Of a stretch of DNA of 52,329 nt, positions 1 through 52,329 are shown piece after piece. The position numbers were made by a program, and so were the translations under genes. How positions within the stretch are numbered: the stretch's first letter is position 1; each line of letters opens with the position of its first letter. The notes below the pieces were generated by a model. It was not told where the DNA came from. It made no database searches and saw only the letters and a list, made by a program, of their open reading frames with translations. This DNA comes from Gemmatimonadota bacterium (GTDB lineage: Bacteria > Gemmatimonadota > Gemmatimonadetes > Gemmatimonadales > Gemmatimonadaceae): NCBI GenBank assembly GCA_027307165.1, contig DAHUXM010000023.1, forward strand, positions 1-52,329. Reading direction: 5' to 3'.

Positions 1-129
1 ACGCAGCGCGTCCTTTATCGCGTCGAGGAAGGTGTCGACGACGCGAGCGCAGTCTTTCTTCGAGATCGTGGGGCCGGCGGTCTGCGCAATCTGCGCGGTT
101 ACCAGCTCGACGAGGTCCGCCTTTGTCAT
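1..129 (-). CDS. HU/IHF-family DNA-binding protein, N-terminal part (runs off the window)
   Basis: Reading leftwards from an ATG at 127-129, 43 codons are open to the window edge. The start MTKADLVELVTAQIAQ followed by SKKDCARVVDTFLDAIKDAL is the amphipathic two-helix N-terminal dimerisation region of HU/IHF histone-like proteins (compare MTKAELI...LSKKDA...V..F...I...L). The DNA-binding beta-arm lies outside the window. These small proteins bend and compact DNA as dimers. HU cannot be told from an IHF-type subunit without the arm. The gene is short and easy to miss because only its first 43 codons are present. Confidence 0.85.
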   Translation of the reverse strand, partial: MTKADLVELVTAQIAQTAGPTISKKDCARVVDTFLDAIKDALR

Positions 130-347
130 CCCAACACCCCAATGGAATTGGCTAAGTCGTTGGAATGTATGGGTTTACTACGAAGCGCGCAAGCGGTGGA
201 TCAACAGCGGGATGGTGTGTCGCAGAGAGACGTGCGGAGCTCGCGCCTGGCCCAGGCGCCCGAGCTGGGAAACGGCGCGCGGGTGGGATGACGCGTCCAG
301 ATCGTCCTGGCCTTCGCCGGTCGGACGGCGGTTTGACGGTGGGCGTT

Positions 348-510
348 GTCATCCGAATTCGGTCACGCGTAAAGGGGCCACGCGCGAATGCGTCGCGTGG
401 TCATCCGATTTCCATCGCGCGTAACGGGGCCAGGCGCGGATGCGTCGCGTGGTCATCCGATTTCCATCGCGCGTAAAGGGGCCAGGCGCGGATACATCCG
501 CGCCCTACGC
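348..510. repeat. Three tandem 52-bp repeats ending in a perfect palindrome
   Basis: Units start near 348, 400 and 452 with a strict 52-bp period. Each opens with GTCATCCGA and continues through a GCGCGTAA-GGGGCCA segment. The last unit contains the 20-bp palindrome GGCGCGGATACATCCGCGCC at 485-504. The array fills most of the 388-bp gap between the HU-like gene and carA. The palindrome lies about 15-30 nt past the carA stop codon, so it would form a stable hairpin at the 3' end of the carA transcript. The same module recurs at 5981-6015, 6201-6236 and 49919-49953. No spacers separate the units, so this is not CRISPR. I see nothing else in 130-347 beyond the upstream region of the HU-like gene. 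Confidence 0.85.
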
Positions 511-517
511 ATGCGTG

Positions 518-1639
518 CTACCGTGCCTTTGGGCCGGCTTCGACGCTTTGGAGGAATTGCCTGAACAGTGGTTGGGCGTCGTGCGGTCCTGGCGCAGCTT
601 CGGGATGATATTGAACGGCGAACACGGGCAGCGTGCGATGGCGCAGGCCTTCCACCGATTTGTCATTCAGGTTCACGTGCGTCACCTCGAGCTCGGGGGC
701 GCCCGGAATTCCGGTGTCGTCTCCCTTCACCGAGAAGCCATGATTCTGCGACGTGATCAGAACGCGCCCCGTCGCGACATCGAGCACTGGGTGGTTTCCG
801 CCACGATGCCCGTACGGCATCTTGGTCGTCGCGCCACCAAATGCGAGACCGATCAGCTGATGGCCAAGGCAGATGCCGAACATCGGAATACCCGAATTGG
901 CGAGCTCGCGTACCGTCTCAGGTGCGTACGTAACCGCGTCGGGATCGCCGGGGCCGTTGGATAGAAATACACCGTCCGGATGCATCGCGAGCACGTCCTT
1001 CGCCGGTGTCTCCGCTGGGACGATCGTCACTCGGCAATTGGTCTTCTCGAACAGCCGAAGGATATTGCGCTTGATACCGAAATCGTACGCCACGATGTGG
1101 TGCGGCGCGTTCGCGTCACCCCATTCGTAGCTCTCGCCCGTGCTCACTACCGTCGCGAGGTCGAGACCTTCCATCGAGGGACAGGACTCGAGCTGCGCGA
1201 CGACTTCAGGTGACGGAGTCTCTCCGCGCCCGAGTATGCCTCGCATGACACCGGCCGACCTCAAGTGCTTTGTGAGGCGTCGCGTGTCGATGTCTTCCAG
1301 TATGGGAACGCCGGCTCCCGTCAGCCACGAAAGCAGATCGCCGTCCGCCCGCCAGTTGGAATACGTCGCGGACAACTCCCGCACGACCACGCCCGCAACC
1401 TGTGCGCGCGAGGATTCCGGGTCTTCCAGATTGACGCCGTAGTTGCCGATCTGCGGCGCGGTCATCACCACGATCTGGCCGCGATACGACGGATCCGAAA
1501 AGACTTCCTGATAGCCGGTCATGTTCGTTGTGAACACGACCTCGGCCCCCTCAAGAGGCGGCTCGCCATGCAGGCGACCGTGAAAAAGGGTTCCGTCTTC
1601 GAGAAGAAGGAACCCTGGACCCACTGAAACAGCTGTCAC
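518..1639 (-). CDS. carA: Carbamoyl-phosphate synthase small (glutaminase) subunit
   Basis: This 373-residue protein hydrolyses glutamine and passes ammonia to CarB for carbamoyl phosphate used in pyrimidine and arginine synthesis. The N-terminal CPSase small-chain domain carries [15 protein letters not shown] (about 38-52). The C-terminal class I amidotransferase domain has the nucleophile elbow GICLGHQ (Cys257) and the His345/Glu347 pair in QYHPEA. The length is normal for CarA. The start is GTG, preceded by AGGA six bases upstream and only 7 bp after the secG stop, so it is the last gene of the gap-pgk-tpiA-secG-carA run. No carB is in the window. Confidence 0.97.
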
Positions 1640-1646
1640 TGAATTC

Positions 1647-2045
1647 CTACTTCTTGGGCGGCGTTGTGGAAGGCGCCGGACTGGCAGGATTCGCCTGTGC
1701 CGGATTCGCCGGTGTGAGCGGTATCGCCGGAGCAGCAGTGCTTGGCGACGGTACTGTCAACGGAGCGGGTGCGCCCAGCTTGCCCTCGAGGACCGACTTG
1801 GGTGCGCGCTGCTGCGTCGACATCAGCTGAAGGATGAAGGCGAGCGCGAGGAAGAGACCGCCGCCCCACCAGGAGATCTTGGTGAGCAGATTGCCGGCCT
1901 GTCGCACTCCGATGAACGAGTCAGGCGAGGAGCTGGCACCGCCGAAGCTGGCGGATAGACCCTGACCGGTCCCGCTTTGCAGCAGAATCGCCACGATCAG
2001 GATGACGCTGACCAGGATCAGGAGGAATAGGAGAAATGTGTACAT
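1647..2045 (-). CDS. secG: Protein-export membrane protein SecG
   Basis: A 132-residue protein with two membrane helices (about residues 2-22 and 55-75) flanking the conserved SecG loop [14 protein letters not shown], which contains the GLS/GG signature. SecG is the accessory subunit of the SecYEG channel and stimulates SecA-driven export. After helix 2 comes a Pro/Ala/Thr-rich tail of about 45 residues that is probably disordered. The ATG has an AAGGG ribosome site and lies 18 bp after tpiA. The tpiA-secG-carA order suggests co-transcription with the glycolytic genes. Confidence 0.95.
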
Positions 2046-2063
2046 GTAGCCCTTAAATCTAGA

Positions 2064-2810
2064 CTATGCGGAGCATATGGACAACCAGCTATCGGGTTCG
2101 AGGCTGGCGCCGCCTACGAGAACGCCGTCCACGTCGGCCGCGCCCAGGATCTGCTCGACATTGGCTGGCGTGACGCTGCCGCCATAAAGAATCCTGACTT
2201 CTGCGGCTCTATCCCCGACGAGATCGCGGAGCACCGACCTGAGCACCCCATGCGTCTCCGCGGCATCTTCCGGAGTCGCGTTCCTGCCGGTTCCAATGGC
2301 CCAGACGGGCTCGTACGCGATGACGGATGTGGTGAGCTCGACCTGGTCCAGCTGCGCGAGGCCGGCACGGAGCTGGCGCGTCACTACGCCGGCCGTCTCG
2401 CCGCGATTGCGCTGATCCAGTGTCTCACCCACGCAGAGCAGCGGTGTCATTCCCGAGCGCTCGACCATTGCGCACTTTTTCGCCGTATCCTCATCGGTCT
2501 CGCCGAACACGTGCCTGCGCTCGGAATGCCCGACCAGTACGTAATCAGCGCCCGCGTCCTTCGCCATCGGCGCGGAGTTTTCGCCGGTGAACGCACCACG
2601 TTCGGCGTAGTACACGTTCTGAACGCCGAACTTGAACGGCGATGGATCGCCAGCAGCAGCGCGCGCAGATGCAAACGAGAGCGCTGGCGGGAAGATGATC
2701 ATCTCGACGTCGAAACGACGCCAGCGACGCCGTAATTCAGAGACGATTCCAGCCGCCGCCGTCGGGCCGTGGTTCATCTTCCAGTTCGCTGCGAAGATCT
2801 GCTGTGTCAT
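2064..2810 (-). CDS. tpiA: Triosephosphate isomerase
   Basis: A 248-residue TIM-barrel enzyme interconverting dihydroxyacetone phosphate and glyceraldehyde 3-phosphate. Catalytic residues are visible: Lys11 in AANWKMNHG, His95 in VGHSERR and Glu167 in AYEPVWAIGTG, plus the phosphate-binding GGSVTPAN. The start is the ATG at 2808-2810, which overlaps the pgk stop as ATGA. The frame stays open further upstream, but those 82 extra codons are out-of-frame pgk sequence and not part of the protein. Confidence 0.98.
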   Translation of the reverse strand: MTQQIFAANWKMNHGPTAAAGIVSELRRRWRRFDVEMIIFPPALSFASARAAAGDPSPFKFGVQNVYYAERGAFTGENSAPMAKDAGADYVLVGHSERRHVFGETDEDTAKKCAMVERSGMTPLLCVGETLDQRNRGETAGVVTRQLRAGLAQLDQVELTTSVIAYEPVWAIGTGRNATPEDAAETHGVLRSVLRDLVGDRAAEVRILYGGSVTPANVEQILGAADVDGVLVGGASLEPDSWLSICSA

Positions 2811-4003
2811 GCGTCGTCGAGCGACGTTACGCCGGGCAATTGCTTCCCTTCCAGAAACTCGAGCGACGCACCACCGCCGGTGGAGACGTGACTCATCTGC
2901 GACTGAAGTCCGGCTTCGGCAACCGCAGCGGCGGAGTCGCCACCGCCGACTATCGTTGTCGCGCCTTTCGCGGTCGCGTCGGCCATCGCGCGCGCGATTG
3001 CGATAGTACCGGCGTCGAATGGTGGTTTCTCGAAAACGCCCATCGGCCCGTTCCACAAAACGGTCTTTGCCGACGCGACCGCACGCGCGTACGACTCCGC
3101 GGACGCTGGCCCGATATCATACATGGCTTCGCCGGCAGGGATCGCGTCACGCTTCACCGCGTGCGCCTTGCCAGTGTCATCCAGGCTCGGCGCGACCGTC
3201 GCATCGTGCGGCAGGATCAACCGCGTGCCCGATGTCTCGATGAGCTCGTGCGCTAGATCGACCTTGTCAGGCTCGACGAGTGACTTGCCGACTTCGTAGC
3301 CCATGGCCTTGTAGAACGTGCACGCCATCGCGCCACCGATCAAGAGCGCATCGACCTTTGGCAGCAGCTCGCGTATGACGTCGATCTTGCCTGATATCTT
3401 GGAGCCGCCGAGTATCGCGACGAACGGGCGCTTGGGATCAGCGAGTGCGCCGCCGAGGTAGTCCAGCTCCTTCTGCATGAGCAATCCGGCGACGGCGGGA
3501 TGCAGATACTTCGCGACGCCGGCCGTGGATGCATGGGCGCGATGCGCCGCGCCGAACGCATCGTTCACGAACACGTCGCCAAGCTCGGCGAAGGTGCGTG
3601 CGAGACCGTCGTCGTTCTTCTCCTCGCCGGCGAGGAAGCGCGTGTTCTCCAGGAGGAGAATCTCGCCGTCGACCATTTCGTGCGTGGCCTTGATTGCCTC
3701 GTCGGTATCGGTCATCTCGCAGAAGACCACGTGATGACCGCTCAGCCGCTCGAGCACGTCCGCGACAGGCTGCAGCGAATAGCGCTCGTCCGGCTTGCCC
3801 TTGGGCCGTCCGAGGTGCGAGAGCACAACGGGACGGCCACCGCGCTTGAGGATGTAATCCAGCGTAGGCAGCGACGCACGGATTCGCGTGTCATCTGTCA
3901 CGTTACAGTTGTCATCCAGTGGAACGTTGAGATCGAGCCGCACGAGTATGCGGCGCGAGCAGAGCAACGAATCCGGAAGTTCCTGCAGCGTCTTCTTTTT
4001 CAC
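2807..4003 (-). CDS. pgk: Phosphoglycerate kinase
   Basis: A 398-residue two-domain kinase converting 1,3-bisphosphoglycerate and ADP to 3-phosphoglycerate and ATP. Signature stretches include RILVRLDLNVPLDD, LSHLGRPKG, NDAFGAAHRAHAST and the C-terminal nucleotide loop TTIVGGGDSAAAV. The start is GTG with a GAGGAG ribosome site 7 bases upstream, 10 bp after the gap stop. The stop overlaps the tpiA start by 4 bp. Length and motifs are those of normal bacterial PGK. Confidence 0.98.
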   Translation of the reverse strand: MKKKTLQELPDSLLCSRRILVRLDLNVPLDDNCNVTDDTRIRASLPTLDYILKRGGRPVVLSHLGRPKGKPDERYSLQPVADVLERLSGHHVVFCEMTDTDEAIKATHEMVDGEILLLENTRFLAGEEKNDDGLARTFAELGDVFVNDAFGAAHRAHASTAGVAKYLHPAVAGLLMQKELDYLGGALADPKRPFVAILGGSKISGKIDVIRELLPKVDALLIGGAMACTFYKAMGYEVGKSLVEPDKVDLAHELIETSGTRLILPHDATVAPSLDDTGKAHAVKRDAIPAGEAMYDIGPASAESYARAVASAKTVLWNGPMGVFEKPPFDAGTIAIARAMADATAKGATTIVGGGDSAAAVAEAGLQSQMSHVSTGGGASLEFLEGKQLPGVTSLDDA

Positions 4004-4013
4004 GCGCGACTCC

Positions 4014-5027
4014 TCAACCGAGGCGCGCGCCGACGAACCTGATGAGATCGACGCAGCGCGAGGCGTAGCCCCACTCGTTGTCGTACCAGCCGGAGACCTT
4101 CACGAGCGTGCCATCGATGACATTGGTGCTCAGAGAATCCAGTATGCAGGAAGCCGGATCGCCGATGAAGTCGCACGAAACGAGCGGCTCGTCAGTGTAG
4201 CGGAGGATTCCGTTGAGCGGACCATCGGCGGCTTCACGGAAGGCAGTGTTCACTGCTTCGATGCTGGTTGGTTTCTCGACTTCGACAGTCAGCTCGGTGA
4301 GGGACACATCCGGTGTTGGAACGCGGATCGAGATTCCGTCGATCTTGCCCTTCACTTCGGGGATCACGAGACTGGTCGCCTTCGCGGCTCCGGTGGTCGT
4401 GGGGATCATCGACATCGCCGCAGAGCGCGCGCGGCGCAGGTCCTTGTGCGGCGAATCCAGAAGGTGCTGATCGTTGGTGTAGCTGTGGATGGTCACCATC
4501 GACGCGTGCCTGAAACCGAATGCATCGCGCACCACCTTGACCATCGGCACGAGGCAGTTGGTCGTGCACGACGCGTTCGAAATCACGTGGTGCTTGCTGT
4601 TGTCGTACTTGTCGGAATTGACACCCATTACGAGCGTGATATCCTCGCCCTTTCCCGGCGCCGAGATGATGACCTTGCGGGCGCCGCCGTCGATGTGCTT
4701 TCGCGCGTCAGCCGCGTTGGTGAAGCGGCCGGTCGATTCGAGCACGATATCGACACCGAGCTGGCGCCATGGCAGCGCCGAGGGGTCGCGCTCGGAGAGG
4801 ACCTTCACATCGTGTCCGTCGATGTCGAGCGTTCCCTCGCCGTGGGAGACATCGCCATCGAACGTGCCGTGAATGGAATCGTACTTGAAGAGGTGCGCCA
4901 GCGTCTTTGTGTCCGTGAGGTCGTTGACGGCGACGAAGTCGACGTCTGCCACTCCCTGTTCGAAGGCGGCGCGAATTACCTGCCGTCCGATTCGTCCAAA
5001 GCCGTTGATGCCAACACGAATTGCCAT
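4014..5027 (-). CDS. gap: Glyceraldehyde-3-phosphate dehydrogenase, type I
   Basis: A 337-residue NAD(P)-dependent enzyme of glycolysis. The Rossmann start [14 protein letters not shown], the active-site Cys154 in SNASCTTNC and the C-terminal [12 protein letters not shown] are all present. The ATG at 5025-5027 is preferred over an upstream in-frame ATG because homology starts there and GAGG lies just before it. It lies 13 bp after comF and leads the gap-pgk-tpiA cassette. Confidence 0.97.
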
Positions 5028-5040
5028 GTTTCTATCCTCG

Positions 5041-5781
5041 CTAAGGCATGTCGCCCGCTGCGCGGGCTCGCCCGAATGTGACGTAAGAGATGATGCGTGC
5101 GCCGCCGGCATGAAGCGCCGTCGCGCAAGCGTTCAGCGTGGCCGCGGTGGTAACGACGTCGTCCACCAGGACCACATGTCGTCCGGCTAATTCCCTGCCA
5201 TCAAGAACAGTAGCGAATGCGCCGGCCACGTTTCGCAGACGATCGCCGGGCGTCAGGCGCGTCTGTGTCTCGGTGGCTCGGCGCCTTACGAGTGCTTCCT
5301 GCACTGGGACGCCCCATCGCTCACCCAGAAGGCGCGCCAGGAGCTCGCTCTGGTTGTAGCCGCGCTCGCGAGCCCGTGCTGCGGCCAGCGGCACGGGAAC
5401 GAGCAGATCGCGCTCCTCGGTGACGTCCAGAGGAAAGTTAAGCCGCGCCATCTGTTCTGCCATTGGCTCGGCGAGGGCCGTCCAGCCGGAATACTTGAGC
5501 TTGTGGACTATTTCGCCTGCCGGGCCGCCCGGGACCCAGCAGACGGATCTTACGGCCCTGACGAATGCCGGGAGCGCCTCACACCAGCGGCAGGAGCCCG
5601 GCGAACGCGGGTGTCCGCAGCGCGCGCATTGCGGCGCAGGAAGCCGGGCAAGCCGGCTCACGCAGAGGGTGCAGAGGACGCGGTTGTCCGACTCGCCAAG
5701 CGCCGCGTCGCAGCAGACACAGGTGCGCGGAAGGAGAAAGTCGAGCGTCGACTGGAAGGCGACGGACGACCAGGTTTTCAC
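5041..5781 (-). CDS. comF: ComF-family phosphoribosyltransferase-like protein
   Basis: About 246 residues. The N-terminus has a cysteine-rich zinc-ribbon region (CVCC, CTLC, CARCGHP, CRWC) and the C-terminus a phosphoribosyltransferase fold with the PRPP loop [17 protein letters not shown]. ComF proteins take part in DNA uptake and in replication restart with PriA; their exact chemistry is unsettled. The frame is open to 5841, but the upstream codons are translated dispersed repeat, so I place the start at the GTG at 5779-5781 (protein [20 protein letters not shown]), where the family's typical LDFLLPRxC begins shortly after. The next gene, gap, follows after 13 bp. Confidence 0.88.
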
Positions 5782-5787
5782 CGTCCG

Positions 5788-6310
5788 AACGACGCCGTTC
5801 GACGCGCCGGATTGGTGGTCATTCCGGATCACGCTAACCACGCACCGGATTGGTGGTCATTCCGGATCACGCTAACCATGCGCCGGATTGGTGGTCGGGC
5901 ATATTGACGACGCTATCCACGCACCGAATTGATGGTCACGCACATTGACGACTCCATTCGACGCACCGATCCGGTACGCCTGCGTAGGGCGCGGATTCTT
6001 CCGCGCCTGGCCCCTGTCGGCACAATCGAAATCAGATATCAACCGGGTTGACATGAATTGCCATATTTGACCTTCGGTGGGATGGCGATATTCGGTTACC
6101 TGCACCGCATCCCAATTCCATCAAATTCCATCAATCGTAATGATTCGATCCGCGGGATTCCGGAATCGACGGCACGGATATCCAATTCCGATATCGCGTA
6201 CAGGGGCCAGGCGCGGAAGAATCCGCGCCCTACGCATGTCCACCAATCCGGCGCGTGGTTAACGTGATCCGGAATGACCACCAATCCGGTGCGTCGAATG
6301 GCGTCGTCGT
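5788..6310. repeat. Composite inverted-repeat block between comF and aroE
   Basis: The left arm has three tandem 38-bp units (from 5807, 5845 and 5883) containing CCGGATTGGTGGTCATTCC, a degenerate fourth, then a minus-oriented copy of the dispersed palindrome TGCGTAGGGCGCGGATTCTT at 5981-6015. The right arm is its mirror: a plus-oriented palindrome at 6201-6236, then the reverse complements of two of the 38-bp units (6240-6300). About 185 bp (6016-6200) of AT-richer sequence lie between, and the arm homology continues a little into them (GATATC-containing stretches). I see no convincing gene; short frames across it are repeat translations. The block touches the 5' end of comF and ends 3 bp from the aroE stop. 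Confidence 0.85.
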
Positions 6311-6312
6311 TA

Positions 6313-7119
6313 TTATCCGACCGCGCCCCACATCACTTCGCGATTGGGCTCGACGCCCAGCCACCTCCTGAACGATCGTGCCGCCTGCTCTACCAGCATC
6401 GGCAGTCCATCCGATGCCGCGCGCCCTGCGTCGCGCGCCGCTCGGACCCACGCCGTTTCACCGTGGCGGTATACAAGATCCAACACTGCGCACTTACCGG
6501 GCAGAAGGGCAATCGGTACAGGAAGCTGGTCGTCCGACATTCCCATCGGCGTTGCATTCACGACAAGATCGGCACCCTTCACAGCCGACGACAGATCTGC
6601 TTCCGCGCGTGCGTGCGCAAATCTCTGCGCGAGTGTCTCTGCACGCTTCAGATCGCGACTCCAGATCACGAGCTCGGCGTCATCCCAATCGTGAATCGCG
6701 GTCGCAGCGGCGGCCGCAGCACCACCGGCACCGATGAGCGCCACGCACTTCGGCATCTCCGCGCGCGCGCTCAGCATCAATTCACGCGCCGCGAAGTCGA
6801 AGCCGGCTACGTCGGTATTGTCGCCGATCAACTCACCGTCCTGCACCCAGAACGTGTTCACTGCGCCGGCGCGCTCGGCGACGTTGGTGACGTGGTCGCA
6901 GATGTCGAACACCGATTGCTTGTGAGGGATGGTGATGTTTCCGGCTGCACCTTCCGCGCGGAGCGTGCGTAGCGTTGCGCGCAACTGCGACGGTAGTATG
7001 TCGAGGGCGACATACTCGAGCGGTATGGAGGCCGCACGCAAAGCCGCGTTGTGGATTCTCGGGGAGAGCGAGTGCGCTACGGGATGGCCAAGCAGCACCA
7101 GCCGCGCGGGACGATTCAC
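6313..7119 (-). CDS. aroE: Shikimate dehydrogenase
   Basis: A 268-residue NADP-dependent enzyme reducing 3-dehydroshikimate to shikimate in the aromatic amino acid pathway. The substrate site SLSPRIHNAA, catalytic Lys67 in NITIPHK and Asp103 in GDNTDVAGF are intact. The nucleotide-binding ALIGAGGAAAAA follows near residues 125-140. The start is GTG, overlapping the stop of the upstream phosphatase gene as GTGA. It is the last gene of the long yicC-to-aroE run. Confidence 0.95.
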   Translation of the reverse strand: MNRPARLVLLGHPVAHSLSPRIHNAALRAASIPLEYVALDILPSQLRATLRTLRAEGAAGNITIPHKQSVFDICDHVTNVAERAGAVNTFWVQDGELIGDNTDVAGFDFAARELMLSARAEMPKCVALIGAGGAAAAAATAIHDWDDAELVIWSRDLKRAETLAQRFAHARAEADLSSAVKGADLVVNATPMGMSDDQLPVPIALLPGKCAVLDLVYRHGETAWVRAARDAGRAASDGLPMLVEQAARSFRRWLGVEPNREVMWGAVG

Positions 7120-7583
7120 GCTGTGCCCGAAGTGTGTTCGGAAAGCAGCCGGTCGAGCACGGGTTCCAGCATCATCTCGATCGCATCCGCGGCGATGCGG
7201 TAGTCATCGAGGCTGCCGCCGTAGGGATCCGCGACTGGCCGCATCGATTTGCCGTGCGATCCGTACTCATCCAGCAGATACACGCGCGCATTCGGCACCA
7301 CCGAACGGATTCCCGCGACGTGGCTCGACGCCATCGCAAGTATGATCGTGTCGCTCGAAACAGCCGCGGGGAGCAGCGGACGACTGCGATGCCTGGACAG
7401 ATCCACATCGCGCTCCAGCCCGACGAGAATTGCACCATCGGTCGCGGGCGATCCAAGTGCTGCACCTGTTCCGGCACTCGCAAACGTCGCATCGATGCCA
7501 CGTGCTTGCGCCGCGCGCCGTGCGAGCGCCTCCGCAAGGGGGCTCCTGCACGTGTTGCCGGTGCAAACGAATACGACCTTCAT
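7116..7583 (-). CDS. Low-molecular-weight phosphatase, probable protein-arginine phosphatase (YwlE-like)
   Basis: A 155-residue member of the low-molecular-weight tyrosine phosphatase fold. The P-loop VCTGNTCRSPLAE holds Cys7, Arg13 and Ser14, and the general acid is Asp119 in DPYGGS. In this family a Thr at the position in CTGNTCRS is the hallmark of YwlE-type protein-arginine phosphatases, while tyrosine phosphatases usually have Ile or Leu; I infer arginine-phosphate specificity from that alone. The ATG at 7581-7583 overlaps the tsaC stop (ATGA). The TsaC/YwlE pairing also occurs in Firmicutes. No McsB-type arginine kinase is in the window. Confidence 0.85.
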   Translation of the reverse strand: MKVVFVCTGNTCRSPLAEALARRAAQARGIDATFASAGTGAALGSPATDGAILVGLERDVDLSRHRSRPLLPAAVSSDTIILAMASSHVAGIRSVVPNARVYLLDEYGSHGKSMRPVADPYGGSLDDYRIAADAIEMMLEPVLDRLLSEHTSGTA

Positions 7584-8251
7584 GCGATCGGTACCAGGGT
7601 AGGTGCAGCCAGCCTGAGCGTTTCGGAGGAGATCGCGCCTGGCCGGATGACGCGCGGGCGTGCACCCATGCAATCTACAACAGTGGACGGCTGCGACTGG
7701 CGAAGCGTGCCACCATCCAGCACTCGCAGTCTGTCCCGCGCAACGGCGTCCCACCAGTCGCGCAGAATCGTCGCCGCAGAATCCGCGGGCGGTTTCCCAG
7801 GTCTGTTCGCGCTCGTGGATGTGATCGGATCACCGTAAGCGCGGATCAGTCTGCCCAATGCAACGTGCGACGTCCACCGCACAGCCACGCCGCCTTCGGG
7901 GCCGCGCAGCTCCGGAGGCACGCGCTTGTCGCCCCCCGGCAGAACCAGCGTCAACGGTCCCGGCCAGAATCGTGCAGCAAGTGCAGATGCAGCCGGAGTC
8001 ATGTGAAGATCCAGCCGAGCCAGCATGTCGACGCCGGCAATGAGCAGCAGAAATGGCTTTCCCCGTGGACGCGACTTGAGGGCGACCAGATTGCGCACCG
8101 ATTCGTAATCCGCCCCGCCGCCGAACCCGTACACCGTTTCGGTCGGATAGGCGAGCACGCGCCGCTGATTGAGGTGCGCGATGGTGTCGTGCAGCGACGC
8201 CTCGACTTCCTCGTCGGACCAGAATGGTATTGCGCGCGGAGGAACTTTCAT
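7580..8251 (-). CDS. tsaC: L-threonylcarbamoyladenylate synthase (TsaC/Sua5 family)
   Basis: A 223-residue YrdC-domain protein that makes threonylcarbamoyl-AMP from threonine, bicarbonate and ATP for tRNA t6A37 modification. It shows the YrdC signature LAYPTETVYGFGGGA, the basic KSRPRGKPFLLLI segment and PITSTSANRPGKPP. The length fits a stand-alone TsaC without the C-terminal Sua5 domain. The ATG at 8249-8251 overlaps ispD by 4 bp. In-frame upstream codons belong to shadow translation of ispD. Confidence 0.93.
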   Translation of the reverse strand: MKVPPRAIPFWSDEEVEASLHDTIAHLNQRRVLAYPTETVYGFGGGADYESVRNLVALKSRPRGKPFLLLIAGVDMLARLDLHMTPAASALAARFWPGPLTLVLPGGDKRVPPELRGPEGGVAVRWTSHVALGRLIRAYGDPITSTSANRPGKPPADSAATILRDWWDAVARDRLRVLDGGTLRQSQPSTVVDCMGARPRVIRPGAISSETLRLAAPTLVPIA

Positions 8252-8946
8252 TCGGTGAGCATGCTGAGGGCTTCGGCGCGCGCGAAATCGGCTTCGGTGG
8301 TGATTTTCATGGCTCGCTCGCTGCCGGGAATGACGACGACGGGGTATCCGTAGTGTTCGCACAACGCAGCATCATCGGTGCCGGAGATCCCTTCACGATT
8401 GGCGCGCCGCGTCACGTCGTCGATCATTTCGCGCGGGAATGCCTGAGGCGTCTGCGCGCGCCAGAGACCGGTGCGCTCGACGGTCTCGATTACCCTGCCG
8501 TTTGCATCGACTCGCTTCAGCGTATCCACTTCCGGAAGCGCTGCGATTGCGCCGGTTCCGTTCCGCGCGGCAGCAATGACAGCATCTATTGTTGCGTCGA
8601 GAACCAGTGGGCGCGCGGCATCGTGGATCACGACGATGCGCGCTTCTGCCGGAAGATCATCCAGTCCGCTGCGCACCGAGTTGCCGCGCTGATTGCCTCC
8701 GACTCCGATCAGAAGGCGGCTCAGGTCGCTCTGGAAAAGCCATGGCGGCGGATCTCCCGCGTACGCCTTGGGGATCACCGCAACTACCATGCATACGTCG
8801 GCACGTTGCTGGAACAGCTGCACGCTGTGCAGCAGCATCGGTTTGCCAGCAACCCAGCGGAACTGCTTGAGCTCATTGGAGCCGGTACGTGTTCCGGTTC
8901 CTCCCGCGACGATGACCACGCCGACGTCCTGCATGGTTTCGGTCAT
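8248..8946 (-). CDS. ispD: 2-C-methyl-D-erythritol 4-phosphate cytidylyltransferase
   Basis: A 232-residue nucleotidyltransferase of the MEP isoprenoid pathway joining CTP and methylerythritol phosphate. The N-terminal nucleotide loop is VIVAGGTGTRTG. VIHDAARPLV, TDDAALCEHYG and the final MKITTEADFARAEAL are family hallmarks. Translation may start at the first ATG or at the Met four codons later (MQDVGVV). The stop overlaps tsaC and the start overlaps the radA stop, so it is translationally coupled. No ispF fusion is present. Confidence 0.95.
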   Translation of the reverse strand: MTETMQDVGVVIVAGGTGTRTGSNELKQFRWVAGKPMLLHSVQLFQQRADVCMVVAVIPKAYAGDPPPWLFQSDLSRLLIGVGGNQRGNSVRSGLDDLPAEARIVVIHDAARPLVLDATIDAVIAAARNGTGAIAALPEVDTLKRVDANGRVIETVERTGLWRAQTPQAFPREMIDDVTRRANREGISGTDDAALCEHYGYPVVVIPGSERAMKITTEADFARAEALSMLTE

Positions 8947-10340
8947 GAAAACAGTCGCCTGAACATGTCCGCGATGGTCGCGACGCCGACCGCCTTCACG
9001 TCCTTCGGAATGCGGCCGCCGGCAGAGCGTTGCGCTACAAAAGCGTTGCGCATTCCCATCTTCGCCGCCTCGGCGAGGCGACGCTCGGTCTGCGCGACGG
9101 GACGGATCTCGCCACCCAGCCCTACCTCGCCGATGAATACCGCGTCGGATGGCAACGCACGATCGTACACGCTCGACGCAAGTGCCGCTGCGACCGCAAG
9201 ATCACCCGCAGGTTCCCGCAACTGCACGCCTCCGACAACGTTGATGAACACGTCGAGCGATGAGAACGAGAGTCCGGCACGTTTGTCCAGAACCGCGAGC
9301 AGCAGCGCGAGCTTGCGTCCGTCGTATCCCGTGCTCACTCGCTGAGGAGTGCCGTACCCGGCCTTGGCCGCGAGCGCCTGCACCTCGATCAGAATCGGAC
9401 GGGATCCTTCCAGCAGTGTCGTCACCGCGCTGCCCGAGGCGATGTCGTGCCGGTCGCTGAGGAACAGTTCGGAGGGGTTCGCGACGGGCTCCAGCCCATT
9501 CTCGTGCATGCGAAAGACGCCGATCTCGTCCACGCTGCCGAACCGATTCTTTGTCGCGCGCAGCACGCGGTGATCCAACGTGCCCTCGCCCTCGAAATAG
9601 AGAACCGTATCGACGATGTGCTCCAGTGTCTTCGGGCCGGCGATGCCTCCGCCCTTGGTGACGTGCCCGACGAGGAACACGCTCGTCCCGGACGCCTTGG
9701 CAAAGTGCATGAGACGCGCAGCGGACTCGCGTACCTGCCCCACGTTTCCCGGAGCGCCTTCGAGATCGGATGTGAATACGGTCTGGATCGAGTCGACGAT
9801 CATCACAGCGGGCGCCTGTGCGGATGCTGTTGCCAGAATCGTTTCGAGATTCGTCTCGCTCAACAGCGCGACGTTCTGTGCCGAATCACCGAGTCTGTCG
9901 GCGCGCAACTTGACTTGCAGTGGCGATTCTTCACCGGACACGTACAGCACTTCGTGTTCGCGTCCCTGCAGGGTGGCCGCGACCTGAAGCAGCAACGTGG
10001 ATTTTCCGATACCGGGCTCGCCGCCGATGAGCACGACCGATCCCGGGACGATACCGCCGCCTAGTACGAAATCGAATTCACCGATTCCCGTTTTCCATCG
10101 CCGAGCCTCGGAGCCGTGCACGTCGCGGAGACGCGGCGCGGCGACGGCGGTACCGCCAGCGGAGAGCGACGCAGTCCCGCCGCGGCGTCGCGCAGTCGCA
10201 CCGGTCGCATTCGCGGGCGCGGAGACGATCTCCTCGACAAGAGTGTTCCAGTCGCCGCAGACGTCGCAGCGACCGGCCCACTTGGGGTGATCGGCTCCGC
10301 AATTGGTGCATCGGTAGATCGTTCTCGCCTTTGGACTCAC
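8943..10340 (-). CDS. radA: DNA repair protein RadA
   Basis: 465 residues in the standard RadA order: an N-terminal C4 zinc finger (Cys11, Cys14, Cys25, Cys28), a RecA-like ATPase with Walker A GGEPGIGKSTLLLQ, the RadA-specific KNRFGSVDEIGVF motif, and a Lon-protease-like C-terminal domain. RadA is a hexameric helicase that drives branch migration during recombination. The start is GTG, sharing one base with the dnaB TAG stop. Confidence 0.97.
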   Translation of the reverse strand: MSPKARTIYRCTNCGADHPKWAGRCDVCGDWNTLVEEIVSAPANATGATARRRGGTASLSAGGTAVAAPRLRDVHGSEARRWKTGIGEFDFVLGGGIVPGSVVLIGGEPGIGKSTLLLQVAATLQGREHEVLYVSGEESPLQVKLRADRLGDSAQNVALLSETNLETILATASAQAPAVMIVDSIQTVFTSDLEGAPGNVGQVRESAARLMHFAKASGTSVFLVGHVTKGGGIAGPKTLEHIVDTVLYFEGEGTLDHRVLRATKNRFGSVDEIGVFRMHENGLEPVANPSELFLSDRHDIASGSAVTTLLEGSRPILIEVQALAAKAGYGTPQRVSTGYDGRKLALLLAVLDKRAGLSFSSLDVFINVVGGVQLREPAGDLAVAAALASSVYDRALPSDAVFIGEVGLGGEIRPVAQTERRLAEAAKMGMRNAFVAQRSAGGRIPKDVKAVGVATIADMFRRLFS

Positions 10341-11791
10341 TAGCTCCCCTGCCCGCCTCCATTCTGGCGGCCGGAATAATTCTCGAAGCGGGTGTACTGT
10401 CGATTGAAGAACAACGTGACGTTGCCCGTTGGGCCGTTGCGCTGCTTTCCAATAATTACCTCGGCGAGTCCCTGCGAGGTTTTCCCATCCTTGTCCGGCA
10501 CGCTCGGATCCTTGCCTTCGAGAACGTCGTAATACTCCTGCCGGTAGAGGAACATCACGACGTCGGCGTCCTGCTCGATGGCCCCCGATTCACGCAGATC
10601 GGATAGCTGCGGCCGCTTGTTGTCGCCCGCGCGTTGCTCCGGCGCACGACTCAGCTGAGACAGCGCAATGACCGGTACGCGCAACTCGCGCGCGAGCGCC
10701 TTGAGCGAGCGCGAGATGGTGCTGATCTCCTGCTGTCTGTTCTCCGATGACGCGGGTCCCTGCATCAATTGAAGGTAGTCGACGACGATCATCCCGATGT
10801 CGTTCTCGGCCTTGAGTCGTCGCGCCTTGGATCGCATCTCGAGCAGTGAGATCGCGGGTGTGTCGTCAATCCATACCGGCGCCTGACTCAAGAGGCCCGC
10901 AGCGCGTCCCAGCTGAACGAACTCGTCGTCGCGCAACTTGCCCTTGCGCAGCCGCTGCGCATCGACGCGCGCTTCGCTCGTCAGCATACGTTGCAGCAGC
11001 GATTGCTTGCTCATCTCGAGCGAGAAGAACGCAACGGGAGTCTTGGCGTCGAGCGCCGCGTTCTGCGCGATGTTGAGGACGAAGGCCGTCTTTCCCATCG
11101 ACGGTCTTGCAGCGATGATCACCAGCTCCGACGGCTGGAATCCAGCCGTGAGCTCGTCCAGATCGTGGAACCCGCTCGACACGCCTGTAACAGACTCGCC
11201 CGCGAGATGAAGCTGTTCGATGCGCTCCATCGCTTCGTACATCAACTCCTTGACGCGCGTGAAGCCTTCGGTGCCGCGACTCTGGTTCACCTCGAAGATG
11301 CTGTGCTCCGCGGCGTCGAGCAGCTCGGCGGCGGGGAGCGCAGAATCAAATGCCTCGCTCACGATTGCAGTCGACACTTCGATCAGCCGGCGACGCAGCG
11401 CCTTCTCGCGCACGATCTTCGCGTGGTATTCCACGTTCGCCGCAGTCGGAACGACGTCGACGAGATAGGCGATGTACTCGCGGCCGCCGGCAGCTTCCAG
11501 CTCGTTCTTGCGCGAGAGCTCTTCCGTCAGCGTGAGTGGATCGATTACCTCGCCGCGCTCAGACAGCGCGAGCATCGCACGAAACACGCGACGATGCGAC
11601 TCACGATAGAACATCGATTCGTCGACATACTCCGTCGCGCGCAGCAACGCCTCGGCGTCGAGCAGCATCGCCGACAACACCGCCTGTTCGGCGGCTTCGG
11701 AGTATGGCGGCGTCCGGTCGCGATACGGATCGCGGCCGGCGCTCAATTCATGACTTCGCGGAGTCGAGTACGTGTCTAGCGAGCTTGACAT
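10340..11791 (-). CDS. dnaB: Replicative DNA helicase DnaB
   Basis: A 483-residue hexameric helicase. The N-terminal DnaB domain begins at PPYSEAAEQAVLSAMLLD. The C-terminal RecA-fold ATPase has Walker A ARPSMGKTAFVLN, IVVDYLQLMQG (Walker B) and ALSQLSRAPEQRAG. No intein or insertion is seen. The ATG lies inside the end of the upstream uracil-DNA glycosylase gene, a 44-bp overlap; there is no other ATG before the conserved domain. The last residues NGGGQGS form a short flexible tail. Confidence 0.97.
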   Translation of the reverse strand: MSSSLDTYSTPRSHELSAGRDPYRDRTPPYSEAAEQAVLSAMLLDAEALLRATEYVDESMFYRESHRRVFRAMLALSERGEVIDPLTLTEELSRKNELEAAGGREYIAYLVDVVPTAANVEYHAKIVREKALRRRLIEVSTAIVSEAFDSALPAAELLDAAEHSIFEVNQSRGTEGFTRVKELMYEAMERIEQLHLAGESVTGVSSGFHDLDELTAGFQPSELVIIAARPSMGKTAFVLNIAQNAALDAKTPVAFFSLEMSKQSLLQRMLTSEARVDAQRLRKGKLRDDEFVQLGRAAGLLSQAPVWIDDTPAISLLEMRSKARRLKAENDIGMIVVDYLQLMQGPASSENRQQEISTISRSLKALARELRVPVIALSQLSRAPEQRAGDNKRPQLSDLRESGAIEQDADVVMFLYRQEYYDVLEGKDPSVPDKDGKTSQGLAEVIIGKQRNGPTGNVTLFFNRQYTRFENYSGRQNGGGQGS

Positions 11792-12716
11792 CTTCCCAGG
11801 TTGGTCGCTTCCAGGCGGGGTTTCTCAGTAACGCGGCGGGGTGATACGTAACGATGAGCGGAATTCCATAGTACCGGTGAACGGCACCGCGGAGCTTGCC
11901 GATCGGCGTCTTTGTCTCCAGTAGAGTTTGCGCCGCGAACGTCCCGAGCGCCAGAATCACTTTCGGCTTGATCATCTGTATCTGGCGTACGAGATAGGGG
12001 CTGCAAGCCTCGACTTCGTTCGGTGCCGGATTGCGGTTTCCCGGGGGACGGTGCTTCAAAACGTTGGTGATGAACACCTGATCGCGAGTCAGGTCGATGG
12101 CCGCAAGAATCTTTGTGAGGAGCCCTCCGGCCTGCCCCACGAACGGTTGTCCGGTCTCATCCTCGTTCGCACCAGGAGCCTCGCCCACGCACATGAGCTC
12201 GGCGCTCTGGTCGCCGGTGCCGGGCACGGCATGCTTGGCGGTCTTGTACAGAGGGCAGCGGGTACATTCCTCGATCAGCGTGGCCAGCGAGTTGATCGAT
12301 CTGACGCTGTGAAATGGATTCTGCTCGAACAACGTCCCGTTGGCGTTCCCCACAACGAGCCCCTGCGTCTCAGTCTTCATCGCATCTTCCCCCGCCCTGA
12401 ACTGCGCCCGTTCTTCGGAGACATGCAGCGACTCCGCATGCACTTCCGGGACCCGATCCGCAGCACGCGCGGGTGCAACAGGCACTGGGTCACGCTGCAC
12501 CGCGGGCGGAGCCACGCGAGGTGCTCGGCGCGCCTCCAGCGGGCGTGTGGCCTGCTGCGGACGCGATGCCTGCGACGATTTTGCGGCTGTCGCCGGTCGC
12601 AGCTTGTCGATCGCGCTCAGCGCCTCGTCGATGCTCATGCCGTCCAGCACGAACTCCGACTCGCCCAGTTCGCGCCGCTGCTCGAGATACGCCCGCAGCC
12701 GCTCCCTACCGTCCAT
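11748..12716 (-). CDS. Uracil-DNA glycosylase, family 4 (Fe-S type), with a long N-terminal extension
   Basis: 322 residues. The last 170 or so are a family 4 uracil-DNA glycosylase: CTRCPLYKTAKHAVPG (Cys151, Cys154; cluster ligands), GEAPGANEDETGQPFVG (motif A), a third Cys in EACSPYLV and YHPAALLRNP (motif B). It removes uracil from deaminated DNA. The first 150 residues are Ala/Pro/Arg-rich and carry no domain I recognise, apart from a short helical start; similar extensions occur in phage-polymerase-related members. It overlaps coaBC by 11 bp upstream and dnaB by 44 bp downstream. Confidence 0.9.
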   Translation of the reverse strand: MDGRERLRAYLEQRRELGESEFVLDGMSIDEALSAIDKLRPATAAKSSQASRPQQATRPLEARRAPRVAPPAVQRDPVPVAPARAADRVPEVHAESLHVSEERAQFRAGEDAMKTETQGLVVGNANGTLFEQNPFHSVRSINSLATLIEECTRCPLYKTAKHAVPGTGDQSAELMCVGEAPGANEDETGQPFVGQAGGLLTKILAAIDLTRDQVFITNVLKHRPPGNRNPAPNEVEACSPYLVRQIQMIKPKVILALGTFAAQTLLETKTPIGKLRGAVHRYYGIPLIVTYHPAALLRNPAWKRPTWEDVKLARHVLDSAKS

Positions 12717-13908
12717 TCAACAACACCTCGATTCTGTCGAGCAATGACTCCGCAACATCGTCCTTCGACATGAGCGGAAGAACCTCCTCTCCATTCGCGG
12801 ACAGAAAAGTCACGCGATTCGTATCCGCGCCGAATCCCTCGCCCGCGACGCCTGCGCGGTTCGCAACGATCATGTCGAGCTGCTTGGCGGCAAGCTTCGC
12901 GCGCGCATTCTCGACCACTGATTGTGTCTCCAGAGCAAATCCAACGGTCACGAGCTTTGCCGGCCGGTTTGCGACGATAGACGCAAGAATGTCAGTGGTC
13001 GCAGTCAACGGAATCGAAGATGGCGCCTGTGCCTTCTTGATCTTCTCCGCCGCAACTTCCGCAGGACGAAAATCGGCGGGCGCGGCGGCCATTATCAGCG
13101 CGTCGGCATTCTTTATCGCGACGCTCACGGAAGACGACATCTCTGCGGTGCTCGTGACGCGCACGACGTGCACGCCAGTGGGAATCGGGACCTCGATCGC
13201 GCCTTTGATCAGTGTCACGTCCGCACCACGCGCCCACGCTGCGCGGGCAATCGCGATGCCCATTCGCCCGGTACTGTGATTGGAGATGAACCGCACAGGA
13301 TCGATCGCCTCGCGCGTGGACCCTGCGGTGACGACGAGGCGCTTGCCCGCAAGGGCGGATCCGCCGCGCAACGCACGCTCGACGTGTGCAGCGATCGCTT
13401 CAGGCTCGGGCATGCGACCAGGACCTTCACCTTCGTCGAATGCGAGCGGGCCGGTTGCCGGCTCGATCACATCGTAGCCTAACTCACGCAGGTGCTCGGC
13501 GTTCAACACTGTCTGTCTGTGCGACCACATCCTGTCGTTCATGGCCGGCACGATCAGTACGGGACAGCGCGCCGCGAGCAGCATTGCAGAGAGAAGATCA
13601 TCTGCGCGCCCGTGCGCGGCGCGCGCGAGGAAATCGGCTGTGGCTGGCGCCACGACGATGACTTGCGCTTCGCGCGCCAATCGAATGTGCGCGAGCGCCT
13701 CACCCGATTCGAACAGATCGCTGTGCACGCGGCGTCCAGTCACACCCTCGAACGTCACGGCACCCACGAACTGCTGGGCGCCGCGGGTCATGACCACGTC
13801 GACTTCGGCTCCGTCCTGCGCCAGAAGGCGCGCCAGCGTTACCGACTTGTAGCTGGCGATCCCTCCGGTGACGCCGAGTACGACGCGCCGCCCCCGGATG
13901 TCGCGCAG
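12706..13908 (-). CDS. coaBC: Bifunctional phosphopantothenoylcysteine decarboxylase/phosphopantothenate-cysteine ligase, probable CTG start
   Basis: CoaC (N-terminal, FMN) and CoaB (C-terminal) catalyse two consecutive coenzyme A steps. Homology begins with RGRRVVLGVTGGIASYKSV, which lies upstream of the first ATG (13795-13797). No ATG, GTG or TTG exists in frame between this segment and rpoZ. A CTG at 13906-13908, five bases after GCAGGAG, gives a 400-residue protein of standard length. Other visible motifs are PAMNDRMW (CoaC) and TAGSTREAIDPVRFISNHSTG (CoaB). The unusual start is inferred from homology and ribosome-site spacing; an annotation starting at 13797 would lose the first 37 residues. 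Confidence 0.9.
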   Translation of the reverse strand: MRDIRGRRVVLGVTGGIASYKSVTLARLLAQDGAEVDVVMTRGAQQFVGAVTFEGVTGRRVHSDLFESGEALAHIRLAREAQVIVVAPATADFLARAAHGRADDLLSAMLLAARCPVLIVPAMNDRMWSHRQTVLNAEHLRELGYDVIEPATGPLAFDEGEGPGRMPEPEAIAAHVERALRGGSALAGKRLVVTAGSTREAIDPVRFISNHSTGRMGIAIARAAWARGADVTLIKGAIEVPIPTGVHVVRVTSTAEMSSSVSVAIKNADALIMAAAPADFRPAEVAAEKIKKAQAPSSIPLTATTDILASIVANRPAKLVTVGFALETQSVVENARAKLAAKQLDMIVANRAGVAGEGFGADTNRVTFLSANGEEVLPLMSKDDVAESLLDRIEVLLNGR

Positions 13909-13910
13909 TG

Positions 13911-14120
13911 CTACTCCTGCCGGCGGCGGGGAACTACGTGGTAATCGATCTCGCCACCAGCCAGCTCATCGAGCGCACGCGTGGTGAGCTTCTTCTCGCC
14001 CGGCGCCGAGCGGTCGCGCGGGAACTCGTTGAGAACGCGCGCAAACTTGGCCGCGACGAGAACGCCGAGGTACTTGTTGGTCGCGTGTGCAGCAACGTCA
14101 TCAGGTGTATAGACTCTCAT
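13911..14120 (-). CDS. rpoZ: RNA polymerase omega subunit
   Basis: A 69-residue protein with the RpoZ core TNKYLGVLVAAKFARVLN followed by KKLTTRALDELAGGEI. It helps RpoB/RpoC assembly. It lies between gmk (12 bp upstream) and coaBC, the conserved gmk-rpoZ-coaBC order. The ATG has GGGGAG about 8 bases upstream. The C-terminal PRRRQE ends at a TAG that overlaps the coaBC ribosome-binding region. Confidence 0.93.
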   Translation of the reverse strand: MRVYTPDDVAAHATNKYLGVLVAAKFARVLNEFPRDRSAPGEKKLTTRALDELAGGEIDYHVVPRRRQE

Positions 14121-14132
14121 TTACAGACTCCC

Positions 14133-14768
14133 CTAAAAATGAAGCAGCTCCGCCTTGAGGACGGAAACCGTCTCAGCCGCGATGCGTGCACTCTGTGGTG
14201 AATTCACCCGCTTGAGGCATTCTGCATCGATGATGCACGAAACCTGTGCGACTGCGCGCTCCAACTGGTCGTTGACAACGACGTATTCGAACTCGCCAAT
14301 CACCCCGATCTCGCCGATGGCGTCGCGCAACCGCGTCGCTATCGTCGCACTGTCCTCCGTACCGCGGTCCTTCAATCTCGCCAGCAAAGCTTCGCCCGAT
14401 GGCGGCAGAACGAAGATCCGAACAGCGTCAGGGAACGACGCGGAGAACTGCATCGCGCCCTGAACGTCTATGTCCATCACCACGTTGCGGTTGGAAGCCA
14501 GAACCCGCTCCACCTCCCGCCGCAACGTCCCGTACATGTTGCCGTGCACTCGTGCGTACTCAGCGAACTCACCATTCTGGACCGCCTGCTCGAACTGTGC
14601 GGTGCTCAGAAAGTGATACGCGACTCCGTCAACCTCATCCGGCCGCGGCGTGCGCGTGGTCGCCGATACCGAGTATCCAACATCCTTCCTTACTTCGAGC
14701 AACCGCCTCGCGATCGTGGTCTTGCCCGCACCTGAGGGTGCGGAAAGAATGACCGGGAAACACTTCAC
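14133..14768 (-). CDS. gmk: Guanylate kinase
   Basis: A 211-residue enzyme phosphorylating GMP to GDP. The P-loop LSAPSGAGKTTIARRL, the GMP-binding SATTRTPRPDEVDGVAYHF and DIDVQGAMQF are clear. The start is GTG, overlapping the yicC stop by 4 bp. The C-terminus is about 10 residues longer than in the shortest members, which is common. Confidence 0.96.
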   Translation of the reverse strand: MKCFPVILSAPSGAGKTTIARRLLEVRKDVGYSVSATTRTPRPDEVDGVAYHFLSTAQFEQAVQNGEFAEYARVHGNMYGTLRREVERVLASNRNVVMDIDVQGAMQFSASFPDAVRIFVLPPSGEALLARLKDRGTEDSATIATRLRDAIGEIGVIGEFEYVVVNDQLERAVAQVSCIIDAECLKRVNSPQSARIAAETVSVLKAELLHF

Positions 14769-15655
14769 TCGACGTTCTCACTCTGCTCGCGCAACCGCTC
14801 GAGCTCTTCCTTGATCGCGACCACGTCGGTCAGAATCGCCGCATCACTCGCCTTGCTCCCCGTGGTGTTGGCCTCGCGCAGCATTTCCTGAATCAGAAAG
14901 CCAAGCCGCTTGCCGACACCAGCGCCCCGCTGTTCGCGGAGAGCTGCGCGGAACGCTGCGATGTGCGCGCCGAACCGGTTGAGCTCTTCCGACACATCCA
15001 TGCGATCCGCAAGAATCGCGATCTCCTGCGCCAGCCGCTGCGGATCCACCGCGACGCCGGCTGCCAACTCTGCAACCGCCGTCTGCAACCGGTTGCGCTG
15101 CTCGATCAATCTTGCCGGTGCCCGCTCGCGGATCCGTGCGAGCGCGTCCTCGATGATTCGCAGGTGCTCGTGCAGAAACTCCGAGATCCGTGCACCTTCC
15201 GCATCACGCATTCCGTCCAGTCCATTCGCGGCATCGTGGACGATTGCCAGCAGCTGGTCGACGTTTCCATCCGCCGCCTCGCCGTCGCCGCTCTCGTCTC
15301 CCGCCGCGGAAATCACGTCGGGAAGCCGCATCACGGTCGCAACGTCGACGTCGCCGGCCAGACCCAGCCGATCCTTCAGTGCCCGAAGCTGCTGTACGTA
15401 CGAAGCGACCCGATCCTCGTCGATCGCCAGCGCCCTATCGCCTTCCCGCTCGATCCGCGCCGTCAGCGACACGTGGCCGCGACTGAACCGCTTGCGCAGC
15501 GCCTCGCGTACGTCGCCCTCCCAGCGCGCCATTGCGCTCGGAAGCTTTATCGATGGATTGAAGAAACGATGGTTGACCGCGCGGATCTCAACGGAGACGC
15601 GCTGCGCGCCAACCGTCCCGTCAGCGATCCCGAAACCGGTCATGCTCGTGATCAT
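14765..15655 (-). CDS. yicC: YicC-family endoribonuclease
   Basis: 296 residues with the family start MITSMTGFG, the NHRFFN motif and a C-terminal DUF1732 region EANTTGSKASDAAILTDVVA. YicC/YloC proteins are endoribonucleases acting in RNA decay. It precedes gmk, as in many bacteria, and is the first gene after the candidate promoter at 15668-15696. An alternative start at the second Met (MTGFG) would shorten it by four residues. Confidence 0.93.
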   Translation of the reverse strand: MITSMTGFGIADGTVGAQRVSVEIRAVNHRFFNPSIKLPSAMARWEGDVREALRKRFSRGHVSLTARIEREGDRALAIDEDRVASYVQQLRALKDRLGLAGDVDVATVMRLPDVISAAGDESGDGEAADGNVDQLLAIVHDAANGLDGMRDAEGARISEFLHEHLRIIEDALARIRERAPARLIEQRNRLQTAVAELAAGVAVDPQRLAQEIAILADRMDVSEELNRFGAHIAAFRAALREQRGAGVGKRLGFLIQEMLREANTTGSKASDAAILTDVVAIKEELERLREQSENVE

Positions 15656-15667
15656 GTGCAGCCAACT

Positions 15668-15696
15668 AAGTTATTGTACCACAACGACTTTGTCAA
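15668..15696 (-). promoter_or_regulatory. Candidate sigma-70 promoter for the yicC-gmk-rpoZ-coaBC operon
   Basis: Read on the minus strand, TTGACA (15691-15696) is followed after 17 bp by TAACTT (15668-15673). The -35 is a perfect consensus and the -10 is partial (3 of 6). It lies 13 bp before the yicC ATG, so the leader would be very short. An overlapping TACAAT has only 12-bp spacing and is less likely to be the -10. Confidence 0.45.
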
Positions 15697-15715
15697 ATTT
15701 CGGGGAGTCGTCCGA

Positions 15716-17545
15716 TCAGTTGAAGAAGTACCACCGCGCCCCGTACACATTCACCGGCCGCGGCATCAGATAACCCGGCACCTGGTCGTAAATCGCACCC
15801 ACCACGTTCCGCCGCTGGAAGGACAGCACGCCGCGCAAGATCCGGAGCTCCACCAGCACCGAAAACACCCGGCTCGACATCGCCAGCCTGTCCGTTCCAC
15901 CCGATTGAGGGAATGGCGCCGAGCTGCGGTAGTCCATTCCGGGCTGGATCAGGAACGAGAAATTCCGGTTCGGAAAGCGCGACAGCCACTCGGTGTAGTA
16001 CCGGATGTCCGCGTGTGCCTCGGTCTGCGGCGTGTACGCGGCCACGTTCTGCCAGTGGGTAACGGTCGCGTCAGCGCTCAGGCCGCCGATGATCGGCCCT
16101 TGCAAACCCGCAATGGTTCCGGTCTGGCGCCCCACCGCGCGCGCGACGAATGCCGTGTCCCACTGTGCCGACGGGACGAGCAACGCGGTGTCCCGCGTTA
16201 CGACGCCGCCGGTAAGCCAGAGGCCAGCCGGCAGTACTCGTAGCCCCGCTTCGAAACGTCCGCTCCGTGAGTCAGGCTGCCTGATGAAGCCGATCGCGGG
16301 CGTGCCGAACGCGGTGCGCTGGCCGACATAGCCGAGCAGCGATATGAAGGGCAGCGGCGTGAGTCGCGCACCACCTTCCACGCGCGTCAACCCGGCATAC
16401 TCGTCACGCTCGGCCATCGCACTCAGCGACAGGAACGTGTGCGTGAGATCGAACGTCGCGCTGGGCGAGTTGTAGCCCTTGCCGAGCCGCGTTCGGTAGC
16501 GCTCGATGAGTCTGAGACGCCCTCCGGCCGCGTCCATCCCGAGCGTTGCCACGTACTGCGTGGCGGACGCAAGCGAGTCGACGGTGTCCGGCGCGAACCC
16601 GTACTGACGTGCAGTGGTCGAGTCGTAGTGCGGACTGTTCTCCTTGAGAATCTGCGTCGACGCGACGAGTTGAAGAAATGGTCCGCTCCCTTCCCGGCCG
16701 ATCGCGGCACGCAGATAACCCATCGTGTTGGCAGAGCGATACCCGGGCAGATCCTGCCCGAAGCCGAAACGGCCTGTAACCGTGCGTGTGTCGTTGCTGC
16801 GAATTGCGGTCGCATCGAGACTCCAGGAATGATGCGCGATGCCGTATCGCACCATTCCACCGAAGTCCTGGCCGCCTCCGCCATTACGAAGATCGGTAAC
16901 GCCAAACTGCTGCAACGCGACCTGAAGGCCAGCACCGTTGTAGAAGCGCTTGCCATAGTACGCGCGATACAGATTGGTATTCAGATCACCCGTGAGCGCG
17001 TCGACGCGCGTGTACGGCGTGGTCTGATCGTACTCCCACGTGCGCATGTCGATGCGTAATCCGTTGGCACCGCGCGCGAGCGAAACTTTCTCGAGCGTCC
17101 AGAGAGGAACGGAATGCAGATCCGGTGCAACGCCGTTACGCGGCTCCAGGTCGTCGCGCTCGATGCCGTCGAGGAATACGCGCACGCGACTGAAGTCGCC
17201 GCCGAACGCGGTTGCCTGCGGCGCCGCGAGCCAGCCGGTGCGAAAGGTGGTGAATCCCGGGATGCGATCCAGCAGGTCACCGAGTGTGAGCGCGCCCGTC
17301 GCGAAGAGCGCGTCACGATCGTACGTGAACGCCTGCCCGATCTCGAGCGACGGCATGACGTCGTCCCGGCCGAAGCGCGCCTGCACGCTATCGGCGTGCT
17401 GCGGCTTGGGTGGCGCATCCTCCGGCGCCTTGCGGACAGTGTCGCGTGGAAGCCCCTGTGCGTTTGCGCTGACCGCCGGAACAGCAGCCATCGTCGCGAT
17501 GCACGCCGTTGCAATCAGCGCGCACCGCGCGAGGCGAATCGACAT
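15716..17545 (-). CDS. Outer-membrane TonB-dependent-receptor-like protein with plug domain
   Basis: 609 residues. An N-terminal signal peptide (LARCALIATACIATMAAVPA, cleavage near ANAQG) is followed by a plug-like stretch (TGALTLGDLLDRIPGFTTF, VFLDGIERDDLEPR, LEKVSLARGANGLRIDMRT) and then about 400 residues of alternating beta-strand sequence ending in an aromatic residue (RWYFFN), as expected for a 22-stranded barrel. It lacks an obvious TonB box and CarboxypepD domain, and the ligand is unknown. I place the start at the ATG overlapping the pepA stop (TGATG) rather than the TTG one codon earlier. Confidence 0.75.
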   Translation of the reverse strand: MSIRLARCALIATACIATMAAVPAVSANAQGLPRDTVRKAPEDAPPKPQHADSVQARFGRDDVMPSLEIGQAFTYDRDALFATGALTLGDLLDRIPGFTTFRTGWLAAPQATAFGGDFSRVRVFLDGIERDDLEPRNGVAPDLHSVPLWTLEKVSLARGANGLRIDMRTWEYDQTTPYTRVDALTGDLNTNLYRAYYGKRFYNGAGLQVALQQFGVTDLRNGGGGQDFGGMVRYGIAHHSWSLDATAIRSNDTRTVTGRFGFGQDLPGYRSANTMGYLRAAIGREGSGPFLQLVASTQILKENSPHYDSTTARQYGFAPDTVDSLASATQYVATLGMDAAGGRLRLIERYRTRLGKGYNSPSATFDLTHTFLSLSAMAERDEYAGLTRVEGGARLTPLPFISLLGYVGQRTAFGTPAIGFIRQPDSRSGRFEAGLRVLPAGLWLTGGVVTRDTALLVPSAQWDTAFVARAVGRQTGTIAGLQGPIIGGLSADATVTHWQNVAAYTPQTEAHADIRYYTEWLSRFPNRNFSFLIQPGMDYRSSAPFPQSGGTDRLAMSSRVFSVLVELRILRGVLSFQRRNVVGAIYDQVPGYLMPRPVNVYGARWYFFN

Positions 17546-19032
17546 CAACGAGCGCAGCGCGCGCGCAGGAATTCGACGAACGTCCCGACCGGCACGCCCG
17601 TCGGTCCCTTGGGAATGAAGCCGAGGTCCGTTTCGGAATACGCGGTGCCCGCGACGTCGAGGTGAACCCAGGGATACTCTTCCGCAAATTCGCGCAGGAA
17701 CGCGGCGGCGGTGATGGCCCCTCCCGGACGACCGCCGGAGTTCTTGATATCTGCGACGTCGGACTTGATGAGATCGGTGTAGTCATCCCAGAGCGGCAGC
17801 TGCCATCCACGCTCGCCGGAACGATCCGAAGCCACCAGCACTTCATCGACCAGCGACTGATTGGTCCCGAACACGCCGGTCGCGGTGTGACCGAGTGCGA
17901 TGACGCATGCACCGGTGAGCGTTGCCGCGTCGATGACGGCGGACGGCTTGAATCGCCGTACGTACGACAGGAGATCGGCGAGCACGAGACGTCCTTCTGC
18001 GTCCGTGTTCACGATCTCGATGTACTTGCCGAGCTGACTGCGCACGACGTCGCCCGGATTCATCGCGGTGCCGGACGGCATGTTGGTCGTCGCGCCGAAA
18101 ACACCGATGACGTTGATTGGAAGCTTCATGCGGCCGACCACTTCCATGGCGCCGATGACGCCGCCCGCGCCGCTCATGTCGAACTTCATCCACTCCATGC
18201 CGGCAGCGGGCTTGATCGAGATGCCGCCGGAGTCGAAGCACAATCCCTTGCCGACGAGCACCACCGGAGCGTCGCCATCCTTGCCGCCGCGATGCTCGAT
18301 CGCAACGAGACGCGGCTCCTGTGGCGTTCCCTGCGCGACTGCGAGGAACGATCCCATCTTCTCGGCTTCCAGTCCTCGGCGATCCAGCTCCGTGTAGCGC
18401 ATCCCGTGGCGCGTTGCGAGATCGCGCGCTGTCGCGGCGAGCAGATCCGGCGTGCAGATGTTACCGGGCGTCATGCCGAGCGTGCGCGCGAGCGATACAC
18501 CCGCGCCCATGGCGTTGCCGGCGTCGAGCGCAGATTGTGTTTCGGGAGTGACTGGCGCGAGTATCGTGGCAGATGCTACAGCCGCCTTTTTGTCCGCGTC
18601 TGGCGGCGGCGACTTTGTATCGAGATACTGCCACGCGCCGGCATGAAGACCGGCGGCGATTGCTTCGATCTGCGGCGCTGCGAAGGAGTCGCCAGTGATC
18701 GCGAGGGATCCCGTCCCCAACTTGGCGGCGGTGCGGGCCGCGAGCGCCGCCGCTCTGCGCACTGCATGCGCCGTTGCGGGTGAAGATCCGAGGCCGATCA
18801 CCGCAACGCGTCGAGGACCGGAGGTCACGCCGCTCAGAAATAGAATCTCGTCGCGCGAGCCACGAAAATCGCGATTGCGAAGTGCTGTTGCAATCGCGCC
18901 GCCCATAGCGTTGTCGAGATTCGCCAGTGTGGCCGGCAGCGCGGCGCCGGATGAGAGTGCGACGAAGAGAACAGGAGCTTGCGAAGCAGCAGCGTCAGCG
19001 CCCGAGAGCGCGACGGCGAAAGGACTGGTCAC
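17545..19032 (-). CDS. pepA: Leucyl aminopeptidase (cytosol aminopeptidase, M17)
   Basis: 495 residues. The C-terminal catalytic domain has the two-metal site stretches GLCFDSGGISIKPAAGMEWM, MSGAGGVIG and the signature NTDAEGRLVLADLL. The N-terminal macro-like domain is divergent, as usual. The enzyme removes N-terminal residues from peptides. The start is GTG, 21 bp after icd; the stop overlaps the outer-membrane receptor gene. No export signal is seen, so it is presumably cytoplasmic. Confidence 0.95.
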   Translation of the reverse strand: MTSPFAVALSGADAAASQAPVLFVALSSGAALPATLANLDNAMGGAIATALRNRDFRGSRDEILFLSGVTSGPRRVAVIGLGSSPATAHAVRRAAALAARTAAKLGTGSLAITGDSFAAPQIEAIAAGLHAGAWQYLDTKSPPPDADKKAAVASATILAPVTPETQSALDAGNAMGAGVSLARTLGMTPGNICTPDLLAATARDLATRHGMRYTELDRRGLEAEKMGSFLAVAQGTPQEPRLVAIEHRGGKDGDAPVVLVGKGLCFDSGGISIKPAAGMEWMKFDMSGAGGVIGAMEVVGRMKLPINVIGVFGATTNMPSGTAMNPGDVVRSQLGKYIEIVNTDAEGRLVLADLLSYVRRFKPSAVIDAATLTGACVIALGHTATGVFGTNQSLVDEVLVASDRSGERGWQLPLWDDYTDLIKSDVADIKNSGGRPGGAITAAAFLREFAEEYPWVHLDVAGTAYSETDLGFIPKGPTGVPVGTFVEFLRARCAR

Positions 19033-19053
19033 TGTGATTGACTCTGTTTGACG

Positions 19054-20292
19054 TTATGCGCGCATGCCGTTGATGATCGCGTCTGCGAAGCCCGAGGTCG
19101 AAACTTCGGTCGCGCCGGGCATCTGGCGTGCGAGATCGTATGTGACGGTGCGCGACTTGATTGCATTCTCCATCCCGCGCACGATGAGCGCGCCGGCCTC
19201 GCCCCATCCCATGTGGTCCAGCATCATCACACCGGACAGGATCACGCTGCCGGGATTGATCTTGTTGAGTCCGGCATATTTTGGCGCGGTGCCGTGGGTT
19301 GCTTCGAACACTGCGATCCCGTCGCCGACGTTGCCGCCTGGCGCGATGCCGAGTCCGCCGACCTGTGCTGCTGCTGCGTCGGAGAGATAGTCTCCGTTCA
19401 GGTTGGGCGTGGCTATCACCGAATATTCGGCAGGGCGCAATAAGAGCTGCTGGAACATGGAATCTGCGATGCGATCTCCGACGACGATCTTTCCGGAGGC
19501 GTTCCCGCCCTTGAGATCCGCTTCCATAATGGTCTGGGCGGCGTACTTCTCCTTCGCCACTTCGTAGCCCCAGTCGCGGAAGGCGCCTTCGGTGAACTTC
19601 ATGATGTTGCCCTTGTGCACCAGCGTCACGGTTGGGCGCTTGTTTGCCACCGCGTAGGACAGCGCCATGTCGACCAGGCGTTGCGATCCGAACTTGCTCA
19701 TCGGCTTGATGCCGATCGCGGAATTCTCGCGGATGTTGGCGCCGAACGAGTCGTGCAGAAAATCGCGCAGCTTGGTCGCCTCGGCGGATCCTGCCTTGTA
19801 CTCGATTCCTGCATAAACGTCTTCCGTGTTCTCGCGGAAGATCACCACGTTCACCTTCTCGGGCTCCTTGACCGGAGCGCCGACCCCCTCGAAGTAGCGC
19901 ACCGGACGGATGCAGGCGTAAAGGTCAAGCACCTGCCGCAGCGTGACGTTGAGGGAGCGGATACCGCCGCCCACGGGGGTCGTCAGCGGGCCCTTGATCG
20001 AAACCCGGAACTCGGCGAAGGCATCGACCGTTTCGTCCGGTAGCCAGCTGTTGAAGGCCTTGAAGGACTTCTCGCCGGCAAAGACCTCCATCCACGCAAT
20101 ACGCCGCTCTCCACCGTACGCCTTCTCGACCGCTGCGTCGAAGACCCGCACAGAGGCAGCCCAGATGTCGGGGCCGGTACCGTCGCCTTCGATGAACGGG
20201 ATGATCGGGTTGTTCGGCACCTGGAGGGCGCCGCCGGCATAGCCGATTCGCTCGCCGCTCGAGGGAACCGTTGCGTGCTTGTACGTGGCCAT
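19054..20292 (-). CDS. icd: Isocitrate dehydrogenase (NADP-dependent)
   Basis: A 412-residue TCA-cycle enzyme oxidising isocitrate to 2-oxoglutarate. The start [16 protein letters not shown], the substrate loop [13 protein letters not shown] (with the Ser phosphorylated in E. coli), the metal/substrate segment [15 protein letters not shown] and [19 protein letters not shown] are present. The length matches the homodimeric bacterial type. It heads the icd-pepA-receptor run. Confidence 0.97.
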
Positions 20293-20402
20293 TCTCGGTT
20301 TGGTTGTTCAGGGGGGTAAACCTGAGAAAGTTACCCCGGCGGCTACCGGCGGGCCAGCGGCGCTGGCTTGCCCGGCGCCCCTTAAAAAACCGGAATGGCG
20401 AT

Positions 20403-20756
20403 CTACGGCTTTTTCAGGAGATCGCGGTCTGGTGCAGGGCCGGCCAGCCGGTTGACGCACGTTGACCTGGCGGTCGGCATCGAGACTGCCCGATTCGCGG
20501 GCGGCGCGACGCCGCCGGCATCCGTGCCCGGGGCGTCGGGCGCGGGTGCGACGACGGGCATGTTGCACGAGGCCGCGGGAGCCGGCTCGACCGCTACGAC
20601 GGCTGGTGCACGCGGGGTCAGTTGCTGGAAGGCCGCCGAGTGCTGGATCAGCGACTGCGTCGGTATTACCGATGAGATCCGCAGGCCCTGCCCCTGCAGC
20701 GCAACAGGTGTCGTCGCCATGAGAAGTCCGGCAAGTCCGGCAATCGTCGTCTTCAT
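20403..20756 (-). CDS. Small secreted Ala/Pro-rich protein of unknown function
   Basis: 117 residues. The ATG at 20754-20756 follows a strong purine-rich ribosome site (GGGAGGGTGGGAAGAAG). It encodes a signal peptide (KTTIAGLAGLLMATTPVALQG) and then a low-complexity Ala/Pro/Val body with two widely spaced Cys. No domain is recognised. It is divergent from the gene at 20851, with 94 bp between the two starts. A perfect 15-bp palindrome (20353-20367) downstream has no T-tract. Confidence 0.55.
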   Translation of the reverse strand: MKTTIAGLAGLLMATTPVALQGQGLRISSVIPTQSLIQHSAAFQQLTPRAPAVVAVEPAPAASCNMPVVAPAPDAPGTDAGGVAPPANRAVSMPTARSTCVNRLAGPAPDRDLLKKP

Positions 20757-20850
20757 CTTCTTCCCACCCTCCCCTATCCGGTCTGGACGATGGAACATGG
20801 CGCGGGATTCCGCGTGGCGCCAGCCCCGCGCGTGTCCTAGCTTGAAGCGC

Positions 20851-21282
20851 ATGCCGACTGCCTGCTTCAGAGTGTCACTCCGGCTCGCTCAGATCGCCGC
20901 GCTGGCCCTCTGTGCGATGACGCCACGCATGGCCGTGGCGCAGGGGACGTGGACCGGGGTCGGTGCGATCAACGGAACTGTGATGTACATGGATACGACC
21001 ACCATCGTGCGCACGGGCAACCTGCGCAAGGTGTGGATCAGATCCATCGATCCATCTCCCAAGTCCTTTGTCGCGGGCAAGGACACGCTTGACTTCGACA
21101 CCGTGATAGGGCTCAACGTGTTCGATTGCTCGAAGCACACGCGGACCGTTACCACCATAACGTATTTGCTGGGTAACGACATCATCTTCAACGTCCCCGA
21201 GACGCACGACAAGCCGGAACAAGTGAAGCCGCGAAGTTTTTTCGACGCGGTGTACAACGATCTCTGCGGGGTACGTCAGTAG
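20851..21282 (+). CDS. Secreted protein resembling surface-adhesin E family
   Basis: 143 residues on the plus strand. The signal peptide (VSLRLAQIAALALCAMTPRM, AVAQG cleavage) is followed by a compact domain with TVMYMDTTTIVRTGNLRKVWIR and a Cys pair (FDCSKH, NDLCGV). The pattern (a wild-type Trp start, D-x-x-S/T-I-x-R-x-G-x-x-K-x-W, a late Cys) resembles the surface-adhesin protein E-like domain found in many Gram-negatives. The function is unproved. It is an isolated gene between two minus-strand units. Confidence 0.65.
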   Translation: MPTACFRVSLRLAQIAALALCAMTPRMAVAQGTWTGVGAINGTVMYMDTTTIVRTGNLRKVWIRSIDPSPKSFVAGKDTLDFDTVIGLNVFDCSKHTRTVTTITYLLGNDIIFNVPETHDKPEQVKPRSFFDAVYNDLCGVRQ

Positions 21283-21358
21283 AGGGAAGATTCGTCCCGT
21301 CGCAAGTCGTCATTGCGGCGAAGGCCGAGATGATGCTTTACGACCAACGCGGTGCTTT

Positions 21359-21757
21359 CTACGCCGTCGCGCGGAATGGCTCAAAGGGCGAGATCCCGAG
21401 CCTCAGCTGCATGCCGTACGCGATGCGATGTGCCAGTTCCTTCATCAGCGAAGCCGACGGCCCTGCGAATCGCGCATCGACCACGCGCTCCAGCGTTGCA
21501 ACCCAGCGCGCGAAGTGGTCGCCGGTGAGACCCGGCATTGCCATGTGCGGGCGGAACGCGTTGCCGGTATAGCTGCGCGTGCGGAACAACAGCGTGGACC
21601 AGAACGCAACGATCTTCGGCATGTGCACGGACATGTCGACTTCCGCAAAATATTTCGCAAGCAGCGGGTCGGATGCGATTATCGCGTAGAACGCCGTGAG
21701 GAGTTCGTCGAGATCCTCATCGCGGACGTCGCGCCGGATCGCGTTCACGTCATGCAT
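21359..21757 (-). CDS. Group III truncated hemoglobin
   Basis: 132 residues matching the trHb group III pattern: LLTAFYAIIASDPLLAKYF (helices A-B), HMPKIVAFWSTLLFRTRSYTGN (helices C-E) and PHMAMPGLTGDHFARWVATL. His71 or His81 would supply the proximal haem ligand; group III proteins conserve the PH...HFxRW stretch. These bind O2 or NO, and their physiological roles are mostly untested. The stop of the upstream cupin gene overlaps the start by one base, so the two are coupled. Confidence 0.85.
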   Translation of the reverse strand: MHDVNAIRRDVRDEDLDELLTAFYAIIASDPLLAKYFAEVDMSVHMPKIVAFWSTLLFRTRSYTGNAFRPHMAMPGLTGDHFARWVATLERVVDARFAGPSASLMKELAHRIAYGMQLRLGISPFEPFRATA

Positions 21758-22146
21758 CAGATGTGTGGCGGTGCCGCGTCCGCGTTGGTGTTCCCATGCA
21801 CCACGGTGAGCAGAAAGACGCAGCCGTCTCTCGACGATGCCGCGTGCTCGACGCCGCCTGCGAAGACCAGAACGTCGCCCTTGACGAGATGATACTCGCC
21901 ATCCATCGCGCGGAATGTTATCTCGCCGTCGGTCACGTGAATCGTCACGGGATTATCGGCGCTGTGCGGCGGTAGATCGCCGCCGGGAGGAAGCGCCATC
22001 AGCACCAGGCGAAGCGGGCCTTCCTTTACGAGAGTCCGGGCAGTCCGGTCCCGCTGCGCGAGAAGCTCACGGTCGATTATGAGTTCATCCTGCGACAGGT
22101 GATGGACGAGAACCTCGCCTTCGATCGTTCTGTTCATCGACGACAT
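21757..22146 (-). CDS. Cupin-domain protein
   Basis: 129 residues. A single cupin barrel is indicated by LRLVLMALPPGGDLPPHSADNPVT (motif 1, with H but without the usual HxH pair) and YHLVKGDVLVFAGGVEHAASS (motif 2, with the His of PxxxxH). The metal set is therefore incomplete compared with classic cupins. The substrate is unknown. It overlaps the truncated hemoglobin gene, suggesting a shared stress or nitric-oxide role, which is inference. Confidence 0.75.
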   Translation of the reverse strand: MSSMNRTIEGEVLVHHLSQDELIIDRELLAQRDRTARTLVKEGPLRLVLMALPPGGDLPPHSADNPVTIHVTDGEITFRAMDGEYHLVKGDVLVFAGGVEHAASSRDGCVFLLTVVHGNTNADAAPPHI

Positions 22147-22212
22147 GAATGCTCCGTGAAAGATGGCGCAGTCGCGCCGGTCTCTGTAATGAATGCCCGG
22201 GTGAATTGCTTG

Positions 22213-23394
22213 TCAATCACGGGCCACGCACTCGCGAACGAACTCTCGAGTCTCCGCTGCGACGCGATCCCAGTTGTAATGCGATTCCACGGCCACGCGT
22301 CCCGCCGAGCCAAGGCGCGAGCGAAGAGACGGATCTCGAAGAATGCTGCCGATCGCAGCCGTTGCCGCACCAATGTCGGTGGGATCCACCACGAAACCAG
22401 TCTCGCCGTCGCGAACGGCCGCACGTACTCCGCCGGAATCACCACCGACGACGGGAATTCCGCTTGCGCCCGCCTCGACGAACGAAATTCCAAATCCTTC
22501 CACGTTTATCTCGTTGTCGAGGCGCGAAAGCCCCACATAAACGGTGGACGTGGCGTACGCGTCGGCGAGATCCTCGTCGTTCAGCTGTCCCGCAAAGTGA
22601 ACGCGATCGGCCACACGCAACGTTTCCGCAAGCGCGCGCAGCCGCGGCTCGTCATCGCCGGTTCCCACTATCACGTAGTGCAGCGTCGGAAATTCCGACT
22701 GCAGCACGCCGAGGGCCTCGATCGCGATGTCCTGCCCCTTGTGCGGAACGAGCCGCGCCACCGACAACATGATCGGGACGTCACCCAGCTCCAGTTTCGC
22801 GCGCAACTTGCCCGTCTCGCGCGACGGAGAAAAGCGCACAGGATCCGTCCCCAGATCGATCGCTGCAACGGGGGGCGGACTGACGATTCCAATTTCGTTC
22901 ATGATGTCGCGCGTGAGCGATGCGGACCATTCCGAATTGGCGACGATGCCAGCGGTGTCACTCAACAGGCGGTACGCACTTATGCGCTTGCTCCAGTGCG
23001 CCGCAGTCTTGCGCCGCTCGCGCAGCAGATCTCCGCCGTTCACATATATCACATACGGCACCGCGGTCCGCTTGTGCGCCCACCAGACCGCATAGCCGAC
23101 GGGACGAATCTCTCCGCAGTGAATGACGTCTACGCCGCTAGTGCAGCGCCGCGCAAGCCAGCGCCCCCAGCGTATCTCGTTCGCGAACAACTTTGCCGAT
23201 GCAAATGGGAATTCCTGCCGGTCGATGCGGTACGCTTCGAGCGCATCCAGCGCCGCGGAATCGTCACACGCAACCGTGGATACATCCATTGGCTCGCCAT
23301 AGCGACGAACCAGCTCTGCGTGGCGTCGCGACATGCCGCCGCCGACTGGCGGGAAGTTCTGCGTTACGAAAACATTGCTGAGCGGTTCCGTCAT
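22213..23394 (-). CDS. Glycosyltransferase family 4
   Basis: 393 residues with a GT-B fold. The N-terminal glycine-rich acceptor loop is NFPPVGGGMSRRHAEL. The C-terminal donor domain has MLSVARLVPHKGQD, HYVIVGTGDDEPRL and the E-x7-E signature GFGISFVEAGASGIPVVGG. It transfers a sugar from a nucleotide donor, probably to a lipid-linked or cell-surface glycan. The ATG at 23392-23394 overlaps the preceding GT9 gene by 4 bp; upstream in-frame codons are shadow sequence of that gene. Confidence 0.9.
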   Translation of the reverse strand: MTEPLSNVFVTQNFPPVGGGMSRRHAELVRRYGEPMDVSTVACDDSAALDALEAYRIDRQEFPFASAKLFANEIRWGRWLARRCTSGVDVIHCGEIRPVGYAVWWAHKRTAVPYVIYVNGGDLLRERRKTAAHWSKRISAYRLLSDTAGIVANSEWSASLTRDIMNEIGIVSPPPVAAIDLGTDPVRFSPSRETGKLRAKLELGDVPIMLSVARLVPHKGQDIAIEALGVLQSEFPTLHYVIVGTGDDEPRLRALAETLRVADRVHFAGQLNDEDLADAYATSTVYVGLSRLDNEINVEGFGISFVEAGASGIPVVGGDSGGVRAAVRDGETGFVVDPTDIGAATAAIGSILRDPSLRSRLGSAGRVAVESHYNWDRVAAETREFVRECVARD

Positions 23395-24554
23395 CCAGCG
23401 GTGCGCTGCCGGGACGCGAGATCGGAGTGCTGTATCGCGTCGCGGTCGGATGGCAGCTCGCACAGGCGCAGCACCGCGGGCAATACGTCTTCCACATCCA
23501 GCCGGGAGATCGTTTCCCCGCTCCAGCATACCACCTCGCCAGCAATGTCCCACGGCGCGTACGGCCAGCAGTCGCCTCGCAGCAATACAACTGCTGGCTT
23601 GTTGAACGCACTTGCCGCGTGCGAGATGCTGGTGTCAGGGGTGAATACAAGGTCGCTGGTCGCAACCAGCGCCAGCGCGTCGCGCAGCTCGGGCGTCTTC
23701 GTTGCCTCCCCTCTCACGGCTGCAGCGACGGTCTTCACGCTCTCCCACTCACTCGGAAGCCCGATCACGACGATCGGCATGTCGGGATGCGCAGTACGGG
23801 CAGCGCGAAGCACCGTCACGAAGCGATCGTCCGGCCAGCGGCGCTTCTGCTCGGATGCTGACAGATTCACCAGCAGGCGCGGCTCGCGCGAGTCGCTGCG
23901 CACGCGGTCAGATCCAGGCTGCGCCTTTGCGCGCCTCCACGTGCCTTCAGCGTCATCCAGCTCCTCGCCCGAGAGAAACAACTGCGGGCGCCAGTTGAAT
24001 CTATGCACGTCCACGCCGAACGGTTCTGCGAGCGCGCGCGAGCCGTGGATATAGTGTTCGTGTCTGTCGTACGGCCGCGCGCGAACGTTATACACCAGAT
24101 CGTTGTTCCCGCCGCCAACGCCGACCCGATACTTCGCACGCGCGGCGAGCATGAGCAACGGCGTCGAAGTGAACGTCCTGGGATTGTTGATGCGGCCGTC
24201 CACGATCACGTCGTAACGCTCGGCGGCGAGCTCGCGGGCGAGCCTGCGATAACTGCCCCAGCTTTTCCGATCCAGCGTGAAGATCCGTCGGACGTAGGGA
24301 TTGCGATCGAGTACAGTGGCCGTGTTGGGCGCCGCTACGACGTCGAGGGTAACAAGAGGCGACGATTGAGCCAGGGCTCGAATCATCCCCGTCGCCATGA
24401 TCATGTCACCGATACGCTCATACCTCAGAAAAAGAACCTTGAGCGGGCGCGCTTTGACGTCCGGAAGCGTGGTCTCGCGCTGTCCGGGGAGCATTCGAGC
24501 TATGGCGCGCATCCACGCAAGACGCCACGCACGCTCGACGCCTCTCAACTGCAT
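23391..24554 (-). CDS. Glycosyltransferase family 9 (heptosyltransferase-like)
   Basis: 387 residues. The GT9 hallmarks are KVLFLRYERIGDMIMATGMIRAL (start), VNLSASEQKRRWPDDRF and LVFTPDTSISHAASAFNKPAVVLL. Members add heptose or related sugars to lipopolysaccharide core. The N-terminal 35 residues (MQLRGVERAWRLAWMRAIAR) are basic and could be a membrane-association helix. It is translationally coupled to the GT4 gene, so the pair probably builds one surface glycan. Confidence 0.9.
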   Translation of the reverse strand: MQLRGVERAWRLAWMRAIARMLPGQRETTLPDVKARPLKVLFLRYERIGDMIMATGMIRALAQSSPLVTLDVVAAPNTATVLDRNPYVRRIFTLDRKSWGSYRRLARELAAERYDVIVDGRINNPRTFTSTPLLMLAARAKYRVGVGGGNNDLVYNVRARPYDRHEHYIHGSRALAEPFGVDVHRFNWRPQLFLSGEELDDAEGTWRRAKAQPGSDRVRSDSREPRLLVNLSASEQKRRWPDDRFVTVLRAARTAHPDMPIVVIGLPSEWESVKTVAAAVRGEATKTPELRDALALVATSDLVFTPDTSISHAASAFNKPAVVLLRGDCWPYAPWDIAGEVVCWSGETISRLDVEDVLPAVLRLCELPSDRDAIQHSDLASRQRTAG

Positions 24555-24685
24555 CTACTGGACTCCTGTGGCCTCAATCGACCCCCCCGGCCGACGCATC
24601 GACGGTGCCATGGACGCGTACCGCGACTCGGGGGGCACTGGGCCAGCGACTACAACCGAACATGGTATGAGTGATAGCGTACTTA

Positions 24686-24771
24686 TGCCCAGAGCGAGAC
24701 TCGAACTCGCACGATCATCGCTGATCGGGGGATTTTGAGTCCCCTGCGTCTACCGATTCCGCCATCCGGGC
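24686..24771 (-). tRNA. tRNA-Leu (anticodon CAA)
   Basis: 86 nt. The acceptor stem pairs GCCCGGA with TCTGGGC and is followed by discriminator A. The anticodon stem GGGGA/TCCCC closes the loop CTCAAAA, giving CAA (reads UUG). A long variable arm (CCGATCAGCGATGATCGT region) marks it as class II, and the T arm contains GTTCGAGTC. The CCA end is not encoded. It stands alone, 131 bp upstream of the GT9 gene. Confidence 0.95.
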
Positions 24772-24868
24772 CGACCGGCAAATTTACCCGTTTCACTCGT
24801 AGCCTACAACCGACAGTGAAGACTCGAGCCACCCCCAACACGCCGACTTTGCCACCCTCGGCAGCACG

Positions 24869-26062
24869 TCAGGGCTGAGGATCCTGCAACGAAACGTGCA
24901 ACCGGGCCGACAACCCGCGTCCCGGCTTTACCGGGCCTCCGAATAGCTGCTCCTTGCTCACTCCGCTCGGCGCCCGGCCCACGAACCTGAGCGCGCGCAT
25001 CGACTGAACCTCTGTCGCGATGAAGGGGCGGCTGTCCGGCGCGGGTGTGCTGTACCGTTGCGTCGATGCAATCGTATCCGGAAGGGCGATTCTCGGCAGC
25101 ACTTCGCGGTATGTCGTTCTCACCTCCAGACGGCCATAACCGGGCGCGACGTTGCCCGGGTGGGTAAGTCGCACCACCGCGCTCCGCACGACGAACGTGA
25201 GACTGTCCAGCGTCACGGTGCCCTCGACATCGGGCGCCGTGATCGTCGCGAGCGGACGGAAGTTGATGTCGTAATTACCCGATTCGGCAACACCGTAGTC
25301 GAAGCAGTGCGTCGCCAGAAAAGTGCTGTCCGCGAAGTCCAGCGTCGATGGCAGTCGCATGCGCTCCCACGCGCCACGCGGGTCGGTTCGATCGGTGAAG
25401 ATGGTACGGCCGCGGCCGTACGGCATCAGCGCGTCGCTGCGATAGGCGAGCGTGTCTAGCACCGAGCGCGCGGAATCGGGTGAGCCAACGGGCGTGCTCG
25501 TCTGGACGTCCTCGACGGTGTACTCGAACGGATATGACCGTCTGAGCAGCAGCTCACGGTCCGCGTTCTGGCGTACGTCAGCCATGAACTCGCCGAGAAT
25601 CGGAGTGGCTTCGCTGTCGACGCCGGGGCTGGTGCAGACTTGGGGTGCACGGACATTGACATCGGTCAGCCTGATCGTCACCGCCTTCATCACGACGACG
25701 AGAGTGGGCGGCGGTGAGCGCTCCGAAATATCAACGACCGTATCGTGGGCCGCGAAGCCGAGCTGCCGGATGCGAACGTGATATCGCCCGGCGGCGACCT
25801 TGAATGAGAAATGGCCGGCGTCGTCTGCGAAATGCCGGGCGTGCGCCTCCACCAGCTCGACACTGCTGTACGGTGCCGGCGAAGTGGAATCCTGACGCAC
25901 GACCGTGCCGCGGAAGATGATCGTCGCCGGAGCCGGCGCGGGATGTGCGTGCGCGCGCTGCGCGAGCAACGGAGTGGCTGTCGCGCACAACGCCGCGTAC
26001 GCGCCGAGCACAGCGGCGAGGGATCTGCGGGCGCAGTCCGAACCGGGACGTACGAACGTCAC
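24869..26062 (-). CDS. Secreted carboxypeptidase-regulatory-like domain protein
   Basis: 397 residues with a GTG start. The signal peptide (LAAVLGAYAALCATATPLLA) precedes a transthyretin-like CarboxypepD_reg domain (about 45-130: FRGTVVRQDST, VELVEAHARHFADDAGHFSF, GRYHVRIRQLGFAAHDT) like those at the front of TonB receptors. The remaining 260 residues have no recognised domain and look like a secreted beta-rich fold. It lies 10 bp after the second TadG-like gene, so it is probably the last cistron of the pilus operon; a role in the pilus is only inferred from position. Confidence 0.7.
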   Translation of the reverse strand: MTFVRPGSDCARRSLAAVLGAYAALCATATPLLAQRAHAHPAPAPATIIFRGTVVRQDSTSPAPYSSVELVEAHARHFADDAGHFSFKVAAGRYHVRIRQLGFAAHDTVVDISERSPPPTLVVVMKAVTIRLTDVNVRAPQVCTSPGVDSEATPILGEFMADVRQNADRELLLRRSYPFEYTVEDVQTSTPVGSPDSARSVLDTLAYRSDALMPYGRGRTIFTDRTDPRGAWERMRLPSTLDFADSTFLATHCFDYGVAESGNYDINFRPLATITAPDVEGTVTLDSLTFVVRSAVVRLTHPGNVAPGYGRLEVRTTYREVLPRIALPDTIASTQRYSTPAPDSRPFIATEVQSMRALRFVGRAPSGVSKEQLFGGPVKPGRGLSARLHVSLQDPQP

Positions 26063-26072
26063 GCATCCACCG

Positions 26073-27230
26073 TCACTTCACTAGAATGACCCGCTGCAGC
26101 AAGCCCGGCGTGGTTCCGATGGTTCCACCGGGGTCGTTCGCGATTGTGAAGTGTCCGGTTATCACTCCATTTGGCGTGCCAGGGAGCGGTGGATAGTCGA
26201 TCACTGCGGCGCCTATCGTTACGACCTTGTAGCAGACACCGGTACCCGTCGTCTGGCCGGAACAGGCGGCCCCGTCCGTCGCAGGCTTGTCCGTCGGATA
26301 CGTTGCTCCGGGATCCGTAGTGGGATTGTCGTACAGCGCGAATTTCATCGTGCACGGCGTGTTGTTGCTGCAGAACGTCCTTACCCCCTGCCTTGTCTGG
26401 CCGACGATGTTACCGGTCTGAACGTCGATGTTGTCACCTGCACCGATCGCATAGGATTCGCTGCAGTTGGCCGCAAGCTCGTTGCCGTACTGGTTCCCGC
26501 CGCGATCGCCGGGTTGCAATCCGATGATGTTGAAGCTTCCGGGCGTGTTGGCACTGTTGGGGCACGTAGCGTGGCCGGTGGATCCATCCTTGAGGCAGAA
26601 GATCAGCTGCGACGAATTGTTGTGCAGCGTGCTGTAATCGATTCCGTCCAGAACGCGCAGAGGATTGCGGGCAACGCCGCCGCGGAAAGGATCGAGTGCG
26701 GCCAGAAGCAGCGAATAGTCGACCGCGAGCGGCTTGATGCATGATGTCTTGTCAACTGTTGGCGCGACCCACGCCGCAGCCACGGCACCGACGTTTCCGT
26801 TGGTCGCGTTGAGAACAGCGGAGAACAGATAGCTCGTCGGATCGCTGCCCGTCACCTGCACTGCATTGTCGGTTGAAACGCACGGAAGCGCGTGCGGCGA
26901 GCCTGAATGCCACGTGTTGGGCGTCGTGCCATTGACGGGGAGCCCATCCCACACGCCGCACATCACATCGCCGACAACGAGCGCCGCATTGTGCGTCAGT
27001 ATCCGGTTCCTGTTTCCCGCGGCAACCGCCGAATCCGACACATGATTCGTAGTCACCGAGAGATGCAGCGCCCCTGAAAGCGCAGCGGCATCCGATGCAG
27101 TCTGAAGCTCATTCTTCTGCACGTACAACCGACTCAGATCTATCACGAACGCAAGCATGATCACGAGCGTGGCGACCGCGAATGCGGCCAGAATCATGAT
27201 CGCTCCCCTTCTGTTCTTCAACCTCGGCAT
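26073..27230 (-). CDS. TadG-like pilus assembly protein (second copy)
   Basis: 385 residues. The start MPRLKNRRGAIMILAAFAVATL is a prepilin-like segment (Gly-Ala junction) leading into one membrane helix and the TadG signature VIDLSRLYVQKNELQTASDAAALSGA. The rest is a secreted Gly/Ser/Thr-rich domain with several Cys pairs. TadG proteins belong to the minor or surface part of Tad pili. GGAGG precedes the ATG. It is clearly a paralogue of 27264-28334, sharing the start and the C-terminal GHF...V-LV ending. Confidence 0.85.
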   Translation of the reverse strand: MPRLKNRRGAIMILAAFAVATLVIMLAFVIDLSRLYVQKNELQTASDAAALSGALHLSVTTNHVSDSAVAAGNRNRILTHNAALVVGDVMCGVWDGLPVNGTTPNTWHSGSPHALPCVSTDNAVQVTGSDPTSYLFSAVLNATNGNVGAVAAAWVAPTVDKTSCIKPLAVDYSLLLAALDPFRGGVARNPLRVLDGIDYSTLHNNSSQLIFCLKDGSTGHATCPNSANTPGSFNIIGLQPGDRGGNQYGNELAANCSESYAIGAGDNIDVQTGNIVGQTRQGVRTFCSNNTPCTMKFALYDNPTTDPGATYPTDKPATDGAACSGQTTGTGVCYKVVTIGAAVIDYPPLPGTPNGVITGHFTIANDPGGTIGTTPGLLQRVILVK

Positions 27231-27263
27231 GAGGCCTCCGATGCGGGCCGTGAAATCGAACCG

Positions 27264-28334
27264 CTACTGGACAAGGACGAGGCGCACGAGCGTTCCATAC
27301 TTGGTTCCGATCGCGCCCTCGTCGATCGCGCGAACGAAATGTCCGGTGATCTCGGATCCCTTGTTGCTCACCTGATCGAGCGTGAAGCCGGAGATCATTC
27401 GTATCGTGACTGGATACTTGCCATTCGATTTTGGGCCGACAAGGTCGAACAGCGGGATTTTGACGGCCACACCAGCAGATCCGTCCGCGTTCCTGCACGT
27501 GTAAGTCGGAGGGTTGCCGGAGCACATTCCCGGCTGATTACACAGGATGCAGACGTTGGAGCGCGTGGGACCGGCCATGTTGCCCGTCTCCGTGTCGATG
27601 ATGTCGCCCGGTCCGAGCACGACAGGATAACACGTGTTGATGTACGTGCCGTATGCATTCGCACCGTTCCCGAAGTCCATCGCGCCGAAGTTTCCCCCGG
27701 ACGGGGATGGGGGCGCGCCCTGCTTCAGCGTGACGGTCAATTGCGATGCCGGGAGCGTAGCGAGCTGCATCAGATCGGCAGCCGTGAGATCCCTGTCCGG
27801 CGGCGCCGATGCATTGAGCCGCTTCGTGAGCTCCGAGTAGAACATCCCCCACGGCTTCACGCAATTCGAGCTCGTAACCTGCGGCGCCGCCCAGGCCACG
27901 GCGATCGTGTGAACCTGTTGCGCCGCAGCCCCCAGTACCGACTGGAACAGATAGCTGGTCGGGTCGCTCCCCGACACCTGCACCGCGTTATCCGCTGCAG
28001 TACAGGGCAGCGTGTGCGGCGATCCCGCACTCCAGCCGTTCGTCGTTCCGTCCCACACGCCGCACTGGACGCTCGATGCGGGAAAGGTCGTTGCACGCCC
28101 GAGCACCAGATTCCGAGCGCCCGCAGTGCTCGCGACAGCGGCGACTTGCGACGGATCTATCAGCAGTTGAATCGCGGACGCGTGCGCTGCAGCATCCGTC
28201 CCGGTCTGCAGCTCGTTCTTCTGCACCAGCATGCGGCTGACGTCGATGACGAATGCAAGCATGATGACGAGCACCACCATCGTGAACGCCGCAAGTAAGA
28301 GTATCGCCCCCTTCCTGTTCTTCAGTCTGGGCAT
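27264..28334 (-). CDS. TadG-like pilus assembly protein (first copy)
   Basis: 356 residues. MPRLKNRKGAILLLAAFTMVVLVIMLAFVIDVSRM is followed by LVQKNELQTGTDAAAHASA, the N-terminal anchored helix and the TadG motif. The periplasmic part differs from its neighbour but keeps the GSDPTSYLF motif and a C-terminal GHFVRAIDEG...VRLVLVQ. The tandem arrangement, 33 bp apart, indicates duplication and divergence. Its position at the 3' end of the tad operon supports a pilus role. Confidence 0.85.
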   Translation of the reverse strand: MPRLKNRKGAILLLAAFTMVVLVIMLAFVIDVSRMLVQKNELQTGTDAAAHASAIQLLIDPSQVAAVASTAGARNLVLGRATTFPASSVQCGVWDGTTNGWSAGSPHTLPCTAADNAVQVSGSDPTSYLFQSVLGAAAQQVHTIAVAWAAPQVTSSNCVKPWGMFYSELTKRLNASAPPDRDLTAADLMQLATLPASQLTVTLKQGAPPSPSGGNFGAMDFGNGANAYGTYINTCYPVVLGPGDIIDTETGNMAGPTRSNVCILCNQPGMCSGNPPTYTCRNADGSAGVAVKIPLFDLVGPKSNGKYPVTIRMISGFTLDQVSNKGSEITGHFVRAIDEGAIGTKYGTLVRLVLVQ

Positions 28335-28361
28335 GGGACTCTCATGGAAGTGTCGACAGGG

Positions 28362-29276
28362 TCACTTCGCGAACAGTTTCATCACGTTCATCGCAACGGG
28401 TCCCAATATCACTATGAAGATCGACGGGAAGATGAACAGCCCGAGCGGCAACAGCATCTTCACGGGCAGAGTGGCGGCCTTCTTCTCAGCGGCCTGTCGC
28501 CGCAGTCGGCGCAGCGTCTCCGAGTAGACGCGCAATACGCGTCCGCTGCTCGTTCCCCATTTCTCACCCTGTATTATGTGCGACACGAGTGTCCTGATCT
28601 CGTGCACACCCGTCCGAGTCCACAATCCGCGCAATGCGTCCTCGCGCGACATGCCCGCGTTCGTCTTGCGGTTCACGATCACGAGCTCGCTGGCGAGTTC
28701 CGGATGGACGCCGCCGAGCTCTCTTGCGACACGCAGTATCGCCGCATCCAGGCTTATTCCGGCCTCGATACACACGACCAGCAGATCCAGTGTATCCGGC
28801 AGCGATCGGCGGATCGTCTCCTGCCTCAAACGCACCGCGCGCACCAGATACCACGCAGGAAGCAGCGCGGCAACTATCGCTGCCGAGGCGACGTACATCA
28901 CCACGCGCGCGAAGGTCTGCTTGGGCGCCAGCAGCAGCACCAGCACGGGGATGCCAACGAGCATCGCTACCCTGATCGCCGCATATGTGAGCGGCGCGGT
29001 CGCGGAGTCGTAACCGGCCTGCACCAGCGCCGTTTCGGTCTTCGCATTGTTAGCCCACGCCTCGGGGACGAACTCGGCCAGCACACGTGTGAACGATCGC
29101 TTCGCGCTCTGCGCGCCCGCTCCGAACAGCCTGCCGTACGACGCGCTCTGTGTCTGCACCGCTGTGCGATCGACGATGCTGCGTCGCGACCGCTCGAGCA
29201 GATAGACGTATGCCGCAGCGCCGAGCGATGTGATGCCGAGAAATACGAGCGCCGCGAGTGCCAGTGGGCTTGTCAT
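28362..29276 (-). CDS. tadC: TadC, inner-membrane platform protein
   Basis: 304 residues of the type II secretion F fold. It has a first membrane helix (LALAALVFLGITSLGAAAYV), two central helices (VAMLVGIPVLVLLL, ASAAIVAALLPAWYLV), the T2SSF motif SLPDTLDLLVVCIEAGISLDAAI and a final helix. With TadB it forms the membrane platform for TadA-driven pilus assembly. It follows tadB after 16 bp. Confidence 0.9.
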   Translation of the reverse strand: MTSPLALAALVFLGITSLGAAAYVYLLERSRRSIVDRTAVQTQSASYGRLFGAGAQSAKRSFTRVLAEFVPEAWANNAKTETALVQAGYDSATAPLTYAAIRVAMLVGIPVLVLLLAPKQTFARVVMYVASAAIVAALLPAWYLVRAVRLRQETIRRSLPDTLDLLVVCIEAGISLDAAILRVARELGGVHPELASELVIVNRKTNAGMSREDALRGLWTRTGVHEIRTLVSHIIQGEKWGTSSGRVLRVYSETLRRLRRQAAEKKAATLPVKMLLPLGLFIFPSIFIVILGPVAMNVMKLFAK

Positions 29277-29292
29277 TTCGGATAGCTCCGCG

Positions 29293-30243
29293 TCATGTGT
29301 CTATCCGTGCCATCTTCATCATGATCATGTACCCGATGATGCAGGAGACAACGCCGCCAGCCAGCATGTAGTGACCGGCAGTGCTCGATCTGAACGGCGC
29401 CACGAAGGTCGGGTTCAGCGCGCCGAGCAGGAGAAAGATCACGACCGGCAGCAGCGAGAGAAAACGTCCCGAAAGCTTGGGCTCGGCCGCCAGCGTATCG
29501 ATCTGTCCGCGCAATGCGACCCGCTCGCGCATCAGGGTGCCGAGATTGCCGAGAAGTTCGGTCAGGTTGCCGCCGGTCTCGCGCTGGATGAGTACGGCGG
29601 TCACGAACATCTTGAGGTTGAGGCTGTCGATACGCTCGTGCATCGCAACCAACGCTGTTCGAACGTCGATTCCAAGTCGCTGCTCGTCGTAGAAACGGCC
29701 GAACTCGGTGCCCAACGGCGCTCCAAGCTCTTCGCTGATGAACTTTGTGGCCGCCTGGAACGAATAGCCCGCCTTCATTGCGTTCGACATCATGTCGAGC
29801 GCCTCCGGAAGCTGGGCATCGAAGGCGGCGATTCGTCTGCGTTGTGCGTAGCCGAGCCACACCCATGGAATGAAACCGGCAACGACGGCCAAAAGAACGG
29901 ACATCAGAAAGCCCGCCCTTGCACCAAGCGCGAGACCAACGACAGCGAGCAGCGCGGAGAAAAGCAGGAAGACGCCGGGGTTCTGCGCCGAACCGGCGCG
30001 CTGCAGGCGTGTGTTTATCACGTCCGTTACGTCGCGCCCTTTCAGCAGACGATCGAGAAACGGCACCTCGCTCACTGCGTCGTCCTTCAGAATCGTCTGA
30101 GGACCGTTGATGAGCGTCTCGCCATGCAGCCGCAAACGTACCGCGTCGGCCTCGGCCAATGCGCGTCTGTTTGCAAACAGGTAGGCGCCGACGATTACGC
30201 CGAGCGTCGCGATGAATACACCAGCGAGGAGGATGAGCTGCAT
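29293..30243 (-). CDS. tadB: TadB, inner-membrane platform protein
   Basis: 316 residues. An N-terminal helix (LILLAGVFIATLGVIVGAYL), the paired helices near 105-145 and the T2SSF core QLPEALDMMSNAMKAGYSFQAA followed by IQRETGGNLTELLGNLGTLMRER identify TadB. Two C-terminal helices end in MMKMARIDT. The gene starts 5 bp after tadA, so it is strongly coupled. Confidence 0.92.
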   Translation of the reverse strand: MQLILLAGVFIATLGVIVGAYLFANRRALAEADAVRLRLHGETLINGPQTILKDDAVSEVPFLDRLLKGRDVTDVINTRLQRAGSAQNPGVFLLFSALLAVVGLALGARAGFLMSVLLAVVAGFIPWVWLGYAQRRRIAAFDAQLPEALDMMSNAMKAGYSFQAATKFISEELGAPLGTEFGRFYDEQRLGIDVRTALVAMHERIDSLNLKMFVTAVLIQRETGGNLTELLGNLGTLMRERVALRGQIDTLAAEPKLSGRFLSLLPVVIFLLLGALNPTFVAPFRSSTAGHYMLAGGVVSCIIGYMIMMKMARIDT

Positions 30244-30248
30244 CGCCG

Positions 30249-31697
30249 TCAGCGCTCCGAGAAGATGGTCGGCCCGAACTCCACGCCCGCGAGGCGGAGA
30301 CGCTCGGTAAACGCAGGCCGGATTCCCGTCGGCTCGAAGTCGCCCAGGACGGCTCCGTCGGCGGCAATTCCGCGGCGCCGGAATCTGTAGATCTCCTGCA
30401 CCGAAATCACCGCTTCCTCCATCCCCGTCACCTCCACGATGCTCGTGATCCGGCGAGTGCCGTCGGACAGGCGTGACACCTGAATGATCACGTTCAGTGC
30501 CGACGAGATCTGTTCTCGCATCGCTCGGTTGGGCAGATTCGTTCCAGCCATGAGGATCATCGTCTCGAGACGGGCGAGTGCGTCGCGCGGACTGTTGGCG
30601 TGAATCGTGGTCAGAGATCCCTCGTGACCGGTGTTCATTGCCTGCAGCATGTCCAGCGCCTCCCCGGATCGCACCTCGCCGACGATAATTCTGTCCGGCC
30701 GCATGCGCAGCGCATTCTTGACTAGATCACGCGCAACCACCTCGCCCTGCCCTTCTGCGTTGGGCGGTCGGGTCTCCAGCCGAACCACGTGGTGTTGCTG
30801 CAATCGCAGCTCGGCTGCATCCTCGATCGTGATTATGCGATGGTCCGCCTGGATGAACGATGTGAGAGCATTGAGCAGTGTCGTCTTGCCGGCACCGGTA
30901 CCGCCCGAGATCAGAATGTTGAGCCGCGCGTTCACACAGCCGGAGAGCAGTTCCATCATCCCTTCGCTCATTGCACCGTTGGCGAGCAGGTTGTCGATCG
31001 CCAGATCGGCACCGAAGCGGCGAATCGACAATACCGGCCCGTCGAGCGCGAGCGGCGGAATTATGGCGTTCACGCGCGACCCATCCGGCAGGCGCGCATC
31101 CACCATCGGTGACGACTCGTCCACGCGACGTCCCACCCGACTGACGATGCGGTCGATGATCGCGGTGAGATGCGCATCATTTCTGAAGGACGTGGCGACC
31201 CTCGTCAACTTGCCGCGGCGTTCGACGAAGATCATCTTCGAACCGTTCACCAGAATGTCGCTGATGGACGGATCGCGGAACAGCGGCTCGATCGGTCCGA
31301 GTCCGATCACCTCGTAAATGATCTGCTCGATGATCTCGTCACGCTGGCTCTGGCTGAGCGGAGTGGGTTCATCGCGCAGAAGATCCAGAACCGCGCGCCG
31401 GATCTCCGCCGATATTACGCGCTCGTCCTTGATCTGCTCCAGCGCGTCGAGATCGAGTCGCTCGATGAGCCTGCGGTGCAGATCGCTCTTGAGCTGATCG
31501 ACAGTGCCGAGCGTTTCTTCCTCGATGCGGTGCGTGTACATGCCCGATGCAGCTGCTGCCGGCGCCGGCTTCGTCGGCCCCGGCGTCGGGAACATCGGCG
31601 AAGTTATCGTCACAGCTGGCGCGGCTGTTGTCGCACCACCGTTTCCGTTGGCATCTGGCGACGGAGCGCGTCCCATCAAACGGCTTTTAAGTGACAC
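30249..31697 (-). CDS. tadA: TadA/CpaF-type pilus assembly ATPase
   Basis: A 482-residue secretion ATPase with a GTG start. The N-terminal 75 residues are Ala/Pro-rich. The core shows [12 protein letters not shown], Walker [17 protein letters not shown], the Asp box and Walker [21 protein letters not shown], and the His box [15 protein letters not shown]. It powers Flp pilus extension, and in some Tad systems retraction. It overlaps tadZ by 11 bp. Confidence 0.96.
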
Positions 31698-32904
31698 TTG
31701 GAGACCTCCCGGTCAGTCCGAACAGACTGCGCAGACGTGAACGCTCCGGCGCTGCCGCGGTTGCGGGACGCACGGGATCGCGCGGCGCTGCGGCCCCGCG
31801 CAGCTTGGCCGCGAGCTGCCCGTAGCTTCGCGCCAACTTGGATCCCGCCGCCTCCTGCGACACCGATATTCCCTTGTTCAGCGAGGCAACCGACGTCCGA
31901 TAATCATTCGGCAGATTCCAGAAGAGCTCGTGCTTCAGCGATTCGGCAACCATCGACAGCGTGAACACATCGCCCGACTGGAACCGGTTGAGCACCACGC
32001 ATGACTTTGTCTCGGCGTAGCCAAGCCTGCGAAACAGCGACAGCGTGCGTTGTGTGCTGCGCAGCGATGGGACGTTGGGCTGGGTGATGAGAGCGATGCG
32101 GTCGGCTGCATCGAGGATCGCGAGCGTTCGCTCGCTCAAGTGATGCTCGCAATCGATCACGGTAACGTCGAAGTTGGCGCGCAGCTGATCCACCACGACG
32201 CCGACAGTAGCGGCGTCGAACGCGTCGTCCATCACCGGATCCTCACTGGACGGAAGGACCGATACGCCCATCGGTCCCTGAGTCATGAGCGACGTCAGCA
32301 ATGCGCCATCGACCGAGTCCAGCTTGTCCACCAGATCGCTGATGTCGTACGCAGGCTGCAGGTTGAGGAACACGCGCACGTCGCCGCCGGTGAATACACA
32401 GTCGGCCAGCGCGACCTTCGCGCGCGTATCGTTCGCAGCAAACGCCTGCGCCATGTTCACCGCGATGCTGGTGGTTCCGAGTCCGCCCTTGGCGCTGTAT
32501 ACCGCTATCACCTGGCCGCTATGATCCGTGGCGCCGCCCCGAATTATCAACCGCTCGACGGCGGCCGCGAGGTCCTGCTGAGTCGGTGGGAAGACGAGAA
32601 ACTCGTGTACCCCCGCCCGCATGGCGCGCAGAATGAGATCCGGATCGGCCGTTGGCGCCGTGCCGATCACGGACAGGTTCGCGCGCCCTCTGATCTCCCG
32701 CTCCAGCATCGCGAGCTGACTCGGCTCGATGCGGTGCAGCGGCACTATCAGCAAATCGAACGGCTCCGCGCGCAACCGTCCAAGCGCCTGGTCCAGCCGC
32801 GGCGATGGAACGATCGTCGTGAAGCCGAAACGGCTGAGCGCGTCCGCGACCATGTCGGGCGAGCCAGCGGAATCCGCGACGACGATTGCGCGACGCTGCG
32901 TCAT
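31687..32904 (-). CDS. TadZ/CpaE-like pilus localisation protein
   Basis: 405 residues. An N-terminal receiver-like domain ([20 protein letters not shown]) precedes a MinD/ParA-type ATPase with the deviant P-loop [18 protein letters not shown], and [23 protein letters not shown] as the Walker B region. TadZ proteins localise the Tad machinery at the pole or another site. The ATG lies directly after the secretin terminal stop (32905-32907), which supports the extended secretin reading frame. Confidence 0.92.
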
Positions 32905-33069
32905 CTAGCGAGGCTCCGGTTTCGCAACGGGCGGAAGCCGATCCTGTATCGCGCCCCGCGCAGGAAGTGCAGTGTCCGGAATGATCGGCAACGTATCCAC
33001 GGGCCGCGTGTGCATCGGATCGATCACCACTGGAGTGACGACAACCAGCAGCTCAGTCTGGTCGTTCTG
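32905..33069 (-). other. In-frame C-terminal continuation of the secretin gene beyond an internal TGA
   Basis: Directly after the TGA at 33070-33072, 54 codons remain open in the same frame to a TAG at 32905-32907. They encode QNDQTELLVVVTPVVIDP, the strongly conserved end of secretins (usually xNxTELvvvVTPxLV), then a Pro-rich tail. Without readthrough the protein would lack the last strand of the secretin domain. The frame ends one base before tadZ, the spacing expected for the intact operon. Confidence 0.85.
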
Positions 33070-34191
33070 TCACTGCGTGCTCGAGAAGAGCTGGCCCAGA
33101 ATGGGAATGTCCTGCAGGAACGGGATTCCGGTCTTCACGAGATTACGTGAATTGTTGAACAGTCCGGAGATGATCAGGCTCTCGTCTCGCCGGACATCGA
33201 CCGTGGTCGTCACACGTCTCGTCTGGAATGCCGGGATGCGGAATCCCGACAGAGTGATCGCATTGTTGTTGTCGATGCTCGAGACTTCCGGCGCGAGCGA
33301 CAGCTTGACGAGACTGTCGTTCAGAATCTCCGGCACGAACTTGAGCTTCACACCGAACTCCTTGAACATGATCGTGACCGTGTTGGAGCCACCGGCGGTC
33401 TGGCTTCCCTGCACGATCGGAATCGGAACCTCGCCGCCGGCGAGGAACGTTGCGGTGTCACGATTCGCGGCAAGCACGTCCGGCTCCGCAAGCGTCCGGG
33501 AAAGACCCTTCTGCTCGTTCGCGTCCAGCAGCGCGAGCAGTCGCTTGGTGTTGAAGTCGGTCAACACGGTCAGGAATCCGGTGGTTCCGGGGAGCGTGAT
33601 CGACCCGTCGGCGTTGAATGGGTTGTCCGTATTGAACGTGCCCGTCCCTATGCGCTCGTGACCCTGGGCGTCGCGATATCGCGCAGATACGCCGATCGTC
33701 CTGAGCAACGTGCGATTCACCTCTGCGAACCGTATGTAGACAGCCACCTGTTGCCGATCCGAAGGGGACCGCACCGACACACGCAGGTGCTGCCGTGTCC
33801 CGTTCGCGAGCCAGAGGACAGCGTCCGTCTCGCCGATCGCTTTCGCGTTTATCACGAATTCACGACCGCTCACGACTACGAGATCCGCGATGTCCGGCGA
33901 GGCGACCGACGCCTTTGTGAGCGCGACCGGTGTAGTAACCGGCAGCGATCTTCCCACGGAAAGCTCGATCAGGGAGATAGGGTCGGCGCGTCCCTGCGTC
34001 TCTGGTCCGTAAACGGCTACACTCTGCGCGAGCGCGACGCCCGCAGTCATGACCGTGAACACGCCCGCGGTCGCGAGCGCTGTCGCCGTGTGCCGAATGT
34101 TCGTAAGGGACAAGAATTCCTCGCTGAATGAAGAAAGAGCGCGTGCAACCCTGCTGCGAACGGTCCTGCATCCCACCATCCCCCGCCTCAC
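33070..34191 (-). CDS. RcpA/CpaC-type secretin, ending at a premature TGA
   Basis: 373 codons to the TGA; the intact frame would be 428. It is the outer-membrane channel of the Tad pilus. Seen: a signal peptide around ALATAGVFTVMTAGVALAQ, the pilus N-terminal domain (LSVGRSLPVTTPVALTKAS), the GSPD-like domain RTLAEPDVLAANRDTATFLAGGEVPIPI, and SLIISGLFNNSRNLVKTGIPFLQD just before the break at LGQLFSSTQ. GTG start, overlapping cpaB by GTGA; a TTG at the LSLTNIRH codon is another possible start. The stop sits where the family has an aromatic residue (consistent with TGG to TGA). Confidence 0.9.
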   Translation of the reverse strand: MRRGMVGCRTVRSRVARALSSFSEEFLSLTNIRHTATALATAGVFTVMTAGVALAQSVAVYGPETQGRADPISLIELSVGRSLPVTTPVALTKASVASPDIADLVVVSGREFVINAKAIGETDAVLWLANGTRQHLRVSVRSPSDRQQVAVYIRFAEVNRTLLRTIGVSARYRDAQGHERIGTGTFNTDNPFNADGSITLPGTTGFLTVLTDFNTKRLLALLDANEQKGLSRTLAEPDVLAANRDTATFLAGGEVPIPIVQGSQTAGGSNTVTIMFKEFGVKLKFVPEILNDSLVKLSLAPEVSSIDNNNAITLSGFRIPAFQTRRVTTTVDVRRDESLIISGLFNNSRNLVKTGIPFLQDIPILGQLFSSTQ

Positions 34192-35105
34192 GGCGATTTC
34201 GGAACGCCACCGGTGCTCGGCTTCTCGAAGGTCTGTTTCGTCGGCTTCTCGCCGCGATACACGCTTACTGTCACCGAATCCGGCGGTGCTGGCTTGGCCA
34301 TCACGACCGCTACTGGCACCGGTTTCGGAGGCGCGACAACGTGCTTGCGAACCTCACGATGCGCCTCCGCAGGCTTGACGGCGGGCGCTCCGCGCAGCAG
34401 GCCAAGCACGTCCATGGACGTCGCTCCGGCGGTGCGAACCGTATCCGGATCGCCATACCCGCGCAGAACCAGTTGTATGCTCCCCTTGTTCATCGCAACG
34501 GCGAGCTGCTCGGCTTGCTGCGGCGTCACGCCAAGCGTGACAGTGGTCGCGTTGTTGGGCTTGCCGTCGGCGTCACGCTGCACTGCCGTCCCTACAGACA
34601 GCACCCGCATGTTCTCCATGAACAGCTTTGCCATCTGTGTATCGCGGTTGTTCGCATCCTCGGCGAGAGTCACGAGAACGTCGACGCGGCTGTTCGGCTG
34701 AAGCAGGCCGCTTATGCCTGCGACATCGTTGATGCGCACCGCCATCGCGCGCGTCCCCGGCGCGATCTTCTGCTCGAGCCCCGCGCCCGCGCCGACCGGC
34801 GCCAGCCGCCCCGGTACTATCGCCTCGCCGTTGAAGATGGCGATGCGCGTGACACGCCCTACCGCCGAGTCGACCGAGGAGAATGCTCCGACAGGAACAG
34901 TCGCGATCGGCCAGTTTCGCGTGGTGAGCGCGAGGCGGTCGAGTGACACTCCTTCCGGGAGATCCTTCGTCGCGATGACTACAGGCCGAGTCGGAACTCG
35001 CGTCTGGTCGCGCAGCGCCCCCAGCATGCGGTAGGCGCCGAACGTCGCGAGCGCCGCGACTATGAGAGCGCCATAGAGAACCATCGTGTACCGTCGTTCA
35101 GCCAT
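34188..35105 (-). CDS. CpaB/RcpC-like Flp pilus assembly protein
   Basis: 305 residues. One N-terminal membrane helix (MVLYGALIVAALATFGAYRML) is followed by an SAF domain (RPVVIATKDLPEGVSLDRLAL) and the RcpC/CpaB region LLQPNSRVDVLVTLAED...TVTLGVTPQQAEQLAVAMNKG. It is a periplasmic component that stabilises the secretin or the pilus channel. The C-terminus is Pro/Lys-rich. Its stop overlaps the secretin start. Confidence 0.9.
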   Translation of the reverse strand: MAERRYTMVLYGALIVAALATFGAYRMLGALRDQTRVPTRPVVIATKDLPEGVSLDRLALTTRNWPIATVPVGAFSSVDSAVGRVTRIAIFNGEAIVPGRLAPVGAGAGLEQKIAPGTRAMAVRINDVAGISGLLQPNSRVDVLVTLAEDANNRDTQMAKLFMENMRVLSVGTAVQRDADGKPNNATTVTLGVTPQQAEQLAVAMNKGSIQLVLRGYGDPDTVRTAGATSMDVLGLLRGAPAVKPAEAHREVRKHVVAPPKPVPVAVVMAKPAPPDSVTVSVYRGEKPTKQTFEKPSTGGVPKSP

Positions 35106-35171
35106 CGGTCCAACCTCAGCGTGTGGGCGTTACGGAACTGCGACTCGCGTGTGCTGGTGCTTCAAAGAGGA

Positions 35172-35591
35172 TCAACCGGTACTTCGCTCGAGGCGAAACG
35201 TCGCCTGCCGAGTGATGTTGATGTTGGCGCCAAGGAGCGACGCGAGCGGCGTTATCGTCGGCCAGGGATAGTTGGTGACCTTGACGATCACGCTGCCTGG
35301 CACTGTTGCGACATCGATGGTGATCTCGGCGTCGGTGATTGGGGGACTGCCGAACGGAGTGAACGCAGCTTCGACGCGCGCCTTGACCACTGCCTGACTT
35401 GCAACCGGATCGGCCAGCACCGCTGCCTCTCTTGCACCCTCGCGCACCGCGCTCGCCATGCTGTTGGCCGTGAACAACAAGCGCCCGAAGTCGATCACAC
35501 CCCACACGAGCAACAGGAAGATCGGTAGCACGATGGCCATCTCGACCATCGCGGCACCGTCATCTCGGCGAAAGAGTCTGGGCAGACGCAT
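35172..35591 (-). CDS. tadE: TadE-like pseudopilin
   Basis: 139 residues. The start is the ATG at 35589-35591, giving MRLPRLFRRDDGAAMVEMAI: a prepilin-type leader with cleavage after DDG and Glu at +5, then the hydrophobic helix VLPIFLLLVWGVIDFGRLLFTANSMASAVREGARE, the TadE signature. It is processed by the adjacent peptidase. Longer in-frame upstream codons are shadow sequence of that gene. Gap to the prepilin peptidase stop: 11 bp. Confidence 0.92.
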   Translation of the reverse strand: MRLPRLFRRDDGAAMVEMAIVLPIFLLLVWGVIDFGRLLFTANSMASAVREGAREAAVLADPVASQAVVKARVEAAFTPFGSPPITDAEITIDVATVPGSVIVKVTNYPWPTITPLASLLGANINITRQATFRLERSTG

Positions 35592-35602
35592 GCGATCCTC
35601 GG

Positions 35603-36145
35603 TTACGCCAGTGGTAGCAAAGCGGCAGCCATCGCACCGAACGCGAGCGCGACGCCATAAGGAATCGCGCGGCGCGATTTCACATCGACACTGTGATTTA
35701 CGATCCTGCGTGGATTGGCTATTGCCATCGCGGCAGTCGCGGCAGTTCCGCTGACACCGTACGCGAACAGCATCCACACCAGGGCCAGAACTCCGCCTGC
35801 CAGGGCGCCAATGAGGGCGCCATCGAGCGTCCGCGCCGGGCCAAGCCACGCGCCCGCAGCCGCGAACAGCTTGACGTCGCCAGCTCCCAACCACCGAACC
35901 ATGTAGAGCGGCAGCCACAGCGCCAGGCCAAAGAGCAATCCGCCGAGACTGATGATCAACGCATGGGCTGGTCTTGCTGCTGCCGCGGCGGAATAGGCCA
36001 TTCCGGTCGCAGCGAGAAGACCCGCGACACTGTTTGGAATCCGTCTGCGTTGAAAGTCGGATACACAGGCGCACAACAGAAGCGTCGCAAATATCGCGAA
36101 GCCGACAACCGACATTGTTGAACCTGCGAACAAAGATGCTTTCAT
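35603..36145 (-). CDS. Prepilin peptidase (TadV/CpaA, A24 family)
   Basis: 180 residues and about six hydrophobic helices. The two catalytic aspartates of A24 proteases are visible in CVSDFQRRRIPN and GAGDVKLFAA. It lacks the N-terminal methyltransferase domain of PilD, as expected for TadV/CpaA. It cleaves the Flp and TadE leaders after Gly. Confidence 0.93.
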   Translation of the reverse strand: MKASLFAGSTMSVVGFAIFATLLLCACVSDFQRRRIPNSVAGLLAATGMAYSAAAAARPAHALIISLGGLLFGLALWLPLYMVRWLGAGDVKLFAAAGAWLGPARTLDGALIGALAGGVLALVWMLFAYGVSGTAATAAMAIANPRRIVNHSVDVKSRRAIPYGVALAFGAMAAALLPLA

Positions 36146-36224
36146 GCGTTACCGGGCTCCCGGACCCGAATTGTTGCTGGCGTCGCGCGGTCTCGACGGG
36201 TCGCGGCCGCGCGACGTCGACGGC

Positions 36225-36395
36225 TTACATCCCCGCGCTCGCGTTTGCAAAGCCAGCCTGAAGCGGGCCTCCAATTGTCGCCACGATGCCAGCACACACA
36301 GCGGCAATAAGCGCGAGCATCAGGCCGTATTCGACGAGAGTGGCGCCGTCCTCATCGATGATGATTGATCGAGTCAGCCTTGCCAACCGCTTCAT
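36225..36395 (-). CDS. flp: Flp-family type IVb pilin (copy 1)
   Basis: 56 residues from the ATG at 36393-36395 (MKRLARL, parallel to copy 2); an in-frame GTG at 36407 would add four residues. The leader ends in IDEDG, cleaved before ATLVEYGLMLALIAAV, with Glu and Tyr at +5 and +6 as in all Flp pilins. The mature peptide is about 37 residues and nearly all helix. It forms the pilus fibre together with or alternatively to copy 2. Confidence 0.9.
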   Translation of the reverse strand: MKRLARLTRSIIIDEDGATLVEYGLMLALIAAVCAGIVATIGGPLQAGFANASAGM

Positions 36396-36429
36396 AGTGA
36401 ATCTCACGAAATCACTGTAACCCGAGAGA

Positions 36430-36478
36430 TCGGCAGTACCCCTTCGCCCAATTCGTGTGTACGTAGAGATACTGCCGA
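36430..36478 (-). promoter_or_regulatory. Long-loop hairpin between the two flp genes
   Basis: TCGGCAGTA (36430-36438) and TACTGCCGA (36470-36478) are perfect 9-bp complements around a 31-nt loop. The stem lies in the 81-bp intergenic region, starting 11 bp after the stop of the first flp gene. There is no T-tract. It could protect the upstream flp message or attenuate the rest of the operon, as seen for other highly expressed pilins. Confidence 0.4.
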
Positions 36479-36488
36479 GGTGGATGAC

Positions 36489-36668
36489 TTACGCACCCGC
36501 GATTGCGTTGCTGACGTTTGTAAATGCTTGGTTGATCTGTCCGCCGAGTATCCCGACGATGGCTGCGCACACCGCGGCGATAAGTGCGACCATCATCCCG
36601 TACTCGACCATCGTTGCTCCATCTTCATCCGTCAGAAACGAACGGAAACCGCCAGTGAGCTTCTTCAT
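36489..36668 (-). CDS. flp: Flp-family type IVb pilin (copy 2, first gene of the operon)
   Basis: 59 residues with an ATG at 36666-36668 preceded by GGAGAGG. MKKLTGGFRSFLTDEDG is the leader; ATMVEYGMMVALIAAVC follows the cleavage site with Glu5/Tyr6. It ends NQAFTNVSNAIAGA. It is the first gene of the Tad operon, presumably the most strongly expressed pilin. It shares DEDGAT-VEYG with copy 1. Confidence 0.92.
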   Translation of the reverse strand: MKKLTGGFRSFLTDEDGATMVEYGMMVALIAAVCAAIVGILGGQINQAFTNVSNAIAGA

Positions 36669-36756
36669 CGAAACCTCTCCTAACAAAATGAAGGGTGTGT
36701 GCGCTCCGATAATCCGACGACCAGAGCGCCCTCGTAACAGACGTTGCTTGCCGCTG

Positions 36757-36772
36757 GGCCAGAGGTGTGCCA
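36757..36772 (-). promoter_or_regulatory. Possible sigma-54 promoter upstream of the Flp operon
   Basis: On the minus strand TGGCACACCTCTGGCC has TGGCAC (-24) and GC at the proper -12 distance (GG-N10-GC); the -12 box is TGGC rather than TTGC. The leader to the flp ATG would be about 78 nt. This is the only promoter-like signal I see in the 375-bp gap to the next gene (36669-37043); no sigma-70 pair is convincing. Confidence 0.3.
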
Positions 36773-37043
36773 TTTTTTGCTCTCGGCTGCAACTGTTTAC
36801 GTTTGCTCCCTCGGAAAGGAACAACGGGGCCGCCATTTGATCGAATCAAATCCTTACGATTCGGGGATTTGCAGTGCGTATCGATGCATTCGCACGCTGC
36901 AGTACAGATCGATGCTGTGAGCGTCGAGCCTGCGCCTTTCAGGGAATCAGTGCCGCGTCACTGTGGCTTCCTTGCATCACTTGGTGCGACACCGCCACGC
37001 GCGTGCGCGCGGGCGAGCCACAAGCGCGATGGCGCACTAGCGC

Positions 37044-37805
37044 CTATTGGTAGGCGCGGACAACTGCAGGTAGATGTATTGGCCCCAATGCACCGACACG
37101 CATCCGATACGCAGCGTACTCCGGAAACACAGCCATCAGAAGACCCTCTTCGTATCTGATGCGCGCCCACGTCATCGTGAACCAGATCACCATGAGGATC
37201 GCGACCTGCATCGTCGGGTGTTGAATCGTGACGCCCGCATAGCTCAGCGTGTATGCCAGATAAAGTGGATGCCGGGCGATCGCATACGGTCCCGTCGTAA
37301 CCAGTCCCCGCGCCGCCGGCTCGAGACTAATCGAGTACCGGAGGTACCACAGTCCCCACGCGGACATGCACGCGCCGCTCAGGATGAGAACGCTTCCCGT
37401 CGGTACGGCCCAATGTGCGATCGTCGGAAACGTACGCGTGACTGGCGTCAGCCACGATGGCTCTCGTGATGCCGCAAACGCGAGAAACAGTGGCACCGCG
37501 AACGTCCCGCCGTACGCCGCGATCCGCGGACCCAGCCCGCGTACGGAAGCGCGTGCGCGTCGCCGGCCGAGGAACGCAAGTCCCGCCGCCACCTCGTACG
37601 CGAATACCGGTATCAGCGCCAACGACACCGTCGGTGCGATTCGTACATCCCATGCGGCAAGCGCGAGGAATGCAAGACATCCCACGATGTCGGACCAGTG
37701 CCGGCCTGGCGCGTTCGCGGACGCCTCGTCGTGAACCACTACCCGGGTGGTTGGCGCCGCGCTCGCTGTCGCAGCGGGGGGCGTTACGGGGGTCGAGTTG
37801 CGCAT
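37044..37805 (-). CDS. Isoprenylcysteine carboxyl methyltransferase-family membrane protein
   Basis: 253 residues with about six membrane helices. The C-terminal region matches the ICMT/PEMT family: GPYAIARHPLYLAYTLSYAG and RYEEGLLMAVFPEYAAYRMRV, with the RHP and E-E residues for S-adenosylmethionine binding. Bacterial substrates are mostly unknown; prenylcysteine is unlikely. It lies 187 bp downstream of the kinase gene; 37806-37992 contains no gene I can support. Confidence 0.75.
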   Translation of the reverse strand: MRNSTPVTPPAATASAAPTTRVVVHDEASANAPGRHWSDIVGCLAFLALAAWDVRIAPTVSLALIPVFAYEVAAGLAFLGRRRARASVRGLGPRIAAYGGTFAVPLFLAFAASREPSWLTPVTRTFPTIAHWAVPTGSVLILSGACMSAWGLWYLRYSISLEPAARGLVTTGPYAIARHPLYLAYTLSYAGVTIQHPTMQVAILMVIWFTMTWARIRYEEGLLMAVFPEYAAYRMRVGALGPIHLPAVVRAYQ

Positions 37806-37992
37806 CGTTTTCCTGAAGGAGCCTGTAGCATCACTTCGTGAGCGCGCGGTCTCGCATCAACGCATGTTGCCTTGCGTGTTGCTCGGCGGTACCGAGTGGC
37901 AACGCGGCGATGGACCGATGAAAAATGTAACGTGCTGGAATGCGGAATGCGATGCGGATGGCGAGCCGCCGGCCGCATAACAGTCGCGATCT

Positions 37993-38913
37993 CTACGCGT
38001 CGCGCGGTGCGAGCCCGAGCATCCTTCGCATCATCGCTCCCAACGGCAAGCTGCCCTGCGCGGCCTCGCCGTACTCCACCGCGTGGACGAGCGCAACGCC
38101 GTCGCGGGGCCTCAGGTCCGGCTCCTTTGCGAGACAGCTCATCACCAGCTTGCAGAACCAGGCCGGCGTTCCGGTCTGGTGCGTTGACAGCGAGACTGGA
38201 CGCTCGGCGATCTGGGCGGCGATCAGCCTCTGTGCCGTATGCGCGGTCGGAAAGGGATGGTGTCCGGCAATCATCTCGTACGTCACGACACCCCACGAAT
38301 ACACGTCGGTGCGCGCATCTATCGCGTCGCCGCATGCCTGCTCCGGCGCCATGTAAGCCGGCGTGCCGAGCGACGTCCCGAGGCTCGTGAGCGTTGGATC
38401 CGCCGCCTCCGTCCGTGCCTGGTGCAGCGCGTGCGCAATCCCGAAATCAGTGACGGACGCCGCGCCGCCCGTCAGGAGGATGTTATCCGGCTTGATGTCG
38501 CGATGCACCATCTCCGCGTCGTGCGCAGCTGCAAGCGCCTTCGCAACGTCGCCCGCAAGCTGGACCGCCTCCGCGTACGGAATGCGCCCGCGTCCAAGCC
38601 GCACCCGCAATGACTCGCCGCGCACGAATGGCATTATGTAGTACGGAATCTCGTCGGTCGTGTGACCGGCCGAAAGCACAGGCACGATGTGCGGGCTCTG
38701 CAACGTCGCTGCAGCGTGTACTTCGCGCGCGAACCGCTGCACCGACACGCCGGATGCAAGCTCGGGGAGGAGCGCCTTGATGACGACCTGTCGGCCAAGA
38801 CTCGTGTCGTCCGCAAGAAAGACGCGCGACATGCCGCCACCGCCGAGCTCGGCGCCCAGCGTGTACGCGTCGCCGAGCGCGCTCTGCAATGACTCGCGCA
38901 GGTCAACAGTCAC
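37993..38913 (-). CDS. Hanks-type Ser/Thr protein kinase
   Basis: 306 residues if started at the GTG at 38911-38913, which overlaps the stop of the preceding gene as GTGA; an ATG at 38944-38946 would add 11. It has all kinase elements: gly-loop ELGGGGMSRVF, VVIKALLP (Lys), VHRDIKPDNILL (HRD), VTDFGIA (DFG) and GTPAYMAPEQ. It stops soon after the kinase fold with no membrane helix or sensor domain, unlike many PknB-like proteins. It is the last gene of the operon that begins with the porin at 41504, so its signal may come from the membrane or periplasmic partners encoded upstream. Confidence 0.92.
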   Translation of the reverse strand: MTVDLRESLQSALGDAYTLGAELGGGGMSRVFLADDTSLGRQVVIKALLPELASGVSVQRFAREVHAAATLQSPHIVPVLSAGHTTDEIPYYIMPFVRGESLRVRLGRGRIPYAEAVQLAGDVAKALAAAHDAEMVHRDIKPDNILLTGGAASVTDFGIAHALHQARTEAADPTLTSLGTSLGTPAYMAPEQACGDAIDARTDVYSWGVVTYEMIAGHHPFPTAHTAQRLIAAQIAERPVSLSTHQTGTPAWFCKLVMSCLAKEPDLRPRDGVALVHAVEYGEAAQGSLPLGAMMRRMLGLAPRDA

Positions 38914-39179
38914 GTCCGATACCAGACCCGGAGAAACTGATACCATTCGTTCACCGACGTCATCGCCTCCTCCGTCTCCACCCGTCCGTCGTTGGTCCCC
39001 TCGCTCCTGTCCAGCGTGATGTTCGGGAGCACGACCGTTTCGACATTCGTGGGCTCGATGCCGTTCGCCTGGATCCACTCGTTCGCCGCCGCGACCGCCG
39101 CGTCGAAGTTCTCCATCTGATCAGCGTGAAGCATGCCGCGCTTGATGAGGTGTGGCGCGAAGTCGTGATAGGCGATCAT
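38910..39179 (-). CDS. Small protein of unknown function
   Basis: 89 residues, starting at the ATG overlapping the upstream stop (ATGA). The sequence MIAYHDFAPHLIKRGM...MENFDAAVAAANEWIQANGIEPTNVETVVLPN is mixed alpha/beta and soluble, ending in VNEWYQFLRVWYRT. It has no signal or membrane segment. The pattern of a short DNIETVVLPN-type strand plus a helix is not enough to assign a family. Coupling to the kinase and the membrane protein suggests a shared role. Confidence 0.75.
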   Translation of the reverse strand: MIAYHDFAPHLIKRGMLHADQMENFDAAVAAANEWIQANGIEPTNVETVVLPNITLDRSEGTNDGRVETEEAMTSVNEWYQFLRVWYRT

Positions 39180-39832
39180 TGTCCGGTCGTTGGTTGCGGC
39201 GGTGACGGAGCCGGGCCGCTGTCGGCCTTCTGCGCCACGCCCATCTCCTTGAGTTTCCTGCCCAGCACCTGCTCGGCCTGCTCGTAAGTCGCGTGCAGGT
39301 CGTTTTCCGACGTTACGACTTCGCGCAGATAATTGTCGGCGCTGCGCACAGCCAGGTCGGCGTCGCCAGGCTTGAAGTTGCTGGCTTGCATCATCGACTG
39401 GAAGCCCGCACGACTGTCTTCCCGGAATCGGTCCTGGAGCGTGTACGTCAGCGAGAGCGCGCGCACCGTTTCGTAGTCGAGATGCGTCAGCGCGCCGGTC
39501 AGGGTCGCGGTCTGCCACGCGGTCTGCAGCAGGAAGGGAGGTCTCAGGCCGTCGATTCCTACCGAGCTCTGAAATTCCGCCTGCGTGCGTATCGAGTGCG
39601 ACTTCTCCGCCTTCTGCAGTATGGAGCGAAGCCCTTCGTGATACAATAGAATGTCATCGACGCGAGCCTCGTTCTGTCGTATCTCCGTCGCGAAATTGGA
39701 CATGGATTCGGTCGCGAGCTCGCGCGCTGCTCTGTGCTGCTTCCACTGATCCACCCACAGCGCCAGAAGAATGCTCACAGTCACGGCAATCGACTGAACT
39801 ATCACCTCTGCCAGCCACGCGGGTTTGCGCAT
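39176..39832 (-). CDS. Single-pass membrane protein of unknown function
   Basis: 218 residues. One N-terminal helix (VIVQSIAVTVSILLALWVDQW) is followed by a long extracytoplasmic, mostly helical region (HRAARELATESMSNFATEIRQ, probable coiled coil) and a Pro-rich end. It resembles DUF6090-like proteins with an N-terminal VSIllALWVDxW helix; I am not certain of the family. It overlaps the next gene by ATGA, and its upstream neighbour lies 26 bp away. Confidence 0.7.
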   Translation of the reverse strand: MRKPAWLAEVIVQSIAVTVSILLALWVDQWKQHRAARELATESMSNFATEIRQNEARVDDILLYHEGLRSILQKAEKSHSIRTQAEFQSSVGIDGLRPPFLLQTAWQTATLTGALTHLDYETVRALSLTYTLQDRFREDSRAGFQSMMQASNFKPGDADLAVRSADNYLREVVTSENDLHATYEQAEQVLGRKLKEMGVAQKADSGPAPSPPQPTTGQ

Positions 39833-39858
39833 GATTACAGCGATCTGCGTAGCAACGA

Positions 39859-40401
39859 CTACTTGAGCGGATACCCCGGGTCCGACGGCAGCTTGCCGTC
39901 GATCCTGAGAACCTTCGAGTTGGGCGTTACCGCCGAAGCGAGAACGAAGGTAATCGATCCGGGAACGTTGTCCACGAGATTGATGGCCATGTCCGAGCTG
40001 TACACGATCTTGGGACCGCCGGCCACTTCGGCGCGGAACATCTTGCCGATCCAGTACTGCCTGAACTGGTCCTCGTCCATGCGATAGATCAGATCCAGCA
40101 CCACGGCCCGCTCGGGCGCAACGGGCGCGCGAACCAGCAGCGTGATCTTGGACCGGTCAGGCCAGAACTGTTGCTGGCCGAGGAAGATCCTGCGCAATTC
40201 AGCGAACGAAATATCCGTCACGGCCGTGTGCGGATTCACAACTATCGCGACCGCCTGACGCGCGGCGGAGCCGCCAGCCTGCGCATCGGCATGGCCGAAC
40301 GGGATGCACAGCATCAACGCGCAACCGAGCATCACATGCACGAGTGATCGCGCAAGCACCGCGCGCACTCCGTATCGCGATACGCGTTGCTTCTCCATCA
40401 T
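39859..40401 (-). CDS. Short PstS-like periplasmic binding protein
   Basis: 180 residues with a signal peptide (SLVHVMLGCALMLCIPFGHADA). The mature part matches the short phosphate-binding-like family: VVNPHTAVTDISFAELRRIFLGQQQFWPDRSKI, FRQYWIGKMF and the late GSITFVLAS. It is only about half the size of a full PstS, so anion binding is uncertain. Its start overlaps the porin stop. A binding-protein-plus-porin pairing is known from other Gram-negatives. Confidence 0.78.
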   Translation of the reverse strand: MMEKQRVSRYGVRAVLARSLVHVMLGCALMLCIPFGHADAQAGGSAARQAVAIVVNPHTAVTDISFAELRRIFLGQQQFWPDRSKITLLVRAPVAPERAVVLDLIYRMDEDQFRQYWIGKMFRAEVAGGPKIVYSSDMAINLVDNVPGSITFVLASAVTPNSKVLRIDGKLPSDPGYPLK

Positions 40402-41504
40402 GGCTGCGCAGGGTTGTGGTCGCCGCCGCCGAGGTTGGGAACGGTAAAGCTGGCCTGCACGTACGCGCCGTTGGACCAGTCGTACGTCTCGAACCGTTCG
40501 CGCCGGTATTCCGCCTTGAGCGCGGCGAACGACGTGAAGTCGTAGCGCAGTCCCGCAATCCCGCCGTCGTAGCCGAGACTCAGCGGCGCGAAGATCACGT
40601 CACCTCTCCCGATCGTCGTACGCTCGACGCGCACGTACGGCTTGAATTGCCGTGCATCGCCGGTTAGACGATACGCAAGCTGGACGTAGCCCGCATGACT
40701 GCGCGTCGTGGCGCCGCCGGCAATGGGAGTGTGATCGATCATCGCGTATTCCGCGATGAACTCCGGACGCTCACGCTGCCAGGCGACGTACGCCGATGAG
40801 ATTCCTTCGGTCGCGCTCGGACCGCTCGCCTCGCTTACGCGATCGCGGTAGTAATCGGCGCCGATCTGCATTCCGAACAGTGCTGACGGGCGTGCGGAGA
40901 GCGCCAGCGTCCAGGCGCGGTTTCCATTCACGTCGCCCGCATCGCCAGCGCGCGATATCACGCTGCCGCGACCGTTGCCCACACCAGCCATGTATTGCAG
41001 CCCGAGCTCGTCCACCGGAAGGTTGCCCTCCGCGAATGCCCCGACGAAGTGCGTGGGGATGAGCTGGCTGCCGAACTTGATCATCTCCGGACGCGATACC
41101 GTCGTCTGCAACCAGGTACCGTGATGGAACGCCGTGTTCCAGTACCCGATCGGTGTGTGGTAGCGGCCCACGGACAGCTTCACGGCATCGCTGAAGTCGT
41201 ACCGGAGAATCGAGCGCTCGACCTCGAAGGCGTAACCCGTCGATTGCGCCGTGGCGCTGAATTCACCGAAGTAGTTGAGCCGATCGTTGAAGGAGACGAT
41301 GACGTGGCCAACCATCTGCCCGAGCTGGAATCCTGACGGAATCTTCCGGTCCGTCGCAACGTACGTCGCGTCGCCAAAGAGCATCGCGCGCACGACGGGC
41401 ATCGGAGGCAGTACGGGCTGGACGGATGTGGTGTCCTGCGCGCGTGCCCTGGGCACGGACGCGAGAAACATTGATACGACTGCGGCCGCGAGCGGTTTGC
41501 GCAT
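40398..41504 (-). CDS. Outer-membrane porin-like beta-barrel protein
   Basis: 368 residues with a signal peptide (LAAAVVSMFLASVPRARA). The body is rich in alternating aromatic and polar strands (SVGRYHTPIGYWNTAFHHGTW, NYFGEFSATAQSTGY, FKPYVRVERTTIGR). GRYHTPIGYWN is like the phosphate-selective porin and related families. It opens the five-gene operon down to the kinase. It ends in DHNPAQP without the usual terminal Phe. Confidence 0.78.
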   Translation of the reverse strand: MRKPLAAAVVSMFLASVPRARAQDTTSVQPVLPPMPVVRAMLFGDATYVATDRKIPSGFQLGQMVGHVIVSFNDRLNYFGEFSATAQSTGYAFEVERSILRYDFSDAVKLSVGRYHTPIGYWNTAFHHGTWLQTTVSRPEMIKFGSQLIPTHFVGAFAEGNLPVDELGLQYMAGVGNGRGSVISRAGDAGDVNGNRAWTLALSARPSALFGMQIGADYYRDRVSEASGPSATEGISSAYVAWQRERPEFIAEYAMIDHTPIAGGATTRSHAGYVQLAYRLTGDARQFKPYVRVERTTIGRGDVIFAPLSLGYDGGIAGLRYDFTSFAALKAEYRRERFETYDWSNGAYVQASFTVPNLGGGDHNPAQP

Positions 41505-41558
41505 GTGCGGTGGCGAATGTGAGGCTGCTTACCCGCCGCTAACTTACCCGGGCCCAGT

Positions 41559-41578
41559 GCCGGCGGCAAGCCGCCGGC
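41559..41578 (-). terminator. GC-rich hairpin after the Spy-like gene
   Basis: GCCGGCGGCAAGCCGCCGGC is a perfect 9-bp stem with a two-base loop, 8 bp after the stop of the gene at 41587-42123. It is not followed by a T-tract on the minus strand, so a Rho-independent terminator is not certain; an RNA 3'-stabilising hairpin is equally possible. Confidence 0.4.
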
Positions 41579-41586
41579 TTCAACTA

Positions 41587-42123
41587 CTACGGGTTGGGAT
41601 CCGGCTGCTCGCCGTCCGGAGTCCGCTTCATCTCGCGGATGCGCTGGCGGATTTGTGCCTGGAGTCCGACATACTGCGCAACCTGTACAGGAGTCATGAA
41701 GCTGGAGAGCTGTTGCTGCTCGTCCTGCTGCAACGCAAAGCGCTTACTCTGAAGGTCGTGCGCCTGCGCCATGAGCTGTGCAACCCGCGCCTGATCTGCC
41801 GAGCCTCCCTTGGCCATCTCGTCACGAAGACTCATTCGAACGGCGCGCTCCTGCTGCAGAAGAGCGTTACGCTGACCACCGATGCTTGCGTTGACAGAGC
41901 GCAGACGATTGACCTGATCGTCGCTCAGGTTGAGTCGCTGCCGAACGATCTGCTCGCTGCGCTGGCGAAACTCCTGCTCCAGCGCCTGCCTGTGCGGCTG
42001 CACGCCCTGGGTAGGCGGCGGACGCATCGGGCGTATTCGACGGCCCTGGGCACTCGCGGTCGTGGCGCCGGTGACGCTTGTTACGCACAGCACCGCAGCC
42101 GTCATGAAGGTGACTGCTCTCAT
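41587..42123 (-). CDS. Spy/CpxP-like periplasmic protein
   Basis: 178 residues with a signal peptide (VTFMTAAVLCVTSVTGATTASA). The mature part is highly helical and Gln/Arg-rich: LNLSDDQVNRLRSVNASIG and FMTPVQVAQYVGLQAQIRQRI match the paired LTxxQ-type motifs of Spy/CpxP/heavy-metal-sensor proteins. Its start overlaps the anti-sigma stop by 4 bp, so it may sense envelope state for the ECF sigma factor. Confidence 0.75.
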   Translation of the reverse strand: MRAVTFMTAAVLCVTSVTGATTASAQGRRIRPMRPPPTQGVQPHRQALEQEFRQRSEQIVRQRLNLSDDQVNRLRSVNASIGGQRNALLQQERAVRMSLRDEMAKGGSADQARVAQLMAQAHDLQSKRFALQQDEQQQLSSFMTPVQVAQYVGLQAQIRQRIREMKRTPDGEQPDPNP

Positions 42124-42647
42124 GCCGAATCTCCCGCGCTTGCAGGTTCGGGCGCGTCTTCGAGCGCAGCCGGTGTCACGGATTCCGGATCGACCGTCGG
42201 CATCGCCTGAAGCTTGTCGAGATCACGCGTGAGCTGCGCCAGCCCATCGTCGCTCAGATCACTCGTGTTGACGAGCGCGAGTCCCTGACTTGCGACGGCT
42301 GCAGCGCTGTTCGCCGCCGGCGTGGCGCCGTGTCCGGAATTGTGCAGCGCGAAGGTGGAGATGCCAACCGCACCGATCAGGCAGGCAGCAGCAAGCTCCA
42401 GATAGACCCTGCGCATGCTTGTCCGCTTGCGACGGTACGGTGGGATTGCGGCAACTATACGCTCGACGTTCACGGCAGGCATGACTGCACTTGCACGCAC
42501 TGCGCGAATGATCGCGAGCTCCGCGGAGCAATCGTCGCATGCATCCAGGTGCTGTTGCACCCGCACGCGCTCGGCCTCCGGCAGCGCGCCGAGCATCAGC
42601 TCCGGCAACGCTTCGCGAACCTCTATGTTGTCACAATCATTCATCAT
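42120..42647 (-). CDS. Zinc-finger anti-sigma factor, membrane anchored
   Basis: 175 residues. The ZAS-type motif is HLDACDDCSAE (H-x3-C-x2-C) near residue 30. After a basic linker comes one membrane helix (YLELAAACLIGAVGISTFAL) and a periplasmic Ala-rich tail. It should bind and inhibit the sigma factor encoded just upstream. AAGGAG lies 7 bases before the ATG at 42645-42647, inside the end of the sigma gene, giving an 11-bp overlap. Confidence 0.88.
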   Translation of the reverse strand: MMNDCDNIEVREALPELMLGALPEAERVRVQQHLDACDDCSAELAIIRAVRASAVMPAVNVERIVAAIPPYRRKRTSMRRVYLELAAACLIGAVGISTFALHNSGHGATPAANSAAAVASQGLALVNTSDLSDDGLAQLTRDLDKLQAMPTVDPESVTPAALEDAPEPASAGDSA

Positions 42648-43197
42648 CGAGAAACTCCTTGACCGCGCGCATCGCGTTGTGGTAGTGGACGCGCGCTGCG
42701 CCCTCAGTGGTACCAACCAGCTCCGCGATCTCCTTGTACGAAAGCCCCTGTTCCAGCCGGAGCGTGAAAACCTCTTTCTGCTTCTGCGACAGCGCATCCA
42801 CTGCCATCCTTACCCGCACCATCGACTCGTCCGCGACCATCGTGTCCAGTGCATCGAACGTCGTAACAGCATCGCCCTCTTCCACGGTCGCCACCATTCT
42901 GCTTCGTCGCTCCGATCGTCGTCGATCCAGTATCAGGCGTCGCGCAATGGTGAAAAGCCACGTTCGGAAGGCACTCTCGCCGCGAAAGCTGTCGATCGCC
43001 GCAAACGCTCTAACGAAGGTATCCTGAACCACCTCATCCACGTTATCGCGCTCTCCCTCGGCCGCGACGAAGCGCGCCAGTCCGGGAGCATGCCGCTCGA
43101 CCAGTCTCGTGGCCGCCACGCTTTCACCGATCCGCCATCGGCGAATGAGTTCCGCGTCAGTTGGTTCTTCGGCGACCGGCTGAGCAGTGACTTCCAC
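42637..43197 (-). CDS. ECF-type RNA polymerase sigma factor
   Basis: 186 residues with a GTG start. Region 2 is RHAPGLARFVAAEGERDNVDEVVQDTFVRAF...FRGESAFRTWLFTIARRLILDRRR; region 4 is MAVDALSQKQKEVFTLRLEQGLSYKEIAELVGTTEGAARVHYHNA. There is no region 1 or 3, as for ECF sigmas. It is followed by its anti-sigma and a Spy-like protein and diverges from the tetR-like gene. Confidence 0.95.
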   Translation of the reverse strand: MEVTAQPVAEEPTDAELIRRWRIGESVAATRLVERHAPGLARFVAAEGERDNVDEVVQDTFVRAFAAIDSFRGESAFRTWLFTIARRLILDRRRSERRSRMVATVEEGDAVTTFDALDTMVADESMVRVRMAVDALSQKQKEVFTLRLEQGLSYKEIAELVGTTEGAARVHYHNAMRAVKEFLDDE

Positions 43198-43242
43198 ACG
43201 CTAAATAGACGTTATCCGGCGACATATGTTAAGTGGCAGCGG

Positions 43243-43295
43243 TTGACGGATTTACGCCACGTGGCTAGCTTCTTTAGAACGACCGTTCGACGGTC
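43243..43295 (+). promoter_or_regulatory. Promoter and candidate operator for the TetR gene
   Basis: TTGACG (43243-43248) and TAGCTT (43266-43271) are 17 bp apart. Just downstream lie overlapping dyads: GAACGACCGTTC (43278-43289) and GACCGTTCGACGGTC (43281-43295). Their position at the expected start site and their TetR-like arms suggest autorepression; the distance to the ATG at 43329 is about 34 bp. This is also the divergent region for the sigma gene. Confidence 0.5.
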
Positions 43296-43328
43296 AGGAA
43301 CCCGCCAAGTCTCAAGAGGTACAGGACG

Positions 43329-43982
43329 ATGCCCGACGAAACAACGCCCACCCCCGCCGACCCGACCTCCGCTCCAGCCGCCAATGCCCCGCGCGCGCCC
43401 AAGCTGGAAACGCTCCTGGCCGCCGCTGCCACGACCTTCGCGACCCGCGGCTACAGCGGAACGAGCATGCGTGACATCGCGCACGATTCCGGCATTTCCC
43501 TCTCCGGCATCTACTATTACACCCGCGGCAAGTCGTCGCTCCTCTACGAGATTCAGTCCCGCACCATAGACGCCCTCATCGCCTCGGCGGCTCAGGCTCT
43601 GTCCCGAGTCACCAAGCCGACGGACCAGCTGCTCCAGTTCGTGGAGAATCACGTCTCGTATTCCAACGAGCACCCCGCCTTCGTGCGCGTTCTGTCGCAC
43701 GAGACCGCACCGGACGGCTCGGACGAGCGCCGGGAAGCGGTCGAGCTCAAGCGAAAGCAGTACGTCGACGTCTTGCGCGACATCCTCGATCGCGTGCGCC
43801 AGGAGTTCGAGGCACCAGTCTCCACCGCATTCGCCGCCGACATGCTCTTCGCGATGATGAGCGGGCCGCGCCAGTGGGGAGTGTCCGACACGGAGTTAAA
43901 TGTCGGAATCGCGTCGCGGCTCATCTACGATCTGTTCGTGCACGGCTTCACCGGAGGAACTCCGCCGTCAAGCCGGGCGTGA
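43329..43982 (+). CDS. TetR/AcrR-family transcriptional regulator
   Basis: 217 residues. After a Pro/Ala-rich lead the TetR DNA-binding domain is LETLLAAAATTFATRGYSGTSMRDIAHDSGISLSGIYYYTRGKSSLL, with the expected helix-turn-helix. The C-terminal ligand domain is helical (KPTDQLLQFVENHVSYSNEHPAF). Its stop overlaps the next gene (TGATG), so it may regulate the lipid-related GDPD cistron. Confidence 0.93.
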   Translation: MPDETTPTPADPTSAPAANAPRAPKLETLLAAAATTFATRGYSGTSMRDIAHDSGISLSGIYYYTRGKSSLLYEIQSRTIDALIASAAQALSRVTKPTDQLLQFVENHVSYSNEHPAFVRVLSHETAPDGSDERREAVELKRKQYVDVLRDILDRVRQEFEAPVSTAFAADMLFAMMSGPRQWGVSDTELNVGIASRLIYDLFVHGFTGGTPPSSRA

Positions 43983-44680
43983 TGGAGTTCATTGCGCACC
44001 GCGGGGTCCATGACGTTTTCACCGAGAACACGCTGGATGCGTTCCAGCGCGCGATCGATCTCGGATTCCACGGTATCGAGCTGGATGTACATGTAACCGC
44101 GGACGGCGTCTGTGTCGTCAATCACGACGAGTCCGTCGTGACGTCCAGGGTCGCGCTATCCATTCGAGGCACCTACTACGACACGCTGCACGCCGCAGCC
44201 CCGCTGCTGCCGCGGCTCGATGCGGTTCTCGACCTGGTCTCCGGAAAGGCACATGCCTACGTCGAGATCAAGAACCGCGAGGTCGAAGTCGAGCTCGCGG
44301 AGGTCATCCGGCGCAGCTCCGCCGAGGCTTCGGTCCACTCGTTCGATCACGAAGTGATCTTGCGCATGAGGCAGTTGCTGCCGCAACTTCGCACCGGGAT
44401 TCTTCAGACCAGCCGGCTCGTGGACAGCGCCCACGCTCTCCGGGCCGCCGGCGCGACGGATCTCTGGCAGTGGCACGAGTTCGTCGATCGCGCGCTGGTC
44501 GAGCAGGTAACGGCGGCCGGCGGAAGGGTGATTGTGTGGACTGCAAACACCCCTTCGGAATGGCGCGTATTCGATGATCTGGGAGTCGCCGCGATCTGTA
44601 CTGATCTGCCGATCAGTCCGACGTTGGCATCAACTCGAAGCACTCACCCGCGAGGCTCATCTCTGGATGCGAACCACTAG
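43982..44680 (+). CDS. Glycerophosphodiester phosphodiesterase
   Basis: 232 residues. The GDPD metal site is present: AHRGVHDVFTENTLDAF (HRG, EN), GIELDVHVTADGVCVVNHDE (E-x-D, H) and YVEIKNREVEVE. It hydrolyses glycerophosphodiesters to glycerol 3-phosphate and an alcohol. No signal peptide is seen, so it is presumably cytoplasmic. The stop lies 14 bp inside the next gene. Confidence 0.92.
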   Translation: MEFIAHRGVHDVFTENTLDAFQRAIDLGFHGIELDVHVTADGVCVVNHDESVVTSRVALSIRGTYYDTLHAAAPLLPRLDAVLDLVSGKAHAYVEIKNREVEVELAEVIRRSSAEASVHSFDHEVILRMRQLLPQLRTGILQTSRLVDSAHALRAAGATDLWQWHEFVDRALVEQVTAAGGRVIVWTANTPSEWRVFDDLGVAAICTDLPISPTLASTRSTHPRGSSLDANH

Positions 44681-46139
44681 TCTCTTTCTCCTCTGCGCTG
44701 CCGGAGTGGCATGCGCGCACAATCCGGCACCGACGCCAGCCGCGTCGCCGTCGAGCAGTGCGCCGTCCAGTTCCGCAACAGCGGGCGCAACGGCCAGCGC
44801 CACATCGGGACGCGACAGCGTCGGCAAGCCTGGTATCGGCGCGCTGTCGCTTCCGAATGCGAATCCGTTCCCGAGCACTTACGTCCCGTTCCCGTCACAC
44901 ACGACGCTGATCAGGAACGCAACGATAATGACCGCCGCGGGTCCGACGATGCAGAACGCGTCGATCCTGCTTCGCGATGGCAAGATCGTCGCGGTCGGTA
45001 CATCGGTCACCGCACCGGCCGACGCCGTAGTGATCGACGGCACGGGCAAGTACGTGACGCCGGGAATCATCGACATACACTCGCACCTCGGCGTTTACGC
45101 CGCCCCGGGCGGCGGTGGTCTCAATGACGGAAACGAGGCGACCAATCCGAACACGTCGTACGTCTGGGCCGAGCACTCGGTGTGGCCGCAGGATCCGCAG
45201 TTCCCGCGCATCCTCGCTGGCGGCGTCACGACGGTGCAAATCCTTCCAGGTTCGGCCAATCTTTTCGGCGGCCGCAGCGCGATTCTGAAGGTCGTACCGT
45301 CGCGCACGGTACAGGGAATGAAGTTTCCCGGCGCCAAGTACGGCGTTAAGATGGCGTGCGGCGAGAACCCCAAGCGTGTCTACGCTTCGCGCGGGCCGTC
45401 AACCCGCATGGGGAACGTCGCGGGTTATCGCACGGCGTACATTCAGGCTGCCGAATACCGCCGCAAGTGGGACGAATGGAACGCGAATCACAAGGGACCG
45501 CCGCCAGCACGCGACCTCGGCCAGGAAACGCTCGCAGAAGTATTGCGCGGCGACATTCTTCCGCAGATGCACTGCTACCGCGCCGACGAGATGGCGCAGA
45601 TGCTGGACGTCGCAAAGGAATTCGGCTTCAAGATCCGCGCGTTCCATCACGCGGTCGAAGCTTACAAGATCGCCGACCTGCTTCGCGAAAACGGAACGGG
45701 CGCCGCAATGTGGGCCGACTGGGGCGGTTTCAAGGAAGAAGCGATGGACGGCATTCGCGCCAACATCGCACTGGTGGATGCGGCAGGTGCGAAGGCGATG
45801 ATTCACTCGGACGATCCGTCCGGATCGCAGCGTCTCAATCAGGAAGTGGCAAAGGCGATGTACGCCGGCCGCGCAGCGGGGATCGACGTTACGGAAGACG
45901 AAGCAGTCAAGTGGATGACCATCAATCCCGCGTGGGCGCTGGAGCTGGACGACAAGATCGGCTCGCTCGAGCCTGGCAAGGACGCCGACGTCGTACTGTG
46001 GAGCGGAGATCCGTTCAGCGTTTACACGAAGGCCGAGAAGGTCTGGATCGACGGCGCGATGTTGTTCAACCGTGACGACCCAGCACAGAACTGGCGCACT
46101 GACTTCGACCTCGGCTACGTGAAGGGAGAATCCCGCTGA
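44667..46139 (+). CDS. Secreted amidohydrolase-family metalloenzyme (metal ligands intact)
   Basis: 490 residues. The N-terminal signal segment (LFLLCAAGVACAHN, a possible lipoprotein site at Cys17) is followed by an Ala/Ser/Pro linker. The amidohydrolase fold has PGIIDIHSHLG (HxH), the ligand-bearing QMHCYRADE, FHHAVEAY and IHSDDPSG (Asp). ATG at 44667 overlaps the GDPD stop by 14 bp. Substrate unknown; related proteins are imidazolonepropionase- or prolidase-like. The stop overlaps the next gene by TGATG. Confidence 0.9.
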   Translation: MRTTSLFLLCAAGVACAHNPAPTPAASPSSSAPSSSATAGATASATSGRDSVGKPGIGALSLPNANPFPSTYVPFPSHTTLIRNATIMTAAGPTMQNASILLRDGKIVAVGTSVTAPADAVVIDGTGKYVTPGIIDIHSHLGVYAAPGGGGLNDGNEATNPNTSYVWAEHSVWPQDPQFPRILAGGVTTVQILPGSANLFGGRSAILKVVPSRTVQGMKFPGAKYGVKMACGENPKRVYASRGPSTRMGNVAGYRTAYIQAAEYRRKWDEWNANHKGPPPARDLGQETLAEVLRGDILPQMHCYRADEMAQMLDVAKEFGFKIRAFHHAVEAYKIADLLRENGTGAAMWADWGGFKEEAMDGIRANIALVDAAGAKAMIHSDDPSGSQRLNQEVAKAMYAGRAAGIDVTEDEAVKWMTINPAWALELDDKIGSLEPGKDADVVLWSGDPFSVYTKAEKVWIDGAMLFNRDDPAQNWRTDFDLGYVKGESR

Positions 46140-47419
46140 TGAAAAAGCAACTTCTATTTGCCGCGTGCGTGACGTTCGTTACCGTCGCGGCGGCACATGC
46201 GCAGACAGTCGCGATCACTGGCGGAACTGTGTATCCGGTGAGTGGTCCCGCGATTCAGAATGGTACGGTACTGATGCGCGATGGCAAGATCGTCGCGGTC
46301 GGTGCTGACGTGGCCGTTCCCGCTGGCGCGCAACGCATCGACGCGACCGGCAAGATCGTGACGCCGGGATTCATCGATGCATCGACGACGCTTGGTCTGG
46401 TCGAGATCGGCGGTGAGCCGAGTACGCGCGATGCCAACGCGAAGGGAACGGACGCAATCGCGGCCTCGTTCCGTTCGTGGGACGGACTCAACTCGGAGTC
46501 CGTGAACTGGGCGCCGGCGCGCAACGAAGGTGTCACCAGTGCTGTCGTGCTGCCCGGCGGCGGCCTGGTATCCGGAGGAGCAGCAATGGTCGACCTGGCC
46601 GATGGCACTGCGGCGCAGATGATCCGGCGGGCACCCGTCGCGATGATCGCACAGATCGACAATCCGCGCAGCGCGCAGACTGGCGCGCGTGGCGAGCTGA
46701 TCGGCAAGCTGCGGAACCTCATCGAGGACGTGAAGTTCTACCAGGCTCACAGGGCGGATTACGACCGTTCCGCAACGCGCAGCCTCACCGCGCCGCGCGT
46801 GGATCTTGAAGCAATGATCCCGGTCGTTGAAGGCAAGCTCCCGCTCGCGATCGAGGCCGAGCGTGTTGACGACATACAGGCTGCGCTCCGGCTCGCGAAG
46901 GAGTTCAACCTCAAGATCATCATCATGGGTGGCGCCGAAGCATGGCTCGCTGCCACTGACCTCGCCGCGGCGCACGTTCCGGTCGTTGCGGGCGCGATGA
47001 ACAACATTCCGACCAGCTTCGAGACACTGAACCAGCGTCAGGAGAACCTTGGAATCCTGAGCAAGGCTGGCGTGACCACCGCGATCGTCGGCAACAACGG
47101 CGACGGCGACGAGGAGCTGTTCAACGTGCGCAACATCAAGTACGAAGCAGGTAACGCAGTTGCGTACGGCATGACGCACGATGCGGCGTTGCGCGCCGTG
47201 ACGCTGGCGCCGGCCGAGATGTTCGGTGTTGCGGATCACGTCGGCTCGCTGCAACCGGGGCGCGACGCGAACGTTGTGATCTGGAGCGGAGATCCGTTCG
47301 AGTTCTCGACGCACGCGGAGCACGTGTACATTCATGGTCGCGACGTAATCGCGCCGAGCCGGCAGGACATGCTGACTCAGCGATACAAGACGCTTCCGCC
47401 AAAATATTCGCAGCCGTGA
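46139..47419 (+). CDS. Amidohydrolase-fold paralogue lacking metal ligands (probable pseudoenzyme)
   Basis: 426 residues with a signal peptide (LLFAACVTFVTVAAAHAQ). It shares the amidohydrolase frame with its neighbour (GGTVYPVSGPAIQNGTVLMRDGKIVAVG; ADHVGSLQPGRDANVVIWSGDPFE), but the HxH is replaced by DASTTLG, the second His region by LAIEAERVDD, the third by IIIMGGAEAW, and the Asp region by IVGNNGDGDEE. Without them it cannot form the usual metal centre. Being tightly coupled, it may be a structural partner of the active enzyme. Confidence 0.85.
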   Translation: MKKQLLFAACVTFVTVAAAHAQTVAITGGTVYPVSGPAIQNGTVLMRDGKIVAVGADVAVPAGAQRIDATGKIVTPGFIDASTTLGLVEIGGEPSTRDANAKGTDAIAASFRSWDGLNSESVNWAPARNEGVTSAVVLPGGGLVSGGAAMVDLADGTAAQMIRRAPVAMIAQIDNPRSAQTGARGELIGKLRNLIEDVKFYQAHRADYDRSATRSLTAPRVDLEAMIPVVEGKLPLAIEAERVDDIQAALRLAKEFNLKIIIMGGAEAWLAATDLAAAHVPVVAGAMNNIPTSFETLNQRQENLGILSKAGVTTAIVGNNGDGDEELFNVRNIKYEAGNAVAYGMTHDAALRAVTLAPAEMFGVADHVGSLQPGRDANVVIWSGDPFEFSTHAEHVYIHGRDVIAPSRQDMLTQRYKTLPPKYSQP

Positions 47420-47444
47420 GCCACACGACACGGTGAGCATTCGA

Positions 47445-47477
47445 GAAAGCCGCCTTCGATACGAGGGCGGCTTTCTT
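47445..47477 (+). terminator. Rho-independent terminator after the amidohydrolase pair
   Basis: GAAAGCCGCC (47445-47454) pairs with GGCGGCTTTC (47466-47475) around an 11-nt loop, followed by TT. It lies 26 bp after the stop. The stem is strong and the T-run short. It separates the amidohydrolases from the M20 peptidase gene 20 bp downstream. Confidence 0.8.
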
Positions 47478-47497
47478 CATGACCAGGACGAGAATCG

Positions 47498-49096
47498 ATG
47501 CAGCAAAAGACTCTTCTCATAGCAGCGTTGTGCGTTGCTGCCCCCTGCAGCGCGCAGCGAATTTCCAAGCCAGTCACATCGCCGTCGCGAGCAGCCGCTC
47601 CTTCCGGCGATGCGGCGACGCTCCGCATCGGAGCGCAGCGATACCGCCGTTCCCACGAAGCGACGATTCTGCGCGAGTTCTCGGATCTTCTCGCGCTGCC
47701 GAACGTCGCCTCCGACCATCAGAATATTCGCCGCAATGCAGACATGCTCGTAGCGATGCTCAGGAAGCGCGGAGTCGATGCCCGCACGCTCGAGCTGGAA
47801 GACGCGTCGCCGGCGGTCTATGGCGTACTCAAGGCGCCGGGCGCGACGCGCACCGTCATTCTGTACGCGCACTATGACGGCCAACCTGTCACCGCGTCGC
47901 AATGGGCAACGCCGCCCTGGTCGCCGACGCTTCGCGACAAATCACTGGCTGAGGGCGGAAAGACGATCGCGTTTCCTGCGGACAATACGACGCGCGTCAG
48001 TGGCGAGACGCGCATCTATGCGCGGTCATCCGGCGACGACAAGGCAAGCATCGTCGCGATGCTTACGGCCCTCGACGCACTACATGCGAACGGGCGCAAG
48101 CCATCGGTAAACATCAAATTTCTTTTCGAGGGCGAGGAGGAAGCTGGCTCCCCTCATCTGCTCGCGATCCTGCAGCGGTATCGCGAGCTGCTGACGGGTG
48201 ACGTTCTCTTGCTGTGTGACGGCCCCGAGCATCAGAGCGGCAGGCAGCAGTTGCTCTTTGGTGTACGTGGCACGGCAAGCATGGAGCTCACCGTTTATGG
48301 TGCCACGGCTGCGCTGCACAGCGGGCACTACGGCAACTGGGCGCCCAATCCTGGCGCAATGCTCGCGAATCTCATCGCCAGCATGCGTGATGACGACGGC
48401 CACATCAAAATCGCCGGCTTCTACGACGACGTCGTGCCTGTCTCGCGCGCGGAGCAGGCCGCGATCCGAGCCGTGCCGCCGATCGATTCAGCGTTGCGCC
48501 GCTCGCTCGGTCTCGTTCGAACGGAAGACAACAACGCTCCACTCGCCGAGCGACTCATGGCACCAGCGCTCAACCTGCGCGGCCTGAGCTACGGCAGCGT
48601 TGGCGAGCACGCGGCGAATGTGATTTCGACGGAAGCGCACGCGTCCTTCGATTTCCGCCTGGTTCCAGACGAGACGCCGGAGCGCGTGCGCGAGTTCGTT
48701 GACGGGCACATTCGAAAGCAGGGTTACTTCGTTACCAGCGACAGCGTGACGATGGCAATGCGATTGGCTCATCCGCGAATCGCGCGCGTGGTGTGGGCGG
48801 CCGGTGGCTATCCCGCGAATCGCACCGCGATGGATTCACCGGTCGCGCGGGCCGTCATCAACGTGGCTGCTGACAGCACCGGGAAGCCACCCGTTGTGTT
48901 GCCGACGATGGGTGCCAGTGCGCCGAGTTACGTGTTCGCGCAGACTCTGCACGTACCGGTGATCATCGTGCCGATCGCCAATTACGACGACAACCAGCAC
49001 GCCGCGAATGAGAATCTGCGCGTCCAGAATCTATGGGACGGCATCGAGCTGTACACGGAGATAATGGGGCGGCTCGGAACGGCAGAGTGGCGTTAG
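47498..49096 (+). CDS. Secreted M20-family metallopeptidase
   Basis: 532 residues with a signal peptide (LLIAALCVAAPCSAQ). M20 ligands are clear: LYAHYDGQP (His, Asp), SSGDDKAS (the DDK), FEGEEEAGS (Glu-Glu base) and CDGPEHQ (Asp); the dimerisation domain starts at GTASMELTVYG. It probably cleaves dipeptides or trims N-terminal residues. The ATG is 20 bp after the terminator, so it may have its own promoter. Confidence 0.9.
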   Translation: MQQKTLLIAALCVAAPCSAQRISKPVTSPSRAAAPSGDAATLRIGAQRYRRSHEATILREFSDLLALPNVASDHQNIRRNADMLVAMLRKRGVDARTLELEDASPAVYGVLKAPGATRTVILYAHYDGQPVTASQWATPPWSPTLRDKSLAEGGKTIAFPADNTTRVSGETRIYARSSGDDKASIVAMLTALDALHANGRKPSVNIKFLFEGEEEAGSPHLLAILQRYRELLTGDVLLLCDGPEHQSGRQQLLFGVRGTASMELTVYGATAALHSGHYGNWAPNPGAMLANLIASMRDDDGHIKIAGFYDDVVPVSRAEQAAIRAVPPIDSALRRSLGLVRTEDNNAPLAERLMAPALNLRGLSYGSVGEHAANVISTEAHASFDFRLVPDETPERVREFVDGHIRKQGYFVTSDSVTMAMRLAHPRIARVVWAAGGYPANRTAMDSPVARAVINVAADSTGKPPVVLPTMGASAPSYVFAQTLHVPVIIVPIANYDDNQHAANENLRVQNLWDGIELYTEIMGRLGTAEWR

Positions 49097-49150
49097 GACA
49101 GGGGCGATCCGTAGGCCCGCCCACATTTCCATTCACCAATCGGGATAGTG

Positions 49151-49219
49151 AGTAGAGGAGGATATCTCCTCTACTTCCCTCCCACACCGCCCGATATGCG
49201 GGTCCGCATCCGGCGGTTC
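49151..49219 (-). ncRNA. Group II intron domains V and VI
   Basis: Domain V is 35 nt (49185-49219): GAACCGCCGGATGC, tetraloop-like GGACCC and the return strand GCATATCGGGCGGTG. This closely follows the class C pattern GAACCGCCG...GGTGGTG. The hairpin at 49151-49175 has a perfect 10-bp stem (AGTAGAGGAG/CTCCTCTACT) and occupies the domain VI position. Both are likely functional folds even though the coding part is broken. Confidence 0.8.
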
Positions 49220-49248
49220 AGAAAGGTGAGGTTAGCGGTACTTGGTAA

Positions 49249-49515
49249 TTAGCGAGCACATAAGCGCGGCACTCCAAGCTGATCGAAGTACCGCACCGGG
49301 AATGTTGTCTGGACCGCACCATGTGTTGCCATCGCCCACCATTGGCGTGTGTGAGCCGCCGCCCGAGCCAGCCTCGCAGGAAGCCCACGCTGCCGGAGTT
49401 CTTGATACGTCGTCGGACCACTCTTCCATTGCTTGAGAATTAGCATACGCAGTCGGCGGTGTAGCCACTTGTCCACGTCCTCGAATACTCCGGGCGTGTC
49501 GGCAAGCACCGCCAC
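49249..49515 (-). pseudogene. C-terminal remnant of a group II intron reverse transcriptase/maturase
   Basis: About 88 codons. VDKWLHRRLRMLILKQWK, RQRGLPARLARAAAHTRQWW and YFDQLGVPRLCAR are the maturase domain X and its ending in LtrA-type proteins (…DxLGLPRI…). The reverse transcriptase motifs (YADD) are absent. It is in frame from a GTG at 49515, but a TGA lies a few codons upstream, so no complete protein can be made. Confidence 0.85.
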
Positions 49516-49830
49516 AGATCCCTGCGGTGCGTCGCCGTTTCAGGCATAAAGCGAGATCTCCCCAGGTAATGCCATTCACTGTCACTGCACGAGCGCCGGA
49601 TCCTACGCAGCCTGACGTTTGATCGCGAGAGCTTTGCGGTCACATGCCCGCTCGCCCTTGTCGGCCACGCCTCATATCCGATCCCTGTTCGTCGGCCCGC
49701 GGGTCTCGCTACTCCGCCTCTTTCAGCGACTCGCTCGCGCTCATCGCCTTGCGGTTCGCTCGGGTCGTTGCGATCACCTTCCCAAAGGACTGACACCTCC
49801 CAAAGTGAATGGTCATGCTGGGGAGACATG

Positions 49831-49863
49831 AAGAAGCCGCCCTCATAATCATGGCGACTTCTT
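49831..49863. terminator. Hairpin adjoining the intron 5' end
   Basis: AAGAAGCCGCC (49831-49841) and GGCGACTTCTT (49853-49863) pair with one C-A mismatch around an 11-nt loop. In plus orientation it ends in CTTCTTT and may terminate transcription from the M20 gene; in minus orientation it may terminate the gene at 50115-50651. Class C group II introns insert directly behind terminator hairpins, and this one is immediately next to the intron 5' end. Confidence 0.6.
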
Positions 49864-49876
49864 TGTGTGTCGGCGG

Positions 49877-49955
49877 TCTTCGGAACGACGACGCCATACA
49901 CGCGGCGGATTGGCTGTCGTGCGCAGGGCGCGCATCCTTCCGCGCCTGGCCCAGT
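49877..49955 (-). repeat. Copy of the composite dispersed repeat
   Basis: GAACGACGACGCC, GCGGATTGG and then CAGGGCGCGCATCCTTCCGC with GCCTGGCCC follow the same order as the left arm at 5788-6015: a CGGATTGG module followed by the GGGCGCGG-palindrome-CCGCGCCTGGCCC module. The stem here is less perfect. The copy lies 160 bp beyond the stop of the hypothetical gene at 50115-50651. Confidence 0.7.
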
Positions 49956-50114
49956 TAGGCGTAATCGATCCCCTGGAAAAGCAGGAGTTTGGCCTCTAGC
50001 CGCCGAATGCGACGCCCGCGCGCGTGAATGCGATGCCTTGATACTCGTCAATTGGTAATGAAAAACCGCGCGTCCAGAAGGTACGGGACGGCAGCCTTGC
50101 ATTATAATCTGATG

Positions 50115-50651
50115 CTACGTGATTGAGAGTCGTTTTCGCGCAGTGACGATCCAGCCATTCGCCGTACGACGTAGCAGCAGTTCATCCTGTTCATACGAAT
50201 TAACCGGCGCGCCCTCGGGACGTATGTTCATGCTGACCGTTACAGTCGCGGTTGTATCGGAAAACTTGGGTGTTCCCAAGCCGATCACGCCATTGATTTC
50301 ATCGAAACGGCAGATGTAACGGCCGCAGGTTTGGTTGGGTGGCGCGACCATCTCCGGCAATCCGGTAGCCGTTGCGACGGCGTGTTGGTGCGCCGCGATC
50401 GCATCGGAATCGGAACACAATGGTATTCCCGGTATACATTCCGGCCCGTTTTTGATCAACAGTCGCGGTCCGACTGCTTTTTGGAGATAGTTGGCGGCCG
50501 CCCGCCATACCTCTGCTGTATCGGAGCTCGTGGGTAATACAGTGTGATCCTGTGCCAACAGTGGTGTTGCGTTCAGCGAAAACGCTAGTGCGGCGACGTT
50601 GACCACGACAAGGACCAGGTTGGCAAACCAAAATGGAATCCGGCGTTGCAT
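50115..50651 (-). CDS. Secreted protein of unknown function
   Basis: 178 residues from the ATG at 50649-50651; a longer frame to 50900 lacks obvious support. MQRRIPFWFANLVLVVVNVAALAFSLNATPLLAQ is a long hydrophobic signal or anchor. The mature part has four Cys (PECIPGIPLC, QTCGRYICRF) likely in two disulfides and a C-terminal strand pattern ELLLRRTANGWIVTARKR typical of DUF4440/SnoaL-like or lipocalin-like folds, not assigned. Codon use is less GC-skewed than in neighbouring genes, in line with the accessory pocket. Confidence 0.6.
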   Translation of the reverse strand: MQRRIPFWFANLVLVVVNVAALAFSLNATPLLAQDHTVLPTSSDTAEVWRAAANYLQKAVGPRLLIKNGPECIPGIPLCSDSDAIAAHQHAVATATGLPEMVAPPNQTCGRYICRFDEINGVIGLGTPKFSDTTATVTVSMNIRPEGAPVNSYEQDELLLRRTANGWIVTARKRLSIT

Positions 50652-51240
50652 CACGATGCCCGTCCGCAATAGTCCGATAGTGCGTATGCGCCCATATCCT
50701 GTTGGATCGTCAGACTCGAAATCGCCATGGTCGGACGAGCCCCGCCGCATGTAGTGCGTCGAGTCATGTCGCGCGGTCCGAAGTAGCTTACCATCGGTCG
50801 GGTTGCCCCATAGGCGCATCTCGTTGGGCATCGCGTCGTGCCATTCGCCTTCGGCAGGCCCTCCATTGCACTGCGGCGGACACCACGTCGGGTTCCACAC
50901 ACGAGATTATTTTGACGGCCGCGATTCACAAGCGCCTGCACATTTACGCTGAGGCTCTGGCACATTGGATCGATCAGACTCCGTAAACGGAATGTTTCAC
51001 CTTGCCCCGCGGTAATAAGCGCGCCCAGCGCAAGCAGACACGTCGATCAGTGGGGCACTTGACCGAGTACAGGGTTTTCCTGAGAGCCGTATCACTAAGC
51101 TATCGTTTATTTCTTGTTATTCAGCGGTGTGATTGCCGCTACTCAACAGGGGTAGGGCGAGTTATCACGCGAAAGGTGGCAATTGCTATCCCTCCTATCA
51201 AGTGAGTTCGCAAACCACGGGCACTACGCGCGGGAAAGAC
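50652..51240. other. Long intergenic stretch without a supportable gene
   Basis: Frames on the minus strand (for example 50651-50965, and the upstream extension of the gene at 50115) contain stops or unrelated composition and no ribosome-site support. GC content falls around 51090-51200 (stretch TATCGTTTATTTCTTGTTATTC). I see no tRNA, phage or transposase signature. The region may be a decayed insertion. Confidence 0.5.
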
Positions 51241-51267
51241 AAAGGCTCCCGCATTGGGGAGCCCTTT
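51241..51267 (-). terminator. Terminator of the rplU-rpmA operon
   Basis: On the minus strand GGGCTCCCC pairs with GGGAGCC across a short loop, flanked by AAA and TTTGTCTTT. It lies 29 bp after the rpmA stop codon. The symmetric A/T flanks would also allow it to work on the plus strand. Confidence 0.8.
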
Positions 51268-51296
51268 CATTCCTTAAGCCGCACCGCTACGCGCGA

Positions 51297-51575
51297 CTAC
51301 GCAGTCGCCGTCTCGGCCTGCTGCTGAGGATAGACGCTGATCTTGTAGCGCGTCTTGCTCTTGTGCTCGAACTTCACGACGCCGTCGATGAGCGAGTAGA
51401 TCGTGTAGTCGGAGCCGAGTCCGACGTTGCGGCCCGGGTGCCACTTGGTGCCGCACTGGCGGACGATGATGTTGCCCGCGACCACGCGCTCGCCACCGAA
51501 CTTCTTGACGCCACGGTACTGCGCGTTGCTGTCGCGACCGTTGCGAGTGGATCCTACGCCCTTTTTATGTGCCAT
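51297..51575 (-). CDS. rpmA: 50S ribosomal protein L27
   Basis: 92 residues. [17 protein letters not shown] and [23 protein letters not shown] are the invariant L27 start and core. L27 contacts the peptidyl-transferase centre through its N-terminus, which here starts at once with AHKKG (no cleavable extension). It follows rplU after 13 bp. Confidence 0.98.
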
Positions 51576-51588
51576 GTTTTTCTAAGCC

Positions 51589-51906
51589 TCAGGCGAGTGT
51601 GATATCGCCGATCTTGATCTCGGTGAAGCCCTGACGATGTCCCTGCTTGCGCGCGTAGTTCTTGCGGCGCTTCTGCTTGAAGACGATGATCTTCTCGCCG
51701 CGGCCGTGCTTGACGATCTCGGCGGCGACTGAGGCGCCCTTGAGGGCCGGCACGCCGACGTGGGTATTCTTGTCATCGCTACCGAGCAGCACGTCCGAGA
51801 ACGTGACTTTTGCTCCGGCGTCGCCGACAAGCGTGGGGATTCTGTAGGTTTTGCCGGGCTCGACGCGAAACTGCTTGCCGCCGGTTCGGATGATAGCGTA
51901 TGGCAT
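51589..51906 (-). CDS. rplU: 50S ribosomal protein L21
   Basis: 105 residues. MPYAIIRTGGKQFRVEPG and IVFKQKRRKNYARKQGHRQ are L21 hallmarks. The ATG at 51904-51906 is chosen by homology; the frame continues far upstream only through repeat sequence. It opens the rplU-rpmA operon, whose leader covers the repeat region 51907-52329. Confidence 0.98.
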   Translation of the reverse strand: MPYAIIRTGGKQFRVEPGKTYRIPTLVGDAGAKVTFSDVLLGSDDKNTHVGVPALKGASVAAEIVKHGRGEKIIVFKQKRRKNYARKQGHRQGFTEIKIGDITLA

Positions 51907-52049
51907 GGAATCGTGTTGGTTTTGGTGCAGCCTCGAATTATAGCGCGGGCAACGCCCCGACGGTAGTGGCGGAGGGTGGATCCGTACTCTCGACGACGGC
52001 GTCGGACCCCCCACGCATTCCCGGCGTGCGCGAAACCGCAGGGGCGGGC

Positions 52050-52180
52050 CCCCGTGCCCGCCCACGTGACGCGACGCCGTTCGTAACCGCCACCTCGCCG
52101 GTTCGCGCCAAGCTCCGCGCCGCCCCGTGCCCGCCCACGTGACGCGACGCCGTTCGTAACCGCCACCTCGCCGGTTCGCC
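52050..52180. repeat. Two tandem 73-bp GC-rich repeats upstream of rplU
   Basis: CCCCGTGCCCGCCCACGTGA begins copies near 52050 and 52123 (73-bp period), each continuing GCGACGCCGTTCGTAACCGC and CACCTCGCCGGTTCGC. Copy identity is nearly complete over about 55 bp. They are unlike the other repeat family. The surrounding 51907-52329 has no gene I can support; long minus-strand frames are repeat translation. Confidence 0.8.
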
Positions 52181-52329
52181 CCGATCCATACGCGCCCGGC
52201 CGTGCGACGTAATATCGCGACGCCACATATCCTGATCCCGCAGCGATCGTCCATCGATCGCTTCGCCATGGACCAGACCGGGTTCGGGGCGACAGGCCGA
52301 TGGCGCGGCCACCGTCCGATCCATCCCGG

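Follow-up and report, generated by a model that had tools for sequence, protein, structure and literature searches.

The window, that is, the whole 52,329-base stretch of DNA analysed here, is a complete contig of a genome assembled in 37 contigs, and carries on its minus strand the genes of a Tad (Flp, type IVc) pilus. These code for an Flp/Fap pilin (36489-36836), a TadV-like prepilin peptidase (Peptidase_A24; 35603-36145, intact), an RcpC/CpaB-like protein (34188-35105, intact), a secretin of the RcpA/CpaC type, a TadZ/CpaE-like ATPase (31687-32904), a TadA/CpaF-like ATPase (T2SSE; 30249-31697, intact), TadB-like and TadC-like proteins (both T2SSF; 29293-30243 and 28362-29276, the latter intact) and two TadE/G-like proteins (27264-28334 and 26073-27230). 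The secretin gene thus has tadZ, tadA, tadB, tadC, rcpC and the prepilin peptidase and Flp pilin genes nearby, as expected for a Tad secretin.

An in-frame TGA at 33070-33072 interrupts this gene. On the minus strand the frame runs ...LGQLFSSTQ, TGA, QNDQTELLVVVTPVVIDP..., with 54 sense codons leading to a TAG (32905-32907) that directly adjoins the ATG of tadZ (32902-32904) in the sequence TAGATG, exactly as a sequence-only reading of this DNA had described. The part before the stop (33073-34191) comprises 373 codons that cover the pilus N-terminal domain (PF13629) and positions 1-151 of the Secretin profile (PF00263), and the tail with its TAG (32905-33069) holds 54 conserved codons, including the motif of the last secretin strand, TELLVVVTP. 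With the tail, the match to PF00263 extends over all 169 of its 169 positions; truncation at the TGA removes the last 18 and leaves both Pfam domains recognisable. Among solved structures, the Tad secretin RcpA (8odn) is nearest in sequence (best PDB match, E = 5.8e-43); its alignment spans the stop site, where the site residue pairs with Leu, and continues up to the counterpart of TELLVVVTP. A (T/S)EL-hydrophobic-(T/S)P motif in the lost part is present in 23/23 homologues. Since the tail supplies positions 151-169 of PF00263 and aligns with the end of RcpA, the two parts belong to one secretin gene, as had been proposed, and the tail is, judged by its sequence, the true C-terminal end of the protein. 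The earlier prediction that the last secretin strand would be lost is consistent with both the Pfam and the RcpA alignments, and the consequence for the pilus would follow from it. In operon context and domains the gene resembles RcpA/CpaC; it differs in that its frame is cut by a TGA before the last strand, in the studied genome only. The complete domain does not lie in one unbroken frame because of this TGA, so that the gene counts, by sequence, as a broken or truncated member of the Tad secretins.

The genome carries two further secretin-like genes, 32-33% identical over the matched part and with intact C-terminal motifs. They resemble the secretins of different secretion or pilus systems and probably do not stand in for the Tad secretin.

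The codon at the stop site in related genomes

The same-genus genome G002 is syntenic with the window at about 94% DNA identity and carries TGG (Trp) at the site, with nearly identical flanks and the same residues just upstream. Among the 23 homologues that could be aligned through the site, none has a stop there: the codon is TGG in 12, TTC in six and TAT in one, and the four distant sequences have ATT, ACG, GCG and GCT. The residue in close relatives is therefore Trp, Phe or Tyr, and never Cys. Other secretins of the family do contain internal stops (L005, L007, L011, L012 and L014), but these lie elsewhere, and the site codon itself is a sense codon in all five. A scan of the genome_contigs collection returned distant relatives only, and one of IMG/VR returned none.

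The sequence-only reading had proposed that a TGA conserved together with its flanks in relatives would support recoding. A search pattern for the site with TGA matched only one of 179 family genomes, the one under study. As a positive control, the same pattern with TGG found 30 sites in 26 of the 179, and reversed patterns gave zero matches in both searches. Because the TGA pattern occurs in a single genome and the TGG pattern in 26, that expectation fails, and the site patterns speak strongly against a conserved recoding event, which we rejected. What is found instead is an intact orthologue in a close relative with a sense codon one change away, as in a nonsense pseudogene.

Selection on the tail, the operon and the genome

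Over 1287 bases, comparison with G002 reveals neither a frameshift nor a gap, in agreement with the earlier claim that the tail is free of frameshifts. The 54 codons of the tail differ by 13 synonymous and two non-synonymous changes (dN/dS of 0.046, compared to 0.07 upstream of the stop). A tail evolving without constraint along the entire branch from the split should have collected some 18 non-synonymous changes on it (probability of two or fewer, 2e-6). Should the two that are observed both postdate the stop, its origin would fall, at the 95% bound, no earlier than roughly the final third of the branch; this estimate takes the neutral rate to be the synonymous rate and divides the divergence evenly between the two lineages. 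The neighbouring tad genes, compared with G002 in their own frames, likewise lack indels and have dN/dS values of about 0.06-0.14, which bears out the view that the rest of the operon is intact; values for the over-extended or doubtful ORFs at 29273-30367, 35172-36074, 37784-38335 and 38910-39518 were ignored. Since both tail and operon show the mark of purifying selection, the lesion is, on this sequence comparison, recent.

Three other segments of the window stand out in the alignment with G002. The Flp pilin region (36489-36836) is 88% identical, with a gap, and is more diverged than the remaining operon. The gene at 40398-41504 shares 82% identity with its counterpart and has a dS near 0.88, compared to 0.1-0.3 in its neighbours, suggesting replacement by recombination or transfer. 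The gene at 21757-22146 shows a one-base indel that may reflect a frameshift in either genome or an alignment effect at the gene end.

On a wider scale, 235 conserved genes (95,381 codons) were compared with G002 after tightening ORF selection, whereby over-extended ORFs, with apparent stops near their starts, and doubtful short ORFs were set aside. Within this sample, the genome under study has no internal nonsense change other than the secretin TGA. The sample amounts to about one eighth of the genome, includes the window itself and thus does not give an unbiased rate. With one such change in 235 genes the genome shows no general decay, a point that counts against a nonsense mutation, and we rejected both general decay and an error-rich assembly as explanations.

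Stop codon usage and decoding machinery

As the sequence-only reading had noted, TGA terminates many other genes: it ends 110 of 200 sampled long coding ORFs of the genome, in which it is the commonest normal stop, and 17 of the 29 that lie within the window. The base that most often follows a terminal TGA is C (46/110), so that TGA-C, which is also found at the in-frame TGA of the secretin gene, is an ordinary stop context here.

An Rfam search found 48 tRNAs, and with anticodons assigned by ARAGORN none of them has a UCA anticodon. The single tRNA-Trp carries the anticodon CCA; its anticodon stem has all 5 bp (CCGGT/ACCGG), and it has A9 and G24. In E. coli, UGA is read through by tRNA-Trp, and this is enhanced by a 4-bp anticodon stem (PMC13092985); the tRNA-Trp features linked to UGA readthrough are the 4-bp stem, A9C and the Hirsh substitution G24A (PMC13092985), all three of which are absent from the tRNA-Trp sequence found here. 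A suppressor tRNA was therefore rejected: the tRNAs that the search yielded include no UCA anticodon, and the tRNA-Trp is of the canonical type. The genome likewise does not fit a code in which UGA means Trp (table 4), where a UCA-bearing tRNA-Trp and a TGA unused as a stop would be expected. Like the systems described in PMC13092985, the secretin gene has UGA at a Trp position; unlike them, it lies in a genome where TGA is the commonest normal stop and the enhancing tRNA features are missing.

A search of the genome with a SelB profile gave no match over the cut-off. A selenoprotein would call for SelB and for homologues with Cys or Sec at this position; with the SelB profile below its cut-off and no Cys in the homologues, selenocysteine was rejected. 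The same search picked up a 21-residue EF-Tu-like fragment at the ends of two contigs (G000:C5:4-66 and G000:C24:27683-27745), suggesting that these contigs were broken in assembly at a duplicated tuf gene.

Interpretation of the interrupted secretin gene

The reading that we consider probable is a recent TGG-to-TGA nonsense mutation in an otherwise intact Tad operon, with pilus export probably disabled. The change is present in the assembled sequence and restricted to one genome. A recent G-to-A transition would have turned the Trp codon TGG into TGA; translation would then end with residue 373, the product would lack the barrel's last strand and the 54-residue tail, and the outer-membrane pore would not be expected to fold or assemble. 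Export of the Tad pilus would fail in this strain, save for trace readthrough by its normal tRNA-Trp, and a stop lying about 165 bases ahead of the tadZ start codon might in addition reduce the translation of tadZ through uncoupling. We thus infer from the sequence a truncated secretin and an unexported pilus. The case matches recent nonsense pseudogenes of bacteria in its single TGG-to-TGA transition, its intact close relative and its lack of further decay in gene or operon; it differs from them in nothing and would be an ordinary example.

The main competitor, to which we give a minor though appreciable chance, is that the assembly shows at this codon a consensus error or the base of a minority strain and that the true gene is intact. 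In its favour, the difference is a single base within a gene otherwise under purifying selection, and the 37 contigs, with EF-Tu-like fragments ending two of them, are what a short-read assembly breaking at a repeat would leave. However, the absence of any other internal nonsense codon in 95,381 codons shows that the assembly is not error-rich, and the site lies deep inside a 52-kb contig, far from its ends, since the window is the whole contig. We regard it as very unlikely that programmed or tolerated readthrough of UGA as Trp, or selenocysteine recoding, yields a short and a full-length secretin. The conserved tail and the Trp codon of relatives at a site that tRNA-Trp could misread would fit such a scheme, but TGA occupies the site in no other of the 179 family genomes, the features known to enhance readthrough are missing from the tRNA-Trp, the tRNAs found include none with UCA, SelB falls below the cut-off, relatives never carry Cys and the TGA-C context is the commonest for an ordinary stop. 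A young mutation accounts for the conservation of the tail, so that its translation is not required. Low natural misreading of UGA as Trp would restore the residue of the relatives, and nothing suggests that it is used; functional readthrough is improbable, and we see hardly any likelihood that the species makes mostly short secretin, with a small UGA-Trp readthrough fraction of full length limiting pilus assembly. Just as little probability attaches to a functional truncated secretin with a dispensable tail and a neutral change: the loss is limited to 55 codons and both Pfam domains can still be matched, but the lost part includes the end of the Secretin profile and the motif shared by every homologue.

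The sequence-only reading had left three options open, namely a recent nonsense mutation, a sequencing error, or programmed readthrough or recoding. The first two hold up, given the TGG of the congener and of most close homologues; the third does not, with TGA at the site in 1/179 genomes, no suppressor or selenocysteine machinery found and an ordinary TGA-C context. Ordinary explanations suffice, and a new mechanism is unneeded.

Recoding would have mattered if true, and the comparative test gives it no support. The nonsense mutation that we favour has little importance beyond annotation: gene callers will report a truncated secretin, and a Tad-positive label for the studied genome needs qualifying. 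In two of three same-genus genomes, G001 and G003, one of which is 89% complete, the secretin has no close relative (best E values of 3e-20 and 3e-16, no better than other secretins give), and the Tad operon therefore looks patchy in the genus. This patchiness makes a recent strain-level loss plausible, and the TGA could mark the recent loss of the Tad pilus in one strain.
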